Part shown: one piece after another, positions 1 through 58,176 of the stretch
How positions within the stretch are numbered: the stretch's first letter is position 1
Layout: each line of letters opens with the position of its first letter
Source of the DNA: Tindallia sp.
Lineage (GTDB): Bacteria; Bacillota; Clostridia; Peptostreptococcales; Tindalliaceae
Direction: 5' to 3'
Assembly (NCBI GenBank): GCA_007134225.1
Contig: SLLE01000093.1
Coordinates: 1 to 58,176, forward strand
Length of the DNA stretch: 58,176 nucleotides
Program-made: the position numbers and the translations under genes
Notes under the pieces: generated by a model
Databases searched by the model: none
The model's input: the letters and a program-made list of their open reading frames with translations, nothing else
Told to the model about the DNA's origin: nothing

Positions 1-83
1 ATGCTGATCAGGGAAACTTTTTTTGCTTTTTGAAAACGAACCTCATCTTTCAATGTTCAGCAGCTCCTTGGAAGGACGTGATT

Positions 84-118
84 AAAAAAATATCCTTCGA
101 GAGCCTCGAAGGATATTT
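84..118 (-). terminator. Terminator of tRNA-Leu(CAA)
   Basis: A perfect 14-bp inverted repeat (88-101 with 105-118, 3-nt loop) is followed on the minus strand by a run of T (the A run at 84-90). It sits 12 nt after the 3' CCA of the minus-strand tRNA, so it is read as that gene's intrinsic terminator. Positions 1-83 beyond it show no gene I can support. Confidence 0.9.
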
Positions 119-129
119 AGGTCATCTAA

Positions 130-216
130 TGGTGCCGCGGAAGGGAATCGAACCCCCACGATGTTTCCATCGGCAGATTTTGAGTCTGCTGCGTCTGCCT
201 GTTCCGCCACCGCGGC
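130..216 (-). tRNA. tRNA-Leu, anticodon CAA
   Basis: This 87-nt class II tRNA has an encoded CCA end (complement of 130-132). The 7-bp acceptor stem GCCGCGG/CCGCGGC, the GGTTCGATTCC-type T arm, a long variable arm and the anticodon stem GCAGA/TCTGC enclosing loop CTCAAAA give anticodon CAA, which reads UUG leucine codons. That fits a genome that uses TTG often. The gene has its own promoter and terminator and points away from polA. Confidence 0.95.
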
Positions 217-230
217 AAATTACAAAGGAT

Positions 231-259
231 ATCATAACATGTTCTTTTTTAAAAGTCAA
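231..259 (-). promoter_or_regulatory. Sigma-A promoter of tRNA-Leu(CAA)
   Basis: On the minus strand a -35 TTGACT (254-259) and a -10 TATGAT (231-236) are separated by exactly 17 bp. The -10 lies 14 nt before the first base of the tRNA, the right distance for transcription to begin a few bases upstream of it. Confidence 0.85.
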
Positions 260-287
260 GATTATTTGTCAGGGCGAGATTCTTTCG

Positions 288-317
288 TTTACTGAAGAGG
301 TTGAATCATGGTACAAT
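288..317 (+). promoter_or_regulatory. Probable polA promoter
   Basis: A TTTACT (288-293) and a TACAAT (312-317), 18 bp apart, resemble sigma-A boxes and lie 39 nt before the polA start codon. The promoter is divergent from the tRNA-Leu promoter, and the two -35 boxes are about 30 bp apart. Confidence 0.55.
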
Positions 318-355
318 AGCAAAGGACAAATGGAAAGGAAAGGGAGTGTCCGATT

Positions 356-3034
356 TTGGAATCCAAAAAAATGCTTATCATAGATGGAAACAGTCTGGTG
401 AATCGGGCTTTTTATGCGCTTCCACCACTAACGAATCGGGATGGAATGCATACCAACGGAATTTATGGTTTTTTGACGATGCTTTTCAAAGTGCGAGAAG
501 ACATAGCACCAGATTATCTTGCGGTTGCCTTTGATCTTAAAGCACCAACCTTCCGTCATAAAGAATACAGGGATTACAAGGCTGGAAGAAAAAAAATGCC
601 GCCTGAGTTGGCAGAGCAGGTGGAGCCACTGAAAGAGATTCTGGATGCCCTGGGTATTTATCGAATGGAGCTGGAGGGTTTTGAAGCGGACGATTTAATT
701 GGAACCGTAACGAAACTGTCGGAAAGCGATGGCTGTCATACATACATTGTTTCCGGGGATAAAGATGTGCTTCAACTAGTATCAGAGAATACGACGGTGT
801 TGATCACCAAAAAGGGGATTTCACAGATTGATGTTTATGACCCGGAAAAAATTATGGAAGAATTTGAAGTTCCGGTGGCAGCCATGATCGATCTAAAAGG
901 TCTGATGGGAGATAAGTCGGACAATATACCGGGAATTCCTGGTGTGGGAATTAAGACGGCAATTAAGCTCTTAAAAGAGTTTGGATCCATTGAAAACATG
1001 GTTGAAGAACAGGAAACAATCAGCAACAAGAAACTGAAAGAAAAGGTAGAGGCGTATCAGGAACAACTGGTACTAAGCAAAAAACTGGCAACGATTGAAA
1101 CCGGTGTCCCTCTGGAACTTCCTCTGGAAGAAATGAAGCCGGCAGAGATGGACTATGATCATTTGATGCAATTATTTCGAAGGTTTGAGTTCAATAGTTT
1201 ATTGGACAAAATCTCTAAAAAAAGTTCGGAAACTTCTGATGATAGAGAAGAAAAGGCAATTAGTGAAATAAAAACGAGAGAGCAACTTGAAGAAATATTG
1301 AAAAAAGCAGGTGATGTGAGTGAATTATATTTTTATTCTCTGATGGACGACATGCAGGCTCCTGTTCAACTACCGGCAGCAGTTGTATTTATATTAGGTG
1401 ATCACGTAGCCTCTGGCTGGTTTGGGGTCAAAAACAATGAAGACTCCCATAGAATGCTTGATTTATTTTCTGAGTTGCTTGAAGATGAAAAGATGATCAA
1501 AATTACACATGATTTGAAAAAAGAATGCAGCTGGGCTTTGGAGAAAAACAAAGAAATATCTGGCGAGAATTTTGACGTAATGCTGGCAGATTACTTAATC
1601 AATCCTTCCAAGTCCAACTACACCCTCGCTGACATGGCGGCCCATTATGACGGAATTAAAATGGAAGAACCAACGGAGTGGTTGGGCAAAGGCAAGAAAA
1701 AACGACAGGTTCAAGAGATGGATTCAAATAGCATACAGGATCTTTTGAAAAATGCGATCAACTGCATATACCGATTGCATAAACCGCTTAAAGAGAAGCT
1801 TGTTGATGAAGAGCTGGATCGTTTATATTATCAGGTTGAACTGCCCCTAACGGAGGTCTTGGCCGTCATGGAGCATGAAGGTATTGGGGTTGATCAGGGT
1901 TATCTGAATCAGTTGAAAGAAGAATTTGAAATAAGTATTGAAGAAAATATGGAACGTATTTTTGAAATGGCAGGAGTGGAGTTCAATTTGAATTCGCCAA
2001 AACAATTAGGAGAGGTTCTTTTTGAAAAGCTTAAACTACCACCTGTCAAAAAGACGAAAACTGGCTTTTCAACAGATGCTGAAGTGCTGGAGAAATTGAG
2101 AGGCAAACATCACATTATCCCGCTTATTTTGGAATACAGACAGCTGACTAAGATTAAAAATACGTATATTGATGGCCTCGGTGCCATTTTAAATCCTGAG
2201 AAGAAACGGATTTATTCCACTTTTCATCAGGCCGTTACGGCCACTGGACGCATTTCAAGCTCGGAGCCTAATCTCCAGAACATCCCTGTAAAGACGGAAC
2301 TGGGCCGCCGATTACGTAAAATATTTGTGGCCAGGGAGGGCTACCGGTTTATCGATGCGGATTATTCGCAGATTGAACTGCGCATCATGGCCCATTTAGC
2401 CAAAGATAAAGAAATGATGAAAGCATTTTGGGAAGAAGCGGATATTCATACAAGAACAGCATCTCAGATTTTTAAAACTACTATTGAAGAAGTGACTGCT
2501 TCGATGCGCGGTAAAGCGAAGGCTGTTAATTTCGGGATCATCTACGGAATAAGTGACTACGGACTTGCGACTAATTTGAACATAAGTCGTAAAGAAGCTC
2601 AGCAATACATTGATGAATATTTTGAACAATATCCTGGAGTGAAACACTATATTGAAGAAATGATTCGTGTAGGCAAGGACAAGGGAGCTGTTCGAACGTT
2701 GATGAATCGGATTCGCTTCATCCCGGAAATTCATTCCAGGAATTTTAATCAGCGGTCTTTTGGTGAGCGACTTGCGATGAACACCCCTATTCAGGGAACG
2801 GCAGCAGATATTATAAAAATTGCTATGGTAAAGGTACACCAGAAGTTAAAAGAAGGAGGTTATCAGGCGAAGATCATTTTACAGGTGCATGATGAATTAA
2901 TTGTAGAAGCACCGGAGCGTGAAGTTGATGATGTTGCTGATATACTAAAAAATGAAATGGAGAAAACCGTGGCTTTGGATGTGCCGTTAAAAGTAGATTT
3001 ATCGGTGGCAAATAATTGGTATGATGCTAAATAG
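356..3034 (+). CDS. polA: DNA polymerase I
   Basis: Family A DNA polymerase of 892 aa for Okazaki-fragment processing and repair gap filling. The N-terminal 5'-3' exonuclease spans about residues 1-290. The middle 3'-5' exonuclease fold (about 300-470) lacks the DxE metal-binding motif, so proofreading is probably lost, as in Bacillus PolA. The polymerase domain follows: motif A DADYSQIELR near 667, motif B RGKAKAVNFGIIYG near 718 and motif C QVHDE near 844. The start is TTG at 356, preceded by AGGGAG (341-346) at 9 nt; ATG at 371 would cut into the first beta strand (MLIIDGNSL). It is first gene of the polA-coaE operon. Confidence 0.97.
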   Translation: MESKKMLIIDGNSLVNRAFYALPPLTNRDGMHTNGIYGFLTMLFKVREDIAPDYLAVAFDLKAPTFRHKEYRDYKAGRKKMPPELAEQVEPLKEILDALGIYRMELEGFEADDLIGTVTKLSESDGCHTYIVSGDKDVLQLVSENTTVLITKKGISQIDVYDPEKIMEEFEVPVAAMIDLKGLMGDKSDNIPGIPGVGIKTAIKLLKEFGSIENMVEEQETISNKKLKEKVEAYQEQLVLSKKLATIETGVPLELPLEEMKPAEMDYDHLMQLFRRFEFNSLLDKISKKSSETSDDREEKAISEIKTREQLEEILKKAGDVSELYFYSLMDDMQAPVQLPAAVVFILGDHVASGWFGVKNNEDSHRMLDLFSELLEDEKMIKITHDLKKECSWALEKNKEISGENFDVMLADYLINPSKSNYTLADMAAHYDGIKMEEPTEWLGKGKKKRQVQEMDSNSIQDLLKNAINCIYRLHKPLKEKLVDEELDRLYYQVELPLTEVLAVMEHEGIGVDQGYLNQLKEEFEISIEENMERIFEMAGVEFNLNSPKQLGEVLFEKLKLPPVKKTKTGFSTDAEVLEKLRGKHHIIPLILEYRQLTKIKNTYIDGLGAILNPEKKRIYSTFHQAVTATGRISSSEPNLQNIPVKTELGRRLRKIFVAREGYRFIDADYSQIELRIMAHLAKDKEMMKAFWEEADIHTRTASQIFKTTIEEVTASMRGKAKAVNFGIIYGISDYGLATNLNISRKEAQQYIDEYFEQYPGVKHYIEEMIRVGKDKGAVRTLMNRIRFIPEIHSRNFNQRSFGERLAMNTPIQGTAADIIKIAMVKVHQKLKEGGYQAKIILQVHDELIVEAPEREVDDVADILKNEMEKTVALDVPLKVDLSVANNWYDAK

Positions 3035-3048
3035 GAGTGTATTTATTA

Positions 3049-3642
3049 ATGAAAAAAATTATTGGATTGACCGGTCCTATAGGCTCTGGAAAAAGCACGG
3101 TTTCAAAGATACTAAAAAATAAAGGTGCTTGCATTGTAGATGCAGATGAAGTGGCGAGAGAGGTAGTGGAAAAGGATCAGCCTGCACTGAAGGAACTCAT
3201 TAAAAGATTTGGAGACTCCATTATCAAGGAAGAAGGAAGCCTTGACCGAAGGGCACTTGGAAAAATTGTTTTTGGAGACGAGCAAAAAAGGCGGGATTTG
3301 AATCAAATAGTCCATCCCTACATCATAGAAAGAATCGAAAGAGCCATGATTCGATTTTTGAATGACCCGAGTCCCATGGTTCTGGTTATTGATGCAGCAT
3401 TGTTGTTTGAAACGGGACTCCATCAAAAGGTGGATCAGGTCTGGTATGTGGATGCAGACGAAGAAGTTCGAGTCAGGCGCATTCTTGACAGAGATGCTAT
3501 TTCTTATGAAGATGCATTAGCAAGAATCAAGGCTCAGCCAGGACAAAAAGCGAATAAAGAAAAGGCGGATATTATTATTAAAAATGAAGAAACTCTGGAA
3601 AAACTGAAACAGAAGGTAGAAAGTTTTTTAAATTCTAAATAG
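3049..3642 (+). CDS. coaE: Dephospho-CoA kinase
   Basis: A 197-aa kinase for the last step of coenzyme A synthesis: ATP-dependent phosphorylation of the ribose 3'-OH of dephospho-CoA. It has a P-loop GPIGSGKST at about residues 8-16 and a DADEVAREV segment typical of CoaE. The ATG at 3049 is chosen because AGGAG (3033-3037), which overlaps the polA stop, is 11 nt upstream; a GTG at 3037 would lie inside that ribosome binding site. polA-coaE adjacency is common in Firmicutes. Length is normal for the family. Confidence 0.96.
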   Translation: MKKIIGLTGPIGSGKSTVSKILKNKGACIVDADEVAREVVEKDQPALKELIKRFGDSIIKEEGSLDRRALGKIVFGDEQKRRDLNQIVHPYIIERIERAMIRFLNDPSPMVLVIDAALLFETGLHQKVDQVWYVDADEEVRVRRILDRDAISYEDALARIKAQPGQKANKEKADIIIKNEETLEKLKQKVESFLNSK

Positions 3643-3664
3643 TATGAATTGGGAGGTTTTGTAT

Positions 3665-5272
3665 TTGAAGATTCGAAAGAAATGGTTCATTGCATTATGT
3701 CTATTGATGATAACAAGCCTGTTATTTTTTGGTTGTCAGGATACATCTACAGAACAGGATGAGACAGACACAGATCATGCAGCAGAAATAGAAATCAATC
3801 CGGAAGACAGCGGACCTTTACACTTTGCCGTTATAAGACCAGATAACTTGAATCCACTTTTTAATGGCAACCAAAGTTTAACACAGATGTACCATCTAGT
3901 TTATGAAAGCCTGGTCACCTTTGACGATCAGCTGGAAATGATGCCTTTGTTAGCGAAGGAATGGGAGTGGGATGAACGTGGTCATAGTATTTTGTTTACA
4001 TTGCGGCAAGATGCGACATGGCACGATGGAGAACCCTTTGTTCCCGAAGATGTAATCTTTACGATCAACTCGATGAAAGATCAATTAAATCAATTGGAAT
4101 ATCCTTTTGTTCATGCCAATATCATTAATCAGATCTCTGATGTACGAAAAGTCGATGACCATCAAGTGCGAATAAGTTTTAACAGACCTTTTAGCAGTGG
4201 ATTGGAAGCGATGGTGTTTCCAGTTCTACCGCATCACGTTTTTGCCGAGTCTGGCCGGGGACTGTTGAATTCTGAAGATTTTCCCATCATTGGAACCGGA
4301 CCATATCATGTTGTTGAATATGATAAGACAAGATCATTTCAGCTTAATTATTTCGATGCATATTGGGGGGAGACGTCCTATATTAAAGAAATATTTGTTT
4401 CGGTGGTACCGGATCGGGAAGCAGCGATGTCTATGTTTGAAAGCGGTGAGATTGATTTGGTGGAACCGCTGTCCATTGATTGGACCAAGCATACAGATCG
4501 TGATGAAATAACCGGTAAATCATTTTTGTCGAACCGCTATGAATTCATTGGATTTAACTTCGACCATGAATGGCTGAGTCAAAAAGAGCTACGTAAGGCG
4601 ATCGCCTACGCCATAGACAGAGAACAAATTCTTCAAAAGCTATACTTTAATCATGGGAAGATTATCGATACACCGGTTTTTCCGGAATCATGGCTGAATC
4701 AGATGGATGATATTAAGTATTCCTATGATGCTAATCAGGCTGCAAGCATGATTGGGGAGATGGAAATACCGGAAGGTACTGTTTTTACCTTGCTAACCAA
4801 TGAAGACAATCAGCTGCGAGTGGCTACGGCGCAGGTCATTGCTGAATTCCTGACTGCTGCGGGGCTGGAAACAGAAATCGAAACCGTCCCCTGGGAGCAG
4901 CTTCAGGAAAGAACAGATGAAGGAAGGTTTGATATGATTTTGACGGGATGGCATCTTTCTGTGTTACCGGATCTGTCCTTTGCATTTCATTCAACTCAAA
5001 TAAATGATGGAAACTTTATTGGATATCAAAATGATGTAATGGATGAAATTCTTGAAAATATTTTTGCGGCATCGAATCAAAATCAGAAAAAACAGGAGTG
5101 GTTAAGGTTTCAGGAATTTTTTGTCGAAGAAATGCCATACGTTAGCTTGTTTTTTAAGGATCATGCGATATTGCACCGCGAAACATTAAGAGGAGACTTG
5201 CGTCCCAACGTTTATAGTATTTTTAGAGGCATTGAAACAACCTACATTGTAACGCCGGCTGAAGAAGAATAG
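3665..5272 (+). CDS. Peptide/oligopeptide ABC transporter substrate-binding lipoprotein
   Basis: A 535-aa solute-binding protein of the SBP_bac_5 (OppA/DppA) family. The lipoprotein signal ends at Cys24 (LLFFGC), so it should be anchored outside the membrane. The body has the family pattern: LNPLF near the start, TWHDGEPFVPEDVIFT and an AIDRE segment. TTG at 3665 is chosen because GGGAGG (3651-3656) lies 8 nt upstream; the ATG at 3644 has no site and would put charged residues before the signal. No permease or ATPase genes adjoin it, so it is an orphan that presumably uses a remote transporter or acts as a peptide sensor. It follows coaE by 22 nt and ends at a strong terminator. The ligand cannot be told. 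Confidence 0.88.
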   Translation: MKIRKKWFIALCLLMITSLLFFGCQDTSTEQDETDTDHAAEIEINPEDSGPLHFAVIRPDNLNPLFNGNQSLTQMYHLVYESLVTFDDQLEMMPLLAKEWEWDERGHSILFTLRQDATWHDGEPFVPEDVIFTINSMKDQLNQLEYPFVHANIINQISDVRKVDDHQVRISFNRPFSSGLEAMVFPVLPHHVFAESGRGLLNSEDFPIIGTGPYHVVEYDKTRSFQLNYFDAYWGETSYIKEIFVSVVPDREAAMSMFESGEIDLVEPLSIDWTKHTDRDEITGKSFLSNRYEFIGFNFDHEWLSQKELRKAIAYAIDREQILQKLYFNHGKIIDTPVFPESWLNQMDDIKYSYDANQAASMIGEMEIPEGTVFTLLTNEDNQLRVATAQVIAEFLTAAGLETEIETVPWEQLQERTDEGRFDMILTGWHLSVLPDLSFAFHSTQINDGNFIGYQNDVMDEILENIFAASNQNQKKQEWLRFQEFFVEEMPYVSLFFKDHAILHRETLRGDLRPNVYSIFRGIETTYIVTPAEEE

Positions 5273-5280
5273 AAACAATA

Positions 5281-5317
5281 AAAAAAACCGGAGGGCGCAG
5301 GCCCTTCGGTTTTTTTA
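5281..5317. terminator. Bidirectional terminator between binding-protein gene and tRNA-Leu
   Basis: A 16-bp stem (5281-5296 with 5301-5316, one G-T pair) starts with seven A and ends with seven T, so it can end transcription from both sides: the plus-strand polA-coaE operon and the minus-strand tRNA-Leu(GAG) gene. Confidence 0.92.
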
Positions 5318-5344
5318 AGATCGGTCGATCCGATGCAGTCAGCT

Positions 5345-5430
5345 TGGTGCGGTAGGTGGGACTTGAACCCACACGCCATTAAGACACAGATCCCTCAAAC
5401 CTGCCTGTCTGCCGATTCCAGCACTACCGC
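5345..5430 (-). tRNA. tRNA-Leu, anticodon GAG
   Basis: An 86-nt class II tRNA with encoded CCA (complement of 5345-5347), acceptor stem GCGGTAG/CTACCGC, T arm GTGGGTTCAAGTCCCAC and a long variable arm. The anticodon loop TTGAGGG gives GAG, which reads CUC and CUU leucine codons. It is the second minus-strand leucine tRNA in 5.5 kb. Confidence 0.95.
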
Positions 5431-5455
5431 GTTTTGAGAGCAGAATCACTTTATC

Positions 5456-5484
5456 AGTATACCGCCTTCGGAGAGCCATGTCAA
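5456..5484 (-). promoter_or_regulatory. Near-consensus promoter of tRNA-Leu(GAG)
   Basis: The minus strand carries a consensus TTGACA (5479-5484), a 17-bp spacer and TATACT (5456-5461), ending 25 nt before the tRNA. This is a strong sigma-A promoter, as expected for a stable RNA. Confidence 0.93.
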
Positions 5485-5837
5485 CAGCTCAGAGATTATT
5501 TTGTCAGATGATTCAATGCTTTGGGAGAACCGGATCTATGATTTTTTAACAAAATATGACCGCTGGTATTGTGTTAAAGCGTCTGTTCCATTTTTCAACA
5601 AAAACACTCCGGTTTGGCTTTGCGTGATTTTTTTGAAGAGACGATTTAATTCAAAAAGCAACCACTGCTGATTATTATTTTTGTGATTTACATTCAGAAG
5701 AAATTTTGGACATAAGATCACCTCTTACTTCCTTTTCGGTAAAATGGAGCTATTTCACCTTGTCCCACATTCCTCATTTATACCCATTTTAGATGTTAAT
5801 TTACACCTGAGCAGTATAGGACTTGAATCCTTGGATA
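5485..5837. other. Gene-poor stretch with one doubtful minus-strand ORF
   Basis: No confident gene lies between the tRNA-Leu promoter and the methyltransferase promoter. One minus-strand ORF (5721-5536, 61 codons from GTG) has an AGAGGTG-like site just upstream, but its sequence matches no family I know. The same site better serves an ATG in another frame, which stops after 12 codons. It may be a decayed small gene or chance. Confidence 0.4.
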
Positions 5838-5846
5838 TGTTATAAT
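5838..5846 (+). promoter_or_regulatory. Extended -10 promoter of the DNA methyltransferase
   Basis: TG-T-TATAAT forms a consensus extended -10 element, 38 nt before the methyltransferase start. No good -35 is visible at the normal spacing, which an extended -10 can replace. Confidence 0.6.
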
Positions 5847-5884
5847 AAACCGGCAGCTATGAATATGGATCAGGGAGAAAATCG

Positions 5885-8047
5885 ATGATAAACTCAACAG
5901 GTTGGATCAACATATGCAGCCAGGAAGTGCGGAAAATACATAAAAAACATGCAATAGAACCCCATCAGATATTGTTGTGGGTTTTGACACGTTTTCTTGA
6001 AGGGGTGTCGGATAAGGTTAAAACGGCTAACAAATTGACGTTATTAAAGCAAAAAAAATGTGGATTTCTAAAGGATATATTTGATTTGTTGGATCAGAAA
6101 TACTCAAACAGCGTAAATGAAGTTTTTGGCAGTTTCGTTATTCCGGAAACGCATGAACTGGAGAACCTTTACCAGAAAGTACTTAAAGGAAGCTATAAAG
6201 GTCAGACCGGAAGTTTCTATACTGGAAAAGAAATGGCAGCTTTTATGGTGCGTCAATCTTTAAGAGACCTCTTAGCCCATTCAGAAGCAGGGCATACCGT
6301 TGCTGATCGGCTTAAATACCTAAAAAGCATACGGATTATTGATATTTCCTGTGGGGGAGGCATGTTTCTGAGAGAAAGCTTAAAACAGTTATTTGCCCTT
6401 CAGACTGCAATGGCCATAGAACTGGAATGGAGATTTGATGATAACGAATGGATTGGCCATATTCTTCAGAACCAACTGACGGGTGTCGATCAGGAAGTGG
6501 AGGCGGCTGTATTGGCGGAAATTCTGCTTCGGCATGAAATGCCATCTGCAATTCAGGAAAGTATAGAAGTCCCCATATGCTGTGAAGACAGTCTCTTGTG
6601 GCATCCACCTCAAGACGGGAAATATGACCTTGTCATTGGTAATCCTCCTTATATTGGAGAAAAAGGAAATCAAACTATTTTTAAAACAATCAAGGACACG
6701 GATTTTGGCAAGCAGTACTATGAACGCAGCATGGATTATTTTTACTTTTTCCTTTATCGAGGCAGTGAATTGTTAAAGGACAAAGGAAGGTTATGCTATA
6801 TCACCACTGCTTACTTTGCGACGGCGGACGGTGGAAAGAAACTGAGAAAATATCTGGCCAATCACTTACAATTTCATTGGATTATTCAACTCGGAAATAA
6901 GAAGGTATTCCAACAGGCAAAAGGGCAGCATAACCTGATTTACAGCTTGACAAAAAAAGATAATGATCTGACAAAGCCGGTAACATTACTTTTTGTGGAT
7001 GCATATGAAGGTAAAACGAAGGAGTTGTTTGATGCTCTAAAACGTGAAGGTATTCACAGAAAAATTTCTGGCGTCAGGACCACCACGTACGAATCATCAT
7101 CAGCTATATTTGATGAAAGAGGACAACTATTGTTAAAGCAGCCGACTATAACAAAACCTGCCTTAGAAAAATTAATCACCCAATCGACTTATCAGTTAAA
7201 GGATGTATGCACAGTTAATCAGGGACTGGTCAGCGGAGCAGACAAAGTAACGGAAAAACATCGGAAGGTCCATTCGGATTGGAAAGAAAACCGGGGTATT
7301 TTTGTTCTGACAATTGAAGAAATAGATGCGCTGCGTTTTTCAGAAGAAGAAAAAACATTTTTGAAGCCATTTCACAAAAACAGTGATATTTTGCCATTTC
7401 ATGCACGCAAGAGAGAAGATCAATGGATCTTATATGTCACAGATCAAAATATGCCGGATATTCGAGACTATCCAAGGATTCGCGAACATTTGGAAAAATT
7501 CCGTCCGGTTCTTCAAAAAAGACGAGAAGTTCAGATGGATATCCGAAAATGGTACGCGTTGCATTGGCCCAGAAGGGCATCGTTATTTGAAAAGCCTAAA
7601 ATAGTGGTCCCTCAGCGGGGGGCATATAATATTTTTGCCTGGGTGCCGGAGGCCTGGTACGCCAGCGCTGATGTTTATTACATTCAAATGAAGCCGGAGG
7701 CATGGTTTTCCCCTCTCTATTTACTGGGTTGGCTCAACTCATCCTTATGCTATGCTTATTTATCTTTCTATGGTAAAACAAAAGGGGAGGATTTGGAGCT
7801 ATACGCGACACCATTGAAATCGATTCCGGTTCCAATGCCAACGAGTTTTCAGCAGGAAGAATCAGTAATGAAGCTAGTGGAAACGCTGATGAATGAGAAT
7901 GAAATGAAGGATAGCATTCGTGAGCGGTGCTGGAACCATTTGGACTGCTTGTTTTTGGAAGGGCACGGCATAAACGGAGAAACAGCGGAAATGATCAATT
8001 CGAAGGCTGAGACGCTTCGTAAAAATATCCGCCGAAGAAACTGGTGA
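5885..8047 (+). CDS. Solitary N6-adenine DNA methyltransferase (Eco57I/TaqI-like, CamA-like)
   Basis: A 720-aa S-adenosylmethionine-dependent adenine methyltransferase. Motif I is IIDISCGGGMFL near residue 150 and catalytic motif IV is NPPY at 253-256. A C-terminal TaqI/Eco57I-type target recognition region (about 430-690) contains IRKWYALHW and ASADVYYI, which resemble my recollection of Clostridioides difficile CamA. The N-terminal 100 or so residues precede a GSFYTGKEMA segment that matches the usual beginning of the catalytic domain. I see no PD-(D/E)xK nuclease motif and no restriction gene next to it, so it is probably epigenetic rather than a restriction system. The ATG at 5885 follows GGGAG. 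The target sequence cannot be predicted. Its last 174 bp overlap the convergent MBL gene. Confidence 0.85.
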   Translation: MINSTGWINICSQEVRKIHKKHAIEPHQILLWVLTRFLEGVSDKVKTANKLTLLKQKKCGFLKDIFDLLDQKYSNSVNEVFGSFVIPETHELENLYQKVLKGSYKGQTGSFYTGKEMAAFMVRQSLRDLLAHSEAGHTVADRLKYLKSIRIIDISCGGGMFLRESLKQLFALQTAMAIELEWRFDDNEWIGHILQNQLTGVDQEVEAAVLAEILLRHEMPSAIQESIEVPICCEDSLLWHPPQDGKYDLVIGNPPYIGEKGNQTIFKTIKDTDFGKQYYERSMDYFYFFLYRGSELLKDKGRLCYITTAYFATADGGKKLRKYLANHLQFHWIIQLGNKKVFQQAKGQHNLIYSLTKKDNDLTKPVTLLFVDAYEGKTKELFDALKREGIHRKISGVRTTTYESSSAIFDERGQLLLKQPTITKPALEKLITQSTYQLKDVCTVNQGLVSGADKVTEKHRKVHSDWKENRGIFVLTIEEIDALRFSEEEKTFLKPFHKNSDILPFHARKREDQWILYVTDQNMPDIRDYPRIREHLEKFRPVLQKRREVQMDIRKWYALHWPRRASLFEKPKIVVPQRGAYNIFAWVPEAWYASADVYYIQMKPEAWFSPLYLLGWLNSSLCYAYLSFYGKTKGEDLELYATPLKSIPVPMPTSFQQEESVMKLVETLMNENEMKDSIRERCWNHLDCLFLEGHGINGETAEMINSKAETLRKNIRRRNW

Positions 8048-8902
8048 TAGGTTCACAGGCGCCTGATGAGACCATATTTTCTCTCCGTCACTGTATAAAA
8101 TGACGGAACCCTTCAGGTCACTACGATAGATCCAAACGCCTGCAGCTTCTAGACGATGGATAACCTGGTCGCTGGGATGGCCATAGGGATTGTCGATGGA
8201 GCAGGATATTAAGGCAATCTTTGGTTGGACGGCATTTAGAAATGGCTGAGTGGTTGACGTGCTGCTGCCATGATGCCCAACTTTTAAAACTTCGGAAGAA
8301 AGTTGCTCCGGCGAAAAGTAGTTCAGCAGATCCATTTCTGCGCCGGATTCTAAATCCCCGGTAAATAAAAAGGACATCTCATCATGAATTAGCCTTAGGA
8401 CGACAGACCAGTCGTTGAGGTTTGAGCCATAATAAATACCTGTGTATAAAATTTCGAAGGAGACATCTCTCTCGATGGAATGTTGAGAGGATGCTTGAAC
8501 GACTTGAATATCAGCCTGACTTTCCAGCACTGTTTCCAGGAAGGATTCATATAGCAGGCTGGTATGTGCTGCTGCTGGCATGATCACGTGGTGCACCGGG
8601 AGTTCTTTCATTACCGGTATCAATCCACCGATGTGATCGGCATGCGGATGAGTTGCAATCATATAATCAATTTGATTTACATGATGACGCTTCAAATAAG
8701 CGATTAACTGATCGCTTTCTTGAGGGAGGCCGCCATCAATTAACATGGTGATGCCTTCAGGCGTTTTGATCAAAAAACTATCTCCCTGACCAATATCGAT
8801 CATATGGACACTTAAGTGGGAATCGTCCGACGAATGAAGGCAACCTGCCAATAACAGCGAGGTGGCTATTATGATTATGATCAATTTTCGGCATGGATTC
8901 AT
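7874..8902 (-). CDS. ComEC-type metallo-beta-lactamase-fold lipoprotein
   Basis: A 342-aa protein with a lipobox LLLAGC (Cys21) followed by the MBL fold that normally ends ComEC: VHMIDIGQGDS, LIDGG, the metal site THPHADH (H85, H87, D89, H90), TGD (D183), KVGHHGSS (210-211) and NPYGHPS. It should be a metal-dependent phosphodiesterase or nuclease on the outer membrane face. The ComEC encoded downstream lacks this domain, so this may be its separate partner (inference). The MBL core ends near residue 285; residues 286-342 are encoded antisense to the methyltransferase end and look like non-native sequence, so the original stop codon may be lost. A GGAG site lies about 10 nt before the ATG at 8902. 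Confidence 0.85.
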   Translation of the reverse strand: MNPCRKLIIIIIATSLLLAGCLHSSDDSHLSVHMIDIGQGDSFLIKTPEGITMLIDGGLPQESDQLIAYLKRHHVNQIDYMIATHPHADHIGGLIPVMKELPVHHVIMPAAAHTSLLYESFLETVLESQADIQVVQASSQHSIERDVSFEILYTGIYYGSNLNDWSVVLRLIHDEMSFLFTGDLESGAEMDLLNYFSPEQLSSEVLKVGHHGSSTSTTQPFLNAVQPKIALISCSIDNPYGHPSDQVIHRLEAAGVWIYRSDLKGSVILYSDGEKIWSHQAPVNLSPVSSADIFTKRLSLRIDHFRCFSVYAVPFQKQAVQMVPAPLTNAILHFILIHQRFH

Positions 8903-8922
8903 TCAGATGCAGCTCCTATAAG

Positions 8923-8950
8923 TTTACGTCCGTTTACGTTTACATTTACA
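8923..8950. repeat. Four TTTACR iterations in the divergent intergenic region
   Basis: TTTACG (8923, 8933) and TTTACA (8939, 8945) recur in one orientation within 28 bp of the 75-bp gap between the divergent MBL and lipoprotein genes. They could be a regulator binding site or simple sequence drift; no clear -35/-10 pair was found for either gene. Confidence 0.45.
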
Positions 8951-8977
8951 AAGCGACTAAAGAAAGAGTGATTCATA

Positions 8978-10363
8978 ATGAGGCAACGTGACTATTTTAC
9001 CATAGTTTTATCCGTAACCCTATTGATTTTTTTGTTGGCAGGATGCAACGATGAAACGGTTATAGAAGAACAAGAGGTTGATATTTCTATGCCATGGGAC
9101 GACCCCTGGTTTCTGCCTTTGGAGTCAAGTCCTTCCTTGAAAGCTTTGGAAACCGGATGGGAAATTAAGTGGACGAATCAGCAATGGGAGATTTACGAAG
9201 GGTTTGTTCCAACGAAACCGCTGATCATTAACGATCAAATGACAAAAGGATATGAAATTGATTCCGCGGAGGAACAGTTAAAACCCCTTCCCATCCAAGC
9301 CATTGCTCGATACTATGAGGAAGTTAAACACCAAATCATCCAATTTGAGATTGGATCCGATGGTTTTTTTGTCGTGTCCATGGATGAAGAGAGGAAGTAT
9401 CATTTTATCCATCACTGGGGTGAATCCTTTTATTCGACCGTTAAGTTGCTGGAAAACCAGATGACTGCACCGGACTATAAACTAAACGCTAAACGGAACA
9501 GGGTCCTCTATTTTGATGTTGATGAAGCTTCTTTGATCAGTTATCATGCCATAAACAGACAGAAAAACAAGATGTCGATCACAGACCAGGATGTACGAAA
9601 AGAAGGTTTGACAAAGCGAATTCACGTGTCGCCGGAAGGAGGATATCTGTTGCTTGAGATAGAGAGAACGGATACCCGATCTGCCGGATTTCAGCTTTAT
9701 GGAGCGGATTCCGGTCGTGAACTGGTACACCATATTCCAGGCACACATGCTTCATGGGGAAAAGATGATCAGATCATATTATTTCGCTTCGAGGAAACAC
9801 TGCAAATAGGAATATACTTTAGAGAAAGACGTCAAATGAATCTGTTGGGACAAACGAATCCTAATTTTAAAGTGCTTGAAGGCCCACTTATGGCAGCAGA
9901 CGGACATCATGCTTTGTATATCAGTAATGATGAAAACAACGCTGCAATGCTGCACATTCTTCATTTACACCAACAGGTGGAAAGAACGCACAACCTTCAA
10001 TCATGGGATCCATCGAACAGTTTAAGGGAAGATGTTTATTTTCACGGAGATCATTACTTGATTCTTCGAACAAAAAAACAGGGCAAATACGAATTATTCA
10101 TTCAGGATAACTTGACGGGTTCTGTTGCTTTGGTTAATATATCCCAAAGGATCCCACTTTTCTTTCTGGTTGACCATCAGCTATATTACTTTGTTGACGA
10201 AAGTGATAAAATTGGTATGGTGAGAATGGACCTTGATACGACTCAGAAGGTAACAAGCCTCGAGGGTTCATATGATCAAATTTCCAAGGTGAATATGGAA
10301 GAAGGAATCCTGTTATATTTTGAAACAGTAGAGAAAGAAAAATCAGCGTGGCTGATTCAATAA
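8978..10363 (+). CDS. Lipoprotein of unknown function
   Basis: A 461-aa protein I do not recognise. It has a lipoprotein signal with lipobox LLAGC (Cys23) after a hydrophobic helix, then acidic and aromatic-rich sequence without further membrane segments. Recurring beta-strand-like blocks such as GGYLLLEIERTDTRSAGF and HHALYISND suggest a beta-propeller-like extracellular domain, but I cannot identify repeats with certainty. It lies 14 nt before the TPR gene, so the two are probably co-transcribed. It is divergent from the MBL lipoprotein. Confidence 0.75.
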   Translation: MRQRDYFTIVLSVTLLIFLLAGCNDETVIEEQEVDISMPWDDPWFLPLESSPSLKALETGWEIKWTNQQWEIYEGFVPTKPLIINDQMTKGYEIDSAEEQLKPLPIQAIARYYEEVKHQIIQFEIGSDGFFVVSMDEERKYHFIHHWGESFYSTVKLLENQMTAPDYKLNAKRNRVLYFDVDEASLISYHAINRQKNKMSITDQDVRKEGLTKRIHVSPEGGYLLLEIERTDTRSAGFQLYGADSGRELVHHIPGTHASWGKDDQIILFRFEETLQIGIYFRERRQMNLLGQTNPNFKVLEGPLMAADGHHALYISNDENNAAMLHILHLHQQVERTHNLQSWDPSNSLREDVYFHGDHYLILRTKKQGKYELFIQDNLTGSVALVNISQRIPLFFLVDHQLYYFVDESDKIGMVRMDLDTTQKVTSLEGSYDQISKVNMEEGILLYFETVEKEKSAWLIQ

Positions 10364-10377
10364 GAAAGGGGAACATA

Positions 10378-11676
10378 ATGATTTTGTATCTATTTTCATC
10401 TAACAGCACCGAGCGTATCGGATTGGTTCAGCAACTATTGAAAATCAAGAGAAAAGAAGAGGTTAACCGAGAGTGGGCTGATTATAATGCGAACCTCGGT
10501 AAAAAAAATTGCTTGAGAAATATTCGCTTAATAGAATCGAAAAATACGTACCGGGGAGTTCCTGGATACTGGCTTAAGTTGGAGTTGGATTCGAAAACTG
10601 GCGTCAGGAACAGCTTGTGCGATATTTATAAAATTGTCGGTACCGATCGGATCAATGAAAACGTTTTTTATCCGAAGAAAGCATATCCTTATGAAGTACT
10701 GGAGAAAAACTGGCAGAAAAAATACTGCTTTCAAAGTGGAAAGCAGGACCCGGAAACGTATCGAGTTTTCTACGAGGAAATTAAGCGGTTAATGAAAGAA
10801 AATCAGCTTGATAATGCGTATTACGGACTGTTGTTATTATTGCAACAAAGACCATCGTTCTTAAAGAAATATAACCGCTTTACTATTTTCGAAGAGCTTT
10901 CTTATCAATATGATCAGGAAGGTAAATTTCAGCGCGCTGAAAAATGTCTCCGAATTCAGAAAAAGATTGTGCCAGATCTGCCGCTACCAGCTTTAAACAT
11001 GAGCAACTTATATTTATTAAATGGTATGTCGGAAAAGGCGATCGACGTATTGAAAATTTCACTAAAAAAACACCCGGGCAATCAATATCTGATGCACAAC
11101 TACATTATGGCGCTAAGCAATGCGGGGGATTTCGACTTGGCGGCTGCAGTGTTGAAAAAGGCATTAGAAAGAGATATGACGAACTCATTCTACTGGAAGC
11201 TTTTGGCAGATCTGTTCTATGAAACGGAAGACGTGGAAACGGCATTACAATGTTATCGTAAAGCGCTGCATAGTGATTCGGAAGAATTTCCGGAAGATTA
11301 TCGAGCAGATATTTACTTTGGAATGGCAGCCTGTTATTTTGAAAAAAATCGGTACAAGCGAGCAAAAGATTACTATCTAAAAGCCTTGAAAACTTTCCCT
11401 GAGGATCACTATACATTAATGAATATTTCGCAAATATGCTTTTATCATCTGCATGAACCGGAAGAAGCACTTAAATATGCCAAGCAGGTGGCTGAGAAAG
11501 GATCTGAAAATGGATACCTTCATTACCAATTGGGGATGATTTATATGGAACTGGAGATGAAAGAAAAGGCGCGTTGGCATCTATATAAAGCTCGAAGAAT
11601 GATACCTTTTTTTCAACCGGTGCATGATGAGTTAAATCGACTCAAAAGCCGAGATTATCGCACCAAAAAATCCTGA
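10378..11676 (+). CDS. Tetratricopeptide repeat protein
   Basis: A 432-aa protein. Roughly residues 140-425 consist of helical TPR-type repeats, seen in blocks ending in SLKKHPGN, KALERDMTNS, KALHSDSEE and KALKTFPEDH. The first 130 or so residues are a basic domain I do not recognise. It has no signal peptide or membrane segment, so it is probably cytoplasmic and a scaffold. The ATG at 10378 is chosen because GAAAGGGGAA (10364-10373) precedes it; the upstream ATG at 10348 would overlap the previous gene. It follows the lipoprotein gene and precedes the YibE/F gene by 28 nt. Confidence 0.85.
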   Translation: MILYLFSSNSTERIGLVQQLLKIKRKEEVNREWADYNANLGKKNCLRNIRLIESKNTYRGVPGYWLKLELDSKTGVRNSLCDIYKIVGTDRINENVFYPKKAYPYEVLEKNWQKKYCFQSGKQDPETYRVFYEEIKRLMKENQLDNAYYGLLLLLQQRPSFLKKYNRFTIFEELSYQYDQEGKFQRAEKCLRIQKKIVPDLPLPALNMSNLYLLNGMSEKAIDVLKISLKKHPGNQYLMHNYIMALSNAGDFDLAAAVLKKALERDMTNSFYWKLLADLFYETEDVETALQCYRKALHSDSEEFPEDYRADIYFGMAACYFEKNRYKRAKDYYLKALKTFPEDHYTLMNISQICFYHLHEPEEALKYAKQVAEKGSENGYLHYQLGMIYMELEMKEKARWHLYKARRMIPFFQPVHDELNRLKSRDYRTKKS

Positions 11677-11704
11677 TCTGTTAATGGGAGCGTGGGAAGG
11701 AAAG

Positions 11705-12823
11705 ATGAAAAAACCGCTAATGATCACTGCGATCAGTATTATTTTAATATTCCAGAGTTTTGTTGCGGCTCAGGATTTAATTGAAAATAGCGCTGAAGAA
11801 GCAATGGAAACAATGCGAGGACTGGTTTTGGAGGTGGAAGAATCTGGTCTGGATGATGTTTTTGTCGTGCAAGAAGTGACACTGGAGATTTACAGCGGAT
11901 CATTGGAAGGAACCATTGAAGTGGTTGAAAATCACCTGAGTGATCACCCGGTTTATGATATTCCTGTTGAACCGGGAGATCGGGTTTTATTGATGAAAGA
12001 AGTTTCCGAAAATGGCGACTATGGATTACATATTACGGAATATGTTCGTGATCGTTCCATCTTTAAGTTAACGGTGGTTTTTGCCATGCTGCTATTGCTG
12101 GTAGGGCGCTGGAAAGGGCTGAAAACCTTATTGACGCTGAGCATTACTTTTTTCATGATTGTTCAGGTGTTGCTGCCAGGTATGTTAAAGGGTTATTCTC
12201 CGATATTGCTATCACTCTTTAGTTCTTTTGTGATCACGTTGGTAACTATTTTTATCATTAATGGTGTTAACAGCAAGAGCTTCTCGGCAATAATTGGAAT
12301 ATTTGGGGGATTGATAGCGGCTGGCATTGTTATGTTTTGGGCTGGCTCACAAGTGAAACTGACAGGACTTTCCAGCGAAGAAGCCACCATGCTTATGTAT
12401 ATTCCACAGTCAGTCAGCTTTGACTTTCGTGATCTGCTTTTTGCCGGTATCATTATGGGTGCTCTGGGTGCAGTGATGGATGTAGGTATATCCGTAGCAT
12501 CAGCGATGGAAGAGGTTAGACGGGTTCATCCGAGTATATCCGTAGGGGAGCTGATGAAATCCGGGATGAACGTGGGGCAGGATATTATGGGAACGATGTC
12601 CAATACGTTAATACTGGCATATACCGGAGCGGCTTTGCCTCTGTTGCTTTTGTTCATGGCTTATGACGCAACGATGATAGAGATTCTTAATCTGGATATT
12701 ATTGCAACAGAAGTGGTACGAGCATTGTCCGGGAGTGTCGGTCTTGTGCTTACGGTTCCAATGACGGTTCTGGCCAGCGCCGTTTTACTCAACAGAAACA
12801 CGAAGAAAACGCCCAAAGGTTGA
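11705..12823 (+). CDS. YibE/F family membrane protein
   Basis: A 372-aa protein of the YibE/F-like family. It has an N-terminal signal-like helix, an extracytoplasmic domain of about 100 residues (including EPGDRVLLMKE) and about seven membrane segments, with the characteristic GALGAVMDVGISVASAMEEV stretch and the later GQDIMGTMSNTLILAY. The family is widespread in Gram-positive bacteria and its substrate is unknown. ATG 11705 is chosen over 11684 because GGAAGG sits directly before it and the resulting N-terminus is a clean signal. Confidence 0.88.
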   Translation: MKKPLMITAISIILIFQSFVAAQDLIENSAEEAMETMRGLVLEVEESGLDDVFVVQEVTLEIYSGSLEGTIEVVENHLSDHPVYDIPVEPGDRVLLMKEVSENGDYGLHITEYVRDRSIFKLTVVFAMLLLLVGRWKGLKTLLTLSITFFMIVQVLLPGMLKGYSPILLSLFSSFVITLVTIFIINGVNSKSFSAIIGIFGGLIAAGIVMFWAGSQVKLTGLSSEEATMLMYIPQSVSFDFRDLLFAGIIMGALGAVMDVGISVASAMEEVRRVHPSISVGELMKSGMNVGQDIMGTMSNTLILAYTGAALPLLLLFMAYDATMIEILNLDIIATEVVRALSGSVGLVLTVPMTVLASAVLLNRNTKKTPKG

Positions 12824-12870
12824 AACGATTGGCATGGGTTGAAAACAAAGACAGCAGAGGTGAGGCAAAA

Positions 12871-14394
12871 ATGAAAAGACCCATGATAGCGGTAGGGATA
12901 TTTTTTTTGGTGGGCGTTGCAGTTGCATTCAATGCAAGATTTTCTATGTCCAACCTATGGCTGTTAGGATGCTGTTTGACAGCAGGTTATTTGTTTATGA
13001 AAAATCGAAAACGGTATGCAATATGGTTGTTGCTTATCTTTCTTGTTGCCGGCATGCACCTGGGAAGCAGGCATCAAAACCAGGTAACCTTAATCCATTA
13101 CCTGGAATGTGGCAACATCCAAAGGCACCAGATTTCCCACATTGAAGGAAGAATGACGGATATTCATCACAACCGGTTTGGGCATGTCAGCTACAGCGTT
13201 GAAATTACCGGACTTCGTTTAAGAACGAGCCCACGAACCAGTGCAATGGGAGGCCGGGTTATGGTCGAAGCCGGAAGCGATCATGCTTCATATGCGACAC
13301 ATAAGCCCGGAGATCGTATCATCATCAATCAATTTTCTTTAAAGGAAAGCTTGCTGAACAATGTGGAAAACAATTATTATCAGCATTTGAAAGAACGTGG
13401 ATTCCAAGGCATTCTAAAAGTGGAATCAAAAGATATTCAGCATGTATCTGTTAATCGATTCTATCTGATGCAAATGGCAGATAAAGCCAAATATTCGATG
13501 CAGTCTTTCGTTCAGCAATACTTAGATCCGCCTGAAAGCATGGTGCTGAAAAGTATTATGCTGGGTAACCAAGGGTACTTATCCTCGGATGTTCGGAGGG
13601 TTTTTGCCAGAACTGGTACAGCTCATATCATTGCTGTTTCGGGTCTTCATACGGGTATTATTGCGATGGCAGCTCACGAAGTCTCTAAAGCTTTGGGTGC
13701 AGGCCTTTGGAAAGCAAAACTGATTACGATAGCACTGGTATGGTTTTATGCATTGATGGCCGGGTTTCCAATATCCATATTAAGAGCTGGATTCATGATC
13801 ACGATCATGCTGTCTTCTTTTTATCTCCAACGGCATTATGATCCTGGAAATGCATTGATGCTGGCAGCGATGATTTTTGTAGCAATCGATCCTTCCATGA
13901 TTGGAACCATATCCTTTCAACTTAGTTTTCTTGCTACTGCATCCATTATATGGGGCATGTCTTTTGTTGAGAATAACAAAGCAATAAAAATGTCAATGTT
14001 GAAGCTGCTCATAATTACCTTGATCGTTCAAATCGGCACCTGGCCAATTGTGGCCTATCATTTTAAAGAATTCTCTATCATTTCTCCACTATCAAACGTA
14101 CTGATCGTTCCGCTGCTGGGGATGTTGATGATGATGACACTGGCAGCCTGGTCCTTAAACTGGATTCCATTGGTTGCAGGATTATTGATGCATGTTGTGA
14201 ATGGCATTTTAATTTATATGATACGGTTGATGAGTTTTCTGGCTGAATGGAATTATGCGGCTGTAAGTATCGAAGTCATGACATTTAAAACAGTCGTCCT
14301 ATACTACTTGATGATGGCAGGACTACTGCTTCTGGCAGTAAAAATCAAAAATGAAAAGCATTATATAGACAGGAAGGTTTACGAAAATGGATAG
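12871..14394 (+). CDS. comEC: ComEC/Rec2 DNA-uptake channel, lacking the MBL domain
   Basis: A 507-aa polytopic membrane protein. It has N-terminal membrane segments, an OB-like extracellular part (about 95-200) and the Competence domain (about 220-490) with the RTGTAHIIAVSGLHTG signature. Full-length ComEC proteins are about 700-800 aa and end in an MBL domain that is absent here; the reading frame stops cleanly. It would transport single-stranded DNA across the membrane. The ATG at 12871 follows AGAGGTGAGG. The position before holA is that of comEC in Bacillus. No comEA is present in the window. The MBL lipoprotein at 7874-8902 could supply the missing part. Confidence 0.9.
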   Translation: MKRPMIAVGIFFLVGVAVAFNARFSMSNLWLLGCCLTAGYLFMKNRKRYAIWLLLIFLVAGMHLGSRHQNQVTLIHYLECGNIQRHQISHIEGRMTDIHHNRFGHVSYSVEITGLRLRTSPRTSAMGGRVMVEAGSDHASYATHKPGDRIIINQFSLKESLLNNVENNYYQHLKERGFQGILKVESKDIQHVSVNRFYLMQMADKAKYSMQSFVQQYLDPPESMVLKSIMLGNQGYLSSDVRRVFARTGTAHIIAVSGLHTGIIAMAAHEVSKALGAGLWKAKLITIALVWFYALMAGFPISILRAGFMITIMLSSFYLQRHYDPGNALMLAAMIFVAIDPSMIGTISFQLSFLATASIIWGMSFVENNKAIKMSMLKLLIITLIVQIGTWPIVAYHFKEFSIISPLSNVLIVPLLGMLMMMTLAAWSLNWIPLVAGLLMHVVNGILIYMIRLMSFLAEWNYAAVSIEVMTFKTVVLYYLMMAGLLLLAVKIKNEKHYIDRKVYENG

Positions 14395-14406
14395 GAGGCG
14401 TTGTTA

Positions 14407-14994
14407 ATGAAAAAAAATGATCGAAAGGATCTGCGAAAAGCGTTTATCTTAGTGGATTATACCTATGATTTTGTGGCGGAGGACGGAAAGTTGACGGTAG
14501 GAGAACCAGGGCAGGCTATTGAAAAGGCCATTGCTGAAAAGATTCAATTGGCTTCAAAATGTGGTGATTTCATTTTTGTCATCAATGATCTCCATGATGA
14601 GAAAGACTTACATCATCCTGAACATAAGCTTTTTCCGCCGCATAATCTGGAAGGATCTGAAGGTAGAAAGCTTTATGGAAGCATTCATGAATTGATCAAT
14701 GAACTGGAAAAGAAACATCCTGACCGAATCTATCAACTGGATAAAAGAAGATACTCTGCATTTTGTGGGACGCCTCTGGAACTGATTTTGAGGCAGGAAG
14801 GAATTGAAATGCTTGAATTGGCAGGCGTTTGTACAGATATTTGTGTGCTGCACACGGCTGTGGATGCGTATCATCGTGGCTTTAAGGCCATTATTGATGA
14901 GAGGGCGGTTGCCAGCTTTAATGGTGATGCACATCGAATGGCCTTGGAGCATTTTGAAAATGTTTTGGGTTTTGAAGTGCTAAAATCGTACTAA
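14407..14994 (+). CDS. Isochorismatase-family cysteine hydrolase (nicotinamidase-like)
   Basis: A 195-aa alpha/beta hydrolase of the isochorismatase/nicotinamidase superfamily. The Asp of FILVDYTYDF and the Cys of AGVCTDICVLHTA fit the catalytic triad, and a Lys in LDKRRYSAF fits the third member. Nicotinamide deamidation is the most likely activity, but other small amides are possible. The ATG at 14407 follows AGGAGG (14393-14398) by 8 nt, and that site overlaps the comEC stop. It is co-directional with comEC and holA. Confidence 0.85.
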   Translation: MKKNDRKDLRKAFILVDYTYDFVAEDGKLTVGEPGQAIEKAIAEKIQLASKCGDFIFVINDLHDEKDLHHPEHKLFPPHNLEGSEGRKLYGSIHELINELEKKHPDRIYQLDKRRYSAFCGTPLELILRQEGIEMLELAGVCTDICVLHTAVDAYHRGFKAIIDERAVASFNGDAHRMALEHFENVLGFEVLKSY

Positions 14995-15010
14995 GAAGGA
15001 GTAACTGTTT

Positions 15011-16048
15011 ATGCAGGAATTGATTAAGTTGCAGAACATACCGGTAGAGAAAATCGAACAGACCTACTTTATAACTGGTGAGGAAACATTCCTGATGCGA
15101 CGTTTTATTGAGTTGCTGAAGCTTAAAATAGCCCCTGGTGCCATGGAAGATTTCAACTTGGCAAGATTTGAAGGAAAGGCTTTTTCGGTGGATATGTTAT
15201 TGGAGAGCTGTGAAACACTGCCGGTAATGTCTGAGAAAAAGCTGGTTGTTTTAAAAAATCCATGGTTCCTGGAATCGAAAGGTGCAGCTCTGGACAGTAG
15301 AGACGAAGGGAAGCTCAAGGCATATCTGAATTCGCCGCCGGACAGTACATGTTTAGCGGTTTATTGTGAAACAAAGCCGGATGGCCGAAAAGGTATTACG
15401 AAACTGCTAAAAAAGACAAGTTGTTCCGTTGAGTTTCAGCGGTTAAAAGAAAGTGAATTGAAAAAGTGGATGTCATCTGAATGTGGTAAAAGAGGAAAGA
15501 CCATTTCTGCAAAAGCCTTGAATGCGCTGGTTGATAACATTGATTATTTAAGCCGTAATCCTTCACAGTCTCTGTATGACATCAGTAGTGAAATTGAAAA
15601 AATGGCTGCATACATGGGAACAAAGAAGGAAGTAACAGAGGAAGAGGTAAAAGAAAGCTCAATCTACACATTTCAGAACGATGTATTTCAATTGATAGAC
15701 AGCCTAAGTCAGAAAAAAACGGCCGAAACACAGGTGAGGTTTCGACAGTTGATGGCAGATGGTGAACCGGTGATGAAAATCATTGCTTTTCTTAGAAATC
15801 AGTTTAAAACCATGCTCCGCGTGAAAGAACTGGATCAACATGGCTATACAGCGGCAAAAATGGCTACGAAGCTTAAACAGCATCCCTTCGCTGTTCAAAA
15901 AAGTCTAAAATACAGCAAGAATTTTGAGGAAAGAAAGCTGATAGAATTGTTGAATCGTTTTAATCAGCTTGATCGGCGATTAAAAAGCGGCAAAATGGAT
16001 GCAGTTGCCAGTATGGAATTAATGATGGTGGAAATATGCAAGCATTAG
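15011..16048 (+). CDS. holA: DNA polymerase III subunit delta
   Basis: A 345-aa clamp-loader delta subunit (YqeN type) that opens the beta clamp so it can be loaded at primers. Recognisable elements are the N-terminal YFITGEETFLMRR, then LPVMSEKKLVVLKN, and a C-terminal helical domain with FRQLMADGEPVMKIIAFLRNQ and LDRRLKSG. The start ATG follows AAGGAG at a normal distance. It sits between comEC and the opposite-strand rpsT, as in Bacillus. Confidence 0.94.
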   Translation: MQELIKLQNIPVEKIEQTYFITGEETFLMRRFIELLKLKIAPGAMEDFNLARFEGKAFSVDMLLESCETLPVMSEKKLVVLKNPWFLESKGAALDSRDEGKLKAYLNSPPDSTCLAVYCETKPDGRKGITKLLKKTSCSVEFQRLKESELKKWMSSECGKRGKTISAKALNALVDNIDYLSRNPSQSLYDISSEIEKMAAYMGTKKEVTEEEVKESSIYTFQNDVFQLIDSLSQKKTAETQVRFRQLMADGEPVMKIIAFLRNQFKTMLRVKELDQHGYTAAKMATKLKQHPFAVQKSLKYSKNFEERKLIELLNRFNQLDRRLKSGKMDAVASMELMMVEICKH

Positions 16049-16098
16049 GCAGGGCAAAGCCGCTGCGCTTCTATTGTAATTAAGAATTGAGAATTAAG

Positions 16099-16147
16099 AA
16101 AAAAAGACTGATGGATTTGGAAATCATTATTCCCCTCATCAGTCTTT
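16099..16147 (-). terminator. rpsT terminator
   Basis: On the minus strand, AAAGACTGATG (complement of 16137-16147) pairs with CATCAGTCTTT (16103-16113), followed by further T (A run at 16099-16105). The 23-nt loop can fold an inner GATTT/AAATC stem. It lies about 30 nt after the rpsT stop and may also slow holA transcripts. Confidence 0.75.
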
Positions 16148-16179
16148 ATCAGCAACTATCAGATTTGAACCTTTGCTGC

Positions 16180-16446
16180 TTAAGAAACAGTGCGTTGAAG
16201 TTTTTTTGTCAATCGAGAAAGCTTTCTGGATGCTTTGTTTTTGTGAATAACATTTTTGGAAGCAGCCTGCTTAAGTTTTTTATCAATAAGTTGCAATTTC
16301 TCTTTTGCAAGGTCAAACTGTTCGCTGTTAATCGCCTCTTCAAAGCGCTTAATAGCGGTTTTGAGCTGGGATTTAATCATTTTATTTCGTGCTGTTTTTT
16401 TACGAATGACGCGTACTCTCTTCATTGCTGATTTTATATTGGCCAA
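16180..16446 (-). CDS. rpsT: 30S ribosomal protein S20
   Basis: An 88-aa basic helical protein beginning MANIKSAMKRVR, the hallmark of S20, which binds 16S rRNA early in 30S assembly. The start is TTG at 16446-16444, with AGGGGGTGA just upstream. The single opposite orientation between holA and lepA is conserved in Firmicutes. In Bacillus, gpr and spoIIP follow between rpsT and lepA, but here only 177 bp separate the starts. Confidence 0.97.
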   Translation of the reverse strand: MANIKSAMKRVRVIRKKTARNKMIKSQLKTAIKRFEEAINSEQFDLAKEKLQLIDKKLKQAASKNVIHKNKASRKLSRLTKKLQRTVS

Positions 16447-16481
16447 TCAATTCACCCCCTTATACGAGCATTAACATTCTA

Positions 16482-16510
16482 ATACTACCAAAAGATTGAA
16501 AAAAAATCAA
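16482..16510 (-). promoter_or_regulatory. rpsT promoter
   Basis: Minus-strand TTGATT (16505-16510) and TAGTAT (16482-16487), 17 bp apart, give a sigma-A promoter about 36 nt before the rpsT start. It is divergent from the lepA promoter. Confidence 0.7.
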
Positions 16511-16551
16511 TATCTATTTCACGACTTTGAATTCTAAGGGCATTACTTTTA

Positions 16552-16581
16552 TTGAAAGAAATTGTAAGTGTATGATATAAT
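16552..16581 (+). promoter_or_regulatory. lepA promoter
   Basis: TTGAAA (16552-16557) and a consensus TATAAT (16576-16581), 18 bp apart, lie 42 nt before the lepA start. Confidence 0.75.
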
Positions 16582-16623
16582 TATTTAGTTACTCTGATTG
16601 ATATCGTTGAAGGAGGAATTTCC

Positions 16624-18432
16624 TTGTCCGCAAATCGTCAAACAAAAACCAGGAATTTTAGTATTATTGCACATATTGACCACGGAAAATCAACCTTGGC
16701 CGATCGGCTCATAGAACATACAGGTTTAGTCAGTCATCGTGACATGAAAGAACAGCTGCTAGATAACATGGACCTGGAGCGAGAGCGGGGAATCACCATC
16801 AAACTTCAAACGATTCGTTTAAACTATAAAGCGAAGGATGGAGAGGAATATCGTTTAAACCTCATAGATACACCGGGTCATGTTGATTTTACCTATGAGG
16901 TTTCCAGAAGTCTGGCGGCTTGTGAAGGTGCTGTCCTAATTGTTGATGCAGCGCAGGGAATTGAAGCTCAAACACTGGCGAATGTTTATTTGGCGCTGGA
17001 ACAGGACCTTGAAATAATCCCGGTGATCAACAAAATTGATCTTCCCAGTGCCAGGGTGGAAGAAGTTAAAAAAGAAATTGAAGATGTCATTGGTCTGGAT
17101 ACAGAAGGAATCCCGCTTATCTCTGCAAAAGAAGGAATTAATATTGGTGACGTTCTGGAAGCGGTTGTACAACGAATACCGGCACCAAAAGGTGATGAAG
17201 CGGCACCTGCAAAAGCGTTGATTTTTGATTCCATATACGATAATTACCGTGGTGTTATTGGATATATTCGAATGATGGACGGCGAACTAAAAAAAGGAAT
17301 GCACATTAAAATGATGGCAGGCAAAAAAGAATTCGAAGTGACGGAGGTGGGCTTGTTTTCGCCAGGGCCCATCGAACAGGAATCACTGAAGGCGGGTGAT
17401 GTTGGATATGTGGCTGCCAGCATAAAAGATGTGCGAAATTGTCGGGTGGGGGATACGATCACAGATGCTAAAAGGCCAACGGAAAAACCCTTTCCAGGAT
17501 ATCGCAAAGTTGTGCCAATGGTATACTGCGGTGTATATCCTGCTGAAGGAGAAAAATTTGAGGATGTAAAAGATGCATTGGAAAAGTTGCAGGTAAACGA
17601 TGCAGCGCTTGTTTTTGAACATGAAACCTCGGCAGCTCTCGGCTTTGGTTTTCGATGCGGATTTTTAGGATTGCTTCACATGGAAATTATGCAGGAGCGT
17701 TTGGAGCGAGAATTTGATCTGGATCTTGTGACAACAGCACCCAGCGTTATCTACCAGATATATAAGACGGACGGTGAGATGGTTTCGATCCAAAACCCGG
17801 CCAATATGCCAAAGCCACAGGAAATATCCAAAATAGAAGAACCAATCGTTAGGGCATCTGTTATGGTTCAGAACGACTATGTAGGGTCAGTTATGGAACT
17901 ATGTCAGGAACGCCGGGGAGCAATGATCAGCATGGACTATCTGGATAAGAATCGCGTAACCTTACAGTATGAACTGCCGCTTAACGAGGTGATATTTGAT
18001 TTTTTTGATGCGTTAAAATCAAAGACACGCGGATACGGATCCTTGGACTATGAAATGATGGGTTATCGTGAATCAAAACTTGTTAAACTAGATATCCTTA
18101 TTAACGGTGAGCAGGTGGATGCTCTGTCCTTTATTGTTCATGAAAGCAAAGCCTATGAGCGCGGGAAGCAGATGTGTGAAAAACTAAAGGATGAAATACC
18201 AAGGCATCAATTTGCCATACCCCTTCAGGCAGCGATCGGACAAAAGATTATATCAAGAGAAACCATCAGAGCATTGCGCAAGGATGTTACGGCGAAATGC
18301 TATGGTGGTGACATCAGTCGTAAACGTAAGCTCCTGGAAAAGCAAAAAGAAGGGAAGAAACGCATGCGTCAGGTTGGTAGTGTAGAGGTGCCTCAGAAGG
18401 CTTTTATGTCCGTGTTGAAACTTGATTCCTGA
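16624..18432 (+). CDS. lepA: Elongation factor 4 (ribosome-associated GTPase LepA)
   Basis: A 602-aa translational GTPase that acts on stalled or initiating ribosomes. G1 is AHIDHGKST, followed by switch I/II ([16 protein letters not shown]) and NKID; domains II to V follow, with the LepA-specific C-terminus ending in KRMRQVG...PQKAFM. The start is TTG with AGGAGG (16611-16616) 7 nt upstream. It begins a unit that continues into hemW 17 nt later. Confidence 0.97.
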
Positions 18433-18449
18433 TTGTTTGGAGGTTTTTT

Positions 18450-19592
18450 ATGAAACAATATTCACCAATAAGTCTTTACATCCACATTCCTTATTGTGCC
18501 TCCAAATGTCATTACTGTGACTTTGTATCTTGTGTAGGAAACGAAACGGAAATAAAACAATACCTTCTACTGCTTGAGAAAGAAATAGGTATGTATCGGA
18601 ATCTGATGAAAAATCGTCCCATTAAAACAATTTTTTTTGGGGGAGGCACTCCATCTTTAATTCCTGGTCAAGAAATGATGTGGTTGATGAAAGTGATAAG
18701 AAATGCATTTAATCTTATGCCGGAAGCAGAAGTGTCGGTGGAAGCCAACCCGGGACAGATGAATCAACGTAAACTTCATGCGTACAGGGAAAGTGGTATT
18801 AATCGAATAAGCTTTGGATTACAGGCAATTCAGGATCCATTGTTAAATATCCTGGGAAGAAAACATAATGCGGAAGCTTTTTACCAGCAGGTAACTAAGG
18901 CGCGGCAGGAAGGGTTTTGGGATATCAATGCGGATATTATTTTCGGCATTCCAGGTCAGGAGATGGAAGACTGGCTCGAGACCATTCAGTATGTGACATC
19001 AATGGAGCTGCCGCATTTGTCGTGTTATGGTTTGACTTATGAAGAAGGCACCAGGATTTTTGAAATGATGAAGTCTGGGTTCATTGATCCCTTGGGTGAA
19101 GATTTAGAATGGCTTATGTTTCGAAAAACCATCGAAATTTTGCAAGAGAAAGGTTATGTGCATTATGAGATATCAAATTATTCGAAGCCAGGTTACCAGT
19201 GTCGACACAATCTCACCTACTGGAAAAATGAAGAATACTTGGCGCTGGGGATAGCGGCTCACGGTTATCTGAATGGTATTAGGTATGAAAACGTTGATAA
19301 GGCTAAAGACTATGAATCCATGCTGAAGCAGAAGATTTATCCGGTGTTCACCAGAGAGCGAGTGAGTGACGATGATTGGGTAAAAGAAACCATGTTTCTG
19401 GGATTGAGACTGAGAGAAGGAATATCGCTGAAAGAATTTAAAAAAAAACATAATCAATCGTGTCTCCATTTGTTTGAAAAAGAAATTCAGGAACTTATTC
19501 AACAAAAGCTAGTGTGGAGAGATGGAGAGCGGATCAAATTGACAGAAAAAGGTTTTGATCTGGCGAATCAGGTGCTGGTCTGTTTTGCATAA
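18450..19592 (+). CDS. hemW: Radical SAM heme chaperone HemW (oxygen-independent coproporphyrinogen oxidase-like)
   Basis: A 380-aa radical SAM protein. YIHIPYCASKCHYCDF holds the CxxxCxxC iron-sulfur motif of HemW, followed by IFFGGGTPSL and a C-terminal HemN domain. The family inserts heme into respiratory enzymes; true HemN catalysis needs features not assured here. The ATG at 18450 follows GGAGG. The lepA-hemW-hrcA order is the standard Firmicutes arrangement. Confidence 0.94.
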   Translation: MKQYSPISLYIHIPYCASKCHYCDFVSCVGNETEIKQYLLLLEKEIGMYRNLMKNRPIKTIFFGGGTPSLIPGQEMMWLMKVIRNAFNLMPEAEVSVEANPGQMNQRKLHAYRESGINRISFGLQAIQDPLLNILGRKHNAEAFYQQVTKARQEGFWDINADIIFGIPGQEMEDWLETIQYVTSMELPHLSCYGLTYEEGTRIFEMMKSGFIDPLGEDLEWLMFRKTIEILQEKGYVHYEISNYSKPGYQCRHNLTYWKNEEYLALGIAAHGYLNGIRYENVDKAKDYESMLKQKIYPVFTRERVSDDDWVKETMFLGLRLREGISLKEFKKKHNQSCLHLFEKEIQELIQQKLVWRDGERIKLTEKGFDLANQVLVCFA

Positions 19593-19629
19593 ACAGCAGC
19601 GGCTGTAATAAAAAAACAAGAAGTGAGGG

Positions 19630-19658
19630 TTGACAAAAGTAGGCCGAAATGGTATTTT
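19630..19658 (+). promoter_or_regulatory. Promoter of the hrcA-grpE-dnaK-dnaJ operon
   Basis: A consensus TTGACA (19630-19635), a 17-bp spacer and TATTTT (19653-19658) lie directly before the CIRCE operator, the expected layout for a HrcA-repressed sigma-A promoter. Confidence 0.85.
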
Positions 19659-19669
19659 TATATCAAGAA

Positions 19670-19696
19670 TTAGCACTCACTGTTTGAGAGTGCTAA
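19670..19696 (+). promoter_or_regulatory. CIRCE operator (HrcA binding site)
   Basis: TTAGCACTC (19670-19678), nine spacer bases and GAGTGCTAA (19688-19696) match the CIRCE consensus at all 18 positions. It lies between the promoter and hrcA, so HrcA should repress its own operon until heat shock removes free GroEL. Confidence 0.98.
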
Positions 19697-19713
19697 CAGC
19701 GAAGGTGATATAA

Positions 19714-20739
19714 ATGGCCTTAACCGAAAGAAAACTAAGAATACTGGAAGCAATTATCAGAGATTATATTGAGTCGGCTGAACCCGTAGGCTCCCGAAGT
19801 CTGTCCAAAAAATACGAATTGGGCGTCAGTCCGGCAACGATTCGAAATGAGATGTCTGATCTTGAAGAGATGGGTTTTATTCAGCAACCGCACACCTCGG
19901 CAGGGCGCATTCCTTCTGATAAAGGATATCGGCTTTATGTTGATAAGCTGATGGAAATTAAGCAAACAGCGAACAAAAATAGGGTGCGAATAAGAAGCGA
20001 TATACTCAAAAAATATGGTGAGTTGGAACAGTTACTCGAATATACTTCCAGAGTATTGTCGGAATTCACCCAATACACTTCGATCGTTTTGGCGCCCCAA
20101 GTAAAGAAAAGCCGTCTTAAACAGATTCAACTGGCGCGGTTGAGTGATGAAACAATGCTGGCCATTTTCATTACAAACACAGGACTCATACAGAACCCGA
20201 TTTTCAAGATCCCAGCAGATATGAAGCATGAGGAGCTTGAAAAAATTTCCAATTTCCTGAATGAGGAATTCGCAGGTTCAACGCTGGAAGAAATTGAAGT
20301 GCGAATGGCTGATAACTTAAAGAAAGAGTTGGCTAAATTTCATAACACTGTATATGCACTGTTACCAGAGATGTTTAAGGCCCTTGAGCAGGTTAGTGAT
20401 GTGACATTATATTTAAGTGGAACAACCAATATCTTTAACTTTCCGGAGTTCAATGACCTTGCAAAGGCTCGATCATTTTTAAACCTGCTGGAAGAGCGAA
20501 AAACTATTAGTGAATTAATCTCTCGTCAGGACTCTGACTACTTGAATGTTTCTATTGGAACTGAAAATAAGATTCAGGAAGCAAAAGAATGCAGTATTGT
20601 TACCACCACTTACAGCCTTGACCAACAAACCGTCGGCCAGTTAAGCATCATTGGCCCAACCCGTATGGATTATGATCGTGTCATGTCAGTGCTGTCACAG
20701 GTCAGTAAAATGATGAATCAAATATTAAAAGAACAATAA
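19714..20739 (+). CDS. hrcA: Heat-inducible transcription repressor HrcA
   Basis: A 341-aa repressor that binds CIRCE. The N-terminal winged helix includes SKKYELGVSPATIRNEM, followed by QPHTSAGRIPSDKGYR, both signatures of HrcA. The C-terminal GAF-like domain ends with LSIIGPTRMDYDRVMSVL. The ATG at 19714 has AAGGTGAT upstream. It is the first gene after a perfect CIRCE element, so it is autoregulated. Confidence 0.97.
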   Translation: MALTERKLRILEAIIRDYIESAEPVGSRSLSKKYELGVSPATIRNEMSDLEEMGFIQQPHTSAGRIPSDKGYRLYVDKLMEIKQTANKNRVRIRSDILKKYGELEQLLEYTSRVLSEFTQYTSIVLAPQVKKSRLKQIQLARLSDETMLAIFITNTGLIQNPIFKIPADMKHEELEKISNFLNEEFAGSTLEEIEVRMADNLKKELAKFHNTVYALLPEMFKALEQVSDVTLYLSGTTNIFNFPEFNDLAKARSFLNLLEERKTISELISRQDSDYLNVSIGTENKIQEAKECSIVTTTYSLDQQTVGQLSIIGPTRMDYDRVMSVLSQVSKMMNQILKEQ

Positions 20740-20820
20740 TAATGATATTATCAAGTGCGAAGCTTTGTCTTTGCACTCTCCTTATGTACAATTATGAAAA
20801 CTAAAGGCAGGTGCGATGGA

Positions 20821-21405
20821 TTGAACAAAGAAAAAAGGAAAGAAAAAAGGAAAGAAAAAGAGGAAGAGCTAGTGGGAAAATTGAAAAAAAGAGAAGCAGA
20901 AACAGCGGAGGAAGAGCAGAATGAAGAGGAGGAAAACTTAATACCAGAAGAGGGGGAGCAGGATCCGACTAAAGAGGCTTTAAAAGAAAAAGAAGTAGTA
21001 AACGATAGACTGCTTCGGCTTCAGGCGGAGTTCACCAATTATAAAAGACGCGTGGAGAAAGAAAAAGCAGATCTTTATGTCTATGGATGTGAAAACCTGG
21101 CTAAAGACCTTTTGCCAGTGATTGATAATCTTGAACGGGCGCTGGAAGCGGCTGAGGATCAAGATACAGGACTTTACAAAGGTGTTGAAATGGTCTACCT
21201 GCAGACACTGGAAGTTTTAAAAACTCACGGGATTCAGCCCATTGAAGCAGAAGGTGTAATGTTTGATATGAACAAACATCATGCGGTGATGACAGAGCCT
21301 TGTGACGAAGATGAGCTAAAGGAAACCGTTGCGCAGGTGTTGCAAAGAGGATATACCATCGAAGAACGGGTTTTGCGACCTGCGATGGTTAAAGTATATA
21401 AATAA
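20821..21405 (+). CDS. grpE: Nucleotide exchange factor GrpE
   Basis: A 194-aa co-chaperone that releases ADP from DnaK. A highly charged N-terminus (Lys/Glu runs, likely disordered or coiled coil) precedes the conserved LLRLQAEFTNYKRRVEKE, VIDNLERAL and the C-terminal beta domain with HHAVMTEP and GYTIEERVLRPAMVKV. TTG at 20821 is preferred because GGCAGGTG lies 8 nt upstream; ATG at 20794 in the same frame is a possible alternative that would add 9 residues. It lies 81 nt after hrcA. Confidence 0.93.
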   Translation: MNKEKRKEKRKEKEEELVGKLKKREAETAEEEQNEEEENLIPEEGEQDPTKEALKEKEVVNDRLLRLQAEFTNYKRRVEKEKADLYVYGCENLAKDLLPVIDNLERALEAAEDQDTGLYKGVEMVYLQTLEVLKTHGIQPIEAEGVMFDMNKHHAVMTEPCDEDELKETVAQVLQRGYTIEERVLRPAMVKVYK

Positions 21406-21447
21406 GAATAAGTTTGCGTATCATATTGAAAAATCAAGGAGGAATAA

Positions 21448-23298
<1,851 letters not shown>

Positions 23299-23310
23299 TG
23301 ACGCCTATCT

Positions 23311-23339
23311 TGCCGCATGCCGAAAAACGGCATGCGGCA
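23311..23339 (+). other. Perfect 12-bp hairpin between dnaK and dnaJ
   Basis: TGCCGCATGCCG (23311-23322) pairs perfectly with 23328-23339 around an AAAAA loop. No T run follows, so it is not a typical terminator. A stable 3' hairpin could protect dnaK mRNA or lower dnaJ expression by processing (inference). Confidence 0.8.
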
Positions 23340-23405
23340 GAAGCGTGTGATTGACTAAATACTATTGAAAATTGATAGAATTGGAATGGTTAGGGTGGTG
23401 AAACA

Positions 23406-24542
23406 GTGGCGAAAAGAGATGTGTATGAAATATTGGGTCTTGATCGCAATACCAGTCAGGCAGAGGTAAAAAAAGCATACCGGAAGATGGCCATGAAATA
23501 CCATCCTGACAGAAATCCGGACGATCAAACGGCTGCAGAAAAATTTAAAGAGGCGAATGAAGCCTATGAAATATTAAGCGACCCAGAAAAAAGAAAAAGA
23601 TATGATCAGTTTGGATATGAAGGTGTCAGTGGCCAGGGGCCTGGCGGTTTTGGCGGTGCTGGTGGTTTTGGCGGTGGTTTTGAAGATATCTTTGGTGATA
23701 TATTTGATATGTTTGGCGGGGGTGGCGGTTTTTCTTCATCCAGAAGGAGAGGTCCGAGAAAAGGTGCGGATTTAAAATATGAAATGACCATTACCTTCGA
23801 AGAAGCTGTTTTTGGTGCTGAAAAAACCATTAAGGTTAATAAAATGGATACCTGCGATACCTGTCACGGAAGCGGCGCAGAGCCTGGCAGTGATACCAAG
23901 GCCTGTCCGCATTGCAATGGAACGGGCGAAGTTCGGTTTGCACAGCGAACGCCTCTGGGTCAGATATTGAATGTGCGTCCATGTGATCATTGCCATGGCG
24001 AAGGAAAAATCGTCGAAAATCCGTGTAAAACCTGTGGCGGTAGTGGAAAAACCAAGAAAGAGAAGAAGCTGAAAGTCAACATTCCTGCCGGTGTGGATAA
24101 TGGATCAATGGTTTCGTTGACGGGCGAAGGCTCTCCTGGCGATAAGGGAGGTCCTCCTGGGGACTTGTATGTTATGTTCACCGTGAAGCCACACTCCATT
24201 TTTGTCCGGGAAGGACAACATATCATGTGCGATATTCCCATCACCTTTGTACAAGCTGCGCTTGGAGATACAATTGATGTGCCGACACTGGAAGGAGAGG
24301 TGAAGCATAAGATACCGGAAGGGACTCAGAGTGGTACTGTTTTCCGCATGAAGGGAAAAGGTGTCCCGAGCCCTCGTGGACTTGGAAAAGGCGATCAGTA
24401 CGTGAAAGTGATTGTAGAAGTGCCCAAGAACTTATCGGATAAGCAGAAAGAGTTATTAAAAGAATTTGCAGCTGAAGGCAGCGATAGCTCTCACGAACAG
24501 AGAAAATCTTTTTTTGAAAAAGTTAAAGACGCGTTTAAGTAA
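23406..24542 (+). CDS. dnaJ: Chaperone protein DnaJ (Hsp40)
   Basis: A 378-aa type I DnaJ that delivers substrates to DnaK. The J domain has HPD ([10 protein letters not shown]), followed by a Gly/Phe-rich linker (about 75-115), four zinc CxxCxGxG repeats ([32 protein letters not shown]) and two C-terminal beta domains. The start is GTG at 23406, with a GGTGGTGA site. It lies 107 nt after dnaK, across the hairpin. Confidence 0.97.
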
Positions 24543-24577
24543 TGAAACATTCAGGACAGGCGACGGGAGGAAGCAGG

Positions 24578-25525
24578 ATGAAATGGATAGAGATATCAGT
24601 GCAAACAACCTCAGGAGCAGTAGAGGCAGTTTCAAACATCCTATACGATGCTGGCGTCACTGGTGTTGCGATTGAAGACATTCGGGATCTTGAGATGCTT
24701 CAAAAAGAGGACAACGCCTGGGAGCTTATTGATGAAAAACTTGCGGACAGCTATTTGGAAGGAGCTGTCGTCAAGGGATATCTGCCGGAGACGCCGAATG
24801 TGGTGGACCAAGTGGATTTGATCCGCAAAGCCGTTGATTACCTGCCTGAATACGGTCTTGATATTGGCCTGGGAAAAGTGACTGTGTCAGCTGTTGATGA
24901 AATGGATTGGAGCAACGAATGGAAGAAGTACTTTAAGCCGATTAAACCTGGAAATACGATTGTGATTAAACCCAGCTGGGAAACCTATTCGCTTCAAGAG
25001 GGTGAGCGTGTGCTGGAGATTGATCCTGGGATGGCTTTCGGAACTGGAACCCATGAAACTACTTCGCTTTGCATTGAAGAGCTGGAGAAATATGTAAAGC
25101 CGCATCAGCTTGTATACGACATAGGATGTGGAAGCGGAATCCTCTCTATTGCAGCTGCGTTGCTTGGAGCAGAAAAAGTTGTTGGTGTGGACCTGGACGA
25201 ACTGGCGGTTAAAATATCCAGAGAGAACCTGGCAATGAACCAGGTTGAAGACCGTGTAGAGGTATTTCGAGGAAATTTAATGGATGTTTTATCTCAACCG
25301 GCAGATCTCGTCGTGTCAAATATCATAGCTGAAATTATAGTCAAAATGTGCTCTGACATCTTGCAATACATAAAGCCAGGAGGAATTTGGATATCCTCAG
25401 GTATTATCCGTGATAAACAGCATGAGGTGGAGAAAGCCATTCGGGATGTGGGGCTTACCATCCTCGAAACAAGAGGATTGGGTGAATGGGTCAGCATTAC
25501 GGCGCAAGCACCTGAAAGGCCTTGA
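24578..25525 (+). CDS. prmA: Ribosomal protein L11 methyltransferase
   Basis: A 315-aa SAM-dependent methyltransferase that modifies lysines of L11. Motif I is VYDIGCGSGILSIAA; VSNIIAEII matches the NxxA-type substrate motif of PrmA; MAFGTGTHETT is the family signature. ATG 24578 is chosen because GGGAGGAAG precedes it; the ATG at 24542 would overlap the dnaJ stop with no site of its own. The last codons form the left arm of the terminator. Confidence 0.95.
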   Translation: MKWIEISVQTTSGAVEAVSNILYDAGVTGVAIEDIRDLEMLQKEDNAWELIDEKLADSYLEGAVVKGYLPETPNVVDQVDLIRKAVDYLPEYGLDIGLGKVTVSAVDEMDWSNEWKKYFKPIKPGNTIVIKPSWETYSLQEGERVLEIDPGMAFGTGTHETTSLCIEELEKYVKPHQLVYDIGCGSGILSIAAALLGAEKVVGVDLDELAVKISRENLAMNQVEDRVEVFRGNLMDVLSQPADLVVSNIIAEIIVKMCSDILQYIKPGGIWISSGIIRDKQHEVEKAIRDVGLTILETRGLGEWVSITAQAPERP

Positions 25526-25541
25526 TATGAGGCCTTTTTTT
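25515..25541 (+). terminator. Terminator after prmA
   Basis: AAAGGCC (25515-25521) pairs with GGCCTTT (25531-25537), followed by more T to 25541. The left arm overlaps the end of prmA, an economical end of the heat-shock operon. Confidence 0.8.
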
Positions 25542-25575
25542 AGTGGTATATAATAGTGCGAAAAGGAGGGGTGGG

Positions 25576-26331
25576 ATGAATCATTTTTTTGCAAAACCAC
25601 CAAATATTGATTTGAATCAAAAAATCATCTACATTGATGGAGAAGATGTGAAACATATCCAAAAAGCCTTGCGTCTAAAGGAGAAAGATAAGATTACCGT
25701 CTCTGATGGCGCCGGGGAAGGATATTTTGCAGAAATTACTGAAATGGCAAATGATCAGGTGGCTGTTAAAATAATTGAAGCATTACCTTCTGCAGAAAAA
25801 ACAAGGCCTTTTCTAACGTTGTACCAGGGAATTGCGAAAGGCAGTAAAATGGATTTTATCATCCAAAAAGCAGTGGAACTTGGAGTGAGTGAGATTATTC
25901 CGATTATGACAGAGCATACAGTGGTACAATTGAAAGACAAGGAGTTTGAAAAAAAGCGGAAACGATGGCAGAAAATTGCGGAAGAAGCGGCAAAACAATC
26001 TAAGCGTTTGACACTGCCGATTGTCAAAGCGCCAATTGGCTTTAAGGAAGCTGTATTAAATGCAGTGGATGATCAATCCGATTATTTACAGCTACTGGCC
26101 TATGAAGCAGAATCAAACATTTCTATTCGAAACGTTACTGGAAACGGTAGTTTGACAGACTATGTTCGTATAGGGGTTTGGATTGGACCTGAAGGAGGAT
26201 TTCATCAGGAAGAGGTTGATTTTGCGATTAAGTCAGACATTCATTGCGTCACACTCGGACCAAGAATTCTTCGAACGGAAACGGCGGGAGTTGTAATGCT
26301 GTCCATTCTGTTGTATGAGCTGGAACTTTAA
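25576..26331 (+). CDS. rsmE: 16S rRNA (uracil(1498)-N3)-methyltransferase
   Basis: A 251-aa SPOUT methyltransferase that modifies U1498 of 16S rRNA. Family signatures are KGSKMDFIIQKAVELGV, IGPEGGFHQEEVDFA and LRTETAGVVMLSIL near the knot. ATG 25576 follows AGGAGGGGTGGG. A TATAAT at 25549-25554 could serve as its own -10, without a clear -35. mtaB follows 25 nt later, as in Bacillus (yqeU-yqeV). Confidence 0.94.
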   Translation: MNHFFAKPPNIDLNQKIIYIDGEDVKHIQKALRLKEKDKITVSDGAGEGYFAEITEMANDQVAVKIIEALPSAEKTRPFLTLYQGIAKGSKMDFIIQKAVELGVSEIIPIMTEHTVVQLKDKEFEKKRKRWQKIAEEAAKQSKRLTLPIVKAPIGFKEAVLNAVDDQSDYLQLLAYEAESNISIRNVTGNGSLTDYVRIGVWIGPEGGFHQEEVDFAIKSDIHCVTLGPRILRTETAGVVMLSILLYELEL

Positions 26332-26356
26332 CATGAGCAGGGAAAGGAACGTATGA

Positions 26357-27676
26357 ATGAATCAGAAGAAAGTTGCAATCAGCACCCTGGGATGCAAGGT
26401 GAACCAATACGAGACTCAGGCAATGCTGGAAATGTTTGAAAAAAAAGGCTACCAAGTTGTTGCTGAGAAAGATGCTGCCGACATCTTTGTTATTAACACG
26501 TGTACGGTGACCCATTCAGGAGATAAAAAATCACGGCAGCTGATCAGAAGAGCCCTGAAGAATAATCCAAATGCAGTCATTGCGGTTGTTGGATGCTATT
26601 CGCAGTTAGAACCGGAAGAAGTCCAACGCATAGAAGGCGTTCATGTCATTCTGGGAACACAGAATCGCCATAAGATTGTCCATGAGGTAGAAACTGCAAT
26701 GCACCACAGGACGAAAACCATTCATGTGAATAAATATGAAAAAAATCACCCATACGAATCTTTAAGTATCGAAAAGCAAACGGAAATGACACGGGCATAT
26801 GTAAAAATTCAGGATGGATGCAATCAATACTGTAGTTACTGCATCATTCCTTTTGCGCGGGGACCTGTCAGAAGTCGAAAAGAATGGGAAGTGCTTGATG
26901 AGGTGGAGCACCTGATATCAAAAGGTTACCAGGAAATTGTTTTGACGGGGATCCATTTGACATCCTATGGGAAAGATCGAAATGAACCAAAAGCGTTGTT
27001 GCATCTGTTGGATAAGTTGGATTCATTTACTGATTTAAAGCGAATCCGCTTGGGTTCTCTCGATCCGGCTTGGTTTAATGATCAAACCATTAATAAGCTG
27101 ATGAGATACAAAAAGTTGTGTCATCATTTTCATTTATCGCTTCAAAGTGGAACGGATCGAATTCTAAAAAAAATGAAACGTCAATACAGTGCGGATCAAT
27201 ATTGGGATATTGTGAAGGAGTTTAGAAAACATGACCCGTATGTCGCTATTACAACGGATGTGATCACAGGTTTTCCGGGAGAAAAAGAAGAAGATTTCCA
27301 AAAAACGTGCCGATTTTTGGAAATCATTGGTTTTAGTGACGTGCATATTTTTAAATATTCACCCAGAAAAGGCACTAAAGCAGCGGATGATCCTGAGCAG
27401 ATACCGGAAAACACTAAAGCGAAACGAAGCAATATCCTTGAAGCAATTGTGAAAATGGGAAAAAATGAATATATGGATCAATTTATTGGAAAAACCGTTG
27501 AAGTACTTTTTGAGCAGTGCGCCTCCAATGATCCGGAAATGATGATAGGTCACACGGCCGAATACCTAAAAGTTAAAACGGCTTATGATCAGAAACTGCT
27601 GAAAAAAATGGTCTTAGTGAAAGTTTTAGATTTTGAAATGGATTATTTAAGGGGTGTCGTTTTAGTTTCATTGTAA
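26357..27676 (+). CDS. mtaB: tRNA (N6-threonylcarbamoyladenosine(37)-C2)-methylthiotransferase MtaB
   Basis: A 439-aa radical SAM methylthiotransferase that converts t6A37 to ms2t6A37. The N-terminal domain has three Cys for the auxiliary cluster (STLGCKVNQYE, NTCTVTHSG, VGCYSQ). The radical SAM motif is CNQYCSYC and a TRAM-like domain lies at the C-terminus. The ATG at 26357 follows AAAGGAA. Length and gene order support MtaB rather than MiaB or RimO. Confidence 0.94.
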   Translation: MNQKKVAISTLGCKVNQYETQAMLEMFEKKGYQVVAEKDAADIFVINTCTVTHSGDKKSRQLIRRALKNNPNAVIAVVGCYSQLEPEEVQRIEGVHVILGTQNRHKIVHEVETAMHHRTKTIHVNKYEKNHPYESLSIEKQTEMTRAYVKIQDGCNQYCSYCIIPFARGPVRSRKEWEVLDEVEHLISKGYQEIVLTGIHLTSYGKDRNEPKALLHLLDKLDSFTDLKRIRLGSLDPAWFNDQTINKLMRYKKLCHHFHLSLQSGTDRILKKMKRQYSADQYWDIVKEFRKHDPYVAITTDVITGFPGEKEEDFQKTCRFLEIIGFSDVHIFKYSPRKGTKAADDPEQIPENTKAKRSNILEAIVKMGKNEYMDQFIGKTVEVLFEQCASNDPEMMIGHTAEYLKVKTAYDQKLLKKMVLVKVLDFEMDYLRGVVLVSL

Positions 27677-27752
27677 AAATAAAGAAGGAATTTTAATTTT
27701 GTTGTCGAATAATATATCTATAGACTTAACTGAAAAATAGGAGGTGTTCTGA

Positions 27753-28100
27753 TTGGATAACTGTATTTTTTGCAAAATCGCAAAAAAAGAATTATCGTCA
27801 GAAATTGTTTTTGAAAGTAAAAATGTGATTGCCTTTCGGGATGTGGCACCTGTTGCACCCACACATATTTTGGTAATACCCCACAAACATATTGCATCTT
27901 TGAATGAGCTTAATACGGAACAAAGAAAGATTCTTTTACCGGAAATCTTTGAATGCATTGATGAATTGGTTGAAAAAGAAGGTTTGAAGGAGGATGGATA
28001 TCGAGTCGTCAATAATTGTGGAGAAAACGGTGGTCAAACGGTAGATCACATACACTTTCATTTGTTAGCCGGTCGCGCCATGCAATGGCCTCCGGGCTAA
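27753..28100 (+). CDS. HIT family nucleotide-binding protein (HinT-like)
   Basis: A 115-aa histidine triad protein. The C-terminal [11 protein letters not shown] gives the HxHxHxx motif with the catalytic second His, and [20 protein letters not shown] is typical of HinT purine-nucleoside phosphoramidases. The start is TTG at 27753 after GGAGGTG (27740-27746). It lies between mtaB and rpsU. Confidence 0.93.
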
Positions 28101-28108
28101 AATCTTTG

Positions 28109-28137
28109 TTGCATTAGAATCACATATAGGTTATAAT
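28109..28137 (+). promoter_or_regulatory. rpsU promoter
   Basis: TTGCAT (28109-28114), a 17-bp spacer and a consensus TATAAT (28132-28137) form a good sigma-A promoter. It leaves a leader of about 85 nt before rpsU. Confidence 0.85.
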
Positions 28138-28170
28138 TGGAACGTGTTCAATCAACCCGAATGCAAGGCT

Positions 28171-28208
28171 GACAGACATTCTGTCATGAATTACGCACAT
28201 GCTTGTGC
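28171..28208 (+). other. rpsU leader hairpins
   Basis: Two short hairpins lie in the rpsU 5' leader: GACAGA/TCTGTC (28171-28185) and GCACA/TGTGC (28195-28208). They could regulate S21 synthesis, but I recognise no known leader family. Confidence 0.5.
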
Positions 28209-28230
28209 AAGCGGAGGGAGGGAGAAGTCA

Positions 28231-28413
28231 ATGTCAGAGATTAAAGTGAAAGATAATGAATCATTGGACAACGCTCTTCGTCGCTTTAAACGTCAGTGCG
28301 CGAAATCCGGGGTTTTATCAGATGCGCGGAAAAAAGAGCATTATGAAAAACCCAGCGTTCGTCGTAAAAAGAAGTCTGAAGCGGCAAGAAGAAAGAATGC
28401 TAAGAAATTCTAA
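28231..28413 (+). CDS. rpsU: 30S ribosomal protein S21
   Basis: A 60-aa very basic protein with [18 protein letters not shown] and a C-terminal [12 protein letters not shown] run, the S21 signature. It binds the platform of the 30S subunit near the anti-Shine-Dalgarno sequence. ATG 28231 follows GGAGGGAGGGAG; the open frame further upstream is leader sequence. Confidence 0.96.
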
Positions 28414-28449
28414 TGAGAACAATTGAAACGGAAGCGTCAGGTGATGCAT

Positions 28450-28896
28450 ATGTCTCTAAAAGACCAACTGGCTGAAGATCTAAAAACAGCTATGAAGAAT
28501 AAAGAGCTTACACGGAAAAATGTCGTTACGATGATTCGTTCCTCCGTAAAGCAAATCGAGGTTGATGAACGCAAAGATTTATCTGACGATGATGTGCTTA
28601 AAATCATCATGAAACAAGTGAAGCAGCGCAAAGATGCACTTGAATTTTTTCAGAATGGTGGAAGAGAAGATTTAGTCGAACAAACCCAAGAGGAGATTTC
28701 TCTTTTGGAATCCTATCTTCCAACACCGCTGACAGAGGAAGAGTTGCTTCAATTAATTCAAAAAGCGATTGACGAAACCGATGCCAATTCCATTAAAGAG
28801 ATGGGAGTCGTGATGAATAAAGTCATGGCGGACTCTAAAGGAAAAGCAGATGGTAAAATTGTCAGTCAGATGGTGCGCCAAAAGCTCCAAGCATAA
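28450..28896 (+). CDS. GatB/YqeY domain-containing protein
   Basis: A 148-aa helical protein of the YqeY family, related to the tail domain of the GatB amidotransferase subunit. Signatures are SLKDQLAEDLKTAMK, VVTMIRSSVKQ and the C-terminal GKADGKIVSQMVRQKL. It may act in tRNA-linked amide metabolism, but the function is not settled. ATG 28450 follows AGGTG with 6 nt. It follows rpsU as in Bacillus and ends at a terminator. Confidence 0.9.
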   Translation: MSLKDQLAEDLKTAMKNKELTRKNVVTMIRSSVKQIEVDERKDLSDDDVLKIIMKQVKQRKDALEFFQNGGREDLVEQTQEEISLLESYLPTPLTEEELLQLIQKAIDETDANSIKEMGVVMNKVMADSKGKADGKIVSQMVRQKLQA

Positions 28897-28897
28897 T

Positions 28898-28922
28898 AAA
28901 AACCCGGCTTAGCCGGGTTTTT
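28898..28922 (+). terminator. Terminator after yqeY homologue
   Basis: AAACCCGGC pairs with GCCGGGTTT around a TTA-type loop, followed by T. It starts just after the stop codon and ends the rpsU-yqeY unit. Confidence 0.88.
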
Positions 28923-29023
28923 AAATACACAAATGATGGTTAAAAAGCGAAAAGAAAGATATAATAATAAGAGAGAATCATGCACAGAAAAAGCTTTTAA
29001 TGTGACGAAAGAAGGGACGCGAC

Positions 29024-30337
29024 GTGAATAAAGAAAGGATCAGACGATACAATAGAATCATCCTGGCAGTAATGATGATGGTCTTGTTATTATCCTCGTT
29101 CCTAAGTGTGAACGCCCAGGAAGATGGAAATGTTTATATTATCCCGTTGGAAGGTGAAGTGGGCCCAGCGATGGAACAGTTTGTTTCAGGATCAATCGCT
29201 TCAGCTTTGGAAGATCCACAGTTGGAGGGAATCATTTTTACGATTGATACTTACGGCGGTCGTGTGGATATTGCGGAGAATATTAGTGAGATGATTATGG
29301 AAGCACCTGTCACCACGGCTTCTTTTGTGGCGCCGAGAGCTATTTCTGCTGGTGTTTTGCTTACGATATCCGCAGATTATGTTACAATGGCGCCTGGAAG
29401 CAATATCGGTTCAGCAGAGACCATACCGGACACAGAAAAGGCGTTATCTGCCTGGACAGGCGAGCTGCGTTCTGTGGCGCAGGAAAAAGGACGCGATCCG
29501 GAATTGGTTGCAGCGATGGCAGATCAAAGCATTGTAATTGAAGGAATTGTGGAAGAGGGGAAACTGCTGAACCTAACAGCAGATGAAGCTATTGAAACGG
29601 GTTTGTCTGATTATACGGCAAGAGGAATTAGCGAAGTTTTGGCGGTGATGGGTCTCCCGAATGCTAATACAATAGAAATAGAAATCAGCAGAGCGGTTAG
29701 AATTGCACAAGTTCTAACCAGTTCACTGGTGGCTCCGATTCTTTTGTCACTGGGCATGGTTGGTTTGATCGTTGAAATTTTGACGGCTGGATTTGGTGTG
29801 GGGGGGACCGTTAGTTTGATCGCTTTTTCCTTGTACTTTGGAGGTGGTATTTTAGCAGGAAATACAGGGTTGGCTGTTATTCTTGTGTTTTTGGCTGCTA
29901 TCGCGCTTCTGACGATTGAGGCTATGGCCCCTGGATTTGGCGTTGCGGGGCTCGGTGGTCTGGTTCTGATTATCGTCAGTGTAGTAATGGCATCAAGCAC
30001 TACCGGAGGCGCTATCGTATCTCTCATTGTTGCATTTTTGATGTCGATTATAGCGCTGATTATTATTTTAAAATATGCACCCAAAAGCAGTTATTTTGAT
30101 CGTCTGACTCTTGGAACAAAAATGACGTCGGACTCAGGTTATATCAGTACGGAAAGAAAGGAGGAATTGATTGGAAAAGAAGGTGTTGTGACAAGTTATT
30201 TGCATCCATCCGGTACAGTAGAAATCGATGGAGAACTTATCGATGCCGTATCTGAGGGAATCTACACTGAGCAGGGAACCCGCGTAAAGGTGATTAGCAT
30301 GGAAGGGCGTAGAATTGTGGTCAGAAAAATTGATTAG
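29024..30337 (+). CDS. NfeD family membrane-bound serine protease-like protein
   Basis: A 437-aa protein (YqeZ type). It has a signal peptide, a ClpP-like serine protease domain (about 35-230) with TYGGRVD, AISAGVLL holding the likely catalytic Ser, and SNIGSAE. Four to six membrane segments follow, and a C-terminal OB-fold NfeD domain includes GKEGVVTSYLHPSGTVEIDG. NfeD proteins work with flotillins in membrane microdomains, and the next gene is floA. The start is GTG at 29024 with GAAGGGA 6 nt upstream. Confidence 0.9.
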   Translation: MNKERIRRYNRIILAVMMMVLLLSSFLSVNAQEDGNVYIIPLEGEVGPAMEQFVSGSIASALEDPQLEGIIFTIDTYGGRVDIAENISEMIMEAPVTTASFVAPRAISAGVLLTISADYVTMAPGSNIGSAETIPDTEKALSAWTGELRSVAQEKGRDPELVAAMADQSIVIEGIVEEGKLLNLTADEAIETGLSDYTARGISEVLAVMGLPNANTIEIEISRAVRIAQVLTSSLVAPILLSLGMVGLIVEILTAGFGVGGTVSLIAFSLYFGGGILAGNTGLAVILVFLAAIALLTIEAMAPGFGVAGLGGLVLIIVSVVMASSTTGGAIVSLIVAFLMSIIALIIILKYAPKSSYFDRLTLGTKMTSDSGYISTERKEELIGKEGVVTSYLHPSGTVEIDGELIDAVSEGIYTEQGTRVKVISMEGRRIVVRKID

Positions 30338-30349
30338 GAGGAATTGTCA

Positions 30350-31348
30350 ATGCCTATTGAAAGTCTCATTGGTCTAATTGTAATTTTAGCAATTGTTTTG
30401 GTGATGTTGAGTGTGTTCTTAAGTTTTTTCCCCATCGGTCTTTGGATAACAGCAATGTTTTCCGGAGTAAGGATTGGTATTTTTACCCTGGTGGGAATGC
30501 GTTTCAGAAGAGTGAAACCATCTAATATTGTTAATCCCCTCATTAAAGCAACAAAGGCAGGCTTGGACTTGAATTCGGATAAACTGGAGGCGCATTTTTT
30601 AGCTGGGGGTGATGTGAACCGGGTGGTGGATGCCCTTATTGCAGCACAGCGGGCTGAAATCAACCTTATTTTTGAACGGGCTGCTGCCATTGACCTGGCA
30701 GGACGAGATGTGTTGCAGGCAGTTCAAGTGAGTGTCAATCCTAAAGTAATTGAAACTCCTAAAATAGCAGCTGTAGCGAAAAATGGGATTGAAGTAATGG
30801 TTAAAGCCAGAGTAACAGTGCGTGCAAATATCGAACGTCTTGTGGGTGGTGCAGGTGAAGAAACAATTATTGCACGTGTCGGCGAAGGTATTGTTACTAC
30901 TGTCGGCTCCGCGGAAACTCATAAGGCTGTCTTGGAAAATCCGGACCTAATCTCCAGAACAGTGTTGACGAAAGGATTGGATGCAGGAACAGCCTTCGAA
31001 ATACTGTCCATTGACATTGCGGATATTGACATCGGGCGCAATATTGGCGCACAACTACAAACAGATCAGGCTGATGCTGATAAACGTATTGCCCAGGCAA
31101 AAGCGGAAGAAAGACGAGCTATGGCTGTGGCAAAAGAGCAGGAAATGAAAGCAGCTGTTGAAGAGATGCGTGCAAAAGTGGTTGAAGCAGAAGCAGAGGT
31201 GCCCAAAGCGATTTCTCAGGCTTTGAAAGACGGTAACTTGGGTGTGATGGATTATTATAATATGAAAAATGTTATGTCCGATACAGAAATGCGAAATGCT
31301 ATTTCGAAAATAAATCAGGCGCCCAATGAAGAACAATCGGATAAATAA
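30350..31348 (+). CDS. floA: Flotillin-like protein FloA
   Basis: A 332-aa SPFH protein that scaffolds membrane microdomains. An N-terminal membrane hairpin (first 50 residues) is followed by the SPFH core and a C-terminal Ala/Glu-rich coiled coil ([19 protein letters not shown]). It matches the YqfA family in length. ATG 30350 is 8 nt after AGGAGG, which overlaps the nfeD stop; the TTG at 30344 is too close to that site. nfeD-floA form an operon. Confidence 0.94.
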
Positions 31349-31360
31349 GGATGTGATGGC

Positions 31361-31873
31361 ATGCAAATTGAGAGCATTCTCATTTTTGTTGTTTTAATTG
31401 CGCTGTCTTCATTATTGAATAAAAAGAAACAGGGCCAGCAACAGCGGAGAAACCAACAAAAAACAATGACTTCACAGCAGCAGGAACAAAAATCTACACC
31501 AAATTCGCCTGTAGGCAAAACAGCTGCACCAAGCAAAAAAAGGTCGTTGCAGGATATTTTCAGAGAAATGCAAAGTGAATTGGAGGCCGAATACAAAAAA
31601 ACAACGGGTGAGCAGGAAAGTGATCAATATGAAGTAAAGCCGGCTCCGATAAAAAAATCAGATTCAGCAGACAAAAAGGTTTCAGCAACAAAAGACAAGA
31701 AAAAAAGAATGAAACCGCCGGAACCTACTGAAAAAACGAAGCAAAATAGTCCTATCTATTCTTATGAGATCAAAGATGAAATTCCTTTTAAGAGTTTGAA
31801 AATAAACCAGGATACCGTCTTCAACGGCATCATTTTTTCGGAGATTCTTGGCAAACCAAAGGGAAAACGGTAA
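31361..31873 (+). CDS. Hypothetical single-pass membrane protein
   Basis: A 170-aa protein I do not recognise. One N-terminal membrane helix (IESILIFVVLIALSSLL) is followed by a long polar Lys/Gln-rich, low-complexity tail. Its C-terminus contains a more ordered block (FKSLKINQDTVFNGIIFSEIL). It follows floA by 12 nt with an AAGGATG site, so it may be part of the flotillin unit. It takes the place where Bacillus has yqfB-yqfC-yqfD but does not resemble YqfC or YqfD. Confidence 0.7.
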   Translation: MQIESILIFVVLIALSSLLNKKKQGQQQRRNQQKTMTSQQQEQKSTPNSPVGKTAAPSKKRSLQDIFREMQSELEAEYKKTTGEQESDQYEVKPAPIKKSDSADKKVSATKDKKKRMKPPEPTEKTKQNSPIYSYEIKDEIPFKSLKINQDTVFNGIIFSEILGKPKGKR

Positions 31874-31902
31874 GGAAGATTGATTTAAAATTTTTCGATT
31901 TA

Positions 31903-31930
31903 GGAGCGCATGATTGATGGCGCTCCTTTT
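31903..31930 (+). terminator. Probable terminator after the floA unit
   Basis: GGAGCGC (31903-31909) pairs with GCGCTCC (31920-31926), followed by four T. It is modest in strength. The next 116 nt lead to phoH, with a TATAAT at 31992-31997 as a possible -10. Confidence 0.6.
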
Positions 31931-32046
31931 CTGTTTGAGTTGAGATATGCGTATTATTTCAAAAACGCTGGAGAGACGATTGATTATAAGGTATAATGGG
32001 CTGAGAATATTCTCAAGATTTTTTGGGAGAAACAGGAGGTTTTTAT

Positions 32047-33003
32047 TTGACACAAGAAACGCATAAGTCCATTCAAATTAACGACGCTATGTTGATGCGT
32101 GAACTGTTTGGGTCTGGTGATCGACATGCACGGATGATTCGCAAAGAACTCGGCGTGGATTTGATTAATAGAGACGATGAAATAATGTTGCAAGGCGAAG
32201 CCTCCAAAGTGGCCATGGCAGAAGAACTGCTTCAGCTCTTGATACAAGAAAAGTATAAAAGCGGTGATATTGGTGTACAGAAAGCGGAGTATTTTTTGCA
32301 ACAAATCCTGCGAGGGAAGTCGGAAACAGTCCAGAAATTTGTTAGCGAACCCATTTACATGACCGCTAAAGGAAAAACCATCAAACCTAAAACCTCAGGA
32401 CAGGCGCATTACGTTTCTGTGATGGAAGAAAAAGACATGACTTTTGGAATAGGTCCGGCGGGAACTGGAAAGACATACTTGGCTGTGGCAATGGCAGTCA
32501 AAGCCTTTGGGCAAAAAGAAGTGAATAAAATTGTTCTCACTCGACCAGCCATTGAAGCCGGAGAGAGTCTTGGTTTTTTGCCAGGAGATCTGAAAGAGAA
32601 AGTAGACCCCTATTTACGCCCGTTATATGATTCTTTATTTGATATTCTTGGACATGAAAAATTCCAAAAATATATGGAGCGCGGTCTCATTGAAGTAGCA
32701 CCACTAGCCTATATGCGTGGAAGAACCCTGGATTATGCCTTTGTGATTCTGGATGAAGCACAAAACACAACACAAGAACAGATGAAAATGTTTCTTACCA
32801 GAATGGGAGTTGGATCAAAGGCGGTTGTGACTGGTGATATAACCCAAATTGATTTGCCTCGCGGAAAATCTTCCGGCCTGGTCCATGCTTTGGATGTCCT
32901 TAAAGATATTCCCGAAATCGGACGAGTATATTTGACGCAGCAAGATGTCGTTCGACATTCACTGGTTCAAAAAATAATAAACGCTTATGAAAAAGTGGAG
33001 TAA
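32047..33003 (+). CDS. phoH: PhoH family ATPase
   Basis: A 318-aa protein with an N-terminal KH-like domain and a PhoH ATPase core: Walker A GPAGTGKTYLA and Walker B FVILDEAQNTT. PhoH proteins are linked with RNA metabolism and ribosome maturation, and phoH-pgpH-ybeY clustering supports that. The start is TTG at 32047, after ACAGGAGG; the ORF extends further upstream but has no site there. Confidence 0.93.
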   Translation: MTQETHKSIQINDAMLMRELFGSGDRHARMIRKELGVDLINRDDEIMLQGEASKVAMAEELLQLLIQEKYKSGDIGVQKAEYFLQQILRGKSETVQKFVSEPIYMTAKGKTIKPKTSGQAHYVSVMEEKDMTFGIGPAGTGKTYLAVAMAVKAFGQKEVNKIVLTRPAIEAGESLGFLPGDLKEKVDPYLRPLYDSLFDILGHEKFQKYMERGLIEVAPLAYMRGRTLDYAFVILDEAQNTTQEQMKMFLTRMGVGSKAVVTGDITQIDLPRGKSSGLVHALDVLKDIPEIGRVYLTQQDVVRHSLVQKIINAYEKVE

Positions 33004-33038
33004 TATGAACGTATCCATATGGCTGCAAGGAGGTTTTT

Positions 33039-35180
33039 ATGGGAATATTCGATCGATTAAATCAGCGAAGAATTCGGATGCAGAAAAAAAGAATAAGCGA
33101 GAAAAAGAAATTGTCTGCGCACGACGAGAAGGCACTTTTGTCACGTAAACTGACATGGCATTATATTGGGATCGGGGTGATGTTTTTCGCGGTGACCTTT
33201 TTTTTAATGTTGATCAGTCTTCAACCCACTCAGTATGATTTGAGAGCCGGCCAGGTCGCACCGGAAAACATTGTAGCACCTAGGATGATTGTTGATGAAT
33301 ATTCTACTGTAAAGCTTCGGGAGGAGGCTGCTGAAGAAATATCCTCTGTATATCGAACAGATACAGCCGTTTTTAATGAGGTGAAAAACGATATTGATGC
33401 TTTCTTTGCTGAACTCTATGAAGTCAAAAATGACGAAGACCTGACCGTTGAACAGCAAATAGAAGCCTTGGAAGATAACCATCTCGGAATTACAGCTGTT
33501 CATCTTCAGGTTCTACTGGAAACTTCCACAGATCGCTTAAATAACGTGGAAAACTATCTTTACGAAACAATTGCACAGCGAATGAATGATGGAATCAAAG
33601 TAGCTGAACTCCAGGAAGTAAAGAGTCAAATCAGAGCTTTTTTTGCTTCCTTGACGGAACTGGATGAACAGTTGAGAGAATCAGCGATTGTCATCATCAA
33701 TGCGACTATTCGGCCCAACCAGTTTATGGATGTCGAAGCGACGGAACAGCTGCGACAGGAGGCCAAAGAAGCGGTGAGTCCTGTTGTTATTCGAAGAGGC
33801 GATGTTCTGGTAGAACAGGGGGAGAGAATATCTTCTGACACATACGCAATCATGCAGGAACTGGGTTTTATTGAAAGTGAGTTTCGTCCGGACGGAAGAC
33901 TGTATGCGGGAATATCTGCTGCAACTCTGTTAATGATGCTTATCATGACGGGTTATATCTATTTGTTTCATCCGGATTATTTTTATAAAACCAAAAAACT
34001 ATTTTTACTGGTTCTAATCATGCTTTTGACTTTGATATCCGCCAAACCAATTGGAGTTTTATCTATTTATCTGATCCCTATTGCTACTGGTGCGATGCTT
34101 TTGGCATTGCTGCTGGAAGCAAGACTGGCCCTGATAACCAATGCGATTATAAGCATCCTAATTGCCATTATGGCGGGCAATGATTTGATGCTTTTGGTGA
34201 TGGGTCTGGCCGGGGGTACGGCAGGCGTGTTAAGTATGGTCAATACCAAGCAGAGAGGAAAAATTTTTTTTTCCGGACTGGTGGTAGGGGTTTCAAATGT
34301 AGCCATCGTTATCAGTTTTGGTCTGATTGGTAATTATCAGACCCTTCATGTGTTACAGGATGCTGGAATGGGAATGCTCAGTGGAATTCTCTGTGCCGTC
34401 TTGGCTATTGGCACTTTGCCATTTTGGGAATACAGTTTTTCCATCCTGACTTCTGTCAAACTCATTGAACTCTCCAATCCTTCGCACCCATTGTTGAAAC
34501 AGTTGTTGATGGAGGCTCCGGGAACTTATCATCACAGTATTGTGGTAGGAAACCTTGCGGAAGCGGCGGTGAATACCATAGGTGGTGATGGATTAATGGT
34601 AAGGGTAGGATCCTTTTATCACGATATTGGAAAAGTAAAACGACCGTATTTTTTCAAAGAAAATCAATTTATGGGTGAAAATCCTCACGATAAGTTGGCG
34701 CCATCCTTAAGTTCTTTAATTATAACAGGCCATGTGAAGGATGGTGTGGAAACAGCAGAAAAGAATAAATTGCCAGAAGAAATCATCGCTTTTATCAAAG
34801 AACATCATGGAACGACACTGGCAGCCTTCTTTTTTCATAAAGCAAAACAGGAATATGGTGATCCTAAGATGATTGATGAAATGATGTACCGATATCCCGG
34901 ACCGGTGCCACAAAGCCGTGAAACTGCTGTGCTGATGTTAGCCGATTCTGCAGAGGCGGCAGTAAGAAGCCTTGAAGGACCAAATCGGGATAAGATTGAA
35001 CAGACAATTAAACAAATTATTCAAACGAAATTGGATGATGGGCAGTTGGAAGATAGTCAGCTTACGTTGACAGAACTGAAGGAAATAAGACAAGTCTTTA
35101 CTCAAATGCTGGCCGGAATTATGCACAAACGAATAAAATACCCGGAGATGGATCTAAAAGAATTGAAAGGCGGGAAATAA
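33039..35180 (+). CDS. pgpH: 7TM-HD domain protein, PgpH-type c-di-AMP phosphodiesterase
   Basis: A 713-aa membrane protein. After one N-terminal membrane segment comes an extracellular 7TMR-HDED domain (about 55-280), then seven membrane segments (about 285-475) and a cytoplasmic HD hydrolase domain with HH at 498-499, the HD pair at 528-529 (YHDIGK) and a later EHHGT. By analogy with PgpH it hydrolyses c-di-AMP, which controls potassium and cell wall balance. The ATG follows AAGGAGG. It is transcribed between phoH and ybeY. Confidence 0.93.
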   Translation: MGIFDRLNQRRIRMQKKRISEKKKLSAHDEKALLSRKLTWHYIGIGVMFFAVTFFLMLISLQPTQYDLRAGQVAPENIVAPRMIVDEYSTVKLREEAAEEISSVYRTDTAVFNEVKNDIDAFFAELYEVKNDEDLTVEQQIEALEDNHLGITAVHLQVLLETSTDRLNNVENYLYETIAQRMNDGIKVAELQEVKSQIRAFFASLTELDEQLRESAIVIINATIRPNQFMDVEATEQLRQEAKEAVSPVVIRRGDVLVEQGERISSDTYAIMQELGFIESEFRPDGRLYAGISAATLLMMLIMTGYIYLFHPDYFYKTKKLFLLVLIMLLTLISAKPIGVLSIYLIPIATGAMLLALLLEARLALITNAIISILIAIMAGNDLMLLVMGLAGGTAGVLSMVNTKQRGKIFFSGLVVGVSNVAIVISFGLIGNYQTLHVLQDAGMGMLSGILCAVLAIGTLPFWEYSFSILTSVKLIELSNPSHPLLKQLLMEAPGTYHHSIVVGNLAEAAVNTIGGDGLMVRVGSFYHDIGKVKRPYFFKENQFMGENPHDKLAPSLSSLIITGHVKDGVETAEKNKLPEEIIAFIKEHHGTTLAAFFFHKAKQEYGDPKMIDEMMYRYPGPVPQSRETAVLMLADSAEAAVRSLEGPNRDKIEQTIKQIIQTKLDDGQLEDSQLTLTELKEIRQVFTQMLAGIMHKRIKYPEMDLKELKGGK

Positions 35181-35181
35181 A

Positions 35182-35637
35182 ATGGCCATTACGATTGATA
35201 TTGATAACAGGCAGGATGCATTGACCATAACAGAAACTTCTGTCAAATTGATTCGTCAGGCAATTGCGTTTTGTTATCAAATGGAAAACTATCCGGATCA
35301 CTATCAGGTTAGCCTTTCATTTGTGGATAATGAGGAAATCCATGACCTTAACAGAAAGTACCGTGGCAAAGATGAGCCGACGGATGTTTTATCTTTTCCA
35401 GTGGATTCTGATAGTCCAGAAGTGGATGAAAAACTTCTGGGTGATATTGTTATATCAACAGAGAAAATAATTGAACAGACAGAAGAATATGGCCATAGTG
35501 TGAATCGTGAAATGATTTACTTGCTTGTTCATAGTATTTTGCATCTAATGGGTTATGATCATAAGGATGAAGAAAATAAGAAAATAATGCGCCGGAAAGA
35601 AGAGCAGGTGATGGAAGCAATGAATCTTACCGAATAA
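35182..35637 (+). CDS. ybeY: Endoribonuclease YbeY
   Basis: A 151-aa zinc-dependent RNase for 16S rRNA 3' maturation and ribosome quality control. The metal site HSILHLMGYDH provides three His, and DVLSFP is also typical. It begins 1 nt after the pgpH stop with a site inside the pgpH end. Length is normal. Confidence 0.96.
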   Translation: MAITIDIDNRQDALTITETSVKLIRQAIAFCYQMENYPDHYQVSLSFVDNEEIHDLNRKYRGKDEPTDVLSFPVDSDSPEVDEKLLGDIVISTEKIIEQTEEYGHSVNREMIYLLVHSILHLMGYDHKDEENKKIMRRKEEQVMEAMNLTE

Positions 35638-35655
35638 ACAGCCGGAGGATTGAAA

Positions 35656-36357
35656 ATGAAGGTAAATAAACTCATCAACAGTTTTAATTATGCATTCCAG
35701 GGAATCATTTATACATTACGAACGCAAAGAAATATGCGGATCCACGTTGTGGTATCCGCGGTTGTCTTATTGATGAGCCTTTTTTTTAGATTAAACCGAT
35801 GGGAAATGATGGTTCTTTTTGTAACCATTACGATGGTGATTGCTGCAGAAATGGTTAATACAGCTATCGAAGCAACGATTGATTTGATGACAGACCAGTA
35901 TAATATTTTTGCAAAAATAGCTAAAAATGTAGCGGCAGGAGCGGTGCTTATTACTTCCCTGAATGCAGTGATTATTGGATATCTCCTTTTTGCATCCCAC
36001 CTAACCCCAGCATCTCAGCAGGTTTTGCTGGTAGTGAGGGGATCAGATGTCCATATCACTTTTATTGTATTGATCATAATGATGACAGCAACCCTTGGAA
36101 TTAAAGTGTATCTTGGCAAAGGAACGCCCCTATCAGGCGGCATGCCAAGTGGACATGCCACTCTGGCTTTTTCTGCAGCCACAGCCATCAGCCTCATCAC
36201 AGTCAACATTTTGGTGAGTGGGTTATCCATGTTTTTAGCGTTACTGGTTTCACAGAGCCGAATTGAAGCAAAAATCCACACATTTTTAGAAGTGCTGGTA
36301 GGAGCTTTGTTGGGCATTATCCTGACAACATTTTTGTTTCAACTTCTCTTATCATAA
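35656..36357 (+). CDS. Fusion of diacylglycerol kinase (DgkA) and PAP2 phosphatase
   Basis: A 233-aa protein with two domains. Residues 1-120 are a DgkA-type undecaprenol/diacylglycerol kinase with three membrane segments and the active-site stretch AAEMVNTAIEATIDL. The second half is a PAP2 lipid phosphatase with PSGHATLAF and SRIEAKIHTFLEVLVG, where the usual final Asp is Glu; the first PAP2 motif is weak. It could cycle undecaprenol and its phosphate for cell wall synthesis. ATG 35656 is 9 nt after GGAGG; TTG 35650 is too near. Bacillus has DgkA alone at this position. Confidence 0.88.
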   Translation: MKVNKLINSFNYAFQGIIYTLRTQRNMRIHVVVSAVVLLMSLFFRLNRWEMMVLFVTITMVIAAEMVNTAIEATIDLMTDQYNIFAKIAKNVAAGAVLITSLNAVIIGYLLFASHLTPASQQVLLVVRGSDVHITFIVLIIMMTATLGIKVYLGKGTPLSGGMPSGHATLAFSAATAISLITVNILVSGLSMFLALLVSQSRIEAKIHTFLEVLVGALLGIILTTFLFQLLLS

Positions 36358-36388
36358 ACACCGTTGTACCATCAAAGGAGGAAAATCA

Positions 36389-37513
36389 TTGAAAGGGAAA
36401 TTGAGCCCCGAGAAACCCGGCCAATTCTTCATTATTTCATTACTGCTTATCTTGATGTTAACAGCATGTGGATCAGACATCAACGTTGAAGAAGAGGTAG
36501 AACCTGAAGAATCAGGTGTAATCATCGAAGAACCGAAAGAACCGGAAGACGATCCCATACCCGAAGGAATGGTTCAAAGCCCATTTAACGGTCAATGGAT
36601 TCCGGAGGAAAAAGAGAACAAAAGACCTGTTGCACTTCAGATCAATAATAGTACAGCCGCTTATCCTCAGAGTGGCATTACGCAGGCAGATATTTTATAT
36701 GAAACCCTGGCTGAAGGCAATATTACAAGAATAATGGCGGTTTTTCATATTTTTGAATCAGAAAAAATTGGTCCAATTCGAAGTGCGCGTCATTATTACC
36801 TTGACATGGCAGCAAATCACGATGCTGTTTATATGCATTATGGAGGGAGCCCACAAGCATATAGTTACATCAGGCAGCTAAATGCTCCAAACATGGATGG
36901 CCTATCCTGGCTGGATGGAATCGTATGCTGGAGAGACCCGGAGCGAAGAGCTATTCCAAGGATGCTGGAGCATAGTGTTTACACAAACCGCGCTCACCTG
37001 GAAGATGGTTGGGAGAGAAGGGAATTACGAACTGAATTGGCAGACAACTTTTCCTCTGGACTTAATTTTGAAATGGAAACAACCATTCCCTGGGGGCAAC
37101 GGGCAGATTATATTACTATTCCATTCTCAAACTCCTACGTTTCCTCTTTCGATTATGACACTGAAACTCAGAAATACATCAAATACCAATCTGGTGAACT
37201 GCACATGGATGAAGAAACTGACGAGCCTCTTATGTTTACCAACTTAATTCTTCAGCACACTGATATTAATGTCATACCGGGTGATGATGAAGGCAGGAGG
37301 GAAGTGGCGATCATCGGAAGTGGTGAGGGTTACTTTATTTCCGCAGGTCGTGGGGTGTCCATCGAATGGAACAAACCGGACTACGCCTCTCCAACTCAAT
37401 ACGTTGAAAAGAAAACTGGCAAGCCAATTATGTTGAATCCTGGTAAGACTTATATTGGAATTTTACCCCGAGGACGAGAAATATCATTCTATCAACCTGA
37501 AAGAGAAGAGTAA
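36389..37513 (+). CDS. DUF3048 lipoprotein (YerB-like)
   Basis: A 374-aa lipoprotein with lipobox LMLTAC near residue 27 and an acidic linker. An N-terminal DUF3048 domain follows with NNSTAAYPQSGITQADILYE, TRIMAVF and IGPIRSARHYY; the C-terminal domain ends in GKPIMLNPGKTYIGILP. Its role is unknown; homologues are secreted in Firmicutes. TTG 36389 follows AGGAGG by 8 nt. It lies between dgkA and cdd, a place where Bacillus has no such gene. Confidence 0.88.
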   Translation: MKGKLSPEKPGQFFIISLLLILMLTACGSDINVEEEVEPEESGVIIEEPKEPEDDPIPEGMVQSPFNGQWIPEEKENKRPVALQINNSTAAYPQSGITQADILYETLAEGNITRIMAVFHIFESEKIGPIRSARHYYLDMAANHDAVYMHYGGSPQAYSYIRQLNAPNMDGLSWLDGIVCWRDPERRAIPRMLEHSVYTNRAHLEDGWERRELRTELADNFSSGLNFEMETTIPWGQRADYITIPFSNSYVSSFDYDTETQKYIKYQSGELHMDEETDEPLMFTNLILQHTDINVIPGDDEGRREVAIIGSGEGYFISAGRGVSIEWNKPDYASPTQYVEKKTGKPIMLNPGKTYIGILPRGREISFYQPEREE

Positions 37514-37534
37514 TGCTTTGAAAGGGTGTTGATA

Positions 37535-37960
37535 ATGACGGAAAAACAATTAATTCAAAAAGCGCTGGAAGTTCGGGAAAAAGCATATGTGCCATATTCT
37601 GCGTTTAAAGTTGGTGCAGCACTGCTAGGCGTTTCTGGTGCTGTTTATACAGGGTGTAACGTTGAATGCGCTTCTTTGGGCGGGACAAACTGCGCCGAAA
37701 GAACCGCCGTGTTTAAAGCGGTTTCTGAAGGAGAGACCAGCTTTCAGGCAATTGCGGTGACTGGAGATCCAGATCAATACACATATCCCTGTGGAATTTG
37801 CCGGCAGGTAATGGTGGAGTTCGGGAAAGCACTTAAAGTGATTGTGGCTAAATCGGTGAATGATTATAGAGTCTATCGATTGGAGGAACTATTACCACAT
37901 TCTTTTACGCCGGAAGACTTAGATAAGGCGAAACAACAGGAGGATGAAAATGGCATTTAA
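37535..37960 (+). CDS. cdd: Cytidine deaminase
   Basis: A 141-aa pyrimidine-salvage enzyme that deaminates cytidine and deoxycytidine. The zinc site is NCAERTAVF (Cys and catalytic Glu) and PCGICRQ (two Cys). ATG 37535 is 6 nt after AAAGGGTG. Its 3' end overlaps the start of era by 11 nt and holds era's ribosome binding site, so the two are translationally coupled. Confidence 0.96.
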   Translation: MTEKQLIQKALEVREKAYVPYSAFKVGAALLGVSGAVYTGCNVECASLGGTNCAERTAVFKAVSEGETSFQAIAVTGDPDQYTYPCGICRQVMVEFGKALKVIVAKSVNDYRVYRLEELLPHSFTPEDLDKAKQQEDENGI

Positions 37961-38846
37961 ATCAGGATTTGTTGCAGTAATTGGAAGGCCAAACGTTGGA
38001 AAATCAACTCTGATGAACCGTTTGGTAGGAGAAAAAGTTGCGATTATGTCATCGAAACCGCAGACTACTCGTAATACCATTCGGGGAATCCTTACGAGAG
38101 AAACCAGCCAGATGATTCTTGTGGATACGCCGGGTCTCCATAAACCATCATCAAAGCTGGGAGATTTTATGGTGCAAAGCGCGTTGACCACCTTGCAGGA
38201 TGTAGATGTGATTCTTTATTTAGTAGAACCGGAAAATAAAATAGGCCCCGGGGATCGATATATTATGGAACAATTGAAAAAGGTTCACACGCCCATCGTG
38301 CTGGCCATTAATAAAATGGACTTATCCAATTCAGATCAGCTCGAAGCGTGTTTCAATCAGTATGAAGAGACAGAGCTATTTCGTCGCATTTTGCCCGTTT
38401 CTGCAACCCTTGGTGAGAATATGAATCAACTGCTAAAAACCCTGGAAGATTTTTTACCGGAAGGTCCTCATTATTTTCCGGAAGAAGAATATACAGACCA
38501 ACCGGAAAGAGTCATGGTGGCAGAATTGATAAGAGAAAAAGTACTCCAGTACCTGGAACAGGAAATTCCTCATGGTGTAGCCGTCATGACGGAAAAAATG
38601 ACGTATCGCCCGGAGAAAAACCTAACAGAGATACAGGCAGCCATTTTTTGCGAAAAAAAATCACATAAAGGGATTATCATTGGCAAAAACGGAAGAAAAT
38701 TAAAGGGAATCGGAAAAGCTGCCCGCATTGATATTGAACACCTGATGGGTCATCAGGTCCACTTAGAGCTGTGGGTTAAGGTCAAGGAAGGCTGGCGGGA
38801 TCAGGAAAACACTTTAAAAGATCTCGGATATAAACAGGATTCTTAG
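37950..38846 (+). CDS. era: GTPase Era
   Basis: A 298-aa GTPase for 16S rRNA processing and 30S assembly. G1 is GRPNVGKST, followed by the G2 region KPQTTRNTIRG, G3 DTPGLHKP, G4 NKMD, and a C-terminal KH domain with GIIIGKNGRKLK. ATG 37950 is 6 nt after AGGAGG (37938-37943); the ATG at 37944 directly touches that site. Confidence 0.97.
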   Translation: MAFKSGFVAVIGRPNVGKSTLMNRLVGEKVAIMSSKPQTTRNTIRGILTRETSQMILVDTPGLHKPSSKLGDFMVQSALTTLQDVDVILYLVEPENKIGPGDRYIMEQLKKVHTPIVLAINKMDLSNSDQLEACFNQYEETELFRRILPVSATLGENMNQLLKTLEDFLPEGPHYFPEEEYTDQPERVMVAELIREKVLQYLEQEIPHGVAVMTEKMTYRPEKNLTEIQAAIFCEKKSHKGIIIGKNGRKLKGIGKAARIDIEHLMGHQVHLELWVKVKEGWRDQENTLKDLGYKQDS

Positions 38847-38975
38847 CTTCTGGTGGAGTTTTTACTCCATCAGAAGGTTAGAATGCGTTATCCATAAGTA
38901 GATGGCCCAAATGGATCATTTGGCGGCAGATACTTAATTTCTTCAACGAGGGACGTAGCACCGCTAAGTTCCCTC
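38847..38975 (+). other. Structured era-recO intergenic region
   Basis: Three hairpins follow each other: 38847-38876 (13-bp stem with one G-T pair, TTTT loop, directly after the era stop), 38907-38923 (7-bp CCAAATG/CATTTGG) and 38948-38975 (GAGGGA/TCCCTC). None has a T run. They may end or process the era transcript or lead into recO. No known RNA family was recognised. Confidence 0.5.
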
Positions 38976-39035
38976 TTGTGAAGAGGAAGACTTATTGGAG
39001 ATAGTAATCGGACAACGAATAAAGGTGAGAAGCGA

Positions 39036-39776
39036 ATGCTGATAAACACAGATGCTTTTGTGCTGAAAAGTCAAAAATATCGTGAATCTGATAGTTTGTT
39101 GATCCTGTATAGTCGACAGTACGGAAAAGTGAGTGCCGTGGCGAAAGGATCCAGAAAGCCAAAAAGCAAAATGCTGGCAGGAGTACAGCCATTTGCCCAT
39201 GCAGAATATGTGCTTTATAAGGGAAAAAGCATGTATAACGTCAACCAGGTAGAAGTAAAACATAGTTTTTATGCTTTGAGAGAGGACTACGAAAGGCTGG
39301 CGTACGCTTCCTATGCTGTGGAACTGGTTTTGTCCGAGGCGTCAGAAGGCCAGGGAAACGCTTCTGTCTTTTCGCTTCTTGGCAATACACTGACGCTTAT
39401 GTGTTGTGAAGGTACCATATTGACTTCTTTGATACGGGCTTTTGAGCTGAAATTGATGGCTCATGCCGGGTATCAGCCAAACCTTTTCTCCTGCACGTCC
39501 TGTGGTCAGGACGTGCAGAGTGAACCCCTTTATTTTAGTCATTCACAAGGGGGAATTATCTGTCACAAGTGTAACTGCGAAATTGGAGACTCCGCCCCTG
39601 TATCCCTAAATTTGATGAAACTGGCACAGATCTATCTGTTTAGTGATCTCAGGTCAGCGGCAAAAATGACGGTGCCAGCCTCTTTGAACAAACAGCTGCA
39701 ACGATTGATGGAAGGATATATCCGCCATCATTTTGGGTACTTTGTATCCAAAAGCCTTCAGCTGGTAGAGGATTGA
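39036..39776 (+). CDS. recO: DNA repair protein RecO
   Basis: A 246-aa RecFOR mediator that loads RecA on gapped DNA. The N-terminal OB fold is MLINTDAFVLKSQKYRESDS and the zinc site CTSCG...CHKCN lies near 150-180. The ATG follows AGGTGAG. era-recO order is conserved in Firmicutes. Confidence 0.96.
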   Translation: MLINTDAFVLKSQKYRESDSLLILYSRQYGKVSAVAKGSRKPKSKMLAGVQPFAHAEYVLYKGKSMYNVNQVEVKHSFYALREDYERLAYASYAVELVLSEASEGQGNASVFSLLGNTLTLMCCEGTILTSLIRAFELKLMAHAGYQPNLFSCTSCGQDVQSEPLYFSHSQGGIICHKCNCEIGDSAPVSLNLMKLAQIYLFSDLRSAAKMTVPASLNKQLQRLMEGYIRHHFGYFVSKSLQLVED

Positions 39777-39799
39777 TTTCTTCTGCTTATGATTAAACA

Positions 39800-39827
39800 T
39801 TGACATTTTTGAGAGATTTGGTAAAAT
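39800..39827 (+). promoter_or_regulatory. Promoter of the riboflavin operon
   Basis: A consensus TTGACA (39800-39805), 16-bp spacer and TAAAAT (39822-39827) end 14 nt before the FMN aptamer. Confidence 0.85.
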
Positions 39828-39841
39828 GAAGGAAAAGAATA

Positions 39842-39947
39842 ACTTCAGGGACAGGTGAAATTCCTTACCGGCGGTAAAGCCCGCGAGCCATAATGGTTGA
39901 TCTGGTGAAATTCCGGAGCCGACAGTTAAAGTCTGGATGGGAGAAGT
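39842..39947 (+). promoter_or_regulatory. FMN riboswitch (RFN element)
   Basis: The aptamer closes with ACTTC (39842-39846) and GAAGT (39943-39947). It contains conserved RFN blocks: AGGTGAAATTCC, ACCGGCGGTAAAGCCCGCGA, CTGGTGAAATTCCGGAGCC and CGACAGTTAAAGTCTGGATG. FMN binding should favour the terminator at 39984 and stop rib gene transcription. Confidence 0.98.
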
Positions 39948-39983
39948 GCAGTTTATATTAATGCAACAACTTGTGAACATTGG

Positions 39984-40016
39984 TTCCTGAACTTATTTAA
40001 GTTCGGGAATTTTTTG
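39984..40016 (+). terminator. FMN-controlled terminator
   Basis: TTCCTGAACTT (39984-39994) pairs with AAGTTCGGGAA (39999-40009, with a G-T pair), followed by six T. It lies between the aptamer and ribD, the expected expression platform. Confidence 0.92.
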
Positions 40017-40058
40017 TTTGATATTTTTTCCCGGACTTGACGTGAGGAGATGACTGGA

Positions 40059-41159
40059 TTGCAGGAAAGATGGATGAAGGAAGCGTTAAAAATGGCTGAA
40101 AAAGGATGGGGTAACACTAATCCAAATCCGCTGGTAGGGGCCGTTATTGTGAAAGAAGGAGAGTTGATTGCAAAGGGAGCCCACGAATATTATGGAGGAC
40201 CTCATGCAGAAGTGAATGCCCTTAAATATGCAGGAGATTTAGCAAAAGGAAGTGATTTGTACGTCACCTTGGAGCCTTGCAGCCACTATGGTAAAACGCC
40301 TCCTTGCGCTGAAGCGATTATCAAAGCTGGTGTTAAAAGGGTTATTATTGCGACAAAAGATCCAAATGAAAAGGTAGCAGGCAGAGGTGAAAGAATGCTT
40401 CGAGGTGCAGGGATTGAAGTAATCAGCGGTGTGATGGAACAAGAAGCCATGAATCAAAATGAAATTTTCATGCATTATATTACTCGCAAAAAACCGTTTG
40501 TGATTGCCAAGGCTGCCATGAGTCTGGATGGGAAGATTGCTTCCAGCAGCGGCCATTCACAGTGGATTACCGGTGAAAAAGCCCGTGAGCATGCTCATTG
40601 GACCCGGCAGCGTGTTTCTTCCATTTTGGTAGGTGTGAACACGGTCATTAAAGATGATCCCATGCTAACGGTACGGTTAAACTTGAATAGAACAAAAAAT
40701 CCGGTTCGATTGATATTGGACAGCAAAGGCCGTATCCCTTTAACATCGAAGATTGTGTCATCAGCAAAAAAGATAGATACGGTTATTGCAACAACAGACA
40801 GGATGCCTTATGAAAAAGAAAATCGACTTAAAGATTCTGGTGTTAGCGTTTGTCGATTACCGGAAAAAGATACTCAGGTGGATATCAACGCATTGATTGA
40901 GTATCTTGCAGAAAAGGAGCTCGATAGTTTAATGATTGAAGGTGGTGGCGCCGTCATGGCATCTTTTATTGAGGAAAAGCTTGTTCATAAACTATTCTGG
41001 TATATAGCGCCCAAAATCATTGGTGGATCAGCTGCTCCGGGGCCGGTGGGAGGAGCTGGTATTTTTCACATGAAGGAGGCTCGACCGGTTTTAGAAATGG
41101 AAAGCATCAAACTTGGTGACGACTGGTTAATGACCGGTTACATGAAAGAGGTGAATTGA
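40059..41159 (+). CDS. ribD: Bifunctional riboflavin biosynthesis protein RibD (deaminase/reductase)
   Basis: A 366-aa enzyme for steps two and three of riboflavin synthesis. The N-terminal deaminase has the zinc site HAEVNAL and PCSHYGKTPPCAEA; the C-terminal NADPH reductase includes MSLDGKIA, LMIEGGGAV and the last strand DDWLMTG. TTG 40059 is 9 nt after AGGAG; the ATG at 40050 overlaps that site. It is the first gene after the FMN riboswitch. Confidence 0.96.
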   Translation: MQERWMKEALKMAEKGWGNTNPNPLVGAVIVKEGELIAKGAHEYYGGPHAEVNALKYAGDLAKGSDLYVTLEPCSHYGKTPPCAEAIIKAGVKRVIIATKDPNEKVAGRGERMLRGAGIEVISGVMEQEAMNQNEIFMHYITRKKPFVIAKAAMSLDGKIASSSGHSQWITGEKAREHAHWTRQRVSSILVGVNTVIKDDPMLTVRLNLNRTKNPVRLILDSKGRIPLTSKIVSSAKKIDTVIATTDRMPYEKENRLKDSGVSVCRLPEKDTQVDINALIEYLAEKELDSLMIEGGGAVMASFIEEKLVHKLFWYIAPKIIGGSAAPGPVGGAGIFHMKEARPVLEMESIKLGDDWLMTGYMKEVN

Positions 41160-41800
41160 TGTTTACGGGAATTATTGAGGAAATAGGCAAAGTCAAGGAA
41201 GTTGTCAACCGGGAAGGCAGCCAGAGACTTCGCATTGAATGCCAAAAAGTCTTGAGTGATGTGCAAATTGGTGATAGTATCGCCGTCAACGGAATCTGCC
41301 TGACGGTTACCACTTTTACATCCGGAGAAATGGAAGCGGATGTTATGCCGGAGACCCTCAGAAATACAAGTTTATCAGAAGCGAAACCAGGTAAGAAAGT
41401 GAACCTTGAAAGAGCATTGCCGGTCAATGGAAGGCTGGGTGGGCATATTGTGACTGGACATATTGACGGAACAGGAAAAATTATTAGAAAGTACCGGGAA
41501 GGAAACGCCCTTTGGCTTATAATTGACACGCAGTCAGAAATAATGAAATACATCGTTCACAAAGGATCCATCGCCATTGATGGAACCAGCCTGACGGTGG
41601 CGAAGACCGAGGAGCAATCCTTTGCAGTTTCCTTGATTCCTCATACGGCAGAGATGACAATTCTGGCCGATAAAGAGACTGGTTCAACAGTTAACCTGGA
41701 ATGTGATGTTCTGGGAAAATACATTGAAAAATTAATGCAACCTCAGGAAAAAAAACATTCGCCGATTACCATGGAGACATTGAAAAAATACGGATTTTAG
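41159..41800 (+). CDS. ribE: Riboflavin synthase alpha subunit
   Basis: A 213-aa enzyme that dismutates two lumazines to riboflavin. It begins MFTGIIEEIG and has two lumazine-binding repeats, the second near HIVTGHIDGTGKI and DGTSLTVAK. The ATG overlaps the ribD stop (TGATG), so translation is coupled. Confidence 0.97.
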   Translation: MFTGIIEEIGKVKEVVNREGSQRLRIECQKVLSDVQIGDSIAVNGICLTVTTFTSGEMEADVMPETLRNTSLSEAKPGKKVNLERALPVNGRLGGHIVTGHIDGTGKIIRKYREGNALWLIIDTQSEIMKYIVHKGSIAIDGTSLTVAKTEEQSFAVSLIPHTAEMTILADKETGSTVNLECDVLGKYIEKLMQPQEKKHSPITMETLKKYGF

Positions 41801-41814
41801 AAAGGTGAGTAAAG

Positions 41815-43023
41815 ATGAAATTTGATACAATAGAAAAAGCGTTGGAAGAGATTAGAAATGGCAAAATGATTATTGTGGTAGACGATGAAGATCGGGAGAA
41901 TGAAGGAGATCTCTTAATGGCAGCTCAATTTGCGACGCCGGAAGCAGTTAACTTTATGGCTAAATTCGGCAGGGGATTGATCTGTTGTCCTTTAAAGGAA
42001 GAGAAAGCACATCATCTGGAGCTGAATCCAATGACGATGAAAAATACCGACAGTCGTGAGACTGCCTTTACGGTATCTGTTGATGTCCTTGGTGTAAGCA
42101 CTGGTATATCAGCATTTGAAAGAGCGCAGACCATCCAGGCATTGGTGGACCCGAAGGCAAAGGCAGATGATTTTGTGCAACCGGGCCACATCTTTCCGCT
42201 GGTAGCGAATCCAGGTGGTGTCCTCAGCCGAATGGGGCATACGGAAGCTGCGGTGGATTTGGCTGAAATGGCAGGCCTCCAGCCAGTGGGTGTTATATGT
42301 GAAATCATGAATGATGACGGAACGATGTCCAGAGTTCCAGAGTTGATGGAGTTTGCAAAAGAGCACGATTTAGCGATTATAACGATTGCGGACATGGTCA
42401 AATATCGCCGCCGCTTTGAAAAACTGATCGATCGGGCAGCGGAAGCTGAAATGCCAACTCGATTTGGAACATTTAAAGTCATTGCTTATGAAAATAAACT
42501 GAGTAAAGAGCATCATGTTGCTTTGGTGGCTGGAGAAATCGATCCGGAAAAGCCAACGTTGGTGCGAGTGCATTCGGAATGCCTGACAGGAGACGCTTTC
42601 GGATCGAAGCGATGCGATTGTGGAAATCAACTGGCATATGCACTGGAGCAGATAAATAAGGAAGGCGGCGGAATCCTGCTATACATGCGTCAGGAAGGAC
42701 GCGGCATAGGACTGGTCAATAAAATAAGAGCTTACGCCCTCCAGGATCAGGGTAAAGACACAGTTGAGGCAAATTTGATGCTGGGTTTTCCGGAAGATAT
42801 GCGAGATTATGGCATTGGTGCACAAATTCTGAAAGATTTGGGAGCGAAGAAAATTCGTCTGTTGACAAATAATCCCAAAAAACTGGTGGGGCTGCAGGGG
42901 TACGATCTGGAAATTGTGGAAAGGGTTTCGATTGAAATACCCTACGGCAAGGAAAATGAACAATACATGAAAACAAAACATGAAAAAATGGGTCATATGC
43001 TGGATGACTTGTTTCATCAATAA
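41815..43023 (+). CDS. ribBA: Bifunctional DHBP synthase / GTP cyclohydrolase II
   Basis: A 402-aa fusion. Residues 1-200 are dihydroxybutanone-phosphate synthase ([25 protein letters not shown]). Residues 205-402 are GTP cyclohydrolase II with the zinc site [15 protein letters not shown] and [10 protein letters not shown]. It supplies both precursors of the riboflavin ring. It lies 14 nt after ribE. Confidence 0.97.
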
Positions 43024-43062
43024 GAACATCAAATCTAAATCATAATAAAGGAGAGAACAAAC

Positions 43063-43524
43063 ATGAAGCATTTTGAAGGAAAACTATTGGCGGAAGGATT
43101 GAAATTTGGCATTGTGGTGGGTCGATTCAATGAATTTATTGGTAGCAAGCTTTTGTCAGCTGCTATTGATGCGCTGGTAAGACATGGTGCAAAAGAAGAA
43201 GATATCGATGTTTGCTGGGTGCCTGGCGCCTTTGAAATTCCATTGGCAGCACAGAAAATGGCAGGCAGAAACGAGTATGATGCGGTTATTACGTTAGGGG
43301 CGATCATTCGAGGCTCAACACCACATTTTGATTACGTTTCCAGCGAGACGACCAAAGGCGTGGCCAAAGTATCATTGGATGCTGGAGTTCCGGTTATTTT
43401 TGGAGTTTTGACAACGGATACGATTGAACAAGCCATTGAAAGAGCGGGCACCAAAGCTGGCAATAAGGGATGGGATGCCGCTATGTCTGCTATTGAAATG
43501 GCAAGCCTGCTTAAACAGTTATAA
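43063..43524 (+). CDS. ribH: 6,7-dimethyl-8-ribityllumazine synthase
   Basis: A 153-aa capsid-forming enzyme that joins the RibD and RibBA products. Signatures are [18 protein letters not shown] and [17 protein letters not shown]. It is the last gene of the operon, followed by a short hairpin. Confidence 0.97.
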
Positions 43525-43529
43525 TGAGA

Positions 43530-43551
43530 AAAGAGCCTTCACAGGCTCTTT
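43530..43551 (+). terminator. Weak terminator after ribH
   Basis: AAAGAGCCT (43530-43538) pairs with AGGCTCTTT (43543-43551), with only three T at the end. Some read-through into ndk is likely. Confidence 0.6.
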
Positions 43552-43591
43552 AGCAAAAGATGAACAATAAGATGACGAGGAGAATCATACT

Positions 43592-44008
43592 ATGGAAAAA
43601 ACGTTAGTGCTGATCAAACCAAAGGCTGTTCTAAGAGGACTGACAGGGCACATTATTGCTCGGTATGAAAGCAAAGGGCTTAAACTGGCGGCTCTGAAAA
43701 TGGTGGATGCAACCAAAGAGCAGCTGGAACGACATTACGAAGAGCATCAAGGCAAGCCCTTTTATGAAAGCCTTCTTGAATCCATGTTGAGCGGTCCTAT
43801 TGTGGCTTTGATGCTGGAAGGAAATCAGGCTGTAAGTGCAGCTCGTTTAATAAATGGAGCAACAAATCCTATCGAAGCTGCCCCCGGAAGCATTCGCGGG
43901 GACTATGGGCTGGAGATTGAGCATAATATCGTCCATGGTGCGGACGTTTTGGAGAGCGCTCAACGAGAAATAAGCATATGGTTTCCGGAAAAAGAAGACA
44001 ACGAATAA
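43592..44008 (+). CDS. ndk: Nucleoside diphosphate kinase
   Basis: A 138-aa kinase that balances NTP and dNTP pools. The active-site His is in EHNIVHGADVLESA, and EKTLVLIKPKAV begins the fold. The ATG follows GAGGAGA. It ends 2 nt from the convergent pfp gene, with no terminator between them. Confidence 0.96.
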   Translation: MEKTLVLIKPKAVLRGLTGHIIARYESKGLKLAALKMVDATKEQLERHYEEHQGKPFYESLLESMLSGPIVALMLEGNQAVSAARLINGATNPIEAAPGSIRGDYGLEIEHNIVHGADVLESAQREISIWFPEKEDNE

Positions 44009-44010
44009 TG

Positions 44011-45219
44011 TCAGGTCAGTTTTTTTTCGACGACAGGAGCCCTTAAACGAGCAACATAAGGCAAGGATCCCACTAAAGGACGAGCATAGTTTTTGAAAGC
44101 GTCTGTCACATGATTTCCTTCCTGATTAATAAAATGGTCCGGCATATGTTTGGTGTGCCGGGCTACTTTTTCCAGAGTAGTAAGCTGGTAATCCACCGAA
44201 TAATCTCCGGAACGATGGATGGTGACTGAACCGTCCGCATCGTACCAGATCGCAAACTGAGCCGCTTTCTCGCCAACTTCCCGTGCTTCGCTTTGATCAA
44301 CGCTGGAAACGGCTAATGGAAAAGATCTTTGCAGATAACCAAAGGTATCAGAACGAACACGTCCTGCCTCTAATTGTTCTTTTACATACCTTGCTAACAA
44401 ATCGCCAAGTCCACCGCCAGAAAGGCTTACATTGCCATGGGCATCCTTTTCAATCGTATTCATCACTTTGGTTGCAATGGGAGTTCCTTCATGATCGGAA
44501 ATTCCTTCAGAAACGGCAGCCACACAGCGACCATATTGACTGAGCGTGTTTTTTACGTCCGAAAGAAATGAATCCAGCGAAAATTTTCGCTCCGGCAAGT
44601 AGATTAAATGAGGTCCGTCATCATGGTATTTTTTGGCCAGGGATGAAGCAGCTGTTAAAAATCCGGCATCACGGCCCATTACCACCCCAATATAGACACC
44701 AGGTAATGCGCGATTATCCAAATCAACTCCAGTGAATGCCTGGGCAACAAATTTAGCTGCAGAACCATACCCGGGGGTATGATCATTGACAAGCAAATCG
44801 TTATCGATGGTTTTTGGAATATGAATGGCTCTGAACTCATAATCTGATTTTTCTGCGTAAGCATTCACAATTCGGACGGTATCGGCAGAATCATTGCCAC
44901 CTATATAGAAAAAATATCGAATTTCATGAGCCTGCATCATCCGAAAGATTTCCAGACAGTAGGCTTCATCTGGTTTGTCCCGAGTGGAGCCCAGAGCGGA
45001 AGAAGGGGTTACTGCTATTTGCTCAAGATTATGAGTCGTTTCCTGCGTTAAATCAATAAAATTTTCATTAATAATCCCATTAACGCCGTTAATGGCACCA
45101 TAAACCTGGGTGATCTGAGGGAACTTTCTTGACTCTAGCACAGCTCCGACGAGTGATTGATTAATAACGGCTGTCGGGCCACCTCCTTGAGCAACTAAAA
45201 CTTTTCCAGCAAGTTTCAT
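44011..45219 (-). CDS. Phosphofructokinase, probably PPi-dependent
   Basis: A 402-aa PFK. It has GGGPTAVINQSL at the N-terminus, GGNDSADT (107-114) and PKTIDND (135-141). ATP-PFKs have GGDGS and PGTIDND; the Asp after GGN and the Lys in PKTIDND are marks of the PPi-dependent type. Use of PPi is thus inferred. It makes fructose 1,6-bisphosphate, reversibly if PPi-dependent. ATG 45219 follows GGAGGTG; the ATG at 45234 would start within that site. Confidence 0.88.
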   Translation of the reverse strand: MKLAGKVLVAQGGGPTAVINQSLVGAVLESRKFPQITQVYGAINGVNGIINENFIDLTQETTHNLEQIAVTPSSALGSTRDKPDEAYCLEIFRMMQAHEIRYFFYIGGNDSADTVRIVNAYAEKSDYEFRAIHIPKTIDNDLLVNDHTPGYGSAAKFVAQAFTGVDLDNRALPGVYIGVVMGRDAGFLTAASSLAKKYHDDGPHLIYLPERKFSLDSFLSDVKNTLSQYGRCVAAVSEGISDHEGTPIATKVMNTIEKDAHGNVSLSGGGLGDLLARYVKEQLEAGRVRSDTFGYLQRSFPLAVSSVDQSEAREVGEKAAQFAIWYDADGSVTIHRSGDYSVDYQLTTLEKVARHTKHMPDHFINQEGNHVTDAFKNYARPLVGSLPYVARLRAPVVEKKLT

Positions 45220-45429
45220 ACTTAACACCTCCATTGAATATACTTAACATCGTTTTACTATTGTACCCGCTGAATGATTCGTCACACGATAAATATCATT
45301 ATTATAAGGTTATTTGTATTGTAGTCATAGTTGAATCTGTGTTATTATCTATGGGTATGATCAATACGATCAAGAATCCGCATTTACGATAATTGCCACT
45401 TATTGATGAAATGTGAAGGAGTAGATAAA

Positions 45430-46374
45430 GTGAGTGATAAAAAAACCATCTTACCATATTTAGCTGGACTTTGTTTTTCTGTTTTATTTGGCCTGTCGTT
45501 TATTTTTTCGAAGGAAGGATTGGAAGTGCTTGATCCTTTTCATTTGTTGACTTTTCGTTTTGCGGCGGCAGTGCTGCTGCTTAATGTACTTAGATATACG
45601 GGAATGATCTGCATCGATTTAAAAACAAAACGCATGAAAACCTTGCTGTCACTTTCTTTATTTCAGCCTGTTATTTATTTCATTTGTGAAATGATCGGGC
45701 TTAATAAAACGACCGCTTCAGAGGCGGGAATGATGATTGCACTTATTCCGGTGGCGTCGGTTATCCTTGCTGTGTTGTTTTTGAAAGAGCGTCCCACAAG
45801 AGCCCAGTTGTTTTTCATTGCATGTTCGGTATTTGGTGTGTTCTTTATTATGGCGATGGCAGGCAGTGTGGACGTGGGAGGTAACTTTCAGGGGATGTTA
45901 ATATTGTTGGGAGCTGTTTTTGCTGCTTCCACGTATAATATTCTGGCGAAAAAATCATCGCTGCATTTCTCGTCCATTGAGATAACTTATGTTATGATGA
46001 CAGTTGGACTCATTGTATTCAGCAGTATATCAATATTGCAACATTTGATGAAAGGTGAACTGAATTTGTTTTTCCAGCCACTCCAGCAGCCGCAGGCAAT
46101 TGTTAGTGTTTTCTATCTAGGCTTCTTATCATCTGTCATTGGTTTTTTTATGATGAACTACATGCTCTCAAAAGTGGAAGCAACGAAAGCTTCTGTTTTT
46201 AGTAACTTGATCACTGTCATTTCAATTTCTGCAGGAGTAGTCTTGTTAAACGATCCCTTTTATTGGTACCATATTATAGGTGGTTTGCTGATTATCATTG
46301 GCGTCTGGGGAACCAATTACTTCTCGAGACCACAGGCTTCTGTGTTGAAAGAAGCGGTTGCTTCCTGTGAATAA
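45430..46374 (+). CDS. EamA/DMT superfamily transporter
   Basis: A 314-aa integral membrane protein with ten predicted helices in two EamA repeats (the first with GLSFIFSKEGLEVLDPFHLLTFRF, the second ending GGLLIIIGVWGTNYF). This superfamily exports or imports small metabolites such as amino acids; the substrate is unknown. GTG 45430 is 8 nt after AAGGAG; upstream ATGs lack a site. It is divergent from pfp. Confidence 0.88.
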   Translation: MSDKKTILPYLAGLCFSVLFGLSFIFSKEGLEVLDPFHLLTFRFAAAVLLLNVLRYTGMICIDLKTKRMKTLLSLSLFQPVIYFICEMIGLNKTTASEAGMMIALIPVASVILAVLFLKERPTRAQLFFIACSVFGVFFIMAMAGSVDVGGNFQGMLILLGAVFAASTYNILAKKSSLHFSSIEITYVMMTVGLIVFSSISILQHLMKGELNLFFQPLQQPQAIVSVFYLGFLSSVIGFFMMNYMLSKVEATKASVFSNLITVISISAGVVLLNDPFYWYHIIGGLLIIIGVWGTNYFSRPQASVLKEAVASCE

Positions 46375-46382
46375 AAAGATAA

Positions 46383-46472
46383 ATTGTATCGATACGATAT
46401 AGAGATATTCAGCTAAAACTCACTTTACAAATCCTCGAATATCGTGGTAAAATGATGTTGAAACGATACAAT
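46383..46472 (+). promoter_or_regulatory. ECF gene promoter with flanking inverted repeats
   Basis: TTTACA (46424-46429) and TAAAAT (46448-46453), 18 bp apart, form a promoter. ATTGTATCG (46383-46391, within palindrome GTATCGATAC) and its reverse complement CGATACAAT (46464-46472) lie on either side, a layout expected for a repressor that binds both sites. The regulator is unknown. Confidence 0.5.
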
Positions 46473-46496
46473 ATACATACAATAGGGGGATTTGAT

Positions 46497-47027
46497 ATGA
46501 ATGACAACACATTAAGCACCACCAAAGAGTTAACACTGGTAGGACTTTTAACAGCATTAGTGGCCGTGGCCACGATGATGATTACTGTTCCGGTTCCGGC
46601 AACAGAGGGATTTATCCATGTTGGGGATGCAGTGATTTTTTTTGCGGCTGTTTTTTTTGGACGAAAAAAAGGGGCGTTAGCAGCAGGTATCGGAAGTGGT
46701 TTGGCGGATCTTTTACTGGGATATACGGTTTGGATTCTACCAACACTAATTGTAAAAAGTATCATGGGCTATATCGTGGGTAGCTTTGCGGAAAAATCAG
46801 ATCATCGTCCACTTTCTCTAATGACTGTGATCGGATTAGTGCTTGGCGTTTTATGGATGGTTGGCGGTTATCTGGTAGCCGGTAGCATTATAAAAGGAAG
46901 TTTTGCGGTAGGGCTAACCGGTGTTCCGTGGGACATGGTGCAGGGCTTTGGAGGCATTGCTCTTTATATACCGGTGGCGGTAGCAATGGGAAAAACACGT
47001 TTTTTTCAGCAAGGTAAAATGGTATAG
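46497..47027 (+). CDS. ECF transporter S component
   Basis: A 176-aa membrane protein with about five helices, of the substrate-binding S component type (ECF-ribofla_trS-like, PF07155 group): TKELTLVGLLTALVAV, GFIHVGDAVIFFAA and GIGSGLADLLLG. It would give vitamin specificity to a shared ECF module encoded elsewhere. No FMN riboswitch precedes it, so riboflavin is not supported. ATG 46497 follows GGGGGA. Confidence 0.85.
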   Translation: MNDNTLSTTKELTLVGLLTALVAVATMMITVPVPATEGFIHVGDAVIFFAAVFFGRKKGALAAGIGSGLADLLLGYTVWILPTLIVKSIMGYIVGSFAEKSDHRPLSLMTVIGLVLGVLWMVGGYLVAGSIIKGSFAVGLTGVPWDMVQGFGGIALYIPVAVAMGKTRFFQQGKMV

Positions 47028-47046
47028 TGATCACTTTAGATAACGG

Positions 47047-47083
47047 ACTGGTGGAAGACGCGAAGACTTCCATCAGTTTTTTT
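47047..47083 (+). terminator. Terminator after the ECF gene
   Basis: ACTGGTGGAAG (47047-47057) pairs with CTTCCATCAGT (47067-47077, one G-T pair), followed by seven T. Confidence 0.9.
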
Positions 47084-47084
47084 A

Positions 47085-47112
47085 TTGACTTTGAATCACG
47101 TAATAGTATAAA
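47085..47112 (+). promoter_or_regulatory. prfC promoter
   Basis: TTGACT (47085-47090) and TATAAA (47107-47112), 16 bp apart, begin directly after the preceding terminator and lie 49 nt before prfC. Confidence 0.75.
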
Positions 47113-47161
47113 ATTTTAAAGGTTAAGGATTTTACTGAAAGTTGCAGAAAAGGAGTTGCTT

Positions 47162-48772
47162 ATGAAATCTGATGAAAATAAACTAACGTACGAAGTAGGC
47201 AGAAGAAGAACCTTTGCAATTATCTCTCACCCGGATGCTGGAAAAACAACTCTCACAGAGAAATTATTACTTTATGGAGGTGCCATCAGGCTTGCTGGCT
47301 CGGTAAAGTCAAGAAGAGCACAAAAACATGCCGTGTCTGATTGGATGGAAATTGAAAAACAACGTGGAATTTCCGTCACATCCAGTGTTCTTCAATTTGA
47401 ATATGATGATCACGTGATTAATATTTTGGATACTCCGGGACATCAGGATTTTAGTGAGGATACTTACAGAACGCTGATGGCGGCAGATAATGCAGTGATG
47501 GTGATTGATTGTGCAAAAGGTGTCGAAGCGCAGACGAAAAAATTGTTCCAGGTATGTAAAATGAGAAGCATTCCGATCTTTACCTTTATCAATAAAATGG
47601 ACCGAGCCGGAAAAGATCCTTTTGAATTAATGGAAGAAATCGAAAAAATTCTTGACATTGAAGCTTTTCCAATGAATTGGCCGGTAGGAACAGACGGTAA
47701 TTTTAAAGGTGTTTATAATCGGGTGAAGTCTCAAATGGAGATCTTCGAGGGCGGACATCACGGGCAGGAAAAAATCTCTTCCATCACTGGAAGCATTGAA
47801 GAGCCCATATTTGAAGATTTGCTGGGTGAGCACCTTCATCAACAGTTATTGGAGGAAATTGAGCTTTTAGATGAAGCGGGCAATCAGTTTGATCATAAAC
47901 GCATACTAAAAGGTGAATTAACGCCGGTATTTTTTGGCAGTGCCATGACAAACTTTGGAGTTCAACCATTTTTAGAGTCTTTTATCAATTTGACTTTGCC
48001 TCCTGCGGCTAGAATTAGCAACGGTGAAGAAATAAGTCCGGAGCAGGATGAGTTCACTTCCTTTATTTTTAAAATTCAGGCTAATATGAACCCTGCTCAT
48101 CGGGACAGAATTGCTTTTATGCGCATTTGCTCAGGAAAATTCAACAAAGGTATGTCTGTTTACTTGAGTAGGAATCAAAAAAAAGTGAGATTGTCACAAC
48201 CTCAGCAATTTTTTGCTCAGGATCGATCATCCGTTGAAGAAGCATGGCCAGGCGATATTATTGGCGTTCATGATCCGGGTGTGTTTCAAATTGGAGACAC
48301 TTTGACAGAAAAAAATTTAACAATTGAATATGAAGATATACCTGTATTTGCGCCGGAACATTTTGCCAGGGTTGCACCGGTGGATACCATGAAACGGAAA
48401 CAATTTATCAAAGGAATTCAGCAATTATCAGAAGAAGGAGCTATCCAGATTTTCAAACCCCTGAACACTGGGATAGAAGAAATATTTGTCGGGGTTGTTG
48501 GTGTTCTGCAATTCGAAGTATTGGAATATCGATTAACGAATGAATACAATGTGGATATAAAGCTGACTCAGCTTCCTTACAGACATGTTCGATGGATTGA
48601 ATCAGATAAATTCGACCCAGATCGGTTTAGTCTGACGATGGACTCGATTTTAGGTGTGGATGACTTCGATTCACCGGTCATCTTATTCCAAAATGAATGG
48701 ACGGTTGAAAAAGTGGAAGATCGTAATCAAGGTGTCGCACTTCATAGCATTTCAACGAGAAAAAGCAGGTAA
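47162..48772 (+). CDS. prfC: Peptide chain release factor 3
   Basis: A 536-aa translational GTPase that recycles RF1/RF2. G1 is SHPDAGKTTLTEKLL, switch I EKQRGISVTSSV, G3 DTPGHQDF, G4 NKMDR; RF3-specific domains follow (PVFFGSAMTNFGVQ). ATG 47162 follows AAGGAG; the TTG at 47156 is too close. It is monocistronic, with its own promoter. Confidence 0.96.
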   Translation: MKSDENKLTYEVGRRRTFAIISHPDAGKTTLTEKLLLYGGAIRLAGSVKSRRAQKHAVSDWMEIEKQRGISVTSSVLQFEYDDHVINILDTPGHQDFSEDTYRTLMAADNAVMVIDCAKGVEAQTKKLFQVCKMRSIPIFTFINKMDRAGKDPFELMEEIEKILDIEAFPMNWPVGTDGNFKGVYNRVKSQMEIFEGGHHGQEKISSITGSIEEPIFEDLLGEHLHQQLLEEIELLDEAGNQFDHKRILKGELTPVFFGSAMTNFGVQPFLESFINLTLPPAARISNGEEISPEQDEFTSFIFKIQANMNPAHRDRIAFMRICSGKFNKGMSVYLSRNQKKVRLSQPQQFFAQDRSSVEEAWPGDIIGVHDPGVFQIGDTLTEKNLTIEYEDIPVFAPEHFARVAPVDTMKRKQFIKGIQQLSEEGAIQIFKPLNTGIEEIFVGVVGVLQFEVLEYRLTNEYNVDIKLTQLPYRHVRWIESDKFDPDRFSLTMDSILGVDDFDSPVILFQNEWTVEKVEDRNQGVALHSISTRKSR

Positions 48773-48807
48773 TATGAACTGGGATAATGAATAGGCAGGC
48801 ATGCCTA

Positions 48808-48816
48808 TGCTATAAT
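48808..48816 (+). promoter_or_regulatory. Extended -10 before the KdpD-like gene
   Basis: TG-C-TATAAT is a consensus extended -10. A palindrome AGGCATGCCT lies just upstream (48797-48806). Confidence 0.55.
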
Positions 48817-48868
48817 GATAGTGAGAATAAATGCGTTCAGCATAATTGTAGCCAAAGAGGTGAAGAAG

Positions 48869-49255
48869 ATGTCTGAAATTCCAAACACGATGGTTTGCGT
48901 TACTCAGCAAAAAACATGTGAAAGACTCATTCGCAAGGGTGCCGAGATTCGTGATGAAACCGGAGGAAAACTGCTGGTGATCCATGTAACTCCGACCTCA
49001 TTGCAGGTGTTGGGAAACTACCAACAACCGGAGGCGCTGGATTACTTATATGAGATTTCGAAATCTATGTCGGCAGAAATGACGGTGATTCGTTCGAGAA
49101 ATACGATCGATACCCTGGAGGAGTTTGCCCGAAAGAATAATGTTTCTACCGTTGTGTTAGGTGAATCTTTAAAAGCATCTAAAGAGAATACAATCATTAA
49201 TGATCTCCAAAAAAGGCTGGGTAAAAAGGTTGCAATAAGAATGGTACCTGTTTAA
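48869..49255 (+). CDS. Stand-alone KdpD-like universal stress domain
   Basis: A 128-aa protein that resembles the universal stress domain of the sensor kinase KdpD: MVCVTQQKTCERLIRKGAEIRDETGGKLLVIHV, then STVVLGESLKAS. No kinase or KdpFABC genes adjoin it. It might bind a nucleotide such as c-di-AMP, which is known for some KdpD domains, but I see no proof. ATG 48869 follows AGAGGTGA. Confidence 0.75.
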   Translation: MSEIPNTMVCVTQQKTCERLIRKGAEIRDETGGKLLVIHVTPTSLQVLGNYQQPEALDYLYEISKSMSAEMTVIRSRNTIDTLEEFARKNNVSTVVLGESLKASKENTIINDLQKRLGKKVAIRMVPV

Positions 49256-49282
49256 GTTTTCGTAGGATAGATTACCAAAACA

Positions 49283-49315
49283 AACACCCAGACAAAATCG
49301 GGAAAAGAGGGTGTT
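49283..49315 (+). other. Hairpin covering a ribosome binding site
   Basis: AACACCC (49283-49289) is the exact reverse complement of GGGTGTT (49309-49315), which contains the AGAGGGTG ribosome binding site of the next gene. When formed it would hide that site, so translation may be controlled. Confidence 0.5.
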
Positions 49316-49318
49316 ACC

Positions 49319-50242
49319 TTGAAAGCAACAGTTCCATACTATCCCTATGCAGCATATCAGAAGGAAAAATATGGGGAAAAAGTGTATAAAATACCGATCA
49401 GCCTTCCTGTTACCTGTCCCAATCGTGACGGCTCAATGGGGATTAATGGTTGTGATTTTTGTGCAGAAGAAGGAGCTGGATTTGAAACATTATCTTCCAA
49501 AAAACCAGTAAAAGAACAAATGGAAGAGAACATCAGCTATATTGGAAAACGATATGGAGCCAACAAGTTTTCAGCCTACTTTCAAAATTATACCAATACC
49601 TACATGCCGATGAAGGATTTTAAGCAATATATGGAAGCGGTACTGGATGATAGAATCGTAGAGCTGGCGATTTCAACAAGGCCAGACTGTGTATCGGATG
49701 AACAGTTGGATTACCTTAAAGAATATAAACGAATTCATCGCAAAAATATTGTCATGGAATTAGGGTTGCAAACTGCTAATTATCATACTTTATCCCGGAT
49801 CAATCGTGGTCATGGACTGGCTGCTTTTATCGATGCAACGAACAGAATTAAGCAAAGAGATTTGGAGATTTGTGCTCATGTCATTGTAAACCTGCCAGGA
49901 GACGAAGATTTGGATATGATCGAGACGTCAGATATTTTGTCGGCGCTTAAAGTGGAACAGGTAAAGCTGCATGCCCTTTATATTATGAAAAACACAATAA
50001 TGGGTAATCAGTTTGAGCAAGGCGAGTTGAGCATTATATCTAAAGCTGCCTATCAACGACGTGTGATTTTATTCCTCATGCATTTGAGTCCTGAAATTGC
50101 CGTACAACGATTAATTGGACGAGCTCCAAAAGAAAACAGTTTGTTTGTTAACTGGAATACCAGCTGGTGGAAAATAAGAGATGAAATCATAGCAATAATG
50201 AGACAAGAAAATGCATATCAGGGAAAAAGAGCGAAATTTTAA
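49319..50242 (+). CDS. TIGR01212 family radical SAM protein (YhcC-like)
   Basis: A 307-aa radical SAM protein. The cluster motif is in TCPNRDGSMGINGCDFC, where the wide first Cys spacing is typical of this family. ISTRPDCVSDEQ and ELGLQTANYHTL are further family marks. The substrate is unknown. The start is TTG at 49319. Confidence 0.9.
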   Translation: MKATVPYYPYAAYQKEKYGEKVYKIPISLPVTCPNRDGSMGINGCDFCAEEGAGFETLSSKKPVKEQMEENISYIGKRYGANKFSAYFQNYTNTYMPMKDFKQYMEAVLDDRIVELAISTRPDCVSDEQLDYLKEYKRIHRKNIVMELGLQTANYHTLSRINRGHGLAAFIDATNRIKQRDLEICAHVIVNLPGDEDLDMIETSDILSALKVEQVKLHALYIMKNTIMGNQFEQGELSIISKAAYQRRVILFLMHLSPEIAVQRLIGRAPKENSLFVNWNTSWWKIRDEIIAIMRQENAYQGKRAKF

Positions 50243-50344
50243 AAATACTTTGTTTTTATTGCAAGTCTAGAAGATATTTTGGGTATCATGACGAATATGT
50301 CAATGATAAGTGGTCAACATAAATCATCAATGGAGGGATGCCAA

Positions 50345-50767
50345 ATGATAAATTTAATTATCGGGAAAAAAGGCAGTGGTAAAACAACGGTCATGGTTGA
50401 AATGGCGAATGATGCAGTGAAAATAACAAAGGGGCATGTCGTATTTCTTGATGTAGATAACAGTCGGATGTTTCAGGTGGATTATCGAGCAAGGTTCATA
50501 CACTTAAATGAATACGACATCGAAAATGAAAATGAGTTTTTCGGATTTTTGTGCGGAGTGGTTGCCTCAAACTATGACATTGATCATATATTTATTGATG
50601 GCTTAATGCAGATAAGCGAGACGAAGCTTGAAGACATGGGTCATTTTTTTGACCGTTTAGATAAGTTGGAGAAAAAATATAATATTTCTATTGTGATTGG
50701 CATAAGTTGGGAAAATGAAGAAGTACCGGAATTCCTCCATCGCTATAAAATAGACAAACTTTCTTGA
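50345..50767 (+). CDS. Small P-loop ATPase-like protein
   Basis: A 140-aa protein with Walker A GKKGSGKTT near residue 7 and a Walker B-like HIFIDGL near 79. The rest resembles no family I know; length suggests a minimal ATP-binding domain. ATG 50345 follows GGAGGGATG. It stands alone between the radical SAM gene and gap. Confidence 0.7.
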   Translation: MINLIIGKKGSGKTTVMVEMANDAVKITKGHVVFLDVDNSRMFQVDYRARFIHLNEYDIENENEFFGFLCGVVASNYDIDHIFIDGLMQISETKLEDMGHFFDRLDKLEKKYNISIVIGISWENEEVPEFLHRYKIDKLS

Positions 50768-50816
50768 ATCACGGAAACTTTTAGGAAAACGTTATCGGAC
50801 CGGAGCTGGTTTAGCG

Positions 50817-50845
50817 TTGAAACGCGCTGCTCCGTTTGATATAAT
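50817..50845 (+). promoter_or_regulatory. gap promoter
   Basis: TTGAAA (50817-50822) and a consensus TATAAT (50840-50845) are exactly 17 bp apart. They leave a leader of about 110 nt. A GC-rich inverted repeat (CGGAGC/GCTCCG) overlaps the promoter. Confidence 0.85.
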
Positions 50846-50963
50846 GTCTGTTTTGTGATATATTCAGCATCAAGAAAGTGTCATAATTTTACAAGACTTA
50901 CGAGACGAAAATGAGTGAAAGGGGCTTAAGTTGTCCCAAATCGACTATTGAAGGAGGATAACG

Positions 50964-51980
50964 ATGAAAAAAACCAAAGTAGGAATCAATGGATTTGGCC
51001 GAATTGGAAAAGCGGCAATAAAAGCGTGGTTAGAAGATGAACGTGATTTGGAAATTGTCGCGATCAATAGTACAAGTGGCCCGGTGAAACATGCACATGT
51101 ATTTAAATATGACAGTTTATACGGTACGCTTCCTCAGGAAGTAAAAGCTACAGAGGATACGCTGAGTATCGGTGATAAAGTGATTAAGTTCACCGCTTAT
51201 CGGGATCCGGCAGAAATTCCATGGAAGGAAATGGGTGTAGAAATAGTATTGGAAAGCTCTGGTAAGTTTACTTCAGAAGAAGATATGCGGAAGCATCTGG
51301 TGGGTGGTGCGAAAAAAGTTATTTTATCAGCTCCGCCAAAAGGTGGGGATGTGAAACAAATTGTCATGGGAGTCAATGAGGAAACTTACGAAGCCACTAA
51401 ACACGATATTTTATCTAATGCTTCCTGCACAACCAATTGCCTGGCTCCGGTGGTTAAAGTACTCAATGATGCCTTTGGAATAGAACATGGTTTAATGACA
51501 ACGGTTCATGCCTATACGAATGATCAAAACTTACTGGATATGCCGCATAAGGATCCCCGACGTTCAAGAGCGGCACAGATGTCTATTATTCCCACCACAA
51601 CTGGTGCAGCAAAAGCGGTAACAAAAGTAATCCCCGAGTTGGAAGGTCGTTTAAATGGTTTTGCCATGCGGGTTCCGACTCCTGTGGTATCCGTTGTGGA
51701 CATTGTAGCCGAATTATCGAAGGAAACAACAGAAGAAGAAGTTAACCAAAAGTTAAAAGAAGCATCGGAAGGTTCCATGAAAGGAATATTGGGTTATTCT
51801 GATGCGCCGCTCGTTTCCATCGATTATAAAAAAGATAACCGTTCTAGTATCGTAGATGGGCTGTCAACTATGATGAACGGACCAAAACTGGTAAAAGTAG
51901 TTTCATGGTATGACAATGAGTGGGGTTATTCACAAAGACTGATTGACTTTATTGCTTATGTTGCAACTAAAAATATATAA
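50964..51980 (+). CDS. gap: Glyceraldehyde-3-phosphate dehydrogenase
   Basis: A 338-aa glycolytic enzyme. The NAD-binding start is GINGFGRIGKAA and the catalytic Cys lies in SNASCTTNCLAPV. The ATG at 50964 follows AAGGAGG. It has its own promoter and terminator. No pgk or tpi is adjacent. Confidence 0.97.
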   Translation: MKKTKVGINGFGRIGKAAIKAWLEDERDLEIVAINSTSGPVKHAHVFKYDSLYGTLPQEVKATEDTLSIGDKVIKFTAYRDPAEIPWKEMGVEIVLESSGKFTSEEDMRKHLVGGAKKVILSAPPKGGDVKQIVMGVNEETYEATKHDILSNASCTTNCLAPVVKVLNDAFGIEHGLMTTVHAYTNDQNLLDMPHKDPRRSRAAQMSIIPTTTGAAKAVTKVIPELEGRLNGFAMRVPTPVVSVVDIVAELSKETTEEEVNQKLKEASEGSMKGILGYSDAPLVSIDYKKDNRSSIVDGLSTMMNGPKLVKVVSWYDNEWGYSQRLIDFIAYVATKNI

Positions 51981-52011
51981 AAAAGCGAATCGAAAAAGCG
52001 GTAAATAATGG

Positions 52012-52053
52012 GCCGACGTTCTATTTCCGATAGGGAAATGAACGTCGGTTTTC
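52012..52053 (+). terminator. gap terminator
   Basis: CCGACGTT (52013-52020) pairs with AACGTCGG (52041-52048), with an inner ATTTCC/GGAAAT stem, followed by TTTT. Confidence 0.85.
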
Positions 52054-52131
52054 TGTGCGCTGGCACTCTGTAGACATTTAATGTATAATATAAGCGGTTT
52101 TACTGGAATATGCGGACAGGGAGTGAACTAA

Positions 52132-52953
52132 ATGGAGAATATTGAATGGAACAAATTCTTAATTCCCTATGAAAATGCAGTAGAAGAATTGAAAGTAAAA
52201 TTCAGAAGCATTCGAACAGAATTACTGATCGTTGGTGCCTATTCACCTATTGAATTCGTGGTAGGCAGGGTGAAAAAAATATCCAGCATATTGGAGAAAG
52301 CAAAACTACTCAATTTAGAGTTGGATGACATAGAAAATGGCATTGAAGATATTGCTGGAATTCGGATTATGTGTCAGTTTGTGGAAGATATTTATATGGT
52401 GATGGATTATATTCGCGAGCGTGACGGAAAAGACATGGAAATCATTGCGGTGAAGGATTATATTACAAATCAGAAAGACAGTGGGTATAGGAGCTATCAC
52501 GTTGTTGTTCGATATCCTATCCAAACAGCATTTGGACATAAAAAAATTTTGGCAGAAATTCAAATAAGAACGTTGGCAATGAATTTTTGGGCAACCATTG
52601 AACACTCGCTGAATTATAAGTATAAACAGAGAATACCTGAACATGTGAAAAAAAGACTAAAAAAATCTGCGGATGCCGCCATGGTCTTAGACCAGGAAAT
52701 GTCAGAAATCCGTTATGAGATCAGGGAAGCTCAAAAAATGTTTGAAATCAAGTCAAATATTGTATCCAATGTCTTAAGTATGATTCAAAAATTAAGGGTG
52801 AGAGGCATGCATAGCCAGGCGGAAAAATATTACAGTGAATTTGAATTTCTTTGGGAACAGGGAGAAATGATTGAATTGAAAAAAATGGCCTACAAGCTTA
52901 GGTCGGTCGTAGATCAATATGATTTAAATGAAGATCAAGATAAAACGGAGTAA
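52132..52953 (+). CDS. Small alarmone synthetase (RelQ/YjbM-like)
   Basis: A 273-aa (p)ppGpp synthetase with a RelA/SpoT synthetase domain only. Signatures are EDIAGIRIMCQF, the pyrophosphate-transfer GYRSYHVVVRYP and EIQIRTLAMNFWATIEH. There is no HD hydrolase, TGS or ACT domain, so it is of the small synthetase class. A basic helical C-terminus follows. TATAAT at 52084-52089 is a probable -10. The phosphoesterase gene follows 16 nt later. Confidence 0.92.
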   Translation: MENIEWNKFLIPYENAVEELKVKFRSIRTELLIVGAYSPIEFVVGRVKKISSILEKAKLLNLELDDIENGIEDIAGIRIMCQFVEDIYMVMDYIRERDGKDMEIIAVKDYITNQKDSGYRSYHVVVRYPIQTAFGHKKILAEIQIRTLAMNFWATIEHSLNYKYKQRIPEHVKKRLKKSADAAMVLDQEMSEIRYEIREAQKMFEIKSNIVSNVLSMIQKLRVRGMHSQAEKYYSEFEFLWEQGEMIELKKMAYKLRSVVDQYDLNEDQDKTE

Positions 52954-52969
52954 TGTTGGGGGACATGGC

Positions 52970-53662
52970 ATGATTTTTGGAATCGGTGACCTGCACTTAA
53001 GTCATTCTGTTGAAAAACCAATGTCAATTTTTGGAGAAGACTGGTTTAATCATCAGGAAAAAATTAAAAAAAACTGGGAAGCAACAGTGTCTTCGGAAGA
53101 TGCTGTTCTGATACCGGGAGATATTTCTTGGGCAATGACTCAGGAAGAAGCCTGGGAAGATTTATTATGGATCGATAATTTGCCCGGCAAAAAATACTTG
53201 ATTCGAGGGAACCATGATTATTGGTGGAAGCGTATCACGAAAATGAATGAGGCGTTTAACACACTTCATTTTATTCAGAATAAATTCTTTCCTTATCGCC
53301 AATATGCGATTTGTGGGGCAAGAGGATGGATACTGCCAGGATCTGCAGATTTTAATGAGCATGATGAAAAAATATATCTCAGGGAAGCATTGAGGCTGGA
53401 AGCTTCCTTGAAAGATGCCAAAAAATCCGGTCAGAATCAGATCGTTGCCATGATGCACTATCCTCCTTTAAATGAAAAAAAGGAACCTTCTCACTTCACC
53501 CGGCTAATGGATCGGTACAACGTAAAAAAAGTTGTGTACGGGCATTTGCACGGAGAAGATTCCTGGGGTAGTGGTTCCATTGGTCAGTTTGGAAAAGCAG
53601 ACTATCGGCTGGTATCATCAGACTATCTCAACTTTACACCTGCTGAAATTTGCCCGGATTAA
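52970..53662 (+). CDS. Metallophosphoesterase
   Basis: A 230-aa calcineurin-like phosphoesterase. Metal motifs are GDLHLSH, PGDISWAM, RGNHDYWW, MMHYPP and YGHLHG. The substrate is unknown; co-transcription with the alarmone synthetase suggests, but does not show, a nucleotide. ATG 52970 follows GGGGGA. It ends base to base with the convergent fba. Confidence 0.9.
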   Translation: MIFGIGDLHLSHSVEKPMSIFGEDWFNHQEKIKKNWEATVSSEDAVLIPGDISWAMTQEEAWEDLLWIDNLPGKKYLIRGNHDYWWKRITKMNEAFNTLHFIQNKFFPYRQYAICGARGWILPGSADFNEHDEKIYLREALRLEASLKDAKKSGQNQIVAMMHYPPLNEKKEPSHFTRLMDRYNVKKVVYGHLHGEDSWGSGSIGQFGKADYRLVSSDYLNFTPAEICPD

Positions 53663-54592
53663 TTAAACCAGCCCATTAGATCCCAGCACATTTTTGATTT
53701 TATGCCTTACCATGTTTTTTATGGCATCTCTGCCAGGGTCTAAATACTTTCGAGGATCAAAGTTTGAAGGGTTTTCATGAAGTTCTCTGCGGATGGCTGC
53801 AGTCATGGCCAGGCGAAGATCTGTATCGATATTTACCTTGCAGACACCTAAACCTGCCGCCTTTCGGATCATTTCCTCCGGAACGCCTTGAGCTCCGGGA
53901 ATGGTGCCGCCATATTGGTTGCAAAGATCAACAAACTCCGGTAATACCGTTGATGCACCATGTAAAACCAAAGGCGTGCCGCATAATTTTTTGTTGATGG
54001 CTCTTAGACGTTCAAAGTCCAGATCTGGTGTACCCTTGAATTTATAAGCACCATGACTGGTTCCAATGGCTACGGCAAGGGAGTCAACACCAGTATTTTC
54101 AACAAATTCAAGCGCCTCATCAGGATTCGTGAAAGCAGCATCTTTCTCGCTGACATTAACTGAGTCTTCAATTCCTGCCAGACGACCCAGTTCTGCTTCC
54201 ACTACTACGCCGTGGGCATGTGCATACTCAACTACTTTTCTGGTTATGGCAATATTCTCATCCAAAGGATGATGCGATGCGTCAATCATGACGGAAGTAA
54301 ACCCATCATCAACGCACTGTTTACATATTTCAAAGTCTTCTCCATGATCCAAATGAAGAACAATCGGTAAATCAGAGTCTTCCACCGCTGCTTCTACCAG
54401 TTTTTTTAGGTATACAGGATTTGCGTATTTTCTGGCACCGGCAGACACCTGAAGAATAAGTGGTGATCTTTCTTCCTTCGCGGCATCAACAATTCCTTGA
54501 ATAATTTCCATATTGTTCACATTAAAAGCACCGATGGCATAGCTGCTGGCATAAGCTTGTTGAAACATATTTTTGCTGGTAATCAGTGGCAT
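53663..54592 (-). CDS. fba: Fructose-bisphosphate aldolase, class II
   Basis: A 309-aa zinc-dependent aldolase. It begins GAFNVNNMEIIQG; HLDHGEDFE holds zinc and catalytic residues, and ASHHPLDENI, ELGRLAGIED and NIDTDLRLAMTAAIR are family marks. GGGAGTGATG precedes the ATG. It splits fructose 1,6-bisphosphate made by the PFK encoded nearby. Confidence 0.96.
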   Translation of the reverse strand: MPLITSKNMFQQAYASSYAIGAFNVNNMEIIQGIVDAAKEERSPLILQVSAGARKYANPVYLKKLVEAAVEDSDLPIVLHLDHGEDFEICKQCVDDGFTSVMIDASHHPLDENIAITRKVVEYAHAHGVVVEAELGRLAGIEDSVNVSEKDAAFTNPDEALEFVENTGVDSLAVAIGTSHGAYKFKGTPDLDFERLRAINKKLCGTPLVLHGASTVLPEFVDLCNQYGGTIPGAQGVPEEMIRKAAGLGVCKVNIDTDLRLAMTAAIRRELHENPSNFDPRKYLDPGRDAIKNMVRHKIKNVLGSNGLV

Positions 54593-54633
54593 ATCATCAC
54601 TCCCTGTCCAGAAATTTTATAATGGTTAACGTC

Positions 54634-54662
54634 ATTCTAACATAGCGAATTGAAAGCCGCAA
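54634..54662 (-). promoter_or_regulatory. fba promoter
   Basis: Minus-strand TTGCGG (54657-54662) and TAGAAT (54634-54639) are 17 bp apart, about 41 nt before the fba start. Confidence 0.7.
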
Positions 54663-54684
54663 TTTAATTTCTACATGGGATTAC

Positions 54685-54713
54685 TTGCATATTTTTAAAG
54701 ACAAGACTATTAT
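54685..54713 (+). promoter_or_regulatory. pssA promoter
   Basis: TTGCAT (54685-54690), a 17-bp spacer and TATTAT (54708-54713) lie 81 nt before pssA, divergent from fba. Confidence 0.65.
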
Positions 54714-54794
54714 TTTACCTGCAAATAGGGTAAGATAGTAATGAAGTGTGCGCCAGTTCGTTACTTGCCAGTAGGCTGAAATGAGGTGATTGAC

Positions 54795-55310
54795 ATGAAA
54801 GTTAAATCTAATATACCAAATATGGTTACTTTTTTAAATCTGACGTTGGGGCTTTTGGCGATTGTATGTATCATAAGCGAGAAGTATTTGTTGTCAGCTT
54901 TGTTAATCATTCTGGCTGCATTAATGGATCGTTTTGACGGTAGTCTTGCCAGAATGTTGGACGTAGAAAGTGAATTAGGAAAAGAACTGGACTCCCTCTG
55001 TGACTTGATTTCTTTTGGAGTGGCACCAGCTGTTTTGATGTGGAGTTTTCATCTGGCGGATATTGGTGTGATCGGGTTCTTTATCATGGTTTTATTTGCA
55101 ATAAGTGGCGCTTATCGTCTTGCTTTTTTTAATATCATGGAGTTCGATGGAGTCTATATGGGAATTCCGATTACACTATGTGGTGGAATAGTAGCATTGA
55201 TGGCGATATACTCTGTTAACTATGCGACCAATATTTATGTGCTGGGATTTATCATGATCCTTTTGTCTTATGCAATGGTTAGCAAACGAATAAAACTGAA
55301 AAAACGTTAA
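54795..55310 (+). CDS. pssA: CDP-diacylglycerol-serine O-phosphatidyltransferase
   Basis: A 171-aa membrane enzyme of the CDP-alcohol phosphatidyltransferase family. DGSLARMLDVESELGKELD followed by SLCD gives the full DGxxAR(x8)GxxxDxxxD motif. The short length and SFGVAPAVL fit PssA, which makes phosphatidylserine. ATG 54795 follows AGGTGATTG. No psd gene is seen in the window. Confidence 0.92.
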   Translation: MKVKSNIPNMVTFLNLTLGLLAIVCIISEKYLLSALLIILAALMDRFDGSLARMLDVESELGKELDSLCDLISFGVAPAVLMWSFHLADIGVIGFFIMVLFAISGAYRLAFFNIMEFDGVYMGIPITLCGGIVALMAIYSVNYATNIYVLGFIMILLSYAMVSKRIKLKKR

Positions 55311-55454
55311 TGCAAAAACTTTCAGGAGTTGAATGCGTGCCCCAGGAATGGAGAAAACATCGATAGATCAGATGCGGAGTATATTTCGTTAAGAACTGTT
55401 TCGGTGATGGATACATTGTTGGGGTTTTATTTTGAGTAGCAAAGGATGTTTGTC

Positions 55455-56006
55455 ATGCAATATGTTCCAGGACAAAACCTGTTTGAAAAATTTTTCGAGC
55501 AGCGCGAAAGCCTCATATTTCAATATAAAAAGGGTGACTTAACAAAAAAAGAGTATATCGAAGAAAGTCATGCATACCTAATTCAGCAGGATGTAAAACC
55601 TTTTAAAAATGTAGATAGCTTTGACAAAGCAGTGTTTAATTATCAATACTACAACATTATGGCCAAGTATTTTCACATCAAAAGTGAATCTTTAAAAAAC
55701 TCAGCGAAACACCCTGAATTATCTCGGCAGTTCCAGGAAAAAAGAGATAAGCACTACCACTTAAAAGATAAAATGACCTGGAGAGCCGCAGAGCTTAAAG
55801 ATTTTTATGAACTGGAAGCATATTTTATCAAAGTAAGCTCCAGTCATCTTAAAAGAGTTTTGTATGAAGTTGTTTTTATAGAACATCCCTCCGTAGTCTT
55901 TCATTCAAAAAGTCGCTGGCTTAGAGAGCGGCTTCAACAGGAAGGCGTTTTTAGTGACCACATCAGAAGATCTGTTATTGAGAAATATGTTAATGAAAAA
56001 TATTGA
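55455..56006 (+). CDS. Hypothetical protein, methyltransferase neighbour
   Basis: A 183-aa soluble, charged, helical protein I do not recognise. There is no signal or membrane helix. It has many Lys, Glu, Tyr and Phe residues. ATG 55455 is 8 nt after AAAGGA; the ATG at 55446 overlaps that site. It lies 17 nt before a methyltransferase gene, so the two are probably one unit. The 144-nt gap before it shows nothing definite. Confidence 0.75.
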   Translation: MQYVPGQNLFEKFFEQRESLIFQYKKGDLTKKEYIEESHAYLIQQDVKPFKNVDSFDKAVFNYQYYNIMAKYFHIKSESLKNSAKHPELSRQFQEKRDKHYHLKDKMTWRAAELKDFYELEAYFIKVSSSHLKRVLYEVVFIEHPSVVFHSKSRWLRERLQQEGVFSDHIRRSVIEKYVNEKY

Positions 56007-56023
56007 AACAAAGGAGTGGTTTT

Positions 56024-56788
56024 ATGTATCAGATTTATACAGCAGACCAGTACCTGTGGGAAGGTTTGAACTTGGATGGAAAAGTTGTGTTGGAAGGTGG
56101 AACCAGTTGGGGGAATACCACTGGACGAATCGCGGAAAAAGTCAAGGCAAATAATTGGAAAACCAAACTGATCTCAGTTGACATTGATGACAGCCATTTT
56201 GATGAGATCAAAGAAAGAATTTCGGATGCATTTATGAAGCTAGATCTTCGAAAAGGAGATCTAAGTCGGCTGGATTTTGTTGAAGACAACAGCATCGATG
56301 TGATTATATGTAATTACACACTATCTTCTGTTAATCAGTTTCCTATGCGAGCGGTACGGGCCTTGGGTGAGTTTTATCGCATTCTAAAGTCTGAGGGTCA
56401 GTTGGTTATTATGGAAGAGATACCCATCTGGGCTGTAGAACATCGAGATTATCCATATTGGTCTCAGCGGTTAAGAGTAATAAAAAGTATCAGTGTCCTG
56501 AAAGCAATGGCACATTTTAATGAAATACATCCCACAGATCTGGAAGAAACCTTGAAAATGATGAATTACCGGGATGTGAGATACCAGGAGTTTAAAGAAT
56601 CCATCGATTCAAGCCTTGCAACGCGGTTTCTGGATAAGCGGAAACAAACATTATTGAAAGGGTACAATGACATTGATAACGAAAATCTAACAAAAGGATT
56701 TGTGGAAATAACAGAAAAACTTGTAAAAGAATTGGAAAAAGCAGAATCTTTTGCAGCCCCCGCCTATATTATGAAAGCTGTAAAATAA
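56024..56788 (+). CDS. Class I SAM-dependent methyltransferase
   Basis: A 254-aa methyltransferase. Motif I is VVLEGGTSWGNTT (a variant of the usual ExGxGxG), followed by SVDID and the loop VIICNYTLSSV, with LGEFYRILKSEGQLVIMEE as the conserved strand. Substrate unknown. ATG 56024 follows AAAGGAG. It follows the unknown gene by 17 nt and ends at a terminator. Confidence 0.85.
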   Translation: MYQIYTADQYLWEGLNLDGKVVLEGGTSWGNTTGRIAEKVKANNWKTKLISVDIDDSHFDEIKERISDAFMKLDLRKGDLSRLDFVEDNSIDVIICNYTLSSVNQFPMRAVRALGEFYRILKSEGQLVIMEEIPIWAVEHRDYPYWSQRLRVIKSISVLKAMAHFNEIHPTDLEETLKMMNYRDVRYQEFKESIDSSLATRFLDKRKQTLLKGYNDIDNENLTKGFVEITEKLVKELEKAESFAAPAYIMKAVK

Positions 56789-56798
56789 TGACAGGAAG

Positions 56799-56824
56799 CC
56801 CGGACAATTAGTTCCGGGTTTTCT
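56799..56824 (+). terminator. Terminator after the methyltransferase
   Basis: CCCGGA (56799-56804) pairs with TCCGGG (56813-56818), followed by four T and C. Confidence 0.7.
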
Positions 56825-56848
56825 TTGGATCATTCGAGGAGCGGAGCC

Positions 56849-58176
56849 ATGGATATAAAAAAAGGACAGGAAATAGAATTGATGGTCGAGGAGAACCTTT
56901 ATGCAGGAAAAGCTTTCGGTTATATTGATCAAATAAAAGTAACGACGGATCGTGGTGTACCAGGTCAAAAGCTACTGGTAAGAATTACAAAAAGAAGGCC
57001 GGAAAAACTGGAAGGAAAAACCGTTGAAGTTCTTGAACTGTCTCCTGTTGAAACGGAAAAAGCATGCATTCACGCAGACAGATGTGGCGGATGCACGATG
57101 CAGGGGGTAGAATATCAGTATCAACTGGAAATGAAAAACAATCAGGTTAAAAAATTATTTCAGGATAAACATATTGTTGTAGAAAGATGGCATCAACCAG
57201 TTGGGAGTCCTCTTCAAAGTGAATACCGGAATAAAATGGAGTTTACTTTTGGCAATGAACATAAGGAAGGTCCATTAACTCTCGGTATGCATCAAAGAGG
57301 TCGTCGCTTTGATATTGTTGATACCTACGAATGCCGGCTCATCGATGAGGATTTGCGCCGCATTAGGACCTTTACGGTCAACTTCTTTAGGGAGAGACAG
57401 TTAAAACCATACCATAAAATAAGTCGAGAAGGCATCCTGAGGCACTTAGTTGTTCGGAAAGGCTATTATACAGGCGAAATAATGGTTAACCTTGTTACAA
57501 AAGATATGAATCATCGTGACATTATTGAGAATTGGGCGGAAGGCCTTAAAGAACTGAAATTAATGGGAGATATCAAAAGCTTTTTGTGGACCATCAATGA
57601 TTCCGTGGCAGACATGGTAAAAAGCGATCAAACAGTTTTACTGCAGGGTCAGTCAAGCATTGCAGAAAAACTGCATGGCATCACCTTTAAAATAACGCCC
57701 TTTTCATTTTTTCAAACAAACAGCACTGCTGCCAACAAACTTTATGGAGTTATTGCTGACAGTGTCACGAAATCAGATAAAACCATATTTGATTTATACT
57801 GTGGATTAGGAACCATTACTCAGATCCTGGCAAAAAAAGCGGAAAATCTGGTTGGTATCGATATCGTGGATGAAGCCATTCAGCAGGCGAAAGAAAGCGC
57901 AATGGAAAATGGATTGACAAATTGTCAATTCATCTCAGGTGACGTTAAGGAACAGCTTGACCATCTTGACGAGGCACCGGATATGCTGATCCTGGATCCT
58001 CCAAGACCTGGCGTTCATCCTGAAGCCATGGAAGACTTAATTCAGATGGATCCGGCTAAAATATTATATGTCTCATGCAATCCTAAATCACTTGTTCAGA
58101 ATCTTAAGCAGGCAACGGATGAAGGCTACCAGATTAAATGGGTACAATGCGTTGACCTATTTCCTTCAACGCCTCA
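56849..58176 (+). CDS. rlmD: 23S rRNA (uracil-C5)-methyltransferase RlmD-type, 3'-truncated by window end
   Basis: An open frame of 442 codons that runs off the window. It has an N-terminal TRAM domain, an iron-sulfur Cys cluster around ACIHADRCGGC, a SAM-binding core with FDLYCGLGTIT, LILDPPRPG and the catalytic Cys in YVSCNPKSL. The family methylates uracil in 23S rRNA (RlmD or RlmCD); which position cannot be told. ATG 56849 follows GAGGAG. It is probably missing only a short C-terminus, as the family is about 450 aa. Confidence 0.92.
   Translation, partial: MDIKKGQEIELMVEENLYAGKAFGYIDQIKVTTDRGVPGQKLLVRITKRRPEKLEGKTVEVLELSPVETEKACIHADRCGGCTMQGVEYQYQLEMKNNQVKKLFQDKHIVVERWHQPVGSPLQSEYRNKMEFTFGNEHKEGPLTLGMHQRGRRFDIVDTYECRLIDEDLRRIRTFTVNFFRERQLKPYHKISREGILRHLVVRKGYYTGEIMVNLVTKDMNHRDIIENWAEGLKELKLMGDIKSFLWTINDSVADMVKSDQTVLLQGQSSIAEKLHGITFKITPFSFFQTNSTAANKLYGVIADSVTKSDKTIFDLYCGLGTITQILAKKAENLVGIDIVDEAIQQAKESAMENGLTNCQFISGDVKEQLDHLDEAPDMLILDPPRPGVHPEAMEDLIQMDPAKILYVSCNPKSLVQNLKQATDEGYQIKWVQCVDLFPSTP

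Follow-up and report, generated by a model that had tools for sequence, protein, structure and literature searches.

Why would a bacterium keep a solitary DNA adenine methyltransferase resembling CamA, the sporulation regulator of C. difficile, beside a locus that seems to lack sporulation genes? The question is raised by an open reading frame at positions 5885–8047 (+ strand; ATG start, 720 amino acids plus stop) of the window, by which we mean the whole 58,176-nucleotide stretch of Tindallia sp. DNA analysed here. The reading that we favour, with a probability of roughly two in three, is that it encodes a solitary, vertically inherited, regulatory gamma-class DNA adenine methyltransferase of a lineage that is sister to CamA. 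Below, families carry arbitrary codes (f1 is the window's own; f2 and so on are others), and L and G denote fetched loci and genomes, respectively.

The original prediction gave the protein methyltransferase motifs and a TaqI/Eco57I-type recognition domain, and both are found. Pfam matches, all above curated cut-offs, are Eco57I (8.6e-25), N6_Mtase (4.2e-10), TaqI_C (8e-10) and MmeI_Mtase (2.4e-8). Motif I for SAM binding, D-x-S-x-G, lies at residues 153–157 (6341–6355, +) with D153, S155 and G157 intact, and the catalytic motif IV, NPPY, is intact at residues 253–256 (6641–6652, +). A target-recognition domain (TRD) follows at about residues 416–697 (7130–7975, +; the boundary is approximate), which holds the conserved base contacts Q446, V449, R547, W561, R563, Q577, R578, S594, A595 and Y640. 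This is the gamma-class order of motif I, motif IV and C-terminal TRD, and on sequence grounds the open reading frame is confirmed as a gamma-class N6-adenine DNA methyltransferase without a nuclease domain. Its start codon is 6 bases downstream of gggaga at 5873–5878. The gap upstream of the gene also contains tRNA-Leu(GAG) at 5345–5430 (−), with a promoter-like site at 5484–5456 (−) that has 11 of 12 consensus bases. The host draft genome (2.35 Mb, 96.5% complete) has one match to the protein at E 0.001.

A structure model was obtained with AlphaFold2 from 19 input sequences (mean pLDDT 81). CamA is the closest PDB entry by sequence (E 8e-37, over residues 96–695 of the window protein), fills the top 33 rows of a Foldseek search with the model, and is the top fold match by VIA-align (7lt5_A; Z 33.4, 554 residues, rmsd 3.8). 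The next solved family by Foldseek is M.BseCI (PDB 7QW5; Z 26.4), a gamma-class methyltransferase of similar size, which we take to belong to a restriction-modification (R-M) system with the target ATCGAT.

The enzyme had also been called solitary, with neither a nuclease domain nor a restriction gene nearby, and this holds. Pfam and NCBIfam find no nuclease family in the methyltransferase, and Pfam finds no restriction enzyme among 49 other window proteins, in a scan that left out a few open reading frames of up to 138 amino acids and antisense ones. The enzyme is an orphan in that its chain lacks a nuclease domain and the scanned neighbours lack a cognate endonuclease gene. The scanned genes include polA, coaE, the comEC parts, holA, lepA, the hrcA-grpE-dnaK-dnaJ cluster, phoH, era, recO, riboflavin genes and glycolysis genes. 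Between floA and phoH, a 170-residue gene without a Pfam match lies at 31361–31873 (+), in an interval that is presumably occupied by yqfC/yqfD and like sporulation genes in B. subtilis.

Nor does the N-terminus hold a PD-(D/E)xK nuclease, judging from the model and its aligned ranges. Residues 1–100 (5885–6184, +), which are little conserved and variable in the alignment, are predicted to be all-helical with no nuclease fold, forming an HsdM-like extension. The model aligns from its first residues to type I HsdM (2okc, starting residue 7), and its residue 1 pairs with residue 145 of DrdV and residue 157 of MmeI (type IIG/IIL), whose nuclease domains we assume to precede the aligned parts. A simple PD...(D/E/Q)xK pattern has no match in the window protein, but none either in five longer relatives, L048 among them. 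In a 92-row tree, the longer relatives L048, L060, L066, L067 and L116 adjoin the window clade. Because the pattern missed L048, where a nuclease-type site, VIELK, is recognised by eye in a part absent from the window protein, it is uninformative as a test, and the argument rests on the helical model and the part missing relative to DrdV and MmeI.

Type IIG profiles are among the PADLOC matches listed for the window protein, aligned in their methylase part only. The best match is a IIG profile in all four longer relatives scanned (L116 was left out), beginning at residue 2 in L048. Like type IIG/IIL enzymes (PADLOC PDLC03596; DrdV, MmeI), the window protein combines a helical domain, a gamma-class methyltransferase and a TRD in a single chain, but it lacks their N-terminal nuclease domain. 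As the N-terminus is helical and aligns past the nuclease of DrdV and MmeI, the enzyme is built like a type IIG enzyme minus its nuclease, and the modelled protein looks like a IIG-type scaffold from which this domain is missing. Two other identities were tried and rejected. A type IIG restriction enzyme would need a fused PD-(D/E)xK nuclease, for which the helical model and aligned ranges leave no place. For BREX PglX, the match spans only profile positions 507–647 of 1210 with a score of 56.6 against a cut-off of 500, and there are no brx genes among the scanned window neighbours.

The likeness to CamA was then a matter of degree. CamA (PDB 7LNI, 7LT5) and the window enzyme are both gamma-class, monofunctional (methyltransferase plus TRD) and solitary; besides the fold, they share the S-x-G-x-G motif, NPPY, K172 (CamA numbering) and the residues reading C1, A2, A3 and A4. 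On the other hand, their identity is 26% in the alignment used, the window enzyme has an extra helical N-terminus of about 95 residues, it resides at comEC-holA rather than ptsH-ptsI, and its host family lacks Spo0A.

In a 53-row tree, 21 locus-labelled rows cluster with support of 82/89, and the CamA groups split off at 100/100. In the 92-row tree, 35 rows that were assigned to the comEC-holA type ('hol') by the gene tables of their loci form one clade (SH-aLRT 94), and a split with SH-aLRT 100 sets these and 11 further relatives apart from the 46 CamA-like rows. The 35-row clade is moderately supported and includes some long branches, those of f2 and f12 blurring the finer order. L065 (a fragment), L062–L064 (three f6 rows) and L089–L103 (short loci from the order search) were omitted from the trees, and the order-search loci were hand-picked rather than randomly sampled. 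The clade covers six families and 28 genera of one order. Its closest named relative to the window protein, in L031 from a Tindallia MAG (Tindalliaceae, Peptostreptococcales), is 56% identical. No description of the clade was found in the titles and abstract openings that literature searches gave, although the first CamA paper (Nat Microbiol 2020) or a 2021 survey of conserved methyltransferases may mention it.

The CamA-like rows have an address of their own. Among 24 such loci examined in f4, which we infer to be the family of C. difficile since it holds CamA, 20 have ptsH and/or ptsI at most four genes downstream (L051, L052, L054, L055, L124–L138 and L143); ptsH is seven genes away in L142, and pts genes are not visible in L139–L141. 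The L052 protein aligns without gaps to the PDB CamA over 577 residues but is not identical to it, and its locus adjoins ptsH-ptsI. The 21 pts-linked CamA-like loci represent 17 genera of f4, which contrasts with CamA being called 'rare among other bacteria' in a passage of one paper (PMC8187626) and 'specific to C. difficile' in a passage of another (PMC13395437). Passages of published studies (PMC6700114, PMC10745947, PMC9503626, PMC5027557, PMC6507227) also report m6A at CAAAAAR in several Clostridium species, in Eubacterium limosum and in Acetobacterium woodii; in the last of these, cloning showed Awo_c14460 to be responsible for the methylation. The published m6A motif of such clostridial methyltransferases (e.g. 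Awo_c14460, PMC6700114) is asymmetric and rich in A, like that of CamA.

Fifteen base-contacting residues given in passages of the CamA structure paper (PMC8187626) were used to compare DNA reading, with the numbering of CamA. The window protein is identical to CamA at eight (K172, Q346, R425, W439, R441, S472, A473 and Y521) and differs at seven (H171E, I349V, Q438H, Y455Q, K456R, S514G and I517L). The readers of C1/A2/A3/A4, namely R425, W439, R441, Q346, S472, A473 and Y521, are kept, and the changed contacts gather near A5 (position 5) and the minor groove. Throughout the window clade (35/35), we found E171, Q346, R425, W439, R441, R456, S472, A473, G514, L517 and Y521; V349 is present in 34 rows and K172 in 31, position 438 is Q (27), H (7) or T (1), and position 455 is Q (25) or H (10). 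All 46 CamA-like rows have K172, Q346, I349, R425, W439, R441, K456, S472, A473 and Y521. Because G514 and L517 are also found among CamA-like rows, the clade-specific changes are at 171, 349, 455 and 456 (H171E, I349V, Y455Q/H and K456R). Thus, 'CamA-like' stands for the fold and the DNA-reading residues but does not extend to CamA proper, from which the enzyme is set apart by the tree split, the locus and these four changes. It belongs to a sister lineage of CamA and is not a CamA ortholog.

The contacts are unusually constant within the clade, as 11 of 13 TRD contacts reach an invariance of at least 97% where 2.2 would be expected, a result that none of 20,000 draws equals. M.BseCI differs at all 15 CamA contacts, as read from the alignment. 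Among 60 phage-borne homologs, NPPY is present in all 59 that are aligned there, and R425, W439 and R441 occur together in none of the 24 that have these columns aligned, with 19 different triplets at the three positions. However, the contact pattern is no mark of solitary enzymes as such, because ten non-clade relatives in the IIG-like group share R425 and W439 with the clade; L066 of the same group has S425 and T439.

With the readers of C1/A2/A3/A4 kept, the target would start with CAAA. We predict that it is asymmetric and of the CAAA type, either CAAAAA or a sequence departing from it at position 5 or later; the four clade-specific changes may make it different from that of CamA. In the window, CAAAAA occurs 157 times with 143 expected, being neither clearly over- nor under-represented. 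Counts of CAAACA, CAAAGA, CAAATA and other motifs there carry no useful signal, CAAAGA being lowest at 0.72 of expectation (45 sites).

Gene tables of 76 stretches place the window-type enzyme mostly in a block of comEC-holA-rpsT-lepA. Two markers of this conserved locus in the window are the membrane part of comEC at 12820–14394 (+; profile matches and gene tables) and holA, encoding DNA polymerase III delta, at 15011–16048 (+; gene tables and Pfam). One or both are visible in 27 of the 35 clade rows. The remaining eight (L042, L061, L108, L113, L114, L120, L121 and L123) show other genes of the block, comEC and holA being missing mostly because the contig or fetched stretch stops, although the stretch of L113 goes on without comEC. 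A further window-type group resides at other places (L104–L107 in f4, L050 and L117 in f9), with ligA and gatCA adjoining in L104 and ligA in L050.

The block has structural variants. ComEC is a single chain of about 700–780 amino acids, where whole, in f2, f5, f11 and f12. In another arrangement, found in Tindalliaceae and also in family f3 (L031–L038, L109, L110), comEC is split: the metallo-beta-lactamase (MBL) part has its own gene, which is encoded on the other strand and separated by several genes from the part for the membrane domain. In the window, the MBL-fold gene, which matches the C-terminal part of ComEC, is convergent with the methyltransferase gene at 7874–8902 (−), and its 3′ end overlaps the latter by 174 bases (7874–8047). 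The overlap is 111 bases in each of L032–L034 of the same genus, and 39 or 0 bases in the next genus. Upstream of the enzyme in f2, f5, f11 and f12 is a small protein without a Pfam family, p145 (e.g. L041:10126–10563; also L039, L043–L046, L047, L049 and L059), whose C-terminal stretch, KHPYFKNP...IRL.TIMKYLKKK...D.DL.V, is nearly invariant. Its mean column identity is 56% (9 rows), compared with 43% for the enzyme (15 rows), and it extends to f8 genomes that lack a clear enzyme copy.

Could the enzyme serve DNA uptake or immunity against restriction, as a protective methyltransferase that labels incoming DNA, or the cell's own, close to the ComEC channel? It does share the block with comEC-holA, and in L047 and L059 it immediately precedes comEC in the same orientation, at a distance of 14 and 29 bases, respectively. 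In the window, however, comEC is 4.8 kb away with its C-terminal half in the separate convergent gene, and the remaining neighbours are housekeeping genes, which makes this role unlikely.

Alternatively, the gene could be the modification half of an R-M system whose endonuclease is elsewhere in the genome or recently lost. The closest non-clade relatives do include type IIG-like enzymes such as L048, and a passage of PMC4752239 describes a type II system whose endonuclease gene lies at a distance of 1.2 Mb. However, the gene block is constant across six families, the TRD is strongly conserved, and the 49 scanned window proteins include no restriction enzyme. Also counted against it, systems with asymmetric targets usually require two methylases or a fused nuclease. 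As for possible restriction partners, p145 has no Pfam match reaching the cut-off and is present in four genomes without a clear enzyme copy (G013, G024, G035 and G046), and p314, a second unnamed gene that other families conserve upstream of the enzyme, has no Pfam match in the two members scanned. Neither can be an obligate partner, because both are absent from all seven f1 genomes. We consider the R-M half quite improbable, and return to the solitary regulatory enzyme.

Matches to the window protein were found in 43 of 60 genomes at E 0.001 (host genome included), 49 of 391 genomes of the class at 1e-20, and 141 of 393 genomes of the order at 1e-15. When CamA was used as the query on the 60 genomes at 1e-10, every place matched was also matched by the window query, so that, at that sensitivity, the two lineages do not co-occur in any of the 60. 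In the order search, however, G526 combines a CamA-type gene (L131) with another matching open frame, 1223 amino acids long (1.3e-56), which may count against mutual exclusion in the wider sample. Viral contigs contain 68 loci with relatives, and the best-scoring one has a best-segment identity of 28% (short segments reach 40%), giving no sign of phage carriage of the clade in the viral collection. Vertical inheritance is the best reading.

Purifying selection on the window-type enzyme is shown by codon comparison. Three species pairs give gene-wide dN/dS values of 0.163, 0.149 and 0.227. With domain borders placed by codon count, the TRD evolves most slowly in two pairs (0.099 and 0.124), and in the third it is at 0.262 compared with 0.185 for the catalytic domain. 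Mean identity is also higher in the TRD than in the catalytic domain, 44% versus 39% in the window clade and 45% versus 39% in the CamA-like rows. The N-terminal extension is under weaker selection than the rest; its variability, together with the single copy, might be seen in a decayed or inactive relic. As the catalytic motifs are all intact and dN/dS is within 0.15–0.23, a relic is very improbable.

What the enzyme regulates had been left as a question, posed by a locus apparently without sporulation genes. The locus part is correct, as L111 has GPR and SpoIIP between holA and lepA, and the corresponding interval in the window is 575 bases with rpsT (−) in it and neither of these genes. The question itself can be sharpened toward a role outside sporulation. 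Among the 60 genomes, Spo0A_C is found in 30 and SpoIVA in 22. In the seven genomes of the window's family, six of which are 96.5–99% complete and one 75%, neither Spo0A nor SpoIVA was found in any, and the enzyme is present in all. A sporulation role in this family is therefore very unlikely, and the enzyme there probably regulates something other than spores.

The same holds more widely. Of 22 window-type carriers among the 60 genomes (G028 having a fragment), 11 have Spo0A and 11 do not, the latter being the seven f1 genomes, G017, G028, G039 and G054. Conversely, nine genomes with both Spo0A and SpoIVA (G012, G013, G024, G026, G035, G038, G040, G047 and G055) have no match better than 1.2e-8. 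Three CamA-like carriers, G009, G031 and G041, also lack Spo0A. From this distribution, the enzyme group is neither required for sporulation genes nor lost with them. That the window enzyme is a true CamA ortholog controlling sporulation, as the top PDB match and the eight identical contacts might suggest, is hardly credible in view of its different clade and locus and of these Spo0A and SpoIVA counts.

For the solitary, sister-lineage methyltransferase, the following mechanism is conceivable. The enzyme would bind DNA as a monomer, squeeze out the final adenine of an A-rich, asymmetric target starting with CAAA and methylate it, with base flipping as in CamA. The methylation state of such sites might then change how transcription or replication proteins bind, an effect published for CamA at the spoIIE promoter; the genes affected here would presumably be non-sporulation genes. 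In a passage of PMC4752239, sites in front of genes that stay reproducibly unmethylated are described as characteristic of orphan methyltransferases. The enzyme may descend from type IIG enzymes or share an ancestor with them, and it lacks their nuclease domain. The regulatory role is proposed by analogy only.

CamA, described as C. difficile-specific in a passage of PMC13395437, attracts study both for its control of sporulation and as a drug target. That a sister enzyme is retained in one gene block across an order, in hosts devoid of Spo0A, and that many other genera have CamA-type enzymes suggests an ancestral function outside sporulation, and relatives of CamA across the order bear on the selectivity of any CamA inhibitor. 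Tentatively, two A-tract-reading lineages of solitary methyltransferases, that of CamA close to ptsH-ptsI and that of the window enzyme at comEC-holA, might make up a core epigenetic layer, independent of sporulation, in much of Peptostreptococcales. If so, CamA would have been recruited to sporulation in C. difficile only late, and the original task of these enzymes, perhaps to link gene expression with replication or with DNA uptake, would be readable in the Spo0A-less relatives of Tindallia.
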